This document shows positions 1 to 44,097 of a DNA stretch of 44,097 nucleotides, piece by piece. Both the position numbers and the translations under genes were made by a program. Source of the DNA: Desulfovibrio sp. (lineage in GTDB: Bacteria > Bacillota > Dethiobacteria > DTU022); NCBI GenBank assembly GCA_020060545.1, contig JAGUZX010000130.1, forward strand, positions 1 to 44,097. Reading direction: 5' to 3'. A model generated the notes under the pieces. That model worked only from the letters and a program-made list of their open reading frames with translations, had not been told where the DNA came from and did no database searches. Within the stretch, counting starts at the first letter, position 1. Every line of letters begins with the position of its first letter.

Positions 1-881
1 AAGTTGATGCCCATCAAGAGCGGGTAATCGCGGGAGATCACCGCCTGGATATTGAGCGTGCCCATGCCGGGCCAGGTGAAAACCGTCTCGGTAATGATGG
101 CGCCCGAAAATACATAGGGCAGACTGAGGCCGAGAATGGTGATCACCGGGAGCAGGGCGTTGCGCAACGCATGCTTGTAAATGACCACCCTTTCGGAGAG
201 GCCTTTAGCCCGGGCGGTGCGGATATAATCCTGCCGGATCACTTCAAGCATGCTCGAGCGGACATAGCGCAGCCAGGAGGCGATACTGGCCGCGGAAAGG
301 ACAAACAACGGCAGCACCAGGTGATGGCCGATATCCTTGGCCCTCTCCAGCCAGTTGGCGTGCTCGAGCCCGGGGGTGACCATGTTATTGATCGGAAACC
401 AGCCAAAATCGAAAGCAAAAATCTTGATCATCGCTATCCCCAGGAAAAACACCGGGATCGACACCCCGGCCATGGCCAGGATGGTGAACAGGTAGTCCAT
501 GCGGGAGTACTGCTTGGTGGCCGAAAGGACACCGATCGGGACGGCAATGATAAAGCTGAAAAAAAGCGAGGCGAAAGAAAGCAGGAAGGTCGGAAAGAGA
601 CGGGACTTGATTATTTCGGTGACCGGCTTCTTAAAGCGGATTGAGTAACCAAGATTGCCCGAAAGGGTGTGCCTCAGCCAGGTGATATATTGAACATGCA
701 CCGGCTTGTCCACACCCAACTGCTCGGCCCTTCTTTGAAAGGCTTCCTTGCTCAGGTTAGGATCAATCAGGTTCGACATCGGATTTCCCGGCGCGGCGCT
801 TATGATCAGAAAAATAAAGACGGAGATGCCGAAAAGAGTGGGCACTAGCTGCAGTATCCTGCGAATAAGAAACTGTCTCAC
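1..881 (-). CDS. ABC transporter permease, DppB/OppB type (3' end outside window)
   Basis: Inner-membrane permease of a peptide/nickel-class ABC importer. Translating the minus strand from a GTG at 879-881 gives a protein beginning MRQFLIRRILQLVPTLFG, the usual first helix of DppB-like permeases, followed by SAAPGNP, several hydrophobic helices and the permease signature ARAKGLSERVVIYKHALRNA (the EAA loop that contacts the ATPase). The frame stays open to base 1, ending near ISRDYPLLMGIN, so only about 30 residues are missing compared with the family's usual length. The GTG has an AGGAGG six bases upstream; the GTG directly before it (882-884) is too close to that site. It lies 89 bp downstream of the binding-protein gene on the same strand, so the two probably form one transport operon continuing outside the window. 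The transported substrate cannot be read from the sequence. Confidence 0.9.
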   Translation of the reverse strand, partial: MRQFLIRRILQLVPTLFGISVFIFLIISAAPGNPMSNLIDPNLSKEAFQRRAEQLGVDKPVHVQYITWLRHTLSGNLGYSIRFKKPVTEIIKSRLFPTFLLSFASLFFSFIIAVPIGVLSATKQYSRMDYLFTILAMAGVSIPVFFLGIAMIKIFAFDFGWFPINNMVTPGLEHANWLERAKDIGHHLVLPLFVLSAASIASWLRYVRSSMLEVIRQDYIRTARAKGLSERVVIYKHALRNALLPVITILGLSLPYVFSGAIITETVFTWPGMGTLNIQAVISRDYPLLMGIN

Positions 882-911
882 CACTTGCCTCCTTTCAGAG
901 GATCTGAATCA

Positions 912-946
912 ATACTGTGTCCCGGCCGGCAGCCGGGACACAGTAT
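912..946 (-). other. Perfect 14-bp stem-loop between binding protein and permease genes
   Basis: Arms 912-925 and 933-946 are exact reverse complements (ATACTGTGTCCCGG) with a 7-base loop. No T-run follows on the minus strand, so it is not a classic terminator. In binding-protein operons such hairpins often protect the upstream mRNA from 3' decay, giving more binding protein than permease; that role is inferred. Confidence 0.7.
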
Positions 947-970
947 ATACTTACGAGCATTTAAGCACGG

Positions 971-2677
971 TTAGTTGGTCGGCTTGACCAGCAAGCCTTC
1001 CTTGTTGTACTTGTAGCCGGCTTTCTTGAGCAGCTCTTTCGCCTTCTCCGGGTTGTACGGGTAAGGCTTGATGTCAGGGTTAAAAGCCCAGCTGACGGAA
1101 GACATGTGCGACGCCTGGACGATGCCCATGCCGTCCAGCAGGCCTTCCACCATCGCCTCGCGGTTGATCGCATAGGTGAGCGCCTGGCGTACCAGCTTGT
1201 TGGAGAGGAACGGGTGGCGCATATTGATCCCCATGTACTGGTAACCGTTTTGCGCGTACTCGGCGATCGTGATATGCGGCGCCTTTTTAAATTCCGCCCA
1301 GTCGTCGGCGTTGGGCTGCATCCAGGCGATATCGATGTCTTTATTCAGCAGGCTCGGTACGGCGACGTCACGGTTGTGGATCGCAATGATTAGTTTATCG
1401 AGCTTGGGCGCACCGTAAACATAGTCCGGGTTCTTGACCAGTTCAAAGTACTGCCCCTGTACGTACTTGCTGAACTTGAAGGGGCCGCAGCCGATCGGAT
1501 TGGTGGTAACGCCCGGGTGCTTCTCGAGGTCCTTAATCGGGGTGCCTTCGAAAACGTGCTTGGGCGAGATCCCCCAGGTCGACACGAGCAGGTGGGCGGG
1601 CGCATCCACTTCCGCGAAATGGAACTCGATTTCGTAGTCGCCCTTCACCACAATGCCCGGTAACTCTTCGGCATATACTATGTTGCCGTTCGCATCTTTC
1701 TTCCGCACAACATTGCCTTCGGCATCTTTCACTACATTGCCTTGAGCATCTTTTTCAGGATAACCGTTCCTGTACTCGTCGAAACCTCTCAGCTTCATCC
1801 ATGAATCCGCGCGCACCCCGGTGTAGTCCGGGTCGCACATCCACAGGAAAGTGAACGCCACGTCATGAGCGGTTACCGGCTTGCCGTCATGCCACTTGAC
1901 GTCTTCGCGCAGCTTGTAGGAGAAAACCAGCCCGTCGTCCGAGACATCCCATTCGCTGGCGATCCCCGGCTTGTAGCTGAGGTCCGGGTTGGTATTGAGC
2001 AGCCCCATGAAGATCGGATCGTGGCAGTCCGCGTCGTAGGCGCTCTCGGAAAGGTTCGGGTTGAAGATGCCGTCCGGCGCCGACCACATGGCGTAGACGA
2101 TCTCATTCTTGCCGGAGGTCACTTCCCACTTCTCGAGGTCGAAGTATTTCCCGAAGGGGTTCGGCTTGAACTCCTTCAGCCGGTTGTTGTAAACATGAGC
2201 CTCCAGCCCGGCGTAGAGCCAGACGTAGGGGCACTCGTCGTAAAGAATCTCCATCCATTCCCAGTAGATCGGCTTGCGGAGCTCGATGTCCACGACGCCC
2301 CGGCCCTGGAGCAGCAGCTCGTCGCTCTTCGGATTGTCAAGCCCCACCGCGTTCCACTTCATGTCTTTGAGCCAGATCCCCGATGCGTCGGGGTCGGCGC
2401 CGAGGCGCCAGCCCATCAGGTAAAGCTCGAAATCAACGTTATCGTAAACCTTCTCCGCCAGGGTGGCGAATTCCATGATGTCAAGGTTCACCTTGATCCC
2501 GATCGCTTCCAGGTTCTCCTTGATCAGCTCCGCGGAAGCCATCCGCACGGGGTTCCCGGTGGGGTAGCTTAAGGTCAGCTCAATGGGATCCCCCACCACT
2601 TCTTTGGCGCAGCCTCCCGCGAATACTGGCACCAGCAGCAGTACTGCCAGCAGCATAAGTAAACCTTTTTTCAACAC
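971..2677 (-). CDS. Lipoprotein substrate-binding protein of ABC transporter (SBP_bac_5), apparently circularly permuted
   Basis: Extracytoplasmic binding protein for the adjacent permease, 568 residues. It starts at GTG 2675-2677 with GGGGGAAG upstream. Residues 1-22 are a lipoprotein signal peptide with lipobox FAGGC, so Cys23 should carry the lipid. The order of the mature protein is unusual. Residues about 27-187 (from ELTLSYPTGN through LYLMGWRLGADPD to FDLEKWEV) look like the C-terminal piece of a normal family 5 binding protein. Residues about 188-568 (from NEIVYAMWSAPDGIFNPN through DVKWHDGKPVTAHDVAFTF and LVRQALTYAINREAMVEG to KAKELLKKAGYKYNKEGLL) look like the normal mature N-terminus and middle. 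The protein stops just where a normal one would continue into ELTLSYPTGN. Residues about 308-334 hold a small internal repeat. The family assignment is firm; the permutation is inferred from remembered family order. Peptide, nickel or another ligand is possible. Confidence 0.88.
   Translation of the reverse strand: MLKKGLLMLLAVLLLVPVFAGGCAKEVVGDPIELTLSYPTGNPVRMASAELIKENLEAIGIKVNLDIMEFATLAEKVYDNVDFELYLMGWRLGADPDASGIWLKDMKWNAVGLDNPKSDELLLQGRGVVDIELRKPIYWEWMEILYDECPYVWLYAGLEAHVYNNRLKEFKPNPFGKYFDLEKWEVTSGKNEIVYAMWSAPDGIFNPNLSESAYDADCHDPIFMGLLNTNPDLSYKPGIASEWDVSDDGLVFSYKLREDVKWHDGKPVTAHDVAFTFLWMCDPDYTGVRADSWMKLRGFDEYRNGYPEKDAQGNVVKDAEGNVVRKKDANGNIVYAEELPGIVVKGDYEIEFHFAEVDAPAHLLVSTWGISPKHVFEGTPIKDLEKHPGVTTNPIGCGPFKFSKYVQGQYFELVKNPDYVYGAPKLDKLIIAIHNRDVAVPSLLNKDIDIAWMQPNADDWAEFKKAPHITIAEYAQNGYQYMGINMRHPFLSNKLVRQALTYAINREAMVEGLLDGMGIVQASHMSSVSWAFNPDIKPYPYNPEKAKELLKKAGYKYNKEGLLVKPTN
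1676..1753 (-). repeat. Three imperfect 24-bp repeats inside the binding protein gene
   Basis: Units at 1730-1753, 1706-1729 and 1676-1699 (the last separated by six bases) encode KDAQGNVV, KDAEGNVV and KDANGNIV. They are in frame and lie in a loop between two conserved SBP_bac_5 blocks, so they look like a recent in-frame expansion of a surface loop. Confidence 0.8.
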
Positions 2678-3072
2678 GTTCCAACTTCCCCCTTTTTGAG
2701 TATGCTTTTACTATTTTTCAAACGCGATCCGCTCTTGCCGGCAACCACCTCCTTTTCTAAACAGCCCGTTTTTGGTCAGGCCCAATTATGGTTGGTCTCT
2801 CCGGCTGATGCGCTGTCATGGCTTACCGGCGGCGTTTCAAAAAAAAACTTGTTGCCGGCGAATTGAACAAGCCAACCAAAAATATTTATTCTCCAAAGGC
2901 ATTGATATTTCCTTTTTTTAATTTTCGATAATTTATAGTTTTTGCCGACCGGGGGCGCGTGATCGGCGGAAACGGAAAAGGCTCCGGGTGTATTAACATT
3001 ATTACAAAAAGCGCGCTTCAAAAAAAGAGGGCGGTTATTCCGCTTAAGCAGGACAACCATCCCTTTTTTTGA
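2678..3072. other. Intergenic stretch between tRNA cluster and ABC operon
   Basis: I see no convincing gene in these 395 bp. An open frame at 2776-3060 on the minus strand (94 codons) has no recognisable domain, odd composition and only a weak ribosome-binding site. An AGGAGGTGG sequence (minus strand, 2745-2753) has no matching open frame at normal spacing. The stretch should contain the promoter of the ABC operon, but no clear -35/-10 pair stands out. Confidence 0.5.
3004..3043 (-). terminator. Candidate terminator of the tRNA operon
   Basis: On the minus strand a short hairpin GCGGAATAACCGC (3031-3043) is followed by CCTCTTTTTTT, then a second self-complementary AAGCGCGCTT (3009-3018) with another short T-run. 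It lies about 30 bp after tRNA-Leu and fits a rho-independent end, although both stems are short. Confidence 0.45.
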
Positions 3073-3161
3073 TGGTGCCGGGAACCGGAATCGAACCGGT
3101 ACGGGTAATAATACCCGAGGGATTTTAAGTCCCTTGCGTCTGCCTGTTCCGCCATCCCGGC
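3073..3161 (-). tRNA. tRNA-Leu (UAA)
   Basis: Acceptor stem GCCGGGA/TCCCGGC with discriminator A and encoded CCA. The anticodon loop ACTTAAAA gives anticodon UAA. The long variable arm typical of Leu is present, as is a GGTTCGATTCC T arm. It is the last gene of a five-tRNA cluster. Confidence 0.97.
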
Positions 3162-3169
3162 AAAAAAAA

Positions 3170-3243
3170 TGGAGGCGACACCCGGATTCGAACCGGGGGT
3201 AAAGGATTTGCAGTCCTCTGCCTTACCACTTGGCTATGTCGCC
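3170..3243 (-). tRNA. tRNA-Cys (GCA)
   Basis: A 74-nt cloverleaf with acceptor GGCGACA/TGTCGCC, anticodon GCA in loop ACTGCAAA, T arm GGTTCGAATCC and encoded CCA. It lies eight bases upstream of tRNA-Leu in the same transcript. Confidence 0.97.
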
Positions 3244-3251
3244 TTAAAAAA

Positions 3252-3326
3252 TGGAGCGGAAGACGGGATTTGAACCCGCGACCCTCGCCTTGGCAAGGCG
3301 ATGCTCTACCGCTGAGCCACTTCCGC
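3252..3326 (-). tRNA. tRNA-Gly (GCC)
   Basis: A 75-nt cloverleaf with acceptor GCGGAAG/CTTCCGC, anticodon GCC in a CGCCTTGCCAAGGCG stem-loop, T arm GGTTCAAATCC and encoded CCA. Confidence 0.97.
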
Positions 3327-3331
3327 GTCAA

Positions 3332-3407
<76 letters not shown>

Positions 3408-3412
3408 AGGTA

Positions 3413-3491
3413 TGGCGGAGCTGACGGGACTCGAACCCGCGATCTCCGGCTTGACAGGCCGATATGTTAACCGACTACACCACAGCTCCGC
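3413..3491 (-). tRNA. tRNA-Asp (GTC)
   Basis: A 79-nt cloverleaf with acceptor GCGGAGC/GCTCCGC, anticodon GTC in CGGCCTGTCAAGCCG, T arm GGTTCGAGTCC and encoded CCA. It is the first gene of the cluster, directly behind a strong promoter. Confidence 0.97.
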
Positions 3492-3502
3492 GTGCAAGGA
3501 AT

Positions 3503-3531
3503 AGTATACACAACCGCTCCCAAAAAGTCAA
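3503..3531 (-). promoter_or_regulatory. Promoter of the five-tRNA operon
   Basis: On the minus strand TTGACT (3526-3531) and TATACT (3503-3508) are separated by exactly 17 bp, a near-consensus housekeeping sigma promoter. Initiation would fall a few bases before tRNA-Asp. Confidence 0.85.
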
Positions 3532-3552
3532 TATGCCGGGACCGCACCGGGA

Positions 3553-3639
3553 GGGTCGCACGTGACATTGTGACATTAAATCACAGTTGCCGCCCATTAT
3601 GTTGAACCGGCGCTTAATGTCACAATGTCACGCGACCCC
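3553..3639. repeat. Long inverted repeat with internal GTGACATT duplication
   Basis: Arms 3561-3579 and 3614-3632 are exact 19-bp reverse complements (CGTGACATTGTGACATTAA) around a 34-base loop. Seven more pairs (GGGTCGC at 3553-3559) extend the stem past one unpaired base at 3560. Each arm holds GTGACATT as a tandem pair. It lies between rex and the tRNA promoter. No T-run follows. It may be a mobile palindromic element or a processing hairpin. Confidence 0.8.
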
Positions 3640-3716
3640 ATCGCTCCGCCCCTCACGCCCAAACCGCTCCGGCACACGGACGCGCCCAAAACGCCGCGGC
3701 GGGGCCGCAGAAACGA

Positions 3717-4412
3717 TCAGTCAAGCGAAAGCATCTTGGAGGATTTTGGTTCGCCGGTCTCGTGACGCAGGCGGGACAGCCGCTCTTCCTCGGCGGAGCA
3801 GTAATAAATAAGGCTTTGCAGCTCTATGGTCAGGTCGGCATTATGCACATGGACCCCTTCAGGGACATGAAGCTTTGCCGGAGCAAAATTGAGGATGGCG
3901 GTAATGCCCTGTTTCACGATGCCGTCCACCGCCTCCTGCGCTTCATTGGCGGGTACAGCGATTATGGCTACTTTAATCATATGCCGCTTGATTACATCGT
4001 GCAACTTTTCTACCGGCAAAACCTCGATCTGGTTAATCTTTTGGCCGATCAGATGGGGGTCCTTGTCAAACACGGCGACAATATTGACATAAGGGTTTTT
4101 GCTGGCGTTGTAGCGGGTCAAGGCGGTGCCCAGATGCCCGGCGCCAATGACGATAATATTTGTCTTTTTGTCCAGGCCGATGATTTTGAGAATCTTTTCC
4201 CGCAGGTAAGCCGTATTATAACCGGTGCCGCGGGTGCCGAAAGCGCCGAAATAAGCCAGGTCTTTGCGGATTTGTTCCGCGGTAAATCCTGATTCGAGGC
4301 TTAACTCCTTGGAAGAAATAATTTCAACGTCCCGCCGGATTAAATTATCCAGGATCCGCAGATACACCGGCAACCGTTTAATTACTGATTTGGAGATATC
4401 GCGATTTGGCAT
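3717..4412 (-). CDS. rex: Redox-sensing transcriptional repressor Rex
   Basis: Rex senses the NADH/NAD+ ratio and represses fermentation and electron-transfer genes when NADH is low. The 231-residue protein has an N-terminal winged helix (about 1-75; KSVIKRLPVYLRILDNL and ELSLESGFTAEQIRKDLAYF) and a Rossmann domain beginning IIVIGAGHLGTALTRY. The conserved FGAFGTRGTGYN hinge and a domain-swap C-terminal helix are also visible. I chose the ATG at 4410-4412 because MPNRDISKSVIKRLP matches the family's usual beginning; GTG 4422-4424 is nearer to the AGGAGGG but would leave only two bases of spacing. The C-terminus is slightly longer than the typical 210-215 residues. It is last in a minus-strand series after mnmM but has its own candidate promoter. 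Confidence 0.95.
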   Translation of the reverse strand: MPNRDISKSVIKRLPVYLRILDNLIRRDVEIISSKELSLESGFTAEQIRKDLAYFGAFGTRGTGYNTAYLREKILKIIGLDKKTNIIVIGAGHLGTALTRYNASKNPYVNIVAVFDKDPHLIGQKINQIEVLPVEKLHDVIKRHMIKVAIIAVPANEAQEAVDGIVKQGITAILNFAPAKLHVPEGVHVHNADLTIELQSLIYYCSAEEERLSRLRHETGEPKSSKMLSLD

Positions 4413-4455
4413 TTGAAAAACCACTCCCTCCTGATGAAAAAGAATGAACACGAAT

Positions 4456-4484
4456 ATCTTATCATAAACAGGTTTTGATCGCAA
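4456..4484 (-). promoter_or_regulatory. Candidate rex promoter
   Basis: TTGCGA (4479-4484) and TAAGAT (4456-4461) are separated by 17 bp on the minus strand, about 45 bp before the rex start. Both boxes deviate from consensus, so this is only a candidate. Confidence 0.4.
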
Positions 4485-4549
4485 TGGAATATGCATAAAA
4501 AATTGGCAATATTTATTCTTTAGCCAGGGTTACGGGGAATCCGACGAAA

Positions 4550-5101
4550 TCAGTACTTCTGGATGGCGATTAGATCGGGCGGGGTGATGCGGTTAATAAT
4601 TTCGGAAAAGATAACCGCATACCGGGAGGGGTTAAGCTTGCGGCAGAACGCCAAAAGCGCTTCTTTTTCCGCGAGCCCTTCCCGGTGGCCGGGGTAGACA
4701 ACCATCGCCGCCAGGCCGCCCGGGGCAAGCAGGTTTAAAGCCGCCTCCAGGCCGGCCACGGTTGAATCCGCCCGGGTGGCAAAATTGTGATCGCCGCCGG
4801 GAAGGTATCCCAGGTTGAAAACGGCTGCGGAAACCGGTTCAACCACATAGTCGGACATCTGCTGGTGGCCGGCATGGATCAAGACAACCCTTTCCCGCAG
4901 GTTCTCCTGATCCAAAACCCCGGCGGTGCGCCGCAGCGCCTCTTCCTGGAGATCGAACGCATAAACGCGCCCGCCGGGTCCCACCAGGCGGGCCAGGAAA
5001 AGGGTATCGCGCCCGTTCCCGGCGGTTGCATCCACGGCAATCGCGCCTTCCTTGAGCACCGCAGAAACCAGGAGGTGCGCCAGGTCAGTAACCTTGAGCA
5101 T
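4550..5101 (-). CDS. mnmM: Class I SAM methyltransferase, MnmM/YtqB family (tRNA wobble uridine methyltransferase)
   Basis: A 183-residue SAM-dependent methyltransferase. Motif I is AVDATAGNGRDTLFLA (about 22-37) and the acidic end of strand 2 is VYAFDLQEEAL. Then come VFNLGYLPGGDH, the NLGYLPGGD signature of the YtqB family, and a C-terminal VIFSEIINRITPPDLIAIQK. YtqB of Bacillus subtilis has been reassigned as MnmM, which methylates nm5s2U to mnm5s2U at tRNA position 34; the substrate here is transferred by family. The ATG has GGGGG about six bases upstream. It sits 30 bp after the DUF503 gene and likely shares its transcript. Confidence 0.85.
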   Translation of the reverse strand: MLKVTDLAHLLVSAVLKEGAIAVDATAGNGRDTLFLARLVGPGGRVYAFDLQEEALRRTAGVLDQENLRERVVLIHAGHQQMSDYVVEPVSAAVFNLGYLPGGDHNFATRADSTVAGLEAALNLLAPGGLAAMVVYPGHREGLAEKEALLAFCRKLNPSRYAVIFSEIINRITPPDLIAIQKY

Positions 5102-5131
5102 CGCGAGCCCCCATTCTGATTAGCCGGGTTT

Positions 5132-5413
5132 TCAATATATTTCCACCTTTGAAGAGATAATGTTGACCCGGCTGTCATTTTCCACGAATGAGAAAATCTG
5201 CTCCAAAATACTGTCCGCCCCGGCGCCGTTGTGGCAGACTACGGCCAGGCCCAACTCGGCATGCTGCCAGAGATCCTGGCACCCTACTTCCGTCACCGAA
5301 AGATTGAACTGGTTGCGCAAGCGTTGGATTAAGCTCATCAGGACCTGCCTTTTACTTTTTAGCGAGCCTGCGGCTGGTATATGGATTTCCAGGAGACAGA
5401 TGGCTACGCGCAT
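5132..5413 (-). CDS. DUF503 / YlxP-like small protein
   Basis: A 93-residue protein with the DUF503 pattern: MRVAICLLEIHIPAAGSLKS, KRQVLMSLIQRLRNQFNLSV, then EVGCQDLWQHAELGLAVVC and a C-terminal helix ending in VEIY. DUF503 proteins (YlxP in Bacillus) are ferredoxin-like-fold proteins often encoded near ribosome maturation genes, and their biochemical role is not settled. I chose the ATG at 5411-5413; a GTG three codons earlier (5420-5422) is possible. Neither has a strong ribosome-binding site, which suggests coupling to the upstream BFN gene 35 bp away. Confidence 0.85.
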   Translation of the reverse strand: MRVAICLLEIHIPAAGSLKSKRQVLMSLIQRLRNQFNLSVTEVGCQDLWQHAELGLAVVCHNGAGADSILEQIFSFVENDSRVNIISSKVEIY

Positions 5414-5448
5414 GGATAACACCGCCAGGGTTAGCCGGGCCGATCCGG

Positions 5449-5916
5449 TTAATGGAGATGGGGCCCGCCCTCGTCGGGCTCACTGCTGTCAGGCATTTCA
5501 AGGCCCTTTTCTTCAATCAGGTCTTTGACCGAAAAAGTATAAGCCGCCACCTTGCCGCTGATAAAAATCGGGCAGCCGACGGTCAACGCCAGGGCCACGG
5601 CATCGCTCGGCCTGGCGTCGATGACCATTTCTTGCTGGCTGCTTTTTAAATAGATTTCCGCAAAAAAAGTGCTTTCCCGGAGATCGGTTACCACTACTTT
5701 CTCTACCGTTACGTTCAAGTGGTTGCAAAGCGACTTAAAAAGGTCGTGCGTCATCGGGCGGGGTGGAATATGCCCTTGGAGCTTGATCATGATGGCCTGA
5801 GCTTCCCAAAAACCGATCCCAATCGGCAGGACAATCGATTCTTCCAGATCGACCAGCAAAAGAAGCGGGTTTTGAACGGGATCCAGGACCACTTCCTTTA
5901 CTTTTACCGGAATCAC
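5449..5916 (-). CDS. Bifunctional nuclease (BFN, DUF151) domain protein
   Basis: A 155-residue protein. Its first 130 residues match the BFN/DUF151 domain: VVLDPVQNPLLLLVDLEESIVLPIGIG, then EAQAIMIKLQG, RPMTHDLFKSLC and EMVIDARPSDAVALAL, whose DARPSDAVALA is the family's hallmark. Members bind or cleave nucleic acids in some organisms; the bacterial role is largely unknown. The C-terminal tail is short and acidic (PDSSEPDEGG). The start is GTG 5914-5916 with GGAGGGGG seven bases upstream, 17 bp after the radical SAM gene ends, so the two are probably cotranscribed. Confidence 0.9.
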   Translation of the reverse strand: MIPVKVKEVVLDPVQNPLLLLVDLEESIVLPIGIGFWEAQAIMIKLQGHIPPRPMTHDLFKSLCNHLNVTVEKVVVTDLRESTFFAEIYLKSSQQEMVIDARPSDAVALALTVGCPIFISGKVAAYTFSVKDLIEEKGLEMPDSSEPDEGGPHLH

Positions 5917-5933
5917 GCAGTCACCCCCTCCGC

Positions 5934-7076
5934 TTAGAGATAACCAAGCACGACCTGGCTGATATAATCGTCCACCGGGAGACCCGTCTTGGACAGGTGC
6001 CGGTAAGCCTGCTCAACCCTGCCCGAAAGCAGCGGGTTTAAACGATCATCAAGCAGGCGGTAAATACCGCTCCGGCGGCCCAGGCGGAAACGTTCCCGTT
6101 CCGGCGCCGGAAGAGCAAAATATTGTTCAATCACGCGGCGCATTTGCGGGAGATCCTGCGGCAGCTTCCCCTGGACCTCTTCCAGCAAATTCAGGATATG
6201 GTCGCTTACAAAAGTGCTGTCGATCCCGGCCAGGTTTTGGAGCAGCAGTTCCTCTTCACGGACGATGCCTTCATCATCCAGGACCGTAAATTCCCCCGCG
6301 CGGCATTTATCGTAAAGAGGGCTGGCGGGGTGGACGGCCAGGGTGCGGACACGGATGTAATCGGGATTGATTGCATTCAACGCCGCGGCGGTGGCCAGCG
6401 CATGCTCCCGCCACATCTCTTTGCCGCCCAGGCCGAGAATAACATACTCGCTTAAGGAAATACCGGCGGCTCTGACTTTTAGGCCGGCTTCCACCTGCTG
6501 GGCCCCGGTAACCCCTTTTTGCATCAACGCCAGGGTAGGGTCATGCCCGCTCTCCAGCCCCACATGGATGCGGCTTAGACCGGCTTCCTTCAGCCGGGCC
6601 AGCTCCCGGTCGGTCTTGCGCAGCAGCGAGCGCGCCCGCGCGTACGTCGTTACCCGCGTGATACCGGGAACCTTGCGGTAAAGCAGCTCCAAAATTGCGC
6701 CCAACTGATCCGCAGGCAAGATCATGCTGTCCGCATCCTGCAAAAAAACCGCCCCGGAGCCCTGGTAAAGCCAGAGAGCCGCCTGGAAAAAGAGCGGGCC
6801 GGCGTCGCGGGCCCGGGCAAAGATTTCCGAAGGCAGCGCTTCACCGTTTCCTTTTTTTACGGCCAGGGCCTGCACTTTTTCCACGGCGATACCGACCGCC
6901 TCGATATCCCGTTTAATTTCTTCCAGAGAACGACGGCTAAATTTATCGGCTTTATACACAGGACAAAAAAGGCAGCGGTTCCACGGGCAGTTCCGGGTGA
7001 GGCGGATCAGGAGGCTGGCGGCTTCGCTGGGAGGCCTGATCGGGCCCTGTTCAATAGTCATCGGGTTTGTCGCCAT
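5934..7076 (-). CDS. Radical SAM protein with CX4CX2C cluster motif
   Basis: A 380-residue radical SAM enzyme. The cluster-binding motif is NCPWNRCLFCPVYKA near residue 30. Spacing is C-X4-C-X2-C, not the classic CX3CX2C; as I recall, a group of bacterial radical SAM proteins of unknown substrate shares this spacing. The barrel continues with ITRVTTYARARSLL, RLKEAGLSRIHVGLESGHD and YVILGLGGKEMWREHA, then a helical C-terminus. I chose ATG 7074-7076 because GGAGG lies five bases before it; the frame stays open far upstream, but only as the antisense of pyrE. It heads the series radical SAM, BFN, DUF503, mnmM. The substrate is unknown. Confidence 0.88.
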   Translation of the reverse strand: MATNPMTIEQGPIRPPSEAASLLIRLTRNCPWNRCLFCPVYKADKFSRRSLEEIKRDIEAVGIAVEKVQALAVKKGNGEALPSEIFARARDAGPLFFQAALWLYQGSGAVFLQDADSMILPADQLGAILELLYRKVPGITRVTTYARARSLLRKTDRELARLKEAGLSRIHVGLESGHDPTLALMQKGVTGAQQVEAGLKVRAAGISLSEYVILGLGGKEMWREHALATAAALNAINPDYIRVRTLAVHPASPLYDKCRAGEFTVLDDEGIVREEELLLQNLAGIDSTFVSDHILNLLEEVQGKLPQDLPQMRRVIEQYFALPAPERERFRLGRRSGIYRLLDDRLNPLLSGRVEQAYRHLSKTGLPVDDYISQVVLGYL

Positions 7077-7156
7077 CGATTCCTCCGGCAGTGCGTTGAT
7101 TGCATTAATTATAACCCAATTTTCCGGCCAACTCAACTTAAATGAGAGGTAAGAAG

Positions 7157-7165
7157 TGGTATAAT
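7157..7165 (+). promoter_or_regulatory. Extended -10 promoter of the pyrE-like gene
   Basis: TGGTATAAT is a perfect extended -10 (TGn TATAAT) 25 bp before the GTG start. No good -35 sits 17 bp upstream, as is usual for extended -10 promoters. Confidence 0.7.
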
Positions 7166-7190
7166 ACAAAAAAAGACTAAGACAGGCGGG

Positions 7191-8063
7191 GTGGTTGTCA
7201 CGATAAACTGCGATTTGGAAAGCCTGAGGGAAAAGCTGCTGCGGCTTACTTTTGTCTACGGCTACCAGTGTGGCCGCTTTGTTCTCTCTTCCGGGCGCAC
7301 CAGCAGCTATTATATCGACGGGAAGCAGGTTACCATGTCGCCGGATGGGCTTGCGGCTACGGCCGCTTTTATGATCGCCTCCCTGCGGAAGAATAAAATC
7401 CCGGCGGATGCGGCCGGAGGGCTGACCCTGGGCGCAGACTCGATCGCCGCGGCCGTTGCCGTCCTGAGCCGTAATAAGGAAGGGCTCGCGCCGCTTTCCT
7501 GCTTTATTGTCCGCAAAGAGCAAAAGGGGCACGGCACCAGGTCACGCATCGAAGGGCCTTTTTACAGCGGGATCCGGGCGGTGATCGTCGATGATGTATT
7601 GACCACGGGCGCATCCATTTTAAGCGCGGCGAAAGCGGTTGAGGAAGCCGGGGGCAGGGTTGCCGCCGGCTATGTCCTGGCAGACCGGATGGAAGGCGGT
7701 TATGAAGCGGTAACCGCGGCCGGCTATCCCCTGGAAGCGATTATAACGCGGGCGGAGCTGGAGGCCCTGCAGCAGCGCCTTGAAAAGCGCTACCCGCTTC
7801 TCTTCGCTTCGCTGCAGCAAGAAGCGGTAGACTGGAGGAGCGTCCCCTGGGCCGAAACGGCCGCAACCGATCCCGGGCTTCACGCCCGGTTGGAGCGGTT
7901 AACGAACCGCTTGGGCCGGATCCGGCCGGACGAGAGCGGCAAGGTGTTTTCAGCCGCCGCGGCGCGGGAAGTGCTGCGCGCAGTCAAGGCGGTGGAGCTG
8001 CTCCCGGACGGAAAAGAAGAAGCGTTAAAAATTTTAGCCCGGGTTGAGCAATACCCCGGGTAG
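7191..8063 (+). CDS. pyrE: Orotate phosphoribosyltransferase-like protein with C-terminal extension
   Basis: A PRPP-dependent phosphoribosyltransferase of the PyrE type; PyrE converts orotate and PRPP to OMP in pyrimidine synthesis. Seen: VYGYQCGRFVLSSGRTSSYYID (substrate loop, near residue 25), GLTLGADSIAAAVAV, FIVRKEQKGHGTRSRIEG (flexible loop with conserved Lys and His) and the PRPP motif AVIVDDVLTTGASI (about 131-144). The family usually has 185-215 residues; this protein has 290. The last 80-90 residues, from about WRSVPWAETAATDP onward, are helical and unrecognised. The start is GTG 7191-7193 with a weak GGCGGG upstream. It stands alone on the plus strand, convergent with glycerate kinase, and no other pyr gene is nearby. 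A salvage or related PRTase is possible. Confidence 0.8.
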   Translation: MVVTINCDLESLREKLLRLTFVYGYQCGRFVLSSGRTSSYYIDGKQVTMSPDGLAATAAFMIASLRKNKIPADAAGGLTLGADSIAAAVAVLSRNKEGLAPLSCFIVRKEQKGHGTRSRIEGPFYSGIRAVIVDDVLTTGASILSAAKAVEEAGGRVAAGYVLADRMEGGYEAVTAAGYPLEAIITRAELEALQQRLEKRYPLLFASLQQEAVDWRSVPWAETAATDPGLHARLERLTNRLGRIRPDESGKVFSAAAAREVLRAVKAVELLPDGKEEALKILARVEQYPG

Positions 8064-8094
8064 TAAAAGAAAAACGGAGGCCCGCCCCAAACCT

Positions 8095-8147
8095 GTAGGG
8101 GCGAGGCATGCCTAGCTAGCCCGCAAAAGATGCATACCTCACCCTAC
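8095..8147. repeat. TGTAGGGGCG-type imperfect palindrome between convergent pyrE and glycerate kinase
   Basis: GTAGGGGCGAGGCATGC (from 8095) pairs imperfectly with GCATACCTCACCCTAC (8132-8147), forming a hairpin on either strand. The stop codon of glycerate kinase (TAG, 8144-8146) lies inside the right arm. Related sequences occur at 9319-9344 and 31354-31373. Confidence 0.7.
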
Positions 8148-9307
8148 TGGCACCCATGAAAACGTGACCCGAGCCGCAGCAGGAGCATGGCTCGCCGCGC
8201 CGCGTTTTCCAGGAGCGCCGCGGCCCGCTCCATCGCTTCAGCCAGGGTGGCCGGCCCGTCCATAATGGAAAGCATGGCCGCAATACCCTCTTTTTCCGCC
8301 GCCTCCTGGTCAAGGCTGACCTTTCCCGCCAGGATCAGGACGGGGACCCCAAAACCGCGGGCCAAGCGGGCCACGCCGACGGGGACCTTGCCGTGCAGGG
8401 ACTGGGCGTTAATCTCCCCCTCCCCGGTAATGACCAGGCTTGCCCCGCCTTCCCGCAGGAGCCGGGGCAGCCCCGCCAGCTCCATGATTGTTTCAATTCC
8501 GGAGACCAGCCTCGCCCCGAGCACCCCGGCCATCCCGCCCCCGATCCCGCCTGCGGCGCCGCCGCCCGGCAGGCTGTCAATCCGGCGGTTGAGATCTTTG
8601 GCCACAACGGCGGCAAACCGGCGTAAACCTTGATCCAACAGCGGCAGCTGCCCGGCGGCTGCTCCCTTCTGGGGAGCGTAAATATAGGCCGCACCCCGCG
8701 GGCCGTAAAGGGGGTTGTCGACGTCACAACCCAGAACCAGTTCAGCGTTACCGAGAAGAGAGAGGGCGGGCGCGGGATCGATACAGTCCAGATCGCCGAG
8801 CGAAGCGGCGCCGCGGCCGATCGCCCGCCCGGAACGATCCAGCATCCTTACGCCGAGCGCCTGCAACGCGCCGGCCCCGGCATCACAGGTAGCGCTGCCG
8901 CCCAACCCGACAAACACGCTCCGGCAGCCGCTGCGCAGCGCTTCCCTGATTAACTCGCCAGTCCCGAAGCTGGTTGCCCGCAAGGGATCCCGGCGGTTTG
9001 CCGCAACGAGGGCCAGCCCCGAGGCGGCGGCGGTTTCAACCACAGCCATGGCCCCGTCTCCGGTCAGACCCCAAAAACCTTCAACCGGATCGCCCAGCGG
9101 GCCGGTAACCTTCTTTTGAAAAATACGGCCCCCGGTCGCCCTGACGATGCATTCCGTCGTCCCGTCTCCGCCGTCGGCCAGGGGCACCTGGATGATCTCC
9201 CGCCCCGGAAAAACCGCCCTTACGCCCGCGGCCACCGCTTCCGCCGCCTGCACGGCGCTAAGGGATCCCTTAAAGGCGTTGGGAGCAATGATAATTTTTC
9301 CTGGCAT
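8144..9307 (-). CDS. glxK: Glycerate kinase, GlxK/GarK family
   Basis: Phosphorylates D-glycerate with ATP, to 2-phosphoglycerate in the GarK/GlxK class. The 387-residue protein has family blocks in order: IIIAPNAFKGSLSAVQAAEA at the N-terminus, PLADGGDGTTE, GLGGSATCDAGAGALQALG, LGCDVDNPLYGPRGAA, GGGAAGGIGGGMAGVLGA, VITGEGEINAQSLHGKVPVG and PVLILAGKVS. Length fits the family. The ATG has GGAGG seven bases upstream. A TGTAGGGGCG repeat lies just before its ribosome-binding site and another supplies its stop codon. No other glycerate or glyoxylate genes are nearby, so the physiological role is open (serine or glycerate use is possible). Confidence 0.95.
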   Translation of the reverse strand: MPGKIIIAPNAFKGSLSAVQAAEAVAAGVRAVFPGREIIQVPLADGGDGTTECIVRATGGRIFQKKVTGPLGDPVEGFWGLTGDGAMAVVETAAASGLALVAANRRDPLRATSFGTGELIREALRSGCRSVFVGLGGSATCDAGAGALQALGVRMLDRSGRAIGRGAASLGDLDCIDPAPALSLLGNAELVLGCDVDNPLYGPRGAAYIYAPQKGAAAGQLPLLDQGLRRFAAVVAKDLNRRIDSLPGGGAAGGIGGGMAGVLGARLVSGIETIMELAGLPRLLREGGASLVITGEGEINAQSLHGKVPVGVARLARGFGVPVLILAGKVSLDQEAAEKEGIAAMLSIMDGPATLAEAMERAAALLENAARRAMLLLRLGSRFHGCQ

Positions 9308-9318
9308 TGTCTACCTCC

Positions 9319-9344
9319 GGGCGCAGCTCGCTGCGCCCCTACAA
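9319..9344 (-). repeat. TGTAGGGGCG repeat with hairpin upstream of glycerate kinase
   Basis: GGGCGCAG (9319-9326) and CTGCGCCC (9331-9338) form an 8-bp stem with loop CTCG. On the minus strand the element reads TGTAGGGGCGCAGCGAGC and abuts the GGAGG of glxK. Confidence 0.7.
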
Positions 9345-9347
9345 AAT

Positions 9348-9466
9348 GGGAGGTGAGAGGTAAGAGGTGAGATGTTGGATGTGAGAGAAAAAAATGCTGG
9401 TTTCTGAAATCTCTGCCTCTCCCTTTCTCACTTCTATCTTCTCACATCTCACATCTCACATCTCAA
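9348..9466. repeat. Low-complexity GTGAGA/TCTCAC repeats
   Basis: Forward copies of GGTGAGAGGTAAGAGGTGAG (from about 9351) face inverted copies of a 10-bp unit TCTCACATCT (about 9438-9465, near-perfect tandem). The two halves can pair into a long imperfect hairpin between glycerate kinase and the UspA gene. No coding sequence is evident. Confidence 0.6.
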
Positions 9467-9467
9467 T

Positions 9468-10316
9468 TTACCCTTTCATCAGCAGGATCGGGCGGTTTGA
9501 CCGCCGCACCACGGGATCGGCGGTGCTGCCGATGATCAGCTCGTCGATCATCCCGCGGCCGCGCCTGGAGATTGCTGTAAGCGCAACGTCGCGATCCCCG
9601 GCTACTTTCACGATCTCTTCCGAGGAAATCCCGACCACGACGCTGATCTCCGCGTCCATCCCCCGCTCTTTGAACTCCTGCTGCCAGACTTTAAGTTTTT
9701 CCACCGCTTTCTTCTTGTTCTCCTCCACCTGCTCCACGGTATAGCCCTCATCGACGACATGGAGCAGAATTACCTTGTCAAAGATACCGGGGTTTTCCTT
9801 GAAGAAGTCAAAGATCTGCAGGGAATGGCGTGAAAAGTCGGTTGCCAGGAGTGCGGTCGCCGCCTGTCCTTCCCGGAAGATCGCCTTCCGTACCGGCTTC
9901 CCGCTTTCTTTGCTGTATTTTTCGATCAAGACCGGTTTTTTGGTGACCCGGATCACGTCGGCCACGGTACTGCCCAGGAAGAGCTCCCGGACCAGGCTTC
10001 CCTCCCCGATGGAACCGATCAGGATCAGGCTTACATTCTCTTCCTCGGCGGAATTCCTGATTTCCTCTACCGGGCTGCCGACAGGCTGGTATATCTTCAC
10101 TTTCACGCCTTGTTCCTCGAGCTCTTTCCTTTTTTCTTCAACCTGGCTCAAAAAACGGCGGCGGTGCGCCCCGATACCCCGCCCGGCGATTTCCATCCTG
10201 ATGACATGGATGATAATCAGCTCCTCCAGGCCCATCTTTATCAGGTCCGGAACCGCATTGAGCAGCTCCAGCGCCGGACCGGAAAAGTCGACTGCAACCA
10301 GTACTTTTTTAAACAT
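9468..10316 (-). CDS. Tandem universal stress protein (two UspA domains)
   Basis: A 282-residue cytoplasmic protein with two UspA folds. Domain 1 (about 1-140) starts MFKKVLVAVDFSGPALELLN and ends with LILIGSIGEGSLVRELFLGSTVADVIR, close to the ATP-binding G-2X-G-9X-G(S/T) pattern. Domain 2 (about 150-282) starts ATALLATDFSRHSLQIFDFF and ends with ISRRGRGMIDELIIGSTADPVVRRSNRPILLMKG. Both glycine motifs are intact, so nucleotide binding is plausible. The ATG follows GGAGG. It lies 124 bp after a receiver-only response regulator on the same strand; Usp genes are often near stress two-component systems, but a functional link is inferred. Confidence 0.92.
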   Translation of the reverse strand: MFKKVLVAVDFSGPALELLNAVPDLIKMGLEELIIIHVIRMEIAGRGIGAHRRRFLSQVEEKRKELEEQGVKVKIYQPVGSPVEEIRNSAEEENVSLILIGSIGEGSLVRELFLGSTVADVIRVTKKPVLIEKYSKESGKPVRKAIFREGQAATALLATDFSRHSLQIFDFFKENPGIFDKVILLHVVDEGYTVEQVEENKKKAVEKLKVWQQEFKERGMDAEISVVVGISSEEIVKVAGDRDVALTAISRRGRGMIDELIIGSTADPVVRRSNRPILLMKG

Positions 10317-10440
10317 CTTTCCTGCCTCCTCCCGGTTTACCTGTTTGATACTTTCGCTTCGTCTTCGCGGAATTCCTTTTTAACCGGGCCATAAAAAAGG
10401 CGTCCGTTTAAGAACGCCAGTAGTCCGGTTCCAAAATTGT

Positions 10441-10821
10441 CTAAGAGTGTGCATCTTCCGGGATAAATTTTTTGAGGATATCCCAGAGCTCCTGCGGCCG
10501 GAACGGCTTGGTCATGTATGCGTCGGCGCCCAGCTCGAGGGCTCTCTGCCGGTCTTCTTCGCCCGCTTTCGCGGTAAGGACGATCACCGGGATCGCTTTG
10601 GTGGCGCTGTCGCCCTTCAGCGCTCCCAGCACCTCAAATCCGTCAACTTTGGGCAGCAGCAAATCGAGGAGGACTAAATCCGGCTTGTCCCGCCCGATAT
10701 ACTCCAGGGCCGCTTCACCGTCCTCCACTACTTCCACGTGGTAACCTACGGCATCCAGGCAGGTCCGGACCCCCAGGATAATGTTTTTTTCATCTTCAAC
10801 CAGCAGTACTTTTTTGGTCAT
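10441..10821 (-). CDS. Single-domain response regulator (CheY-like receiver)
   Basis: A 126-residue stand-alone receiver domain. It has the acidic pair E9-D10-E11 (VEDE), phosphoacceptor Asp53 (LVLLDLLLP), Thr83 (VLTAK) and Lys105 (MTKPF), so all catalytic and switch residues are present. There is no output domain, so it must act by protein contact or in a phosphorelay. It starts 25 bp after the stop of the PAS histidine kinase, on the same strand and with a GGAGG site, which makes that kinase its likely partner. Confidence 0.94.
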   Translation of the reverse strand: MTKKVLLVEDEKNIILGVRTCLDAVGYHVEVVEDGEAALEYIGRDKPDLVLLDLLLPKVDGFEVLGALKGDSATKAIPVIVLTAKAGEEDRQRALELGADAYMTKPFRPQELWDILKKFIPEDAHS

Positions 10822-10846
10822 CCTTTAACCTCCTCCGCGTCTAACC

Positions 10847-11929
10847 TTAGATATTTATTTGTTCTTCGTTGCGGTAAAGGGGAAAGGTAAAGGTAAATGT
10901 GGTCCCCTTTCCTTCTTCGCTTTCAGCCCATATTTCTCCGCCGTGCGCCATCACGATATCCTTGGCGATGGCCAGGCCGAGCCCCACGCCGCCTTTTGTT
11001 TTTCCGGGCTCGCGCACCTGGATATATTTACGGAATATTTTATCGAGGTATTCCTTGGGAATGCCGCTGCCCGTATCGATAACGGAGAAAAAAAGCCGGC
11101 TGCCCCTTTGCCGCACTTTGACAGTAATGGTCCCGCCCGCTTCCGTATAGCGCAGGGCGTTGCCGATCAAATTGGTGAGGACCCAGACGGACTTGTTGAA
11201 ATCGGCCACTACAGGGGGGATTTCGGGCGGAAGATCGGCAATCAGTTCGACCCCCTTGCTCTCGGCCTGGATTTTAAGCGGCCGGACCGCTTCCTGGACC
11301 AACCCGGCTACATCCAGCGGTTCAGTCTCCACGTAGATTGTCCCTGACTCGATCCGGGACAGCTCGAGTAAATTGTCGATGAGCCTGGTCAGCCGCTCGC
11401 AGTCGGAACCGATAGCCTCGAGGACTTCTTTGCCCCGCGGCGTCAGGTCTCCGAGCATCCCTTCCCGGAGCATTTCCACGCCCACGATGATTGTTGTCAG
11501 CGGTGTCCTGAACTCGTGGGAAACGATTGAAACAAAATCACTTTTAATCTTTTCCATTTCGTGAAAGCGGGTGACATCGGTGAGCTGGACCAGCGCGCCC
11601 CAGAGTTGCTCCCGGTGGATCACCGGGTTGATGGCGATTTTAAAAAAGTAGCGCTGATCCAGGCGCTTGACTTTAACGGTGGCCCTTTCGTACGAGCATT
11701 CCAGGGGCATGCCCTGCTCCAGGACATCCGCCAGCAGCTCCCTGATTTTTTTGATGCCTGTAATCTCCGCCAGCGGCTTGCCCCGCGCCGCATCCGGGTC
11801 GGTGCGGAAGATCTCCCCGGCGACCCGGTTCATCCAGGTCACATTCTGCCGCCGGTCGGTCATAAATAGGGCGTCTGAAAGGCAGCTTGAAACGGTCTCC
11901 AGATTGACCGGCTCCGGTAATTTAGCCAA
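10847..11929 (-). CDS. Cytoplasmic PAS-domain sensor histidine kinase
   Basis: A 360-residue kinase without membrane segments. The PAS domain (about 10-120) includes ALFMTDRRQNVTWMNRVAGEIF. The HisKA helix contains SHEFRTPLTTI with the phosphorylated His near residue 139. HATPase_c shows the N box NLIGNALRYTEAGG, G1 DTGSGIP and G2 GGVGLGLAIAKDIVMAHGG. All motifs needed for autophosphorylation are present. The start is TTG 11927-11929 with a weak GGCGGG upstream; no better in-frame start exists before the PAS domain. The signal is unknown; a soluble PAS kinase usually senses redox, ligand or an internal cue. It is cotranscribed with the receiver gene downstream. Confidence 0.93.
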   Translation of the reverse strand: MAKLPEPVNLETVSSCLSDALFMTDRRQNVTWMNRVAGEIFRTDPDAARGKPLAEITGIKKIRELLADVLEQGMPLECSYERATVKVKRLDQRYFFKIAINPVIHREQLWGALVQLTDVTRFHEMEKIKSDFVSIVSHEFRTPLTTIIVGVEMLREGMLGDLTPRGKEVLEAIGSDCERLTRLIDNLLELSRIESGTIYVETEPLDVAGLVQEAVRPLKIQAESKGVELIADLPPEIPPVVADFNKSVWVLTNLIGNALRYTEAGGTITVKVRQRGSRLFFSVIDTGSGIPKEYLDKIFRKYIQVREPGKTKGGVGLGLAIAKDIVMAHGGEIWAESEEGKGTTFTFTFPLYRNEEQINI

Positions 11930-12074
11930 TTTCCCGCCCGCCTTTCTTTAAATATTCAGCGTAGTCCGGTCTCAGAGGTGAATAGCGGCAATTATCTCTT
12001 TTATTATATCATTGACAAGACTTTTTTGAAAGACTTAAGTCCGCCCAATCGCCGTCATCTCTATTCGGTTATCT

Positions 12075-12479
12075 CTATTCGACAATTCCGCCGTCGACAT
12101 ACCACTTGCCGTCTTTTTTGATTGTCCTGATCCGGTTCAACTCGGTCCTGGGCTGCCCGAATAAAACCAGGGTCACCGATACCTCCACCAGGGCCTCAAA
12201 TTCCGAAACCCGCTCCACCGGGCCGATCGCGTAATTCTGCAGTTCAATCATCTCCATGAACTTGCGGGTAAAAGCGAGTTCCTCCTCGCTGCCCTTCCAG
12301 CCGGTGCTCAAGCTCAGCATCCCGTCAAAATCGCCGTTTTTAAATGCTTCCAGGTACGCTTCCACAAGCTTCTGCGGTGACGATTGCGGCCCTTTTGGCG
12401 CAACGGCGCAGCCGCCCGCGGCGGCCGGAACGACAAGCAGGCAAATCAGAAACGCCAGGGTCAACCCGGGTTTAAGCAT
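12075..12479 (-). CDS. Small lipoprotein, NTF2-like (DUF4878-like)
   Basis: A 134-residue exported protein. Residues 1-23 form a lipoprotein signal peptide ending AAAGGC, with Cys24 as the probable lipid site. The mature part reads QKLVEAYLEAFKNGDFDGMLSLST, then a stretch of beta strands ending in IKKDGKWYVDGGIVE. This fold pattern (helix, then KDGKWYV near the end) is seen in DUF4878/NTF2-like lipoproteins. Function is unknown. It is separated by 145 bp from the downstream kinase gene and by the terminator at 12628-12660 from the ligase operon, so it is probably its own unit. Confidence 0.75.
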   Translation of the reverse strand: MLKPGLTLAFLICLLVVPAAAGGCAVAPKGPQSSPQKLVEAYLEAFKNGDFDGMLSLSTGWKGSEEELAFTRKFMEMIELQNYAIGPVERVSEFEALVEVSVTLVLFGQPRTELNRIRTIKKDGKWYVDGGIVE

Positions 12480-12627
12480 GTTCAGGACACCCCTATTCAG
12501 TTATTCGAAACCCGGTGGCCAGAATGCAGAATGATGCAGGGTTGCTGTGGCTCCCATCACCCTTTCATTCCGGCTCCCGGGTAGTAGTTATTATTATTTT
12601 ACCCCCGGCCGGGTTATGAACACAGGC

Positions 12628-12660
12628 AAAAAATACCCCCCTGCCCGGCAGGGGGGTATT
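12628..12660 (-). terminator. Rho-independent terminator of the symporter/CoA-ligase operon
   Basis: Arms 12632-12645 and 12647-12660 (AATACCCCCCTGCC and its complement) form a very strong stem, followed on the minus strand by TTTTTT (12628-12633). It is 29 bp after the last ligase gene. Confidence 0.92.
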
Positions 12661-12688
12661 GTGATGGCACCGTTTGCTTTCGGGTAGA

Positions 12689-14104
12689 TCAAGCCGGCCG
12701 GCGGTCAAAAAACCGCTGTTCGGTGATATTCCTTTCCAGGCCGATCGTGTTGACAATTCCATCCAGGGCGCCGGTTTCAACGGTGACCGGGACCTTAAAC
12801 CGCTCCCGGATCTCGCGTTCCAGCGAGGCCACCGTTTCCCGCTCATCCGACCCTTTAACCGCCTTGACCACCAGCCTCAGGCTCTCCGCTTTATCCTTGG
12901 CGACAATCTCGGCGTACCACTGCAGGACATCTTCCCGGCCGATCATGAAGCCGGCAAGGGCGTTGCCGTTGAACGCCAGCCCGCCGTCCCGGCCCTGGAG
13001 CGTAAAGTAAAGGTGTTTCTGCTCGATATCGCCCAGGAGGCGCGGCACCGTCCGCTTGCAGTGGGGGCAGGGCTCATGGGTGAGGCCGCCGGTGGCGATG
13101 TCACCGGTGCGGAACCGGAGCAGCACCGTGCCCCGCGCATCCAGGTTGGTGACGACCACTTCTCCGGCTTCCCCGTCAGGCTTGCTTGCGCCCGTTTCGG
13201 GATCCACGATCTCCACCAGGGTGTGATCCGGATTGGTGTGATAGCCGCAGCCCGGCTCGCATTCCGCCCACCCCGCCTTGGCTTCGGAAAGGAAATAAAT
13301 CCGCCGGACCAGGTTGTTCGCGGCCTGGAGCTCGGACATCAGCTTCTTGATTCGCTCCACCTGGATCAGCGGCGTGTAACCCATGCCGATGATCACCCGC
13401 TCCAGGTGTTTCGGCTGTAAGCCGAAATGTTCCAGCGTTTGCAGGGTAAATTGGGCGTAAGCGGGAAAAGTGGCCAAAACCGGCGCTTCCATGTTATCCA
13501 GGGCGCGCAGGATTTTTTCCATCCCCAGGACGCGGCCGCCGCCTGTCTGCAGCGCCGTTGAACCGAGGTTAATCGTGGTATGAAAAATCTGCCAGAAAGA
13601 AACGTTCGGCGCGTAGCTAAACGCGTTGACCAGCGTGTCATCCCGCCCCAGGCCGAAGATATCAAACGATCTTAACCCGGCCTCTTTCAGGTTCTCCAGG
13701 TCGTGCCTGGTATAGGTTATGGGGACCGGCGCCGCCGTCCGGCCCGCCGTAAAGAACAGCTGGTTTAACCTGTACTCCAGCGGATCCGCACCCTTGTCCT
13801 TTTTCCCGAAGAGCCCTCCTCTGCTTTTCTTATCAGTATCACTGGGCAGTTCCAGAACGAATTTTTTCGGCTGAAAAGGGTCCTCCGCGGAGGGCAAAAG
13901 ATCTCGCTTGCTTGTAAACGGCAGCCTCTTGATGTCTTCAACGCCCTTGATCGCCGCGGGATCAACCCCCGCTGTTTCAAATAGAGAGCGGTAAAAGGGG
14001 TGTCTTACCGCCAGCTCCTCTCCAACCATGCTGCGAAGCAGTTCGTCCTGCATTTTTTTAATATTTTGGGCCGGCATCCGGCTGACTTTTGACCATGCCT
14101 GCAT
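12689..14104 (-). CDS. PaaK-like CoA ligase paralogue, catalytic lysine position not conserved
   Basis: A 471-residue member of the phenylacetate-CoA ligase (PaaK) branch of adenylating enzymes. Visible motifs: FTAGRTAAPVPITYTRHDL at the P-loop position, YFLSEAKAGWAE at the A5 position, RFRTGD (A7-A8) and a CPHCKRTVPR cysteine cluster. Two features differ from typical PaaK. The P-loop SSGTTGKP is replaced by TAGRTAAP. The C-terminal GKAxRV stretch that carries the catalytic Lys reads NITEQRFFDRR, with Thr where the neighbouring paralogue has Lys. It starts at ATG 14102-14104 with GAGGAGGG upstream, 21 bp after the first ligase gene, so the two are translated from one mRNA. It may be an inactive partner or use other chemistry. 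The acid substrate is unknown. Confidence 0.85.
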   Translation of the reverse strand: MQAWSKVSRMPAQNIKKMQDELLRSMVGEELAVRHPFYRSLFETAGVDPAAIKGVEDIKRLPFTSKRDLLPSAEDPFQPKKFVLELPSDTDKKSRGGLFGKKDKGADPLEYRLNQLFFTAGRTAAPVPITYTRHDLENLKEAGLRSFDIFGLGRDDTLVNAFSYAPNVSFWQIFHTTINLGSTALQTGGGRVLGMEKILRALDNMEAPVLATFPAYAQFTLQTLEHFGLQPKHLERVIIGMGYTPLIQVERIKKLMSELQAANNLVRRIYFLSEAKAGWAECEPGCGYHTNPDHTLVEIVDPETGASKPDGEAGEVVVTNLDARGTVLLRFRTGDIATGGLTHEPCPHCKRTVPRLLGDIEQKHLYFTLQGRDGGLAFNGNALAGFMIGREDVLQWYAEIVAKDKAESLRLVVKAVKGSDERETVASLEREIRERFKVPVTVETGALDGIVNTIGLERNITEQRFFDRRPA

Positions 14105-14125
14105 GTGATCCCTCCTCAGGCGATT

Positions 14126-15583
14126 TTACTTGGGGCGATTGTCGACGATTCTTTTTTCTTTCAGTTCCGTCTCCATGCCCAACTGCTTGACCAACTCCGG
14201 CACAGTGCGGAAAACTAAGCCGGTTAAAGAAACCTCGGTGTCCCTGAGTATCTTCTGCTTAAGATCAGCGGCCAGTTTCTCCTGGTCGACACCCTGCTTT
14301 GCGGCCACATAAAGGTAGATTTCATCCAGGTCGAACGGATCGTCGTTGCGCTTCTTCATTTCAACCTGCCATTCTTCCACTTCCGGGTGGCTCATCAACA
14401 GGGGGAAGAAGTTGTTCAGGTTCACCAGCGTACCCTTAACCTTGGTCATGCTGAACTCCTTGAACTCAGACTTGCGCTGGATATTGGAGCTGATCCGCGG
14501 CACGGTGCGGCCGCAGTTGGGGCACGGTTCAAAGAGGATGCCACCCTTGGCCACGTCGCCGGTGCGGTAGCGCAGGACGCAGGTACCGCGCCAGTCCAGG
14601 GCGGTATAGACGATTTCCCCGTCCTCGCCTTCGCCGACCGGTTCTCCCGACTCAGGATCGACGATCTCGAATACTTCCATGTCGGGGTAGATGTGGTAAC
14701 CGAAGTATTCATTGTGGGAGGGGCATTCGCCCCAGGCAACCTTGGCTTCGGTCATGCCGTAAGTGGCCAGAACCATCACGTCGCTCGCCCCAAGCTCGGT
14801 AAAAAGTTCTTTAATCTTCTCTTTCAGCCCCGGCGGCACCCGCTCGCCACCAAAGAAGATCTTTTTCACCGACGAAAAATCGCGGCCCTGCTTGACCGCC
14901 TCCCGCAGGAAATAGTAGCAGTAACCGGGGATGAATACGGCCACGGTTGGGCGCAGATATTCAAATGCGTCCATCAGGCTCCGGGTCCCGACAATCTTGC
15001 CGCCGCCGCTGTGGTAAACAGGCATGTTCATTTTATCGCCCGCAAAGTAGGTCTGCCAGAATGCCAGGTGCGGCGCGAAAGGAAAACAGTTGATCGTTAC
15101 ATCATCAGGGGTAACACCAAAAACATTGAGAAGCCGGTAGCCCGATTCACGCAGGTTTTCAAGGTCCCTCTTCGAATAAACAAACGGCGTTGGCATAGCC
15201 GTGCGTCCCGTGGTGAAATGCATATGGACCGGCTTAAAATCGTAAACCCTCTCCTCCACCATCGCTTTGCCCCCGGTCATCGACATCTTGGCCAGGTGCC
15301 CGTATTTCTCTGTAACTTCCTCGTCGGGGCGGATGATAAAATCTTTATGCTTTTGCGGTTCTTCGTCGGTGGGGGCGATGTCCCACTTATAGGTAAACGG
15401 CAGGTACTTCAGATCCTCGATCCCCTTGATTTTGAAGGGGTCTATTTTCCGTTCCTTCATCAGGGCGCTGTAACGGGGGCTGTAGAGATAGATCTGGTTG
15501 CCGATAAACGCGCGCAGCTTGCGGTCCTGCATCTCCTTGATCTGTTTATACGGCATCTTGCATAGCTTTTCCCAGTTTTCCAT
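14126..15583 (-). CDS. PaaK-like acyl/aryl-CoA ligase
   Basis: An adenylate-forming ligase of the phenylacetate-CoA ligase type (485 residues), which would activate a carboxylic acid with ATP and CoA. Motifs: HFTTGRTAMPTPFVYSKRDL aligned with the PaaK P-loop (an Arg replaces the usual second-half Thr), YGMTEAKVAWGEC (A5), RYRTGD, CPNCGRTVPR and a C-terminal LKEKRIVDNR that keeps the catalytic Lys. I chose ATG 15581-15583 because GGGAGGTGA precedes it; earlier in-frame codons have no such site. It follows a sodium:solute symporter gene, which suggests that the symporter imports the acid and this enzyme traps it as the CoA ester. Whether the substrate is aromatic or short-chain cannot be read from the sequence. 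Confidence 0.87.
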   Translation of the reverse strand: MENWEKLCKMPYKQIKEMQDRKLRAFIGNQIYLYSPRYSALMKERKIDPFKIKGIEDLKYLPFTYKWDIAPTDEEPQKHKDFIIRPDEEVTEKYGHLAKMSMTGGKAMVEERVYDFKPVHMHFTTGRTAMPTPFVYSKRDLENLRESGYRLLNVFGVTPDDVTINCFPFAPHLAFWQTYFAGDKMNMPVYHSGGGKIVGTRSLMDAFEYLRPTVAVFIPGYCYYFLREAVKQGRDFSSVKKIFFGGERVPPGLKEKIKELFTELGASDVMVLATYGMTEAKVAWGECPSHNEYFGYHIYPDMEVFEIVDPESGEPVGEGEDGEIVYTALDWRGTCVLRYRTGDVAKGGILFEPCPNCGRTVPRISSNIQRKSEFKEFSMTKVKGTLVNLNNFFPLLMSHPEVEEWQVEMKKRNDDPFDLDEIYLYVAAKQGVDQEKLAADLKQKILRDTEVSLTGLVFRTVPELVKQLGMETELKEKRIVDNRPK

Positions 15584-15612
15584 GAAAGCTTCACCTCCCG
15601 CGTGAAAATTGG

Positions 15613-15645
15613 GGGGGAGGCATCCGGTTAACGGGTGCCTCCCCC
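15613..15645 (-). other. Strong hairpin between symporter and ligase genes
   Basis: GGGGGAGGCA (15613-15622) pairs with TGCCTCCCCC (15636-15645), continuing through CCG/CGG with one mismatch and loop GTTAA. Only AATTTTC follows on the minus strand, so it is a weak or partial terminator that would lower ligase expression relative to the transporter. Confidence 0.7.
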
Positions 15646-15656
15646 GGCAAGGCAAG

Positions 15657-17333
15657 TTACTTGGGAAATTTATCATACAAGGTGGTCATAAAGAGCATGA
15701 TCAGCACCGAGAGGACGACGATGGTAATCGGCAGCCCCTTGCCGTTGTAACGCCTCGGATCGTAGTCCTTCCAGCCGTGCATCTCGTCGACCTGGCGCTG
15801 CAGCGCCTCCGCCGGCGGGGGCGTCAGCCAGGAGACCACGATAGTGACGATAAACGAAAGCGGCACGATTACGGCGATCGTTTTGATCCAGCCTCCCGGG
15901 CCATAAAGGTACTTGGCGAAGAAAGGAAGGGGGATCGTGACCGGGTCCATCTTCAGGTAGCTGATCATGATAAAGCAGGCGAAAGCAATCACAAAACCGG
16001 TGATCATGCCGGCAGCGACCCCCTGCTTGGTGGTCCGCTTCCACCAGATCCCCAAAACGATCGGCACCCCCAGGGCCGCCCCGGCGATGCCGAAGGCCCA
16101 CATGATCGCTTCGAGAATAAACTGCGGCGGGTTGAGGGAAAAGATGGTCACCAGGATGCCGATTACAAACATGGCCACGTAAGAGAGTTTCAGCTTGCGC
16201 TCATCTCCGACTTCGGGTTTAATCACCCCGTAGAGGTCGTGGACCAGCCCGGCGCCCATGATCATCAGCAGGCCGGCCACGGTGGAGAGGCCGGCGGCCA
16301 CGGAGCCGGCGATCGCCACGGCCAGCCAGGTATTGTTGGCGAGGTGCTCGATCAGGAGGAAAACCATGTAATCGTAGTGTTGCGGGGACACGGTAATGCC
16401 CAGTTCCACCGCCTTGGTATTCAAAAAGTAGACGGCGGCAAACCCGGTCGCGTAAACGGTGGTGTTAACCAGGCCGACCAGGAAAACGCACAGCACCGTG
16501 CTCCAGCGCGCTTCGCGGGCGTCCCGCACGGTAAAGTAGCGCATCACGAAATGGGGCAGGCCGATAATGCCGAAAAACGAGCCCAGGAAAAGCGCGATAT
16601 AGGTTACCGGGTGCACGGCCATCGGCCAGAAAAAGGCGAACCCTTTCTGCAGTGATTCCATGGCCGGGACCATGTTCCCGTAGCCCAGGGGCGGAAAAGC
16701 CCAGCCGGCCGCCCCCAGCGCTTTTAATACCACGGCGACCGGGAACATCAGGCAGAATAACAGCACAATCGTCTGAAATGTCTGGTTGTAGGTAACGCCG
16801 TACATCCCGCCCAGGGTCACGTAGAGGGTTACGACCAGGCCCCCGACGACAATCCCCCAGATTTCGGGGACGCCGAGCAGCCAGTAGAAAACAATCCCGA
16901 TCCCCTTCAGGTTGCCGGCCAGGTAAAGCACGCTGACCACGAGCATGACCACGACCGACATGATCCGCAGGGCCTTGCTGTCATACCGTTCGGCGATGAA
17001 CGCCATCGTGGTGAAGGACTTGTGCCGCCGCAAGTAAGGCGCGGCCAGGAGCAGCAGGCCGATAAAAGCCGCCGTAAACGCGGCGTAAACGGCGATGCCG
17101 ACATACATGCTGCCGATGATAAAAGCAGTCAAGCCGATAAACGTGGTCAGGCTGAGCGCCAGGGAAACCATGGCCAGGCCGTTATTCAGCGCGCCGATAC
17201 TGCGGCCGGCCACGTAATAGTCGCCCAGGCTGCGGGTAAAGCGGCGGGCCCAGACGCTGATCAGCACGGAAATCAGCAGCACAGCAACGCTTAAGATTAA
17301 CCCAAGGACAAAAATCTGATTTCTCGGTTCCAT
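15657..17333 (-). CDS. Sodium:solute symporter (SSS family), monocarboxylate-type
   Basis: A 558-residue integral membrane transporter with about 13 hydrophobic segments. SSS features: GDYYVAGRSIGALNNGLAMV near the N-terminus (YYVAGR is typical of acetate/proline-type members), SLTTFIGL, TLGGMYGVTYNQTFQ (the GG.Y.V..TD region) and GSVAAGLSTVAGLLMIMGA, which carries the Na2-site residues. It starts at ATG 17331-17333 after AGGAGG, 29 bp after the small membrane-subunit gene. With the two downstream CoA ligases, the best guess is Na+-driven uptake of a carboxylic acid. Mct/ActP-like acetate or pyruvate carriers are the closest known relatives by pattern. Ligand unproven. Confidence 0.9.
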   Translation of the reverse strand: MEPRNQIFVLGLILSVAVLLISVLISVWARRFTRSLGDYYVAGRSIGALNNGLAMVSLALSLTTFIGLTAFIIGSMYVGIAVYAAFTAAFIGLLLLAAPYLRRHKSFTTMAFIAERYDSKALRIMSVVVMLVVSVLYLAGNLKGIGIVFYWLLGVPEIWGIVVGGLVVTLYVTLGGMYGVTYNQTFQTIVLLFCLMFPVAVVLKALGAAGWAFPPLGYGNMVPAMESLQKGFAFFWPMAVHPVTYIALFLGSFFGIIGLPHFVMRYFTVRDAREARWSTVLCVFLVGLVNTTVYATGFAAVYFLNTKAVELGITVSPQHYDYMVFLLIEHLANNTWLAVAIAGSVAAGLSTVAGLLMIMGAGLVHDLYGVIKPEVGDERKLKLSYVAMFVIGILVTIFSLNPPQFILEAIMWAFGIAGAALGVPIVLGIWWKRTTKQGVAAGMITGFVIAFACFIMISYLKMDPVTIPLPFFAKYLYGPGGWIKTIAVIVPLSFIVTIVVSWLTPPPAEALQRQVDEMHGWKDYDPRRYNGKGLPITIVVLSVLIMLFMTTLYDKFPK

Positions 17334-17362
17334 CTAAGAGCTATACCTCCTCCCAAAAAATA

Positions 17363-17659
17363 TTAAGTCTGCTGCCGATCTTCGATTTTATCCATCACCA
17401 GCGACCAGATCGCCCCGATCAGGGTGGCCCCGATCCAGCTGAGCAGGATCAACAGCAGGTAATGCAGCGGAAAACCCATCACCGTTGTTTTGACGACAAA
17501 ATAACTTTTCAGCGCATGCGCCAAATGGGCCGGGACCGCAACCTCGTTAAAAAAGAATTGGTTAAAGATGACAAAGAAGGCGCTTAAAAACCCCCCGGTC
17601 ACAGCGACCAAAATAAAGCAGATCATTGTGACCCTCACTTCCAGCTTGTAATCTTTCAT
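17363..17659 (-). CDS. Small two-helix membrane protein, likely symporter accessory subunit
   Basis: A 98-residue protein with two hydrophobic helices: CFILVAVTGGFLSAFFVIFN (about 14-33) and FPLHYLLLILLSWIGATLIGAIW (about 63-85). It ends in a charged cytoplasmic tail. Many SSS carriers are encoded with a DUF4212-type small subunit that has the same two-helix layout and a GFPL at the start of the second helix, as here (MGFPLHY). Sequence similarity beyond that is limited, so I call it DUF4212-like only by position and layout. The ATG has TGGAGGTGA upstream. It is the first gene of the symporter/ligase operon. Confidence 0.75.
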   Translation of the reverse strand: MKDYKLEVRVTMICFILVAVTGGFLSAFFVIFNQFFFNEVAVPAHLAHALKSYFVVKTTVMGFPLHYLLLILLSWIGATLIGAIWSLVMDKIEDRQQT

Positions 17660-18099
17660 TTACGGTTCACCTCCATTTTAGAATATCGATATTTGGACTG
17701 GTAATATTCTTTTTTTTCTGTCCCTCCTTTTAGAATTGATCAAACTGTTTAACCAACTGCATTATTCTATTTTTTTTAGAGGATTCCTCTTTTTGCGGAG
17801 AGTCAGTCAGCATGGCTCAAAAGGCACGCATTGGCCCTTATTGGTGCTCAACTATCCGAAACAGATTTTCAATAACCCGCTCGAACTTACGGCGGCGTTG
17901 GCCTTTATTGATGCTCATTTACGCCAACTCGCGGCGGCGCTGGCCCTGATTTATGTTATTATACTCGTAGAGATGTCATTCCCCGCCCCGGCCTCGGCAT
18001 TATTAATTATTGCCATTGCAGGGTTTGACCGGGACATCACGGCCCAGGCGGCGGCTGCAGTCAAGGGCGGGAGAAACAGGCAGTTTGAGGTGAAGTGAC
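17660..18099. other. Divergent intergenic region between symporter operon and DUF456 gene
   Basis: This stretch should hold two divergent promoters. A perfect 12-bp palindrome AATATCGATATT (17682-17693) lies about 25 bp before the minus-strand operon's first codon and could be an operator. An open frame at 17736-18098 on the plus strand has no recognisable domain, and I do not call it a gene. Confidence 0.5.
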
Positions 18100-18576
18100 A
18101 TGGAAGTGGTGGGTTTAATCGTGGCTTCGATTTTTTTTCTTGCCGGGATCGCCGGCACTTTTGTTCCGGTTTTGCCGGGCGCCCCGCTGATCTGGTCAGG
18201 CATGCTTATTTACGGCTTCATCACCGGGTTTGAAAAACTGGACCTGTTTTTTTTCATCATCCAGGGAGGCCTGGCGCTGGTGATGCTGGTGATCGACTAC
18301 GCCGCCACGGCCATGGGCAGCCGCTGCTTCGGCGCTTCCAAGGCTGCGATCGCCGGCGCCGCGCTCGGGTTCTTGATTGGTTTATACTTTTTCCCGTTCG
18401 GGCTCCTGATCGGCCCCTTTCTGGGAGCGGTGCTGCTGGAACTGATTTTTTCCCGCCAGGCGGACCGGGCGCTGCGCGCCGGTCTGGGAGCGGCGCTCGG
18501 CTTTTGGGCCGGTTTTGCCGTCAAGCTGCTCCTGGCGGGAGCGATGGTGGCCTGGTTTTTTGTCAAAGTCCTCTAG
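18100..18576 (+). CDS. DUF456 membrane protein
   Basis: A 158-residue, strongly hydrophobic protein with four to five membrane helices and glycine-rich turns. Family pattern: FFLAGIAGTFVPVLPGAPLI at the N-terminus, then VMLVIDYAATAMGSRCFGAS, ALGFLIGLYFFPFGLLIGPF and GAALGFWAGFAVKLLLA. This PVLPG...DYxA...G.G.. arrangement is typical of DUF456. The function of the family is unknown; a small-molecule channel or glycine-zipper oligomer has been guessed. The ATG has GAGGTGA seven bases upstream. It is the only plus-strand gene in this part, convergent with argH. Confidence 0.85.
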   Translation: MEVVGLIVASIFFLAGIAGTFVPVLPGAPLIWSGMLIYGFITGFEKLDLFFFIIQGGLALVMLVIDYAATAMGSRCFGASKAAIAGAALGFLIGLYFFPFGLLIGPFLGAVLLELIFSRQADRALRAGLGAALGFWAGFAVKLLLAGAMVAWFFVKVL

Positions 18577-18577
18577 C

Positions 18578-18608
18578 ATAAGTTAAGGGGTCTGACCCCT
18601 TAACTTAT
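18578..18608. repeat. 31-bp perfect palindrome, copy 1 of REP-like family
   Basis: ATAAGTTAAGGGGTC, a single T, then its exact complement. An identical 31-bp copy is at 26069-26099. A second, imperfect member overlaps at 18605-18638 (inner stem AAAGGC/GCCTTT at 18610-18627) and contains the argH stop codon. It sits between the convergent ends of the DUF456 gene and argH and can act as a bidirectional terminator hairpin. Confidence 0.9.
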
Positions 18609-18625
18609 TAAAGGCGCCAGAGCCT

Positions 18626-20017
18626 TTAACTTATTTCGAGGTCTGACTCCAGCAGCTGTTCCGCCAGCCGGAGCTGCGCGGCCACGGCGGCGGCGGCGGT
18701 GCCGCCGCGGGAGCTTTTCGCTTCCACCACCTGCCGGGGATCGAGCAAGGCGTGAATCTCTTCGCCCAGCGCGGGGTGAAAGCGGCGCCGCTCCGCCGCG
18801 TCGAGCTCTTTGAGGCGGAGCCCCTCCCGCCGGCAGTGCGCGATCATGGCGCCGACAATATGGTGGGCCTCCCGGAAGGGCGCCCCCCGGCGGGCCAGGT
18901 AGTCCGCCAGCTCCGTGGCGCACATGGAATCATCCGCCACGGCCTCCGCCATTCGCCCGCGGTTGATCTCCATCGCCAGGAGCATCTCCCCCAGCAGGGG
19001 CAGCAGCTTCTTGATCGTGTCGACCGTATCGAACAGCCCCTCCTTGTCCTCCTGGAGATCCTTGTTGTAGGCCAGGGGCAGCCCTTTCAGGACGGTGAGG
19101 AGGGCGAAGAGGCTCCCGAAGACCCGGCCGGCCTTGGCCCGGGCCAGCTCGGCCAGGTCGGGGTTTTTTTTCTGGGGCATCATGCTGCTGCCGGTGGTAT
19201 AAGCGTCGTCGAGCTCGACAAAACCGAACTCGGCCGAAGACCAGAGGATGATCTCCTCGGCCAGCCGGCTCAAGTGTACCATCAGCAGGGCGGCGCAGCT
19301 TAAAAATTCGACGATGTAATCGCGATCGCTGACGGCGTCGATGCTGTTCTCGTAAAGCCGGGAAAACTCCAGCTTTTGCGCCACCATCTCCCGGTCGATC
19401 GGAAACCCGGTGCCGGCCAGCGCCCCGGCGCCGAGCGGCATTAAGTCGGCGCGCCGGAAAGCGCCCCGGAGGCGCTCGCGGTCGCGCTGCAGCATCCAGA
19501 AATAAGCCATCAAGTGGTGCGAAAAATAAAGCGGCTGGGCGCGCTGCAGGTGAGTGTAGCCGGGGAAAACGGCGCCCTCAAACCGGCGGGCCAGCGCCAC
19601 GAACACTTCCTGCAGCCCCCGGACGAGGCGTTCGATTTGCCGGATTTCTTCCTTCAGGTAGAGGTGCAGGTCCAGCGCCGCCTGGTCGTTGCGGCTCCGG
19701 GCGGTATGCAGCTTCCCCCCCGCGGGGCCGATCTTTTCGATCAGCCTTTTTTCGATGTTCATATGGATATCCTCGAAACCTGAGTCAAACGGGAACCGGC
19801 CGGAGCGCAGTTCGGCGGCGATTTCATCCAGCCCTTTTGTAATCGCCTCCGCCTCCGCGGCGTCGATGATGCCGCAAGCGGCCAGCATCGCCGCGTGGGC
19901 GGCGCTGCCCTTTAAATCCTGCTCCGCCAGCCGGCGGTCGAAGGGGAGCGAGGCCGTAAACTCGAGCACCGCTTCGTCAGTATTCTTCAGAAACCTTCCC
20001 TGCCATGGTTTTTTCAG
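18626..20017 (-). CDS. argH: Argininosuccinate lyase
   Basis: Last step of arginine synthesis: splits argininosuccinate to arginine and fumarate. The 463-residue protein has [36 protein letters not shown] (the signature loop), [18 protein letters not shown] and the catalytic flexible loop [12 protein letters not shown]. The usual N-terminus (KPWxGRF) is recovered only if translation begins at CTG 20015-20017, whose bases overlap the argG stop codon as CTGA; GGGAGG lies about 10 bases before it. The first ATG/GTG/TTG in frame (GTG 19967-19969) would cut off the conserved [13 protein letters not shown]. So a CTG start coupled to argG is the best reading. The stop codon lies inside a palindromic repeat. 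Confidence 0.93.
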
Positions 20018-21255
20018 CGCCGTAGCACCTCCCGGCGGCCCGCTTCGCCCTCCCGCGCGCGGGCAAGCAGGCCTTTTATCTTCAAGGGCAGGCCGAACAG
20101 GTTGATAAAACCCTGGGCGTCCTTCTGCTCGAAAAGGGCGTCGGCCTCAAAGGTGGCCATCCCCTGGTGGTAGAGGGTTTCGGGGGAGCGGCGGCCGGCG
20201 ACAATGATGTTGCCCTTGTACAGCTTGAGGGTTACCGAACCGGTCACCGTCTCCTGGGTCTGCGCGACAAAGGCGTCGATCGCTTCGCGCAAGGGGCAGA
20301 ACCAGAGGCCGTAGTAAACCAGCTCGGCGTATTTTAAGGCGACCGCTTCCTTGAAGTGATAGGTTTCCCGGTCCAGGGTCAGCTGCTCCAGTTCGCGGTG
20401 CGCGAAGGCCAGCAGGGTCCCGCCCGGTGTTTCGTAAATGCCGCGCGATTTCATCCCGACCAGGCGGTTTTCAACCATGTCGGTGCGGCCGACACCGTGC
20501 CGCCCGGCGATCCGGTTCAGCTTCTCCACCAGCGCCACCGGGCCGAGGGCGGCCCCGTTGACGGCCACCGGGGTTCCCTTTTCCCAGTCGATCCGCACCA
20601 GTTCGGGTTGATCGGGCGCCGCTTCGGGCGCGCAGGTCAGGCGGAACATCTCCGGGTCCGGCTCCCGCTCCGGGTCTTCCAGGATCCCGCCTTCATAACT
20701 GATGTGCCAGATGTTGCTGTCAATGCTGTACGGCTTTTCCGCGGTGACCGGAACCGGAATATCGAATTTGCGCGCATAGGCGATCGCGTCGCTGCGGGAG
20801 GCGATCGCCCATTCCCGCCAGGGCGCCACAACCTTTAATTCGGGGTTAAGCGCCTTGACGGCAAGTTCGAAGCGGACCTGGTCATTCCCCTTCCCCGTGC
20901 AGCCGTGAGCGATCGCCGCCGCGCCGACCTGTTCCGCTATCTCCACCAGCCTTTTCCCGATCGCCGGGCGGGCGATCGCCGTGCCGAGCAGGTACTTCCC
21001 CTCGTAGACCGCCCCTGATTTGAGCATGGGGAAAATATAGTTCTTGACCAGGTCTTCCCTGATATCCTCGACAAATACCCGGGACGCGCCGGTGCGGAGC
21101 GCCTTTTCGGCGACGCCGGCCAATTCCGCCTCGCCCTGGCCCACATTGGCGGTCATGGCGATAACCTCGTAGTGGTATTCTTCCTGGAGCCATTTCAAGA
21201 TGACCGAAGTGTCCAGCCCGCCCGAATAAGCGAGCACTACCTTTTGCTTGGTCAT
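20014..21255 (-). CDS. argG: Argininosuccinate synthase
   Basis: Joins citrulline and aspartate with ATP to give argininosuccinate. The 413-residue protein has the N-type ATP pyrophosphatase P-loop [15 protein letters not shown] (about 9-23), then [39 protein letters not shown] (citrulline/aspartate contact) and [21 protein letters not shown]. Length and order are normal. The ATG follows GGGAGAG. It is 25 bp after argD and its stop codon overlaps the inferred argH start, so it lies well inside the arg operon. Confidence 0.97.
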
Positions 21256-21280
21256 GGCAGAATCACTCTCCCTTTCTGTC

Positions 21281-22471
21281 TCAGCCCTGCAGCCCTTCCA
21301 GCGACTGCTGCAGGATTGCCAGCCCCTTCTCCAGCTGCTCCGCGGTCACGACCAGGGGAGGCAGGAAGCGCAGGGTCGTTTCACCGATGGCGTTGACCAG
21401 CAGCCCTCCCGCCTGGCAGCGTCTCTGCGCGCCGGCGGCCAGGGGCGCCTTCAGCTCCAGGGCGGAGATCAGTCCGAGCCCGCGTACTTCGCCGGCCAGA
21501 TCCGGAAACAGCCGGCCCAGCCGCTGCAGCCCCTCCTTCCAGAAACGGCCCTTTTCCTCCACCTGCGCCAGGAACGGTTCCCGGAGCAGGACCCCGAGGA
21601 CAGCCAGGGCCGCCCGGCAAACCACCGGGTTGCCGCCGAAAGTGGAGGCATGGTCTCCCGGTTTAAACGCCCCGGCCGCTTTTTCGCCGGCCAGCATCAC
21701 CCCGATCGGAAGCCCCCCGCCCAGGCCCTTCGCCGCCGTGAGGATATCCGGCGCCGCGCCGCAGTGCTCGAAAGCCCAGAGTTTGCCGGTCCGGCCCATC
21801 CCGCACTGGACCTCGTCGAAGATGAGCAGGATCCCGGCCCGGTCGCACAGCTCTCGCAGCCCCCGCAAGAAAGCGGCGGACGCGGCGTGGACCCCTCCCT
21901 CACCCTGAACCGGTTCGACCATAATCGCCGCGGTTTCTGCGTCCACCAGCTCCTCGAAGGAGTCTAAATCGTTAAAGACGGCATAACTGAAGCCCTCGGG
22001 CAGCGGTTCAAAACCCTGCCGGTATTTCGGCTGCCCCGTGGCGGTGATGGTGGCCAGGGTGCGCCCGTGAAACGAGCGGTGCGCGGAGATTATTTTATAG
22101 CGCCGCGGGTCGCACTTGCGGGCCAGCTTGATCGCCGCTTCGTTGGCTTCGGCGCCGCTGTTGGCGAAAAAAACCCGGCCGGGCATGGTCCGCTCCACCA
22201 GCATCCGGGCCAGGGTCACCTGTGGTTCAGTATAGTAAAGGTTGGAAGTATGGATCAAGAGGGCCGCCTGGTCACGGACCGCCTCCACCACCGCGGGATG
22301 GCAGTGGCCCAGGATGTTGACCGCCAGGCCGCTGACAAAATCGAGGTATTCCCGGCCCGCTTCATCCCATACCCGGCAGCCTTCTCCCTTGACCAGGAGG
22401 AGGTTCTGCTCCGGCCGGCGGTTGTATGTATTGATGATATACTTCGCTTCCTGCTCCTGGATCGTCTCCAC
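21281..22471 (-). CDS. argD: Acetylornithine aminotransferase
   Basis: PLP enzyme that transaminates N-acetylglutamate semialdehyde to N-acetylornithine. The 396-residue protein has [57 protein letters not shown] and [11 protein letters not shown]. Then come [21 protein letters not shown] (with the PLP-pairing Asp) and [15 protein letters not shown], whose Lys near residue 246 holds PLP. The start is GTG 22469-22471 with AAGGA/GGAG upstream. It is separated from argB by 277 bp containing a 24-bp minisatellite. In this operon argF would normally follow argD, but argG follows directly. Confidence 0.96.
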
Positions 22472-22620
22472 GGCTCCACATCCTTCCCCTGTTTCCGTGC
22501 CGGGACGGGCCTGCCGCCCCCTGCAAAAAAGCTGGAATCAAGCTGCCGGAGGCAGGAAAAATCAAGCCGCCCGTCCTGTTCCTTCTCTTTCGCCTTCCCT
22601 CTCCCGGCCTCTTGCTTCCC

Positions 22621-22740
22621 GCCTCTCCCTGCTTCTTGCTTCCCGCCTTTTCCTGCTTCTTGCTTCCCGCCTTTTCCTGCTTCTTGCTTCCCGCCTTTTC
22701 CTGCTTCTTGCTTCCCGCCTTTTCCTGCTTCTTGCTTCTT
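22621..22740. repeat. 24-bp tandem minisatellite between argB and argD
   Basis: Five head-to-tail units of GCCTTTTCCTGC + TTCTTGCTTCCC: 22621-22644 (two changes), 22645-22668, 22669-22692 and 22693-22716 (identical), 22717-22740 (last bases changed). A partial unit precedes at about 22605. On the arg mRNA it is a purine-rich leader (GGGAAGCAAGAAGCAGGAAA) between argB and argD. There are no spacers, so it is not a CRISPR array. Confidence 0.95.
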
Positions 22741-22748
22741 ACTTTTTG

Positions 22749-23651
22749 CTACTTGATCACCATCGTGCCGATCCCCTCGTCGGTGAAAATCTCTAAGATG
22801 AGCGCATGGGCCACCCGGCCGTCGATGATATGCGTCCGGGGCACGCCGCGTTCCAGGGCCTGCAGGCAGGCCTCAACCTTGGGGATCATCCCCCCGTTGA
22901 TCTGCCCGGCCCCGATCAGCGCGCGGACCTCCTGCTCCCGCACCGTGGAGATAAATTCGGGCCCCTGCCCGGTTTCCTTGTAAACCCCTTCCACATCGGT
23001 GAGGATAATCAGCTTTTCCGCTGCCAGGGCCGCCGCCATCTCCCCGGCCACGTGATCCGCGTTGATATTCAGGCTCTCTCCGGACGGCCCCGCCCCGATC
23101 GATGAAATCACGGGAATATACCCGTTGTTGCTGAGCGTATGGATCAGGACAGGGTCAACCCTGACAATATCGCCGACCCTGCCGAGGTCCACGGTGGCGC
23201 CCGGGGTTGAACCGTTAACCGGCTGCGGCGCCTTGCGCTTCGCCTGGAAAAGGCCGGCGTCCCTGCCGCTCAGGCCGACGGATCTGCCTCCCTGCTGGTT
23301 GATCAGGCTGACAATTTGACGGTTTACTTTCCCGAGGAGAACCATCTCCACGATCTCCATCGTTTCGTCATCGGTAACGCGCAGGCCGTCCACGAAATGC
23401 GGCTGTTTACCAAGTTTATGCATGATTTCATTCACTTCTTTACCGCCCCCGTGGACCAGGACCGGCTTGATGCCGATGAACTTCAGCAGGACGATATCGA
23501 CGATTACCGAGGCCATCAACTTCTCGTTGATCATGGCCTGCCCGCCGTATTTGACCACAAAATACTTCCCGGAAAAAGCCCGGATATAAGGGAGGGCTTC
23601 CACCAGTACTTCCGCCCTGGAAACAAGGTTTTGCATAGCCGCCGTGTTCAT
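22749..23651 (-). CDS. argB: Acetylglutamate kinase
   Basis: Phosphorylates N-acetylglutamate, commonly the arginine-inhibited step. The 300-residue amino-acid-kinase-fold protein has YFVVKYGGQAM (phosphate-binding Lys), PVLVHGGGKEVNEIMHKLG, FVDGLRVTDDETMEIVEMVL, DPVLIHTLSNNGYIPVISSIG, NINADHVAGEMAAAL and GGMIPKVEACLQAL. The N-terminal helix before YFVVKYGG (residues 1-28) is the extension found in hexameric, arginine-sensitive enzymes, so feedback inhibition by arginine is likely though not proven. The ATG follows GGAG. It lies 18 bp after argJ. Confidence 0.97.
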   Translation of the reverse strand: MNTAAMQNLVSRAEVLVEALPYIRAFSGKYFVVKYGGQAMINEKLMASVIVDIVLLKFIGIKPVLVHGGGKEVNEIMHKLGKQPHFVDGLRVTDDETMEIVEMVLLGKVNRQIVSLINQQGGRSVGLSGRDAGLFQAKRKAPQPVNGSTPGATVDLGRVGDIVRVDPVLIHTLSNNGYIPVISSIGAGPSGESLNINADHVAGEMAAALAAEKLIILTDVEGVYKETGQGPEFISTVREQEVRALIGAGQINGGMIPKVEACLQALERGVPRTHIIDGRVAHALILEIFTDEGIGTMVIK

Positions 23652-23669
23652 CCGGATCTCCTTTCGCAG

Positions 23670-24893
23670 TTAACTGCGGTAGTTGCTGTTTAACGAAACA
23701 TAAGCGTGGCTGAGATCGGAACCCAGCGCCGTTACCGTGCCGTCCCCGGCATGCAGATCGACCAGCACGGGGATCTCCCGCCGCTGCAGCACCGCCTTTA
23801 CTTCGGCTTCCCGGAAAGGCACGGCCTGGCCCGCGGCGGCCACCTGCACCGGCCCCAGGAATATATCCACCCCGGCCGGGTCAAACGCGATCCCGGCGTA
23901 ACCGAGCGCCGCCAGGATGCGGCCCCAGTTGGCGTCTTCCCCGAAGAAAGCGGTTTTTACCAGGAGCGAGTTCAAGACCGAGCGGGCCAGGGTGCGCGCG
24001 GCGGTCGCATCGGGCGCCCCCTGGATGGTCAGCGTGATCAGCTTTGTCGCCCCCTCCCCGTCGAGAACGATCTGGCAGGCCAGATCCCGGCAGGCCCGGT
24101 AGACCATTTCCGCGAAAAGTTCCTCGGACGGGGCGCCCCCGGTAATTTCCACCCCCAGGGCGGCGCCGTTGGCCAGGATCAGCGCGGTGTCGTTGGTCGA
24201 AGTATCGCCGTCCACGGAGATCAGGTTAAAGGTACGGTCCGCCGCCTCCCGGAAAATCCGCTTCAGCAGGGAGCGTGAAATATTGACATCGGTAAAGAGG
24301 AAAGCGAGCATGGTTGCCATGTCGGGGCAGATCATCCCCGCTCCCTTGGCCATCCCCGCCAGGAAAAAAGAACCTGCGGGCAGGTAGCCGCGGTAGGCGA
24401 CCTGCTTGGGGCCGTAATCGGTGGTTATGATGGCTTCGGCCGCAGCCAGGCCGGCCTGCGGCTCCGAGGAGAGCGCCCTGGCCGCCGTGTTGATCCCGGC
24501 CCTCACTTTATCCATCGGCAGCTGCGCCCCGATTACCCCGGTCGAGCAGATCAAGACCTGCTCCGGCGGCACATCAAGGCGCCGCGCCGCCAGGGCCGCC
24601 ATCTCGACGGCGTTGCGCATACCTTCTTCCCCGGTACAGGCGTTGGCGTTGCCGCTGTTGATCACGATCCCCCGGATCGGGTTGTCGATCCGTTCCCGGC
24701 AGAGCAGCACCGGCGCGGCCTGGACCAGGTTGCGGGTAAAGACTCCCGCCGCAACGGCCGTCGTATCGCTGTAAACCAGGGCCAAATCCTTGCTTTCTTT
24801 TTTAATGCCGCAGGAAATACCGGCGGCTTTGAAACCCCGCACCGCCGTGATACTCGCTTGATCAATCTTTTGGAAGGAAGGCCCTCCGTTCAT
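23670..24893 (-). CDS. argJ: Glutamate N-acetyltransferase / ornithine acetyltransferase
   Basis: Transfers acetyl from N-acetylornithine to glutamate, recycling the acetyl group; bifunctional members also use acetyl-CoA. The 407-residue precursor has [24 protein letters not shown] and [10 protein letters not shown]. Then come the self-cleavage site [14 protein letters not shown] (cut between Ala and the nucleophile Thr near residue 192), [18 protein letters not shown] and [18 protein letters not shown]. The ATG has GGAG upstream. Because argJ makes the cyclic pathway possible, a separate argA or argE is not required. It lies 111 bp after argC. Confidence 0.97.
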
Positions 24894-25004
24894 GCAACCA
24901 CTCCGTTCTGGCCGATGATGTTAATGATTATGTTGCTATCCGGGCATTAAGAATCGAGTTCGTTGACTCCTGTCTCCTGAAATCCGGCTCCTGCTTAACG
25001 ATGA

Positions 25005-26039
25005 TTAAACAGGCAGCAAGGTCAGCCCGGTTTCTTCCGGATATCCGTACATCAAGTTCATATTTTGCACCGCCTGCCCCGCGGCGCCCTTGACCAGGTT
25101 GTCGATGGCTGAGATGATCACCAGCCTGCCGGTGCGGGTGTCACACCGGACGGCCAGGTCGCAATAATTGCTCCCGCGGACAAGCCGTGTTTCCGGCAGC
25201 AGGGGAGGCTCGAGCACCCGGACAAAAGAATGGCGGGCATAAAAGTCACGGTAAAGAGAATCGAGCCAATCCTGCGAAAGCTCCATTTTCAGGCTCAGGT
25301 AGACCGTGCTGAGAATGCCCCTGATCATCGGGACCAGGTGGGGGGTAAAAGTGATCCGGACCTCCTCTCCGGCCAGCCGCCCGAGTTCCTGCTCAATTTC
25401 CGGGATATGCTGGTGATTACCCACCCGGTAAGCCTTGAAGTTCTCGGTGCAGTCGGGAAAGTGAAATTCCGGCTTTGGTGCGCGGCCGGCGCCGGAAACG
25501 CCCGACTTGGCGTCCACGATCACGCTGCCTTTGGTTACCAGGCCTTCCCGCGCCAGGGGAGCGAGGGCCAGGAGCGCTCCGGTGGGATAACAACCGGGGT
25601 TGGCCACCAGCCTGGCGCTTTGCACGGCGGTCCCGTTGATTTCAGGCAGGCCGTAAACCGTTTCCTCCAGCAGCTCCGCCGCCGGATGAGCGCGGCCGTA
25701 CCACCGGTCATAAAGCAAGGGGTCGCGCAGCCGGAAGTCCGCGCTTAAATCGATTACCTTTTTCCCTTTGCTCAACAGCGCCGGGACTACGGTGGCGGAG
25801 CTGCCATGGGGCAGGGCGCAAAAAACCAGCTCTACCGCCTCCGGCACGGCGTCAACCTGCAAAGGGTGGAGCTTTTGTTTCAACAGCCCGTAAAACTGGG
25901 GCAAAGTCCGGTCCAGGGAGCTGCCGGCATGGCTTTCCGAACTGAAAAAAGACAGCCGGGCCCCGGGATGGTTGAAGAGTAGCCGGATCAATTCAGTCCC
26001 CGCATATCCCGTCGCTCCCAGAATGGCAATCTCAGGCAT
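25005..26039 (-). CDS. argC: N-acetyl-gamma-glutamyl-phosphate reductase
   Basis: NADPH-dependent reduction of N-acetylglutamyl phosphate to the semialdehyde. The 344-residue protein has the dinucleotide motif IAILGATGYAGTELIRLL, FCALPHGSSATVVP, VIDLSADFRLRD, YGLPEINGT, the catalytic VANPGCYPTGALLALAPL and HQHIPEIEQELG. I chose ATG 26037-26039: AAGGAGG lies six bases before it, and that site falls inside the coding frame of the earlier ATG at 26055-26057. First gene of the operon argCJBDGH, preceded by a T-box leader, so it should be expressed when tRNA-Arg is uncharged. Confidence 0.96.
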   Translation of the reverse strand: MPEIAILGATGYAGTELIRLLFNHPGARLSFFSSESHAGSSLDRTLPQFYGLLKQKLHPLQVDAVPEAVELVFCALPHGSSATVVPALLSKGKKVIDLSADFRLRDPLLYDRWYGRAHPAAELLEETVYGLPEINGTAVQSARLVANPGCYPTGALLALAPLAREGLVTKGSVIVDAKSGVSGAGRAPKPEFHFPDCTENFKAYRVGNHQHIPEIEQELGRLAGEEVRITFTPHLVPMIRGILSTVYLSLKMELSQDWLDSLYRDFYARHSFVRVLEPPLLPETRLVRGSNYCDLAVRCDTRTGRLVIISAIDNLVKGAAGQAVQNMNLMYGYPEETGLTLLPV

Positions 26040-26068
26040 TTCGCTCCTCCTTTCCATAAGTTAACATT

Positions 26069-26099
26069 ATAAGTTAAGGGGTCTGACCCCTTAACTTAT
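26069..26099. repeat. 31-bp perfect palindrome, copy 2 of REP-like family
   Basis: Identical over 31 bp to the copy at 18578-18608. Here it lies in the arg leader, between the T-box terminator and the argC ribosome-binding site, so the mRNA of the read-through transcript carries this hairpin 30 bases before the start codon. The two copies flank the arg operon. Confidence 0.92.
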
Positions 26100-26130
26100 C
26101 AATTTGATTTATTTTGCCCCGGCATCATGG

Positions 26131-26408
26131 AAAAGACCTCTCGCCCATTAAAGGACGAGAGGTCTCGCGGTACCACCTTTGTTGGCCGACCTTTTAAAGT
26201 CAACCCTCTCACGCCGCTCCGTACGGAACGGCCCCTGATAACGGTAGTTTCTACCGGGACAGCCTACGCACCGGCTTAAAACCGGCTTCAGCCGCCGCCT
26301 CCGGGGTGCGCTTCACCGCCTGCTTCTGGTCCGGACTTCCACCGGCTCCGGATCGCTGGTGCCTCCACCTGGCGGCTACTCTCCCCATCACGGGTTAAAT
26401 ATTATGCA
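26131..26408 (-). promoter_or_regulatory. T-box riboswitch leader of the arg operon, inferred Arg (CGC) specifier
   Basis: On the minus strand the T-box core AAAGGTGGTACCGCG (26166-26180) is followed by a terminator: arms 26153-26164 and 26135-26146 (GACCTCTCGTCC and GGGCGAGAGGTC), loop TTTAAT, then TTTT (26131-26134). Upstream, stem I contains the GGAGAGTAG block, a distal GGAGCCGGTGGAAGTCCGG hairpin and the specifier loop GGTGAAGCGCACCCCGGAG. Aligned with the common GTGAA-N-NNN-ACC pattern of specifier loops, the codon is CGC, an arginine codon. Uncharged tRNA-Arg would pair with CGC and with the T-box bulge, stabilising the antiterminator. This fits the arginine genes downstream. Confidence 0.93.
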
Positions 26409-26414
26409 GGTTCG

Positions 26415-26444
26415 ATTTTACACCACTCCGGCAGGCCATGTCAA
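26415..26444 (-). promoter_or_regulatory. Promoter of the arg operon leader
   Basis: TTGACA (26439-26444) and TAAAAT (26415-26420) with an 18-bp spacer on the minus strand, a few bases before the T-box leader. Confidence 0.85.
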
Positions 26445-26460
26445 GAGTTAAACGCAATTT

Positions 26461-26886
26461 TTATTTTAGCTGTTTTTCGGCGATGGCGCCGACAACCGGC
26501 AGTTTAAACGTTTCACCCTGGTTTGCTTTAAGCATCAGGATCACCCAGAGGATCAGGGCGCCGATCCAAATCAGCGGCGCGATAAAACCGGATCGCCCGA
26601 ACAAGATCCCGAGCACCACCTCGAGTACAAAAAGCGGCAAAAAAGTAAGCATCGACTGCACCGCGTGAAACCGGACAAACCTGTTTTTTTCAACAAGATA
26701 AAAAATCAAACCGGTTACAAAAAAACCCAGGTAAGACAGCAGCGCGGCAGTATTTTGCGGCATCCCGGTCGATGTACCGCTGCCGCCGTTGGCACAGGGG
26801 TAGCACAATACGGTCCCGCAGGAAAAACAAAAACCCCCTTTCATCCTTACTCTGCCGCTCTCTTCCCCGCACCGGCAGCATAACAC
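26461..26886 (-). CDS. Zinc-ribbon plus DUF4870-like membrane protein
   Basis: A 141-residue protein. The N-terminus has a cysteine-rich metal-binding region (CCRCG, then CFSCG and CYPC, about residues 3-30). The rest resembles DUF4870/Tic20-like small membrane proteins: NTAALLSYLGFFVTGLIFYLVEKNRFVRFHAVQSM, then two more helices. The KNRFVRFHAVQSM stretch after helix 1 is typical of DUF4870. The start is GTG 26884-26886, with GAGGGGG about nine bases upstream. Function unknown. It is divergent in function from its neighbours and lies between the arg promoter and the propionate cluster, downstream of a possible short gene. Confidence 0.82.
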   Translation of the reverse strand: MLCCRCGEESGRVRMKGGFCFSCGTVLCYPCANGGSGTSTGMPQNTAALLSYLGFFVTGLIFYLVEKNRFVRFHAVQSMLTFLPLFVLEVVLGILFGRSGFIAPLIWIGALILWVILMLKANQGETFKLPVVGAIAEKQLK

Positions 26887-26904
26887 AATAAATACCCCCT
26901 CTCT

Positions 26905-26982
26905 TTATTTGAAACACCTATCTTTGGGCCGGGCCATACTTGCCGCGAATTCACCCGCCAGGTCAAACTTCGGCCGATTCAT
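26905..26982 (-). CDS. Candidate 25-residue small protein
   Basis: ATG 26980-26982 is preceded by GAGGAGG at seven bases, one of the stronger ribosome-binding sites in the window. The frame reads MNRPKFDLAGEFAAS followed by MARPKDRCFK and TAA. It has no membrane segment and no family I recognise. It lies directly after a 33-bp palindrome and 18 bp before the zinc-ribbon gene. It could be a real small protein or a leader for that gene. Confidence 0.4.
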   Translation of the reverse strand: MNRPKFDLAGEFAASMARPKDRCFK

Positions 26983-26996
26983 AAGCACGCCTCCTC

Positions 26997-27029
26997 ATTA
27001 AGTTATGGTGCCTGGCACCATAACTTAAT
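26997..27029. repeat. 33-bp perfect palindrome, variant of REP-like family
   Basis: ATTAAGTTATGGTGCC, a single T, then its exact complement. The outer arm (AAGTTA) matches the 31-bp palindromes at 18578 and 26069, while the inner stem is GGTGCC in place of GGGGTC. It is 15 bp after the stop of the carboxyltransferase gene and may terminate the propionate operon. Confidence 0.9.
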
Positions 27030-27044
27030 AGCTTGGCTTCCGGT

Positions 27045-28586
27045 CTAGAGGGGGATGTTGCCGTGCTTGCGTAAAGGGCGCTGTTCGCGCTTTGTTTCCA
27101 GCGCTTCCAGGGCGCGCAAAAGGTAGGCCCGGGTTTGCCGCGGGTCGATTACTTCGTCGATCCAGCCCCGGGCGGCGGCGATATAGGGGTTGGCGAATTT
27201 GTCCCGGTACTGCCGGACCAGTTCCTGGCGCAGCTGCTCCTTATCCGCGGCCGCTTCCAGCTCCCGCCGGTTGACGATATTTACCGCTCCTTCGGGCCCC
27301 ATTACGGCGATCTCGGCGCTGGGCCAGGCCAGGCAGATGTCGGCTCCCAGCGAGCGGGAACTCATGGCGATATACGCGCCGCCGTACGCTTTCCTTAAAA
27401 TAACGGAAACCTGGGGCACGGTAGCCTCGGAGTAAGCGAAGAGCACCTTCGCGCCGTGGCGGATCACCCCTCCCCATTCCTGTTCCACTCCCGGCAGGTA
27501 ACCCGGCACATCGACAAACGTGACCAGCGGCAGGTTGAAACAGTCGCAAAACCGGACAAAGCGGGCGATCTTGTCCGAAGAATTGATATCCAGGCAGCCG
27601 GCCTTGACCTGAGGCTGGTTGGCGATGATGCCCACCACCCTCCCGGCAAGGCGGGCGAAGCCGACCACCGCGTTCTGGGCATAGCCCTGGTGGACCTCGA
27701 AGAGGGTGCTCCCGTCCACCACCCGGCGGATTACCTCCCGGACATCATACGATTTATTCGGGTTTTCCGGCAGGATTCCCGCCAGCTCCTCCTGGTCGAG
27801 CGAAGGCTCCCGCGGCTCCGCCGGGGGCGGGTCTTCGACATTATTGGCCGGCAAGTAACTTAAAAGGGTCCGGATTTGATCCAGGCATTCCTCTTCCCCC
27901 GCCGCGTAGAAATGCGCTACCCCGCTGGTCTTGTTGTGGGTGGCCGCGCCGCCCAGTTCCTCCGCTGAAACAACTTCGTTGGTGACGGCCTTGATCACCT
28001 GGGGCCCCGTAATAAACATATTCCCTGTCTGGTTAACCATGAACACGAAATCGGTCAGGGCGGGGGAATAAACGGCCCCCCCGGCGCAGGGGCCCATGAT
28101 CACCGAAAGCTGCGGCACCACGCCCGAATAAATGGTGTTGCGGTAAAAAATGGAGCCGTAGCCGTTCAGGGCGTAAACCCCTTCCTGGATGCGGGCCCCT
28201 CCGGAATCGTTAAGCCCGATTACCGGGGCACCGTTTTTCGCGGCCAGGTCCAGGACCCGGCAGATCTTCGCCGCATGCTCCTCTCCGAGGGAACCGCCCG
28301 CCACGGTAAAATCCTGGGCGAATACGTAAACCCGCCGGCCAGCGATAGTCCCGCAGCCGGTAACCACGCCTTCACCGGGGTTTTTAATCTCCAGGTTGCT
28401 GGCATCTTCGAGGCCGGTCTGCACGAACGTGCCCAGCTCGGCAAAGCTGCCCTCGTCCAGGAGTCCGTTCAGCCTCTCCCGGGCGGTCTGCTTGCCCTTG
28501 GCATGTTGCTCCTCGATTCTTTGCGCGCCGCCGCCGGCCAGGGTCCGCTCCCGTCTTTCCTGCAGGTGCTTCAGTTTGTCTTCCAT
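27045..28586 (-). CDS. mmdA: Methylmalonyl-CoA carboxyltransferase / decarboxylase alpha subunit
   Basis: Carboxyltransferase subunit that moves a carboxyl group between (S)-methylmalonyl-CoA and biotin (or another acceptor), linking propionyl-CoA and methylmalonyl-CoA. The 513-residue protein has the crotonase-like two-lobe structure. N-lobe: GKQTARERLNGLLDEGSFAELG, VYVFAQDFTVAGGSLGE, LNDSGGARIQEGV and the oxyanion hole MGPCAGGAVYSPALTDF. C-lobe: VVGFARLAGRVVGIIANQP, FVDVPGYLPGVEQEWGGVIRHGAK and KAYGGAYIAMSSR. Length is normal. It is last in the propionate cluster, 31 bp after the epimerase. The biotin carrier and a membrane decarboxylase beta subunit are not encoded here, so whether it decarboxylates or transcarboxylates cannot be told. 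Confidence 0.93.
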   Translation of the reverse strand: MEDKLKHLQERRERTLAGGGAQRIEEQHAKGKQTARERLNGLLDEGSFAELGTFVQTGLEDASNLEIKNPGEGVVTGCGTIAGRRVYVFAQDFTVAGGSLGEEHAAKICRVLDLAAKNGAPVIGLNDSGGARIQEGVYALNGYGSIFYRNTIYSGVVPQLSVIMGPCAGGAVYSPALTDFVFMVNQTGNMFITGPQVIKAVTNEVVSAEELGGAATHNKTSGVAHFYAAGEEECLDQIRTLLSYLPANNVEDPPPAEPREPSLDQEELAGILPENPNKSYDVREVIRRVVDGSTLFEVHQGYAQNAVVGFARLAGRVVGIIANQPQVKAGCLDINSSDKIARFVRFCDCFNLPLVTFVDVPGYLPGVEQEWGGVIRHGAKVLFAYSEATVPQVSVILRKAYGGAYIAMSSRSLGADICLAWPSAEIAVMGPEGAVNIVNRRELEAAADKEQLRQELVRQYRDKFANPYIAAARGWIDEVIDPRQTRAYLLRALEALETKREQRPLRKHGNIPL

Positions 28587-28617
28587 TTGCCCTCACCACT
28601 TTCCTGAAGTATGTCTT

Positions 28618-29016
28618 CTAGCGCTCGCACAGCTCTATCAGGATCCCGCCCGTTGAGCGGGGATGGATGAATGCGATGCGCGCCCCCCCCGCCCCGGGGC
28701 GCGGCTTATCGTCGATCAGCGCCACCCCTGAGGCTTTCAGCTGCTTGAGCTTCTCCGCGAGGTTGGTGACCCGGAAAGCGAGATGCTGAATCCCTTCACC
28801 TTTATGCTCGATAAATTTAGCCACCGGACCGGCAGGGTCCGTCGATTGGAGCAGCTCAATCTTGCTTTCCCCCACGGGCAGGAAGGCTACTTTTACTTTT
28901 TGATCCGCCAGCTCTTCGAACCCTTTTACCTGGAGCCCCAGCCGGTCCCGGTAAAAGGGAAGCGCCTGCTCCAGGTCACGCACGGCAATCCCGATATGGT
29001 CTATTTTATCCAACAA
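28618..29016 (-). CDS. mce: Methylmalonyl-CoA epimerase
   Basis: Interconverts (R)- and (S)-methylmalonyl-CoA. The 132-residue protein is a glyoxalase-fold enzyme with DKIDHIGIAVRDLEQALPFY, IEHKGEGIQHLAFRV and a final GILIELCE. The first His, the second His (IQHLA) and the Glu (IELCE) are the family's metal ligands, all present. I chose TTG 29014-29016 because GGGGGG lies six to seven bases before it and the protein then begins MLDKIDHIG as usual. The frame also has a TTG at 29044-29046, which would overlap the mutase subunit gene. It sits between the B12-binding mutase subunit and mmdA, as expected for a propionate pathway. Confidence 0.93.
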   Translation of the reverse strand: MLDKIDHIGIAVRDLEQALPFYRDRLGLQVKGFEELADQKVKVAFLPVGESKIELLQSTDPAGPVAKFIEHKGEGIQHLAFRVTNLAEKLKQLKASGVALIDDKPRPGAGGARIAFIHPRSTGGILIELCER

Positions 29017-29029
29017 GGCGAACCCCCCT

Positions 29030-29434
29030 TTACCTGTTTTGATCAAACTGCTGCTTGATAAACTTTACAATCTCGGCGGTGGACGCGCCCGGCGTAAAAA
29101 CTTCGGCGATCCCCGCTTCTTTTAAGTAAGCGATGTCCTCCCGGGGGATTACCCCGCCGGCGATAACCGGAATGTCGCCCCCGTCCTGCCGCCGGAGCAG
29201 CTCCACCAGCGGGGGCAGCAGCTGCAGGTGCGCCCCGGAAAGAATGCTTAAACCGATGACCTGGACATCTTCCTGCAGGGCGGTTTCGACAATCTGCTCC
29301 GGGGTCTGCCTTAAACCGGTATAGATCACCTCCATCCCGGCATCACGCAGCGCCTGCGCCACAACCTTGGCTCCCCGGTCATGCCCGTCCAGGCCCACCT
29401 TGCCGATCAAAACCCGTATTTTTTCCCCGGCCAT
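29030..29434 (-). CDS. Methylmalonyl-CoA mutase, B12-binding (small) subunit
   Basis: Separate cobalamin-binding subunit of methylmalonyl-CoA mutase, 134 residues. It has [21 protein letters not shown], where DGHDRG is the DxHxxG motif whose His ligates cobalt, then [15 protein letters not shown] and [19 protein letters not shown] with the GG nucleotide-loop contact. In many bacteria this domain is fused to the large subunit; here it is free-standing, as in several Clostridia. I chose ATG 29432-29434 because the protein then begins [14 protein letters not shown]. It is 204 bp after the large-subunit gene, a long gap for partners of one enzyme. Confidence 0.94.
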
Positions 29435-29638
29435 ATCCCTTGATCCCCCCTTGGCCGTAATGGCCCTCACTGCCGTTTTCCCGGATTGACCCGAAACGGT
29501 TTATCTCCCTGCAGGCCCGCGTTTCCCGTTACGCCGTTACGGCCCTCACCGCTTCGGGGCGGCGCCTGCGCCGCCCGCGGGCGCAAACCGCTCCAAGCGC
29601 CGCCCGCCGCAAGCGTAAGCAGGGCGGCCGCCTTGTTT
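29435..29638 (-). other. GC-rich structured spacer between the two mutase subunit genes
   Basis: It contains an exact hairpin GGGCGGCGC (29557-29565) and GCGCCGCCC (29568-29576), two-base loop, inside further GC-rich inverted sequence, and repeats of CGTTACGCCGTTACG. No open frame with a credible start is seen. It may stabilise or divide the mRNA, or be a degraded mobile repeat. Confidence 0.55.
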
Positions 29639-31312
29639 TTAGAGTGTAATCTGCTGCTGGTATTCACCGAAAATCTCCCGGAAGATCCCGCAAATCTCCC
29701 CCAGGGTGGCGTAAGCTTTGACCGCCTCCAGGAGATAAGGCATCAGGTTGTCCCGGGAAAGGGCCCCCTTGCGGAGCTGCTGGAGCGCTTCCGCCACTTT
29801 GCGCTGGTCGCGGTTCAGGCGCACCGCCTTGAGGCGGTTAAGCTGCCGTTCTCCCACCGCCGGATCCACTTTCAGCAGATCCATCGGTTGATCCGCGCCC
29901 CCGGTAAAGCGGTTTACACCGACGACCACCCGTTCACCGGCCTCGATCTCTTTCTGGTACCGGTAGGCGCTCTCCTGGATCTCCCGCTGCATGAACCCCT
30001 CTTCAATGGCGGCCACGGCGCCGCCCATGGTGTCGATCCGCCTGATATAATCAAGCACCTTTGCTTCGATCTGGTTGGTGAGCGACTCCACGAAATACGA
30101 GCCGCCCAGGGGATCAACGGTGTCGGTGACGCCGATCTCGAAGCCGATCACCTGCTGGGTGCGCAGCGCCAGCAGGACCGCGTGCTCGCTGGGCAGCGCC
30201 AGCGCCTCGTCCTTGGAATTGGTATGGAGCGACTGGGTCCCGCCGAGGGCGGCGCTCAAAGCCTGGAAAGCCACCCGCATGATATTGACATCGGGCTGCT
30301 GCGCCGTCAGGGTGCAGCCGGCGGTCTGGGTATGGAAGCGCAGCATCATCGAGCGGGGATTCCGGGCGCCGAAACGATCCTTCATCAGGCGCGCCCAGAT
30401 GCGCCGGGCCGCCCTGAACTTGGCGATCTCCTCAAAAAAATTCAGGTGGGCGTTAAAGAAAAAGGAAAGACGCGGCCCGAACTGGTCCACCGCCAGGCCC
30501 GCCGCCAGCGCCGCCTCCACGTAGGCGATGGCGTTGGCCAGGGTAAAGGCCACCTCCTGTACCGCCGTGGAGCCGGCTTCCCGGATATGGTAGCCGCTGA
30601 TGCTGATGGTGTTCCAGGCCGGGAGGTGCTCCCCGGCATAGGCGAAGACATCCACCACCAGGCGCATCGACTCCCGGGGCGGAAAGATATAGGTGCCCCG
30701 GGCGACGTATTCTTTCAGGATATCGTTCTGGATGGTACCGTTCAGCTTTTCCGGGGACACGCCCTGCTTTTCCGCCACCGCCATATACATCGCCAGCAGC
30801 ACCGCCGCCGGGGCATTGATTGTCATCGAGGTGCTGACGCGGTCCAGCGGGATCCGGTCCATCAGGAGCTCCATGTCGGCCAGGGAATCGATCGCCACCC
30901 CCACCTTCCCCACTTCGCCGCGCGCCAGGGGGTGATCCGAATCGTACCCGATCTGGGTGGGCAGGTCGAAAGCGACGCTTAAACCCGTCTGCCCCTGCTC
31001 CAGCAGGTAGCGGAAGCGCGCGTTTGTTTCCTCGGCGGTGCCGAAGCCGGCATACTGGCGCATGGTCCAGAGCCGCCCCCGGTACATGTTCGGCTGGATG
31101 CCCCGGGTAAAAGGGTATTCGCCGGGCAGGCCCAGCATCTCCATCTCGTCAAAACCGGGCAGGGAAAACAGATCGTAGAGAGGCTCCACGGGCGTCCCGT
31201 CATCCAGCTTGAATTCCTTCGGCTCGGGGTTTTTCTGCAGCGTTTTCCTCAAGTTCTCTTCCCAGTTGGCCCGGGCCCGGGCCAACTGCTCCTGCTTTTC
31301 CTTGTCTGTCAC
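29639..31312 (-). CDS. mcmA: Methylmalonyl-CoA mutase, large (catalytic) subunit
   Basis: Catalytic barrel subunit that rearranges succinyl-CoA to (R)-methylmalonyl-CoA with adenosylcobalamin. The 557-residue protein has [20 protein letters not shown], the substrate-tunnel region [54 protein letters not shown] (active-site His) and [20 protein letters not shown]. Then come [20 protein letters not shown] and a C-terminal helical region. It lacks the B12 domain, which is encoded by the next gene. I chose GTG 31310-31312 ([13 protein letters not shown]), which has GGGAGG about 11 bases upstream; GTG 31319-31321 is an alternative. The preceding 40 bp include a repeat that also forms the sucD stop codon. 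Confidence 0.96.
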
Positions 31313-31353
31313 CTTCCGCCACACCTCCCGCCATGCTTTTAGACTGCCTGGAT

Positions 31354-31373
31354 GCACATGCCGCGCCCCTACA
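31354..31373 (-). repeat. TGTAGGGGCG repeat at the sucD stop codon
   Basis: On the minus strand TTGTAGGGGCGCGGCATG begins inside the last codons of sucD; the TAG stop (31369-31371) is part of it. The first 10 bases match the repeats at 8094 and 9333. Confidence 0.7.
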
Positions 31374-32235
31374 AAACCGCCTTGAGCAGGGCCGGGATCT
31401 GGGAAGGCAGCTCCGCCACCTTTACCCCGGCCTCCCGCAGCGCGCCGATCTTGCCGGCAAAGGTGCCGCGGTCCCTTTCAATAATCGCCCCGGCGTGGCC
31501 CATCCTTTTGCCCGGAGGGGCGCTTTTGCCGGCGACATAGGCGACCACGGGCTTGTTCATCGAAGCGGCGATATAGCGGGCTGCTTCCTCTTCGGCGCTG
31601 CCGCCGATTTCACCGACCAGCACTACCGCCCCGGTATCGGGATCGCCTGCGAATTCCTGCAAAACGTCGATAAAGTTCAACCCCGTCACCCGGTCCCCGC
31701 CCAACCCCACTACCGTGGAGGTACCCAGGCCGTGATTGGTCAGGTTCCCCACAATCTCGTAACAAAGAGTCCCGCTGCGGGAAATCACCCCGACCGGCCC
31801 CGGCACGAAATAGCGGTTGGGCATGAACCCGATCTTGCAGCGCCCGGAGGAAACCAGGCCGAATGTGTTGGGGCCCACTACGACCACCCCTTTGCGCCGG
31901 GCGTAGGCGCAGATCTCCATGGTGTCGTGGAGGCTGATATGCTCGGGGATCAGGGCGATCAGCTTCAAGCCGGCGGCGATGGCTTCAAAAGCCGCATCCC
32001 TGGCATAGGGCGCCGGCGTGAAAAGGATGCCCGCATCGGCGGGTTCCGCCTCCATGGCGGCGAATACCGTATCGTAGACCGGGACTCCCTCCACAACCTG
32101 CCCGCCTTTGCCCGGCGAAACGCCGCCAACGACCCGCGTCCCGTAGGCGATCATCTGTGCGGTATGGAAAGACCCCTGATTGCCGGTAATCCCCTGGACC
32201 AGGACCCGGGTATTTTCATCGATATAGATGGCCAC
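31369..32235 (-). CDS. sucD: Succinyl-CoA synthetase, alpha subunit
   Basis: With SucC, interconverts succinate and succinyl-CoA with formation or use of ATP/GTP. The 288-residue protein has [24 protein letters not shown] (CoA-binding fold), [31 protein letters not shown] and KRMGHAGAI, where His near residue 247 is phosphorylated. I chose GTG 32233-32235: GGGGGAG lies seven bases before it, it falls four bases after the sucC stop and it gives [15 protein letters not shown]. Coupling with sucC is likely. The stop codon is inside a dispersed repeat. Confidence 0.96.
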
Positions 32236-32239
32236 TGTT

Positions 32240-33397
32240 TTACTCCCCCTGTGGCGCCGTTTCGGCCGATCCAACGGTACTGCCGTTCGCTCTTTCCCGG
32301 GCCAGCCCCACGGCCTGGCGGACCGCCTCGTCCATGGAAAGAAAAACCTCGAGGCCCGCCTTTTTTAAGATCGCCCGGCCTTCAGTTTCGTTGGTGCCGC
32401 CCAGCCGGACGGCTACCGGCACGTCAATGCCCTTGTTTTCTTTTACCCGCACAAAAGCTTTTGCCACGTCATCACAGCGGGTAATCCCGCCGAAGATATT
32501 AATCAAAACAGCCTTTGGTTTTGTTTCCAGGAGCAGTTCAAGCGCCTGGGCGGTCCGTTCTACCCCCGCGCCTCCCCCGATATCGAGGAAGTTGGCCGGC
32601 GTCCCGCCGTAGTGATGCACCATATCCAGTGTGGCCATGGTAATCCCGGCCCCGTTGGCGATGACCGCGATCTCGCCCCCCAACTCCACGTAAGCAAGGC
32701 CCATCTCCCCGGCCTTGAGCTCCAGGTCCGTCTTTTCATGGATGCGCGGCAGTTGGGGATGCCGGTACAAAGCATCGTCATCGATCGTAATCTTGGCGTC
32801 GGCCGCCACCAGGCCCCGGGGGGTAAGCGCCAGAGGGTTGATTTCAACCAGTTCCGCATCCAGGTCCCGGAACAAACGGTAAAGCCCGGGCAGCAGGACC
32901 AGAAGCTGCCTGGCCAGCTCAAAGGATGCCCCCATGCGGCGGCAAATTTCACGCACCATGAACGGCTGCAGGCCGAGGTTGATGTCCACCGGCCAGAAAA
33001 CGATCCGCTCCGCGGGGACATCTTCGATGTCCATCCCTCCGTCCAGGGAAGCCAGGATGACCGGGCACCGGGAGAGGCCGTCCACCGTCAGGGCCAGATA
33101 GAGTTCCTGCTCGATTGTAAGCTTTTCCTCCACCAGCAGCTTATCGAAGGCCTGGCCCTGCAGTTTCAGCGCCAGAATGCGGGCGGCTTCCCGGCGGGCT
33201 TCGCCGGGCGTGGCGGCAAAAGCGATCCCGCCGGACTTGCCGCGCTTGCCGGCCAGGACCTGGGATTTAACTACCACTTCCCCCAGCTCCGCGGCCGCTT
33301 CCGCCGCTTGGGCGGGGGTTTCCACCACCTTGCCGCGGGGGATTTGCAAATCGTAACGGTGCAACAGCTTTTTGCCCATATATTCATAAAGTTTCAT
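32240..33397 (-). CDS. sucC: Succinyl-CoA synthetase, beta subunit
   Basis: ATP-grasp subunit of succinyl-CoA synthetase, 385 residues. Family blocks: MKLYEYMGKKLLHRYDLQIP, VVKSQVLAGKRGKSGGIAFA, EKLTIEQELYLALTVD, AELVEINPLAL, DAKITIDDDALYRHP, FLDIGGGAGVERTAQAL and INIFGGITRCDDVAKAFV. I chose ATG 33395-33397, which has GGGAGGG at five bases. Many SucC proteins are a few residues longer at the C-terminus. It is the first enzyme gene of the propionate cluster, 28 bp after the regulator gene. In propionate oxidation it gives the substrate-level phosphorylation step. Confidence 0.96.
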   Translation of the reverse strand: MKLYEYMGKKLLHRYDLQIPRGKVVETPAQAAEAAAELGEVVVKSQVLAGKRGKSGGIAFAATPGEARREAARILALKLQGQAFDKLLVEEKLTIEQELYLALTVDGLSRCPVILASLDGGMDIEDVPAERIVFWPVDINLGLQPFMVREICRRMGASFELARQLLVLLPGLYRLFRDLDAELVEINPLALTPRGLVAADAKITIDDDALYRHPQLPRIHEKTDLELKAGEMGLAYVELGGEIAVIANGAGITMATLDMVHHYGGTPANFLDIGGGAGVERTAQALELLLETKPKAVLINIFGGITRCDDVAKAFVRVKENKGIDVPVAVRLGGTNETEGRAILKKAGLEVFLSMDEAVRQAVGLARERANGSTVGSAETAPQGE

Positions 33398-33424
33398 GCA
33401 GGCCCTCCCTGTCTTCAAAAAGCC

Positions 33425-35116
33425 CTAAAGGCCGTTATATTTCTTTAGCTTATTATAGAGGGTGGCCAGAGAGATATTCAGCGCCTGGGCCGCTTTCTTT
33501 TTCCCCTCCAGGGTTTCCCCGTAACGGGCTAAAGCCAATTTTAACATAATTTGCTCCATTTTATCCAGTGGTAATACATCATCCAGGTTCAACCTGTTTT
33601 TTTCCCCATCCTTCTCAATATATGGCGCCAGATGCCGGTATTCGATTACGGGACCGTCCGTCGCGGTCACGGCCCGTTCCAAAACACTGTTCAGCTCATC
33701 GATATTGCCCGGCCAGCGGTATTCCAACATATCCTGAATCGCCCTGGGCGAAACCTCCCGGACCTGTTTGCCCAGTTTGCGGTTCAGCCGCTCCATCATT
33801 TCAGCCAGCAGGGGCGGGATATCTTCGGGCCTTTTGCGCAATGGCGGCAGGTTGATCTCGATCAGGCCCGGATAGCGGTACAGCTCCGCCATGATGGGCC
33901 CTTTTCCGCCCTCCGGGTTAAAGTTTTCGTTGGCTGAAATAATCACCCGCGCGTCGTTGGAGACAGGTGTTTCCGCGCCGATACGGTAAAACTGCTTATC
34001 CTGCATGCACTGCAGCAGCTTCCTTTGCAGAAACGGGCTGAGTGAGCCGATTTCCTTGACCAGGAGAGTCCCCTTATGCGCCAGTTCGATTTTACCAAGG
34101 CGGGTGCGCCATACCCCGGGCAGGGCGCCCTTTTCACAACCGAAAAGCTCCAGCTCCTGGATCGAATCGGGGATCGCGGAACAGTCAAAGGTGATTAACA
34201 ACCGCTCTTTCCGGGCGCTGCCGTGATGGATCGCCTGCGCAAAAACGCTTTTCCCGGTCCCGCTTTCACCGCTGATCAACACGGGGCCGTCGCTGCGGGC
34301 GGCCCGGCGGGCCGCCTCCACCGCAGCCTTGAATACCTTGCTCTGACCGGTAAGGTCCTCCAGGTTCCAGCGGCTGCCGGCGATCCGGTCAATCTGAGCG
34401 TAGAGGTTCTCGATGATCGTTTTACTGTGCTTGAGCTGATCCATCAGCTTCAGGATATCACCCACCGGTTGGAAAACAACAACCGCGCCGGTTATCTCGC
34501 CGTCAACAATAATCGGTGACGCGTTGGAGATAACCTCGGCCTCGCTTCCACCCACGATCGTCCGGAAGCCGGTCACCGGTTTCTGCCGGATTAAGGATTG
34601 TGCCAGGGCCCCGTGGGGCGAAACCTCAAATATATTCCGGTTTACCCTTTTACTTTCCGGAATACCGGTGACCCGGGTAAAAGCGGGATTGACATATTTG
34701 ATCACCCCGGCAGCGTCGACTACCTCGACGGCATCCTGGACGGAATGTAAAATTGCCCACAGTTCTCCCTTGAGCAGGCGTGTGGCCGTCAGCTGATCCC
34801 GTGCCCGCAGCACCGCGCTCAGGAAACGGCTTGCCTGCAGGTCCACCAGTTCGACCTCTTTTTTTAAATTAAGCTTTAAACTTTCACTTACCCTGGGGTC
34901 GGCGGCGGCGTTAACCACCACCTGCAGGCCGGGAAGCGCCGTGATCCGGGCCAAATCGGAGGTTATAAAATAGCGCTTCTGCTCCTCCGCGCCGAGCCAG
35001 GTGCTGTCGCCGGAAAGGTCGGCCAGGCCAACCAGGAAAAGCCCGGGACACTGCTGGAGAAAACGGAATAGTTCGATGCCGCATCGATCTTCAATGACCA
35101 GAACTGTATTTAGCAA
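33425..35116 (-). CDS. PAS/AAA+/Fis-type regulator of the propionate cluster, degenerate sigma-54 motifs
   Basis: A 563-residue transcription regulator. Domains: an N-terminal alpha/beta sensory region (1-100), PAS (about 115-215), AAA+ (about 255-490) and a Fis-type helix-turn-helix (KKAAQALNISLATLYNKLKKY, 540-560). Walker A GESGTGKS (283-290) is intact. Walker B, normally LFLDEIG, reads LLVKEIG (351-357), with Lys354 in place of Asp. The sigma-54-contacting GAFTGA loop reads GALPGV (330-335). Both changes should hinder ATP-driven opening of sigma-54 promoters, so it may act with another sigma factor or as a repressor. It starts at TTG 35114-35116 with GGGAGGG upstream and is the first gene of the cluster, so it probably controls its own operon. 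Confidence 0.92.
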   Translation of the reverse strand: MLNTVLVIEDRCGIELFRFLQQCPGLFLVGLADLSGDSTWLGAEEQKRYFITSDLARITALPGLQVVVNAAADPRVSESLKLNLKKEVELVDLQASRFLSAVLRARDQLTATRLLKGELWAILHSVQDAVEVVDAAGVIKYVNPAFTRVTGIPESKRVNRNIFEVSPHGALAQSLIRQKPVTGFRTIVGGSEAEVISNASPIIVDGEITGAVVVFQPVGDILKLMDQLKHSKTIIENLYAQIDRIAGSRWNLEDLTGQSKVFKAAVEAARRAARSDGPVLISGESGTGKSVFAQAIHHGSARKERLLITFDCSAIPDSIQELELFGCEKGALPGVWRTRLGKIELAHKGTLLVKEIGSLSPFLQRKLLQCMQDKQFYRIGAETPVSNDARVIISANENFNPEGGKGPIMAELYRYPGLIEINLPPLRKRPEDIPPLLAEMMERLNRKLGKQVREVSPRAIQDMLEYRWPGNIDELNSVLERAVTATDGPVIEYRHLAPYIEKDGEKNRLNLDDVLPLDKMEQIMLKLALARYGETLEGKKKAAQALNISLATLYNKLKKYNGL

Positions 35117-35156
35117 GGGCCGTTCCCTCCCGTTGGACCTACCCTTAGATTATTCG

Positions 35157-35185
35157 TAAATATTAGAATGAAATCCTGCTTGCAA
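35157..35185 (-). promoter_or_regulatory. Candidate promoter of the propionate cluster
   Basis: TTGCAA (35180-35185) and TATTTA (35157-35162), spacer 17 bp, about 40 bp before the regulator's TTG start. I found no GG-N10-GC sigma-54 promoter nearby. Confidence 0.5.
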
Positions 35186-35453
35186 ACCGCCCCTTTTTTC
35201 GCGGTTGTCGGAGGGACGGGTTCTCGGAGGGACGGGGTTGTTACATTTGACGGGGAATAAAGAAGTAAAATTCTTATATGAGGCTTACAAAACGTGAAAA
35301 TTTAGACAGACAATTAAAACAGCTAAAAAGTAAAAAAATACGCCGAACCCGATTTTGCTTAGACAGGAATCGGTACCGGGGTTGTTCTTAATAGCGTAAA
35401 TGTGTCAACGATCGCCCCCCCGTCACCCCAGCGGGGGCGGCAAAGGCTTATCA
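35186..35453. other. Intergenic region with direct repeats and an AT-rich tract
   Basis: Two direct repeats TCGGAGGGACGGG (35208-35220 and 35224-35236) resemble the GGGACGG sequences found with IS200-like REP transposases. Between 35278 and 35391 on the plus strand a 37-codon frame beginning MRLTKRENLDRQLKQLKSKK has a basic, helical look but only a weak ribosome-binding site; it may be a gene remnant. Base composition is much more AT-rich than the surroundings. Confidence 0.5.
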
Positions 35454-35843
35454 TCATGTCCCGCTCTTTAATGAGATCCCGCAATACGGGCAAACAATGA
35501 AATCGCCCGCAACATCCTTCCCGCACGAGGGGCATTTCTCTCTAAGCCGCTTGCCGCAGTACGGGCAGACCAGATATTCGGATGAGATCTGCCTGCCGCA
35601 AGCGGGGCAGAGCGGTTTAACGGGCGGGGCGGGTGCGGGAGCCGGCTGCCGGATAGGCGCCTCCTGCTTTTTCCCCGCGCTTGAGTTGCCGGCGATCATA
35701 AACACGCCCATAATGGCCGCGAATAAAATCGCGATTCGACCATTTTGGGTCTGAGAGGCTGGTTCGCCCGAGAAGTACGCTCCTACAGCCACAATTACCA
35801 ATGCAGCCCCGAGAAGAATGCCGATGATCCGACCGGGTTTCAT
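35454..35843 (-). CDS. Membrane-anchored double zinc-ribbon protein
   Basis: A 129-residue protein. Two hydrophobic helices (IIGILLGAALVIVAVGAYF, about 5-23, and IAILFAAIMGVFMIAG, about 37-52) are followed by a Pro/Ala-rich linker. Then come two zinc ribbons: CPACG...CPYCG (about 79-97) and CPSCG...CPYCG (about 104-122). All eight cysteines are present, giving a DZANK-like pair. Such proteins are thought to mediate protein or nucleic-acid contacts at the membrane; the specific function is unknown. The ATG has GGAG upstream. Confidence 0.85.
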   Translation of the reverse strand: MKPGRIIGILLGAALVIVAVGAYFSGEPASQTQNGRIAILFAAIMGVFMIAGNSSAGKKQEAPIRQPAPAPAPPVKPLCPACGRQISSEYLVCPYCGKRLREKCPSCGKDVAGDFIVCPYCGISLKSGT

Positions 35844-36002
35844 GCCGACGCATCTCCTTTAAAAGAATTTATCCGGGCTCAGGGATGACTCCTGGCCCTC
35901 TCAGCCTAGATTATAGCATAATAACGGCAACGTTTCGCACACCTAGCTGCTCGAGCTCAACAAAAAATTGATCATCTCAATCACAATCTAGATCGCATCA
36001 TA

Positions 36003-36031
36003 TTGTTACAAATCTGGTTTTGCCTTATAAT
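36003..36031 (+). promoter_or_regulatory. Candidate promoter of tRNA-Leu(UAG)
   Basis: TTGTTA (36003-36008) and TATAAT (36026-36031) with a 17-bp spacer, about 50 bp before the tRNA. A second possible -10 (TATACT, about 36044) lies downstream. Confidence 0.65.
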
Positions 36032-36083
36032 ATTAATTGATATTATACTGGTGATAATCAATTTGCATGCGCCAGAGCTGCGG

Positions 36084-36170
36084 GCGGGCGTGGCGGAACC
36101 GGCAGACGCGCTGGACTTAGGATCCAGTGGGAGCATTCCCTTGGAGGTTCAAATCCTCTCGCCCGCACCA
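36084..36170 (+). tRNA. tRNA-Leu (UAG)
   Basis: An 87-nt cloverleaf with acceptor GCGGGCG/CGCCCGC, discriminator A, encoded CCA, anticodon UAG in CTGGACTTAGGATCCAG, a long variable arm and T arm GGTTCAAATCC. Confidence 0.97.
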
Positions 36171-36500
36171 TTGATTTATAAGGGTTTTTTGCCTCCCGGC
36201 CTCTCATGTTGATGTGCTGAAAAACAACAGTACTGCAACAAGTACTGCAACAGGCTCGGAGTTTTAAGTTTCACGGACCATCAGGATCCAGTCCCGTTTT
36301 ACGGCCCTTGGTCTGCATCATCTTGCAACTCTAGAGCTTTGTCTAAAACATCGGCAGCCTAATTCTGCCGCCCTGAAAAAAGGCCCGGACAATTGTACGG
36401 ATCACGAATAGTCCGGTGCAGCCAAGAGTCGCCAGGGAAGCGGCGGCAATCCCGGGCAGTTCAGGTTTGAAGCAAACCCTTCAGGGCATAATTGGCGGCT
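36171..36500. other. Intergenic region after tRNA-Leu
   Basis: No gene is seen in 330 bp. It holds a 12-bp tandem repeat AGTACTGCAACA (36229-36240 and 36241-36252). It also holds a 10-bp copy of tRNA sequence, AGGATCCAGT at 36283-36292, matching the anticodon arm at 36119-36128. These could be traces of an integration site at the tRNA or chance matches. Confidence 0.5.
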
Positions 36501-37274
36501 CTACTCATCTCGCTCTTCCATGTTTTGGGGTATTGCATACTTGTCCGGGTATAAATACCTGGCGGCCGCTTTTTCCAGTAAAACGGTTACTTGCGGATGA
36601 ACTTGCAGTAATGAAGCTGGAATTTCAGTCCTAACCCCGCCGGTAAGGGTTTTCTTAATGATATCGGCCTTGCTGCTTCCCGCGACCAATAAAAGGACTT
36701 CCCGTGCTTTCATAATCGTTCCTATGCCCATGGTTATAGCCATCCTGGGAACATCTTCGGGACGCGCGAAAAACCTGCTGTTGGCCGCAATCGTTTCCTC
36801 AGTCAACCGGGTCAGATGGGTATCGGCCGTTAAATAATCGTTTGGTTCGTTAAAACCGATGTGCCCGTTTCTGCCTATTCCCAAAACAATTAAATCCATT
36901 CCTCCGGCACGCGCGATTTTCTGTTCGTAGTCGCGGCAAGCTTGTATGGTGTCCGCGGCTTCGCTGTCGGGCATGTTTACATTAACCGGGGGTATACCAG
37001 CCGGTCCCCAAAAATTTGTGAGCATATACTTGTAATAACTGTGGGGATCTTCTTTGGATATAGGGTAGTACTCGTCGAGGTTAAAAGTAGTGACCCCGCG
37101 AAAATCAACAATACCTTTCCGGGATAAACTAACCAGCTCGCGGTACATGCCCAGGGGAGTGGAGCCTGTAGCCAGGCCTAAAACCAGGTGTGTTTTCATG
37201 CGAACCCGCTCTGAAACGATTTGGGCCGCTATTTTACTTAGGGTTTTATAATTCTTCATGATCATTATATTCAT
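36501..37274 (-). CDS. nagB: Glucosamine-6-phosphate deaminase
   Basis: Converts glucosamine-6-phosphate to fructose-6-phosphate and ammonia, the final step of amino-sugar use. The 257-residue protein has LVLGLATGSTPLGMYRELV (phosphate loop), FNLDEYYPISKEDPHSYYKYM, DLIVLGIGRNGHIGFNEP (with the catalytic Asp and His), TRLTEETIAANSRFF and AITMGIGTIMKAREVLLL. Length is normal. The start ATG 37272-37274 has only a weak GGGAAAG upstream; two further in-frame ATG codons follow closely. No nagA or sugar transporter is nearby, so it appears to be a stand-alone gene for peptidoglycan or amino-sugar recycling. Confidence 0.95.
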   Translation of the reverse strand: MNIMIMKNYKTLSKIAAQIVSERVRMKTHLVLGLATGSTPLGMYRELVSLSRKGIVDFRGVTTFNLDEYYPISKEDPHSYYKYMLTNFWGPAGIPPVNVNMPDSEAADTIQACRDYEQKIARAGGMDLIVLGIGRNGHIGFNEPNDYLTADTHLTRLTEETIAANSRFFARPEDVPRMAITMGIGTIMKAREVLLLVAGSSKADIIKKTLTGGVRTEIPASLLQVHPQVTVLLEKAAARYLYPDKYAIPQNMEERDE

Positions 37275-37556
37275 TTTTATCGCTTTCCCACTCGCCGGTT
37301 CGCTGCTGCAAAAAGGCGCTCGCGTCCGCCGGATCTGCCTTCAGCCTGTGTATTAATAAAAGCAGCCCTCGGGCTTGGTATCAGTATTAATCTTATTTAC
37401 AACTCAATATTCTTCATTACCCGGCAAATTCATTCTTTAGCGAAAACTTGGTCAAAATGTAATTGCCGGATCTTACTCCACTGCCAAGAAATCCATCATG
37501 CCGGCTTCAGGAGTACGCCCGCCACCAGTAAGTCGAAAAGCTGATCCGCTTAACAT

Positions 37557-37904
37557 TCAAACTTGCCCTTCATGATCAACCAGCAGCATATTGCTTCCGG
37601 TTGGTTGTTTGCCGGGTTTTCCGGCTATATTACTGGAACCATCGCTAAATTGGATTGTTTTATGTTTAATCCATCTGGCCATACCGCTATCCACCAACCT
37701 TTGGGCCTTTTTGCGGCTCATCCTTTTTTCAGAACCGGCAACATCTATAGTTTCAGTCGGGAACCCTTTCCTGAGAGATGAGCAAACAGACGCTCTTTGC
37801 CTGGCAACTTCTTTGGCCAGATCGGGCTGATCACAGCCGTAGCAGCTTTTAATCGCCATACATTCATAACAGCTGGCAATTGAATCCCTGTGTTTGCGTC
37901 CCAA
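37557..37904 (-). CDS. Unknown Cys-containing protein downstream of HD-GYP gene
   Basis: A 115-residue protein that I do not recognise. Near the N-terminus are SCYECMAIKSCYGCDQ (two CxxC pairs, possibly a small metal site) and a further Cys. The middle is basic and helical (KRMSRKKAQRLVDSGMARWI). The end is polar. I chose TTG 37902-37904 because GAGGAGG precedes it by about nine bases; the GTG 37920-37922 overlaps that site. It starts 33 bp after the stop of the HD-GYP gene, on the same strand, so it may share its riboswitch-controlled transcript. Function unknown. Confidence 0.6.
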   Translation of the reverse strand: MGRKHRDSIASCYECMAIKSCYGCDQPDLAKEVARQRASVCSSLRKGFPTETIDVAGSEKRMSRKKAQRLVDSGMARWIKHKTIQFSDGSSNIAGKPGKQPTGSNMLLVDHEGQV

Positions 37905-37936
37905 TGCCGGATGCCTCCTCACAATATCTGGTACCC

Positions 37937-40309
37937 TTAATTGCTATGAATGATCTTTCGCAGGAATACTTCAACTACCGGCGGATCAAAGTGTTTACCG
38001 CTTTGCTCCCGGATATAGGCCAGCGTTTTTTCTTTTGACCATGCTTTTCTGTAAGGGCGCTCGCTGGTCAGGGCGTCGTAGATGTCTACAACGGCAAAAA
38101 TGCGCGCCGCAAGAGGGATCTCACTGCCTTTAAGGCCCCGCGGGTAGCCCGTGCCGTCCCATTTTTCGTGGTGGCAGTAGGGTATCTCCAGGGCAGGGCG
38201 CAGGTATTCGACAGCCGAGAGCATCCGGTAAGCATACTCGGGGTGCCTGTGCATAATCTTCCATTCTTCATCTGTAAGTTTACCGGGCTTCAGGAGAATG
38301 GAATCGGGGATGCCCATCTTGCCGATGTCGTGCAACAGGGCCCCGCGCCTGATCGATGCAAGCTTTTCTTCCATTACACCCATTTGGAGGGCCAATTCCA
38401 GGGTCATCTTCGTGACTCGCTGGCTGTGGCCTTCGGTCGCTTTATCGCGCAGGTCGAGGGCGTACGCCCAGCCTTCGATGGTGGCGTCGTAGGATTGGAG
38501 CAATTCTATATTGGCACGCTCGAGGTTGTGAAACAGCGCCGCGTTGTCTATGGCGATGGCCGTCTGCCTCGCCAGGGTATCCAAAAAATTGAGCCATTCA
38601 TCATTGGCATCGAATTTTTCCCGCTGAAAGATTTCCAGCACCCCCTGGACTTGCCCTTTGGCAACCAGGGGCACTGCATAGTAGCTGCAGAAACCCTCTT
38701 GGATAAAACATTTACTTCGGGCCAGTTCATGCTCCACCATACTTAAGTCAGGAATATAGCATGTTTCTTTATTTAAAGCCGCCCGCCCGGCATAACCTTC
38801 GCCCAGGCGCAAGCAAACAGCGGCAAGGTTTAACGTATCAAAACCGCGCCAGGTTTCATATCTGAGCATCATGGTATGCGGCTCCTTTCTTAATATGGCG
38901 GCGGCATCGATATTCAATTGGCTGGTAATCTCGTCCAGAATGACTTGATAGGTGACATGCAGGTCAACGCTTCCGGTAATAGCCAAGTCGATGTTGCGCA
39001 GCGCTTGCGTCTGCTTCAAACGGCGCTGTGCGTCTTCGTAGAGGCGCTGGCGGCGCAGGGCATTGCCGGCCATTTCGCCGATCGTCTCCAGCAGCCGCAC
39101 CTCGGCGGGAGTAAAGAAACGGTTTTCCGGATTCAAGTTGCGAGAAACCGTCAGGGTCCCGATTAACTCTTTTTCCGAAAGCATCGGTACAATCACGGTG
39201 GGGCCGATTTTGGCGGCATGAGCAAGGGGCAGGGCATGGGGTTCAGCGCTGTAATTTTCGCTTATATACGTATTTTCAGTACGCAATACAATGCCGCTCA
39301 ACCCCTCTTCGGCAGAAAAGGTCAGGCCGGCGCTGTCTTGCCAATGCCCGTTACCGAAGGCAATGGTAAAGCGCTTCCGGTCAGGCGTAAGCAGCGACAC
39401 CATCCCGTCATCGGCCTGAAGCAAACTTTGGGCTTTGCCCAGCACGATGGGCAGCAAATCGGCGCTGCTTTTGGCCGTACGCATGTGGGTCGAAAGAGCG
39501 GACAAAGTGGTCAACTCTTCATTGCGGGCGCAGATTTCATCCTCTATGCGCTTCTGGGCGGTGATATCATTAATAAACCCATGCCATAGAACGCTTCCGT
39601 CACCCAACATCTCCGGAACCGCTCGGCCGCTTAGCCACCTTTCGCCGCCCTTGGGCAAAACAACTCGAAAAGTATATTCCCAGGGCTGCAAAGTGTTGAA
39701 AGACTCCAAGATAGATTCAATTACCCCTTGATAATCCTCGTTGTGAATCCGTTCAAAAACAGACGCCGCATCTTCGCGAACTTCTTCAGGGTCAACCTCA
39801 AAAACAGTACGGATACTTTCGCTGGCATACGGCAAACAAGATCTGCCGTCGGGGAAATATTGAAATTGGTAAATAACTCCCGGTATACGTTCGGACAACT
39901 TTTTAAGCAAGACGTCCCTGGCAACCAAATTCTCTTCGGCCTGCTTGCGCCGGGTAATATCTTCAACGGCACAGTCATAATAGATTAGATTTCCGCCGTC
40001 ATCATGCACCGCCGTTGCCGTTACAGATCCCCAGAATGTGGCGCCGTCTCTTCTTTTAAGCTGCAATTCCATGCTGGAGACATTTTCATGTTTGCATAGC
40101 CTGTCGGATATTTCCTTGCCGCTTTCCGGCGCTGCAAATAATTCAAATGCCTTTAGTTTTTGGAGGTCCTCCTCGCTGCCAATACCAAATATTTTTAAGC
40201 AGGCAGGATTGGCCATGAGCATATATCCCTCCGGTCCCGGAGTAATACGGTATATACCGATCGGGATATTTTCAATAAGGGTACGGAAGCGTGTTTCACT
40301 TTCCTGCAT
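37937..40309 (-). CDS. Multi-sensor c-di-GMP phosphodiesterase (PAS-PAS-GAF-GAF-HD-GYP)
   Basis: A 790-residue cytoplasmic signalling protein. Order: PAS (ETRFRTLIENIPIGIYRI), a second PAS with PAC (VIYQFQYFPDG...WLSGRAVPEML), GAF (about residues 260-400), a second GAF (about 410-580) and a C-terminal HD-GYP domain. The HD-GYP domain keeps LLHDIGKMGIPDSILLKPG (near residue 659) and GTGYPRGLKGSEIPLAARI (near 716), so cleavage of c-di-GMP is expected. There is no GGDEF domain and no membrane segment. I chose ATG 40307-40309 because AAAGGA stands about 10 bases upstream; GTG 40316-40318 is closer than usual. Its leader contains a c-di-GMP-I riboswitch, so the substrate likely controls the enzyme's own expression. 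Confidence 0.92.
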   Translation of the reverse strand: MQESETRFRTLIENIPIGIYRITPGPEGYMLMANPACLKIFGIGSEEDLQKLKAFELFAAPESGKEISDRLCKHENVSSMELQLKRRDGATFWGSVTATAVHDDGGNLIYYDCAVEDITRRKQAEENLVARDVLLKKLSERIPGVIYQFQYFPDGRSCLPYASESIRTVFEVDPEEVREDAASVFERIHNEDYQGVIESILESFNTLQPWEYTFRVVLPKGGERWLSGRAVPEMLGDGSVLWHGFINDITAQKRIEDEICARNEELTTLSALSTHMRTAKSSADLLPIVLGKAQSLLQADDGMVSLLTPDRKRFTIAFGNGHWQDSAGLTFSAEEGLSGIVLRTENTYISENYSAEPHALPLAHAAKIGPTVIVPMLSEKELIGTLTVSRNLNPENRFFTPAEVRLLETIGEMAGNALRRQRLYEDAQRRLKQTQALRNIDLAITGSVDLHVTYQVILDEITSQLNIDAAAILRKEPHTMMLRYETWRGFDTLNLAAVCLRLGEGYAGRAALNKETCYIPDLSMVEHELARSKCFIQEGFCSYYAVPLVAKGQVQGVLEIFQREKFDANDEWLNFLDTLARQTAIAIDNAALFHNLERANIELLQSYDATIEGWAYALDLRDKATEGHSQRVTKMTLELALQMGVMEEKLASIRRGALLHDIGKMGIPDSILLKPGKLTDEEWKIMHRHPEYAYRMLSAVEYLRPALEIPYCHHEKWDGTGYPRGLKGSEIPLAARIFAVVDIYDALTSERPYRKAWSKEKTLAYIREQSGKHFDPPVVEVFLRKIIHSN

Positions 40310-40318
40310 CGCATTCAC

Positions 40319-40545
40319 ATCCTTTTTTAAACAGCATTGATTTGCCCAAACATTTTGTGGGTATGTTTGGCCGGCTGTACTGAAAAACCGCTCCAGGAAA
40401 GAGAAAGAAAAAGAGAAAGAGAAAGAGAAAGAGAAAGAGAAAGATAGAAGTTTTATTGAAGGTAATTCCGAGCCACAAAGGAATTACTCCTAAGCAAAAA
40501 GGTGCATTTATTGTTGTTCTTTTTTTTGAATAAGTTTTTATCTCT
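40319..40545. other. Leader between riboswitch terminator and HD-GYP gene
   Basis: After the terminator the transcript runs about 230 bases to the start codon. It contains a homopurine/homopyrimidine tract (listed separately). The 40296-40640 minus-strand open frame (Leu/Phe repeat) is a product of that tract and not a gene. Confidence 0.5.
40397..40447. repeat. GAGAAA hexanucleotide tract
   Basis: Roughly six units of GAGAAA with flanking GA-rich sequence on the plus strand (CTCTTT repeats in the mRNA sense). It lies in the leader of the HD-GYP gene, 100-150 bp before the start codon. Confidence 0.9.
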
Positions 40546-40586
40546 TGTGAAACAAAATTAACCCACCTGCATACCGGCAAGGTGGG
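40546..40586 (-). terminator. Terminator after the c-di-GMP riboswitch
   Basis: CCCACCT and AGGTGGG (40562-40586) form a 7-bp stem with an 11-base loop, followed by TTAATTTTGTTT on the minus strand. Its position 3' of the aptamer fits a riboswitch expression platform. The stem has no obvious overlap with the aptamer, so the antiterminator pairing is not identified. Confidence 0.7.
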
Positions 40587-40597
40587 CGTAAAAACAC

Positions 40598-40699
40598 TAT
40601 AACCGGCAGCTGGCTGGCATAACGAATGTTTTTCATTCATCTTAGCCCCTAAAGCTTTGCGACGCTACCTTTCGGTAGGTTAGCCCTTTTCAGGTTATA
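40598..40699 (-). ncRNA. c-di-GMP-I (GEMM) riboswitch
   Basis: On the minus strand P1 is formed by TATAACC (40693-40699) and GGTTATA (40598-40604). Within it are AAAAGGGCTAACC, a CTACCGAAAGGTAG hairpin with GNRA loop, the conserved CGTCGCAAAGC, GGGGCTAAG and a second arm ending GCCAGCCAGCTGCC. These match the GEMM consensus (GGGCAAACC, CGAAAG, ACGCAAAGC, CCTAA, second hairpin) in order and spacing. I cannot tell from the sequence whether the key ligand-reading base selects c-di-GMP or 3',3'-cGAMP; c-di-GMP fits the HD-GYP gene it controls. Confidence 0.83.
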
Positions 40700-40724
40700 T
40701 TTAAACTTTTTTCCTTTATGTTAT

Positions 40725-40754
40725 ATAATAGCACATCTTGTCAAGCTTTGTCAA
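40725..40754 (-). promoter_or_regulatory. Promoter upstream of the c-di-GMP riboswitch
   Basis: TTGACA (40749-40754) and TATTAT (40725-40730), spacer 18 bp on the minus strand, about 25 bp before the aptamer. Confidence 0.75.
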
Positions 40755-40833
40755 TAAAACGCGTAAAACGACCATCTAACATGCAGGGTTTCGCTCCGGT
40801 TTCGCTCCGAATGGAAAGCAAACGAAGCGGTCG

Positions 40834-43800
40834 TCATTCGTCGCTTGCTTCTTCCAAAATTAATAAAAAAACTGCCACCAGCTCAGGATCAAACTGGGTG
40901 CCGGCATTCCTTTTTAACTCTTCAACAGCTTCTGTTTTACTCATAGCCTTACGGTAAGGGCGATTATTTACCATCGCATCGTAAGCATCGATGATCGCCA
41001 GAATACGGCATTCGACGGGGATCTTTTCTCCTTTAAGACCAAGGGGGTATCCGCCGCCATCCCATCGCTCGTGATGCCTTAAAATCAAGCCTGCTATCTC
41101 GGATAAATCCTCAGAAGCAAGAGCGATTCGATAGCCCTTTTCGGAGTGCTGGCGCATAATGTTCCATTCTTCGTCGTCGAGAAGGCTTTCTTTAAACAAT
41201 ATCCGATCCGGTATGCCCACCTTGCCCAAATCATGGACCTTGGTAAGAAGAATCAAATTCGAAAGCTGTTTCTGAGATAGATTAAAACGTTCTCCCATCT
41301 TATTGGCCAGGTTTTCCAGCCGGCGGACATGCCCTTCAGTAATGAAATCCCTTTCCCCCAGTACAGCCATGAGGGATTCAATGATCTGGTAACTGGCCCC
41401 GGCCCCCCGGTGTAATTTATCGCGAAACAAGAGTTCGTCCGCTTCGATTAATGTTTCCTTCAGCGGCTTGCTTTCATCTTCCGCAGTAGACAAACCCAAA
41501 GAGATTTTTAGAGGAAGTTGCCCGTAACGCTTCTGGTTATAAAGATTTATTTGCGAAAATATGCGGCCGGCAATCATTTCACCCGCTTTGCGATCAGCGC
41601 GGGGGAGGATTGCCACAAACTCGTCACCGCCTGCCCTGACCAGGATGTCCGAACCTCGTAGCGATTTTTTTAAAATTCCCGCACAAGCCTTTAGGTACTC
41701 GTCGCCGATATCGTGCCCCATCGTTTCATTTATGAGTTTAAGGTTATCCAGGTCTGTAGAAATAATGGTGATGGGATATTCCCTGCTATTGTCTAAACGC
41801 TTCAACTCGTTGTCAAAATAGACGCGGTTGTGAAGACCTGTCAGCTGGTCGTGCAAGCTCAAGTATTTCAACTGCTCTTCATACCGTTTTCGCTCAGTGA
41901 TATCGCGAAGGGTTTCAATAGCACCGACTACATTCCCCTCCGTGTCGTACAATTTCGATGCTGTTGCCCAAAGATAGGCGCCTTTGCCGCTGTATACCCC
42001 GGGAACGTGAGTCTCGCTGTAGAGAATATTTCCCTTCCACCCGATGACATCGTAATCATCCTTATACCGGTTAAGTTCCCCTTCAGGAATTAGAGCCAGG
42101 TCGATCAAGATCGGCCTGCGCTTACCGTAAAAATGGATGGCGTATTCGTAGTTACCCTGGCCTACCATATCCTTTTTGGTTATGCCCGTCATCTCTTCGA
42201 TGGCTTTGTTCCAGGCAACCACGATACCGTTAGTGTCAATCACAAACATGGCGTCCGGTGAAAACTCAATAATCTGGTCCAGGAGCCTATGTGCTTCTAC
42301 CAACTGTTTTTCAGCCTGTTTATATTCGATGGCCAGGCTGGCAAGATCAGCCGCCCTCTTGAAACGTTCAAAATCCGCCTCATTGGGGGAGCGCGGTATG
42401 CGGTGATAGGTGGCAAAGGTAGCAATCACTTTACCGTCTGCAGAAAAAATGGGTTCTGACCAGCACGATCTCAGATTTGCCTTTTTGGCAAGTTTTCGAA
42501 AATCAGCCCAGTAAGGATGGGTTAAAATATCTTCCACGATCACGCGTTGTCCCCTGTACGCAGCCGTGCCGCAGGATCCGACACCTTCGCCGATCTTAAG
42601 GCCATGAATGGCCTGGTTGTAGAATTCGGGCAGGCTGGAACCCGCTCCATACAACAAGTGCTGCCCCTGGTCGTCCAGCAGCAAAATAGAACCAAGCGCG
42701 TCGGGGTCTTCAGTTTCGATCAACCCAACAATCAGTTCAAGAACCTCTTCCAGCGGTTTTCCTGTGGCAATAGAAGTAAGGATCTGATTCCGTCTTCGCT
42801 CCAGGTCCTCCATCCGTTTCCACTCAGTGATATCGCGACCGGCAACCCTAAACCCCACTATCCCGCCGTCCCTGTCTTTGGCCGGTGAAAAAGATATATC
42901 TCCGTATACGACGCTGCTGTCACTGCATACCATCTCCAGTGAGGATAACCGTTCCGGCCGGGAAGATTGGCGTATTTTATTCAAGACAAGGCTGATGATT
43001 TTCGGGTCCCGAAAAAAGTGTTTATAATTCCTTCCGATCAATTCGTCCCGGGTATAACCAAACAACCGGGCTGCATACTGGTTGCAATAAGTGATGTTTC
43101 CAGACAGGTCCAGTTCGAAAAATATTTCTTCCAGCGAATCCAAGATTTCGCGGTATCTTTCTTCCGATTTTTTTATAGTTTCCCCGGCAATCTTTTTTTC
43201 CGTTTCTTTCAGTTCAGTTATGTCTCTTCCGACGCCCTGTATCTCCACAATGCTGCCAGATTCATTTAAGATGGCGTTATCCTCCCAGTGAAGCCATCGC
43301 CAGCCTTCAACGGTCATAGCCCGCTGTTCCACTTGAATCCGGTAAGGAGGTTTTTGGAGGCCCTCCATTACTTTCAGAGTGTGTTCAATGTCGTCTTTAT
43401 GTACCAGAGGCGCGAAGGATTTTCCGATCAGTTCCTCTCTGCTTTTGCCGAAAGTCTTACAGTAGGTATCATTAACATAAGTAAAACGGTTATCCGGATC
43501 AACCCTTACAATGAGATCATTCTGGGACTCTATTAAGCCCCGGTAGCGTTTTTCACTCTTCCGCAGAGCTTCTTCTGCTTGTTTACGGGCGTTAACGTCT
43601 CTGATCACCGTCATCACATAATTAATCGCACCGGCTGCATCAAAAACCGGGCTTTTGGTGGTTTCAGAGTAATGTTTTACTCCGTCAACTTCGCTCACTT
43701 CTTCGGTTATAACGGTTTTACCGGTTGAGAATACGTTGCGGTATTCTTCGGAGATGGTCCCCGGTAGAAAAGGGCAGACTGCCATCAATTTCTTGCCGGT

Positions 43801-43962
43801 TATTTCTCCGGTGATATTGAGTTGTGCCAACATATTTTTATAACCGTTATTTGCGTATACAATCACTAAATCGCTGTCCACAGCACACAAGGGATCATGT
43901 ATGGAATCAAGAAATTTTTCATAAAGATCACTGCGCCTATTTTCAGAATTTTTAGGGGCCAC
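40834..43962 (-). CDS. Multi-PAS/GAF protein with GGDEF and HD-GYP domains
   Basis: A 1042-residue c-di-GMP enzyme. Order: PAS (about 10-125), PAS (135-255), PAS (265-385), GAF (about 400-555), PAS (about 560-690), GGDEF (about 700-850) and HD-GYP (about 860-1035). The GGDEF domain has RAGGDEFVAIL (near residue 777) with an RGSD five residues upstream, an intact inhibitory I-site, so diguanylate cyclase activity with feedback inhibition is likely. The HD-GYP domain has KVHDLGKVGIPD (near 908) and WDGGGYPLGLKGEKIP (near 969). Both making and breaking c-di-GMP are possible; the PAS and GAF domains presumably choose. The start is GTG 43960-43962 with GAAGGAGG upstream. No membrane segment. Confidence 0.93.
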   Translation of the reverse strand: MAPKNSENRRSDLYEKFLDSIHDPLCAVDSDLVIVYANNGYKNMLAQLNITGEITGKKLMAVCPFLPGTISEEYRNVFSTGKTVITEEVSEVDGVKHYSETTKSPVFDAAGAINYVMTVIRDVNARKQAEEALRKSEKRYRGLIESQNDLIVRVDPDNRFTYVNDTYCKTFGKSREELIGKSFAPLVHKDDIEHTLKVMEGLQKPPYRIQVEQRAMTVEGWRWLHWEDNAILNESGSIVEIQGVGRDITELKETEKKIAGETIKKSEERYREILDSLEEIFFELDLSGNITYCNQYAARLFGYTRDELIGRNYKHFFRDPKIISLVLNKIRQSSRPERLSSLEMVCSDSSVVYGDISFSPAKDRDGGIVGFRVAGRDITEWKRMEDLERRRNQILTSIATGKPLEEVLELIVGLIETEDPDALGSILLLDDQGQHLLYGAGSSLPEFYNQAIHGLKIGEGVGSCGTAAYRGQRVIVEDILTHPYWADFRKLAKKANLRSCWSEPIFSADGKVIATFATYHRIPRSPNEADFERFKRAADLASLAIEYKQAEKQLVEAHRLLDQIIEFSPDAMFVIDTNGIVVAWNKAIEEMTGITKKDMVGQGNYEYAIHFYGKRRPILIDLALIPEGELNRYKDDYDVIGWKGNILYSETHVPGVYSGKGAYLWATASKLYDTEGNVVGAIETLRDITERKRYEEQLKYLSLHDQLTGLHNRVYFDNELKRLDNSREYPITIISTDLDNLKLINETMGHDIGDEYLKACAGILKKSLRGSDILVRAGGDEFVAILPRADRKAGEMIAGRIFSQINLYNQKRYGQLPLKISLGLSTAEDESKPLKETLIEADELLFRDKLHRGAGASYQIIESLMAVLGERDFITEGHVRRLENLANKMGERFNLSQKQLSNLILLTKVHDLGKVGIPDRILFKESLLDDEEWNIMRQHSEKGYRIALASEDLSEIAGLILRHHERWDGGGYPLGLKGEKIPVECRILAIIDAYDAMVNNRPYRKAMSKTEAVEELKRNAGTQFDPELVAVFLLILEEASDE

Positions 43963-44016
43963 CGGAAATGCCTCCTTCGAAAAATTTTAAAATGGGTAAG
44001 ACTGATAATGATAGTT

Positions 44017-44022
44017 ATTATA
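44017..44022 (-). promoter_or_regulatory. Candidate -10 box upstream of the GGDEF/HD-GYP gene
   Basis: TATAAT on the minus strand, 55 bp before the GTG start. The position where a -35 box would lie (about 44040-44045) falls inside the GA/TC simple repeat. Confidence 0.5.
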
Positions 44023-44023
44023 A

Positions 44024-44097
<74 letters not shown>

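Follow-up and report, generated by a model that had tools for sequence, protein, structure and literature searches.

Circular permutation is already known among natural proteins. One natural circular permutant among tethered substrate-binding proteins (SBPs) is Tp0684 (TpMglB-2), described as 'Type Ic / Cluster Bc', which still binds its ligand; its chain is cut in the N-lobe, the first three strands have moved to the C-terminus, the structure has a fourth hinge crossing, and a tether-related advantage has been proposed for it (PMC4990184). Glycine betaine-binding proteins are another group of SBPs that are related to one another by circular permutation (PMC2395249). The extra domain of SPH1118, a cluster C protein, comprises residues 41–47, 232–320 and 573–610, so that the N-terminal strand and the C-terminal tail of a cluster C protein are found in the same extra domain (PMC9314435). 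In DppA, R383 and D436 are used for the ligand, and the cleft docks on the scoop of DppB (PMC12136057). Here, we describe a family 5 / cluster C lipoprotein whose C-terminal part precedes its N-terminal part.

Swapped order of a family 5 binding protein

The window, by which we mean the whole 44,097-nt stretch of DNA analysed, is contig C61 of a 2.5-Mb assembly of 135 contigs. It contains a circularly permuted SBP_bac_5 lipoprotein gene for a protein of 568 residues at 971..2677, with a GTG start and a TAA stop. The open reading frame noticed there in the sequence-only reading is real, while its actual strand is the minus strand, as for all parts of the gene given below. The sequence AAGGGGGAAG (2685..2694, minus strand), 5' of the GTG, is a good Shine-Dalgarno match and the likely ribosome-binding site. 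The protein begins with a signal peptide and a lipobox, VPVFAGG followed by C23 (2609..2677), the cysteine being putatively lipidated. From the alignments, the former C-terminal part now stands in front (residues 30–186, positions 381–546 of the canonical HMM described below; 2120..2590) and the former N-terminal and middle part stands at the back (residues 192–568, HMM 49–379; 974..2104). Between them, the rotated alignment and the seam table place a linker, TSGKN (residues 187–191; 2105..2119), that joins the former C-terminus to the former N-terminus of the mature chain and reads KWEV-TSGKN-EIVYAMWS in context; the joint of the old ends had been put near residue 187, and its extent is now corrected. 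The new C-terminus ends in AGYKYNKEGLLVKPTN, whereas canonical proteins continue as DGxxYKDGxxLxxTLSYPTGN, that is, they run straight into the strand before which the permuted chain stops, just as had been noticed. The joint lies in the N-lobe and the new termini lie in a loop of the C-lobe, with 'AGYKYNKEG' on one side and 'IELTLSYP' on the other, and not in the inter-lobe hinge to which they had been assigned. The repeat listing and the alignment also revealed an insertion of imperfect 24-nt (8-aa) repeats, DAQGNVVK/DAEGNVVR/..DANGNIV (1676..1753), which is confined to the window permutant and absent from all aligned relatives.

The swapped order proposed in the sequence-only reading (signal peptide and lipobox, C-terminal third, N-terminal two thirds) was confirmed by PF00496, by a canonical HMM and by BLASTP. 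In a genome search with PF00496, two one-frame pieces were found at C61:2375-2584 (minus strand; profile 288–357) and 986-1975 (minus strand; profile 2–287), each exceeding the curated cut-off individually. Since profile positions 288–357 stand ahead of 2–287 in the chain, the protein is a permuted homologue and not an ordinary PF00496 member. With hmmscan, the protein matched in two stretches with a score of 304.6 bits against a cut-off of 32.4; the best stretch covers residues 235–562 (profile 2–285). Aligned separately, each piece matches the profile in the reversed profile order, and the co-linear match expected of an unpermuted protein was not found. The canonical HMM, built from 81 canonical-order relatives, matched residues 29–191 at positions 381–546 and then residues 190–565 at positions 49–379, with no real overlap between the pieces and no segment missing. 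Likewise, BLASTP against the canonical protein of genome G010 paired residues 185–565 with 26–377 and residues 29–184 with 379–534, so that nothing is lost or doubled. Canonical-order homologues from the GTDB family and class of the window, 40–60% identical, align with one clean seam, and canonical relatives rotated in silico align end to end with the window permutant. Chance is excluded by the E-values of the pieces (2e-80 and 1e-9) together with the same arrangement in other genomes. Among the 60 PDB chains listed for the junction segment, none matched continuously across the joint.

The operon of the window permutant is cut short: a DppB/OppB-type permease gene (PF00528 and PF19300 profile matches; 3..884, minus strand), presumed to be the cognate membrane subunit, adjoins the SBP gene and is itself truncated by the contig edge, and full dppBC-oppDF sets are seen with other permutants. 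Between the SBP stop and dppB, the inverted-repeat listing gives a 15-bp perfect hairpin (912..946, minus strand), which is probably an intra-operon stem limiting downstream expression. Just 5' of the permuted gene, we also observed five tRNA genes (Leu, Cys, Gly, Phe, Asp) at 3073–3489 on the same strand. A 19-bp perfect inverted repeat, CGTGACATTGTGACATTAA, is found at 3561–3632; its arms are separated by 34 nt, and it lies between these tRNA genes and a Rex-like gene.

Predicted fold, cleft and membrane tether

Two confident AlphaFold models of the window permutant, calculated from alignment A2, in which the C-fragment rows are partly misplaced, and from the smaller alignment A3, reached mean pLDDT values of 86.9 and 83.6 and pTM values of 0.68 and 0.80. 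The joint region was modelled with moderate confidence, residues 131–180 having block values of 71–89 in the A3 model and residues 131–170 having values of 42–63 in the A2 model. An order-dependent superposition on B. subtilis AppA (1xoc) placed only model residues 167–546, on 1xoc residues 20–358 (Z 26.7, 334 residues), and the second model gave a Z of 26.1. Order-dependent TM-scores to 1xoc were 0.54–0.58. The match list was filled by family 5 peptide, nickel and opine SBPs, indicating the cluster C fold for the AlphaFold model, and the order-dependent matches to AppA and the other cluster C proteins covered only about model residues 161–546 and the first 330–360 residues of the known structures. 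At the sequence level, both parts match 1xoc, residues 204–565 with 34–355 and residues 30–185 with 358–517. The restriction of the structure match to the back part, together with the sequence match of the front to the rest of 1xoc, indicates a permutant with a normal fold.

In E. coli DppA, the position equivalent to the seam of the window permutant is near residue 340. Since both chain ends of the cluster C protein SPH1118 belong to one extra domain, the old ends would be close to each other, and a link of five residues can suffice to join them in the N-lobe. The residues matching R383 and D436 of DppA are in the moved part; therefore, both parts must build one cleft. We consider it very probable that the gene encodes a functional family 5 / cluster C SBP lipoprotein of an Opp/Dpp-type importer with a circularly permuted chain. 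The fold, the cleft and the permease contacts would be as in AppA and OppA, with Venus-flytrap capture of the ligand and delivery to DppB/DppC. What would be altered is the connectivity of the chain and the membrane tether: with the termini opened in the C-lobe loop just ahead of the strand 'IELTLSYPTGN' and the signal peptide and lipobox placed on the new N-terminus, the tether would now be on the C-lobe instead of the N-lobe. A tether-related advantage of the kind proposed for TpMglB-2 would fit the window permutant. Read by eye, the export signals of permutants are Tat-type in haloarchaea and Sec-type in alphaproteobacteria, indicating that permutants are not restricted to one export or anchoring type. 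The score of the window permutant with the Opp4A equivalog model NF045467, 345 bits, is below the cut-off of 650, having been lowered by the permutation.

Distribution and origins of permuted binding proteins

In two MAGs of another genus, G016 and G053, an alignment-based contig scan retrieved full-length relatives with the same permuted order, 45% identical to the window permutant end to end; a single-protein scan of the genome contigs gave none. Between these two relatives, dN is 0.037 and dS is 0.29 (dN/dS about 0.13), indicating that the permuted protein is under purifying selection. In both genomes, an Opp-type operon begins with a distant canonical SBP gene, followed by dppB, dppC, oppD and oppF with the permuted SBP gene last (L030:9723-17424 in G016; L031:8113-15825 in G053), and one transporter may serve two binding proteins there.

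Permutants were also searched for on plasmids by tblastn with junction segments, to which a continuous match is possible for permuted proteins alone. Coverage reached 80% or more at a single place in 24 plasmid records with the window junction and in 49 with an alphaproteobacterial junction. All 15 plasmid loci that we examined with the canonical HMM of 81 proteins (L141–L153, L156 and L157) have the swapped order, 14 of them with the same seam. The same-seam permutants come from haloarchaea (Halostagnicola, Natrononativus, Halalkalicoccus, Haladaptatus, Halarchaeum, Halomarina and Haloarcula) and from alphaproteobacteria (Nitratireductor, Maritalea, Microvirga, Neorhizobium, Roseomonas and Ketogulonicigenium), and this haloarchaeal/alphaproteobacterial family sits on complete plasmids. 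An OppA-type protein of a Subdoligranulum variabile plasmid (L142:2912-4714; OY725879.1) has a different cut, in the N-terminal third, with HMM positions 156–535 followed by 49–154 and Ser-rich spacers at both new ends. Plasmid matches in Rhizobium rhizogenes (74% coverage) and Variovorax (79%) both proved canonical; partial junction coverage was therefore not counted. Four of the permuted SBP operons in alphaproteobacteria and haloarchaea (L145, L151, L153 and L157) adjoin M28-family peptidase genes, a hint of a shared peptide or amide substrate.

A further, OppA-type group, permuted at the same seam, was a chance find near a canonical gene in the Fermentithermobacillaceae DTU015. Among 398 genomes of the window's phylum, 9 carry end-to-end relatives, one of them the one-contig genome G281; in G281 and in G410, the five-gene operon SBP-dppB-dppC-oppD-oppF is complete and has no SBP other than the permutant. 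The canonical HMM also identified a permuted SBP_bac_5 protein in a Methanomethylicota archaeon MAG (L098:3362-5773; JASFYK010000038.1); its long C-terminal extension ends in a probable transmembrane helix, by which it is seemingly anchored at the new C-terminus. The search for homologues with the same order, which the sequence-only reading had proposed, thus succeeded in G016, G053 and further lineages, and the window permutant is not unique: the same rearrangement is present in unrelated bacteria and archaea. Its proposal of a natural circular permutant is borne out by the same order in independent genomes, in a one-contig genome and in complete plasmid records.

For the trees, every protein was aligned to the canonical HMM domain by domain, so that the permuted order no longer influences the result. 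The canonical protein of G086 came out as the sister of the window permutant (bootstrap/SH-aLRT 95/93), and that of G010 as the sister of the permutants from G016 and G053 (99/97). In AU tests, a single clade of the window, G016 and G053 permutants was rejected with the full alignment (p 1.5e-49) and with the N-part (p 3.5e-7); in the C-part tree alone, their independent origin is weakly supported (p 0.033). A single clade was also rejected for all sampled same-seam permutants (p 5.7e-131) and for the OppA-type permutants joined with the haloarchaeal/alphaproteobacterial ones (p 1.3e-4). The OppA-type group as one clade is compatible with the data (p 0.34), and its permutants may form a single clade. 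A canonical OppA (L171:917-2719; G012:C73) falls among the OppA-type permutants in the trees with moderate support, which may reflect either a reversion or two separate origins.

Since permutants stand beside canonical genes and a single clade is rejected, the simplest reading is that the same seam was permuted independently four times or more, and that a different cut arose once (Subdoligranulum). We think it likely that the loop before the C-part strand 'LTLxYPTGN' is a permutation hot spot of family 5, opened, with joining of the old ends, on four or more independent occasions across bacteria and archaea. Two of these openings would have occurred within one AppA-like clade of about 50% identity, and the export signal would each time have ended up on the C-lobe. 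The two AppA-like permuted lineages have similar linkers (VTSGKN in the window, VTSGDN/VTDGDN in the other), a likeness that fits independent origins poorly unless similar junctions or gene conversion are assumed.

Two other histories were weighed against repeated opening of this loop. One ancient permutation shared by all permuted SBP_bac_5 proteins, with the nearby canonical genes as reversions or tree errors, would account for the same seam in all cases but one, for the similar VTSG.N linker of the window and G053 proteins and for the grouping of permuted members in the tree beyond chance. We regard it as unlikely, because the AU tests reject one clade at all levels tested except within the OppA-type clade, and every reversion would itself be a new permutation. 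It is likewise improbable that one transferred permuted gene was partly overwritten by resident canonical genes with the joint and linker retained. Such gene conversion would explain similar linkers in two AppA-like lineages with different sister groups, but the full and N-part trees give G086 or G010 as the sister of the permutants, and the C-part tree agrees on G010, with G086 nearest to the window protein. On these trees, almost the entire gene would have to have been converted; the agreement of the C-part and N-part trees also makes simple recombination unnecessary.

As to the route by which the loop could have been opened, tandem SBP pairs lie directly 5' of dppBC-oppDF in G214 and G342, canonical relatives of the OppA-type permutants. 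A permuted gene would arise if such a pair lost the first N-part, the second signal peptide and the second C-part, and a permutation from tandem SBP duplication, as the sequence-only reading had suggested, is plausible. By this route, the C-part of a permutant would be expected to resemble the 5' copy of a pair and its N-part the 3' copy; in a chimera test of this expectation, the G214 and G342 pairs proved to be later, lineage-specific duplicates.

A degenerating duplication product that no longer works as a binding protein is a very unlikely description of the permuted gene: the 8-aa repeat insertion confined to the window copy would agree with decay, but the open reading frame is intact with its ribosome-binding site, signal peptide and lipobox, the relatives are under purifying selection, and there are complete operons in the OppA-type clade that encode no SBP besides the permutant. 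In the genome of the window, no normal-order orthologue was found, the other three SBP_bac_5 proteins being canonical and only 22–32% identical, and the assembly rearrangement that the sequence-only reading had wanted checked is excluded by the independent genomes. That a canonical SBP gene was broken and misjoined in assembly or binning, as its place near the start of a 44-kb contig in a 135-contig MAG might suggest, is scarcely credible for the window, where neither the reading frame nor the linker nor the new signal peptide shows any disruption, and is already refuted for the permuted family as a whole by the shared order in two MAGs of another genus, in one-contig G281 and in complete plasmid records, and by the purifying selection on the G016/G053 permutants.

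Implications and comparison with known permutants

To our knowledge, canonical and permuted orthologues that are 50–60% identical are rarely found side by side, and such pairs permit a direct comparison of folding, tethering and transport. The recurrence of one seam in unrelated hosts makes the choice of the cut testable in terms of foldability, membrane tether and duplication mechanics; if the hot spot is true, it would amount to a rare case of a natural experiment on protein topology carried out in replicate, and would suggest selection on the choice of the tethered lobe. For the construction of family 5 biosensors, the position of the natural cut offers a ready-made guide. In addition, permutants match PF00496 as two reversed pieces and score far under equivalog cut-offs such as that of Opp4A, so that they will be overlooked or given wrong names by annotation and coverage filters.

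Our literature search, which covered open-licence full texts and is weak evidence in this respect, found no published family 5 / cluster C permutant. Natural SBP permutants are known in other clusters; on this search, the family 5 case and the same-seam recurrence appear new, the recurrence being the more interesting of the two. The glycine betaine-binding case (PMC2395249) concerns another SBP group, in which the relation is structural and at low identity and not between orthologues that are 50–60% identical. Membership in the TpMglB-2-like Cluster Bc was ruled out by the cluster C profile and fold and by the cut between HMM positions 379 and 381: TpMglB-2 is a cluster B sugar-binding protein cut in the N-lobe, whereas the window permutant is a cluster C protein cut in the C-lobe. 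AppA of B. subtilis (1xoc), of family 5 / cluster C, is homologous over both parts and has the same fold over the aligned part but differs in its canonical order, with signal and anchor ahead of the N-lobe. The closest protein by sequence is the canonical orthologue of G086 (C69:13716-15227), which is 56–60% identical to the window permutant in each piece and has them in the canonical order.
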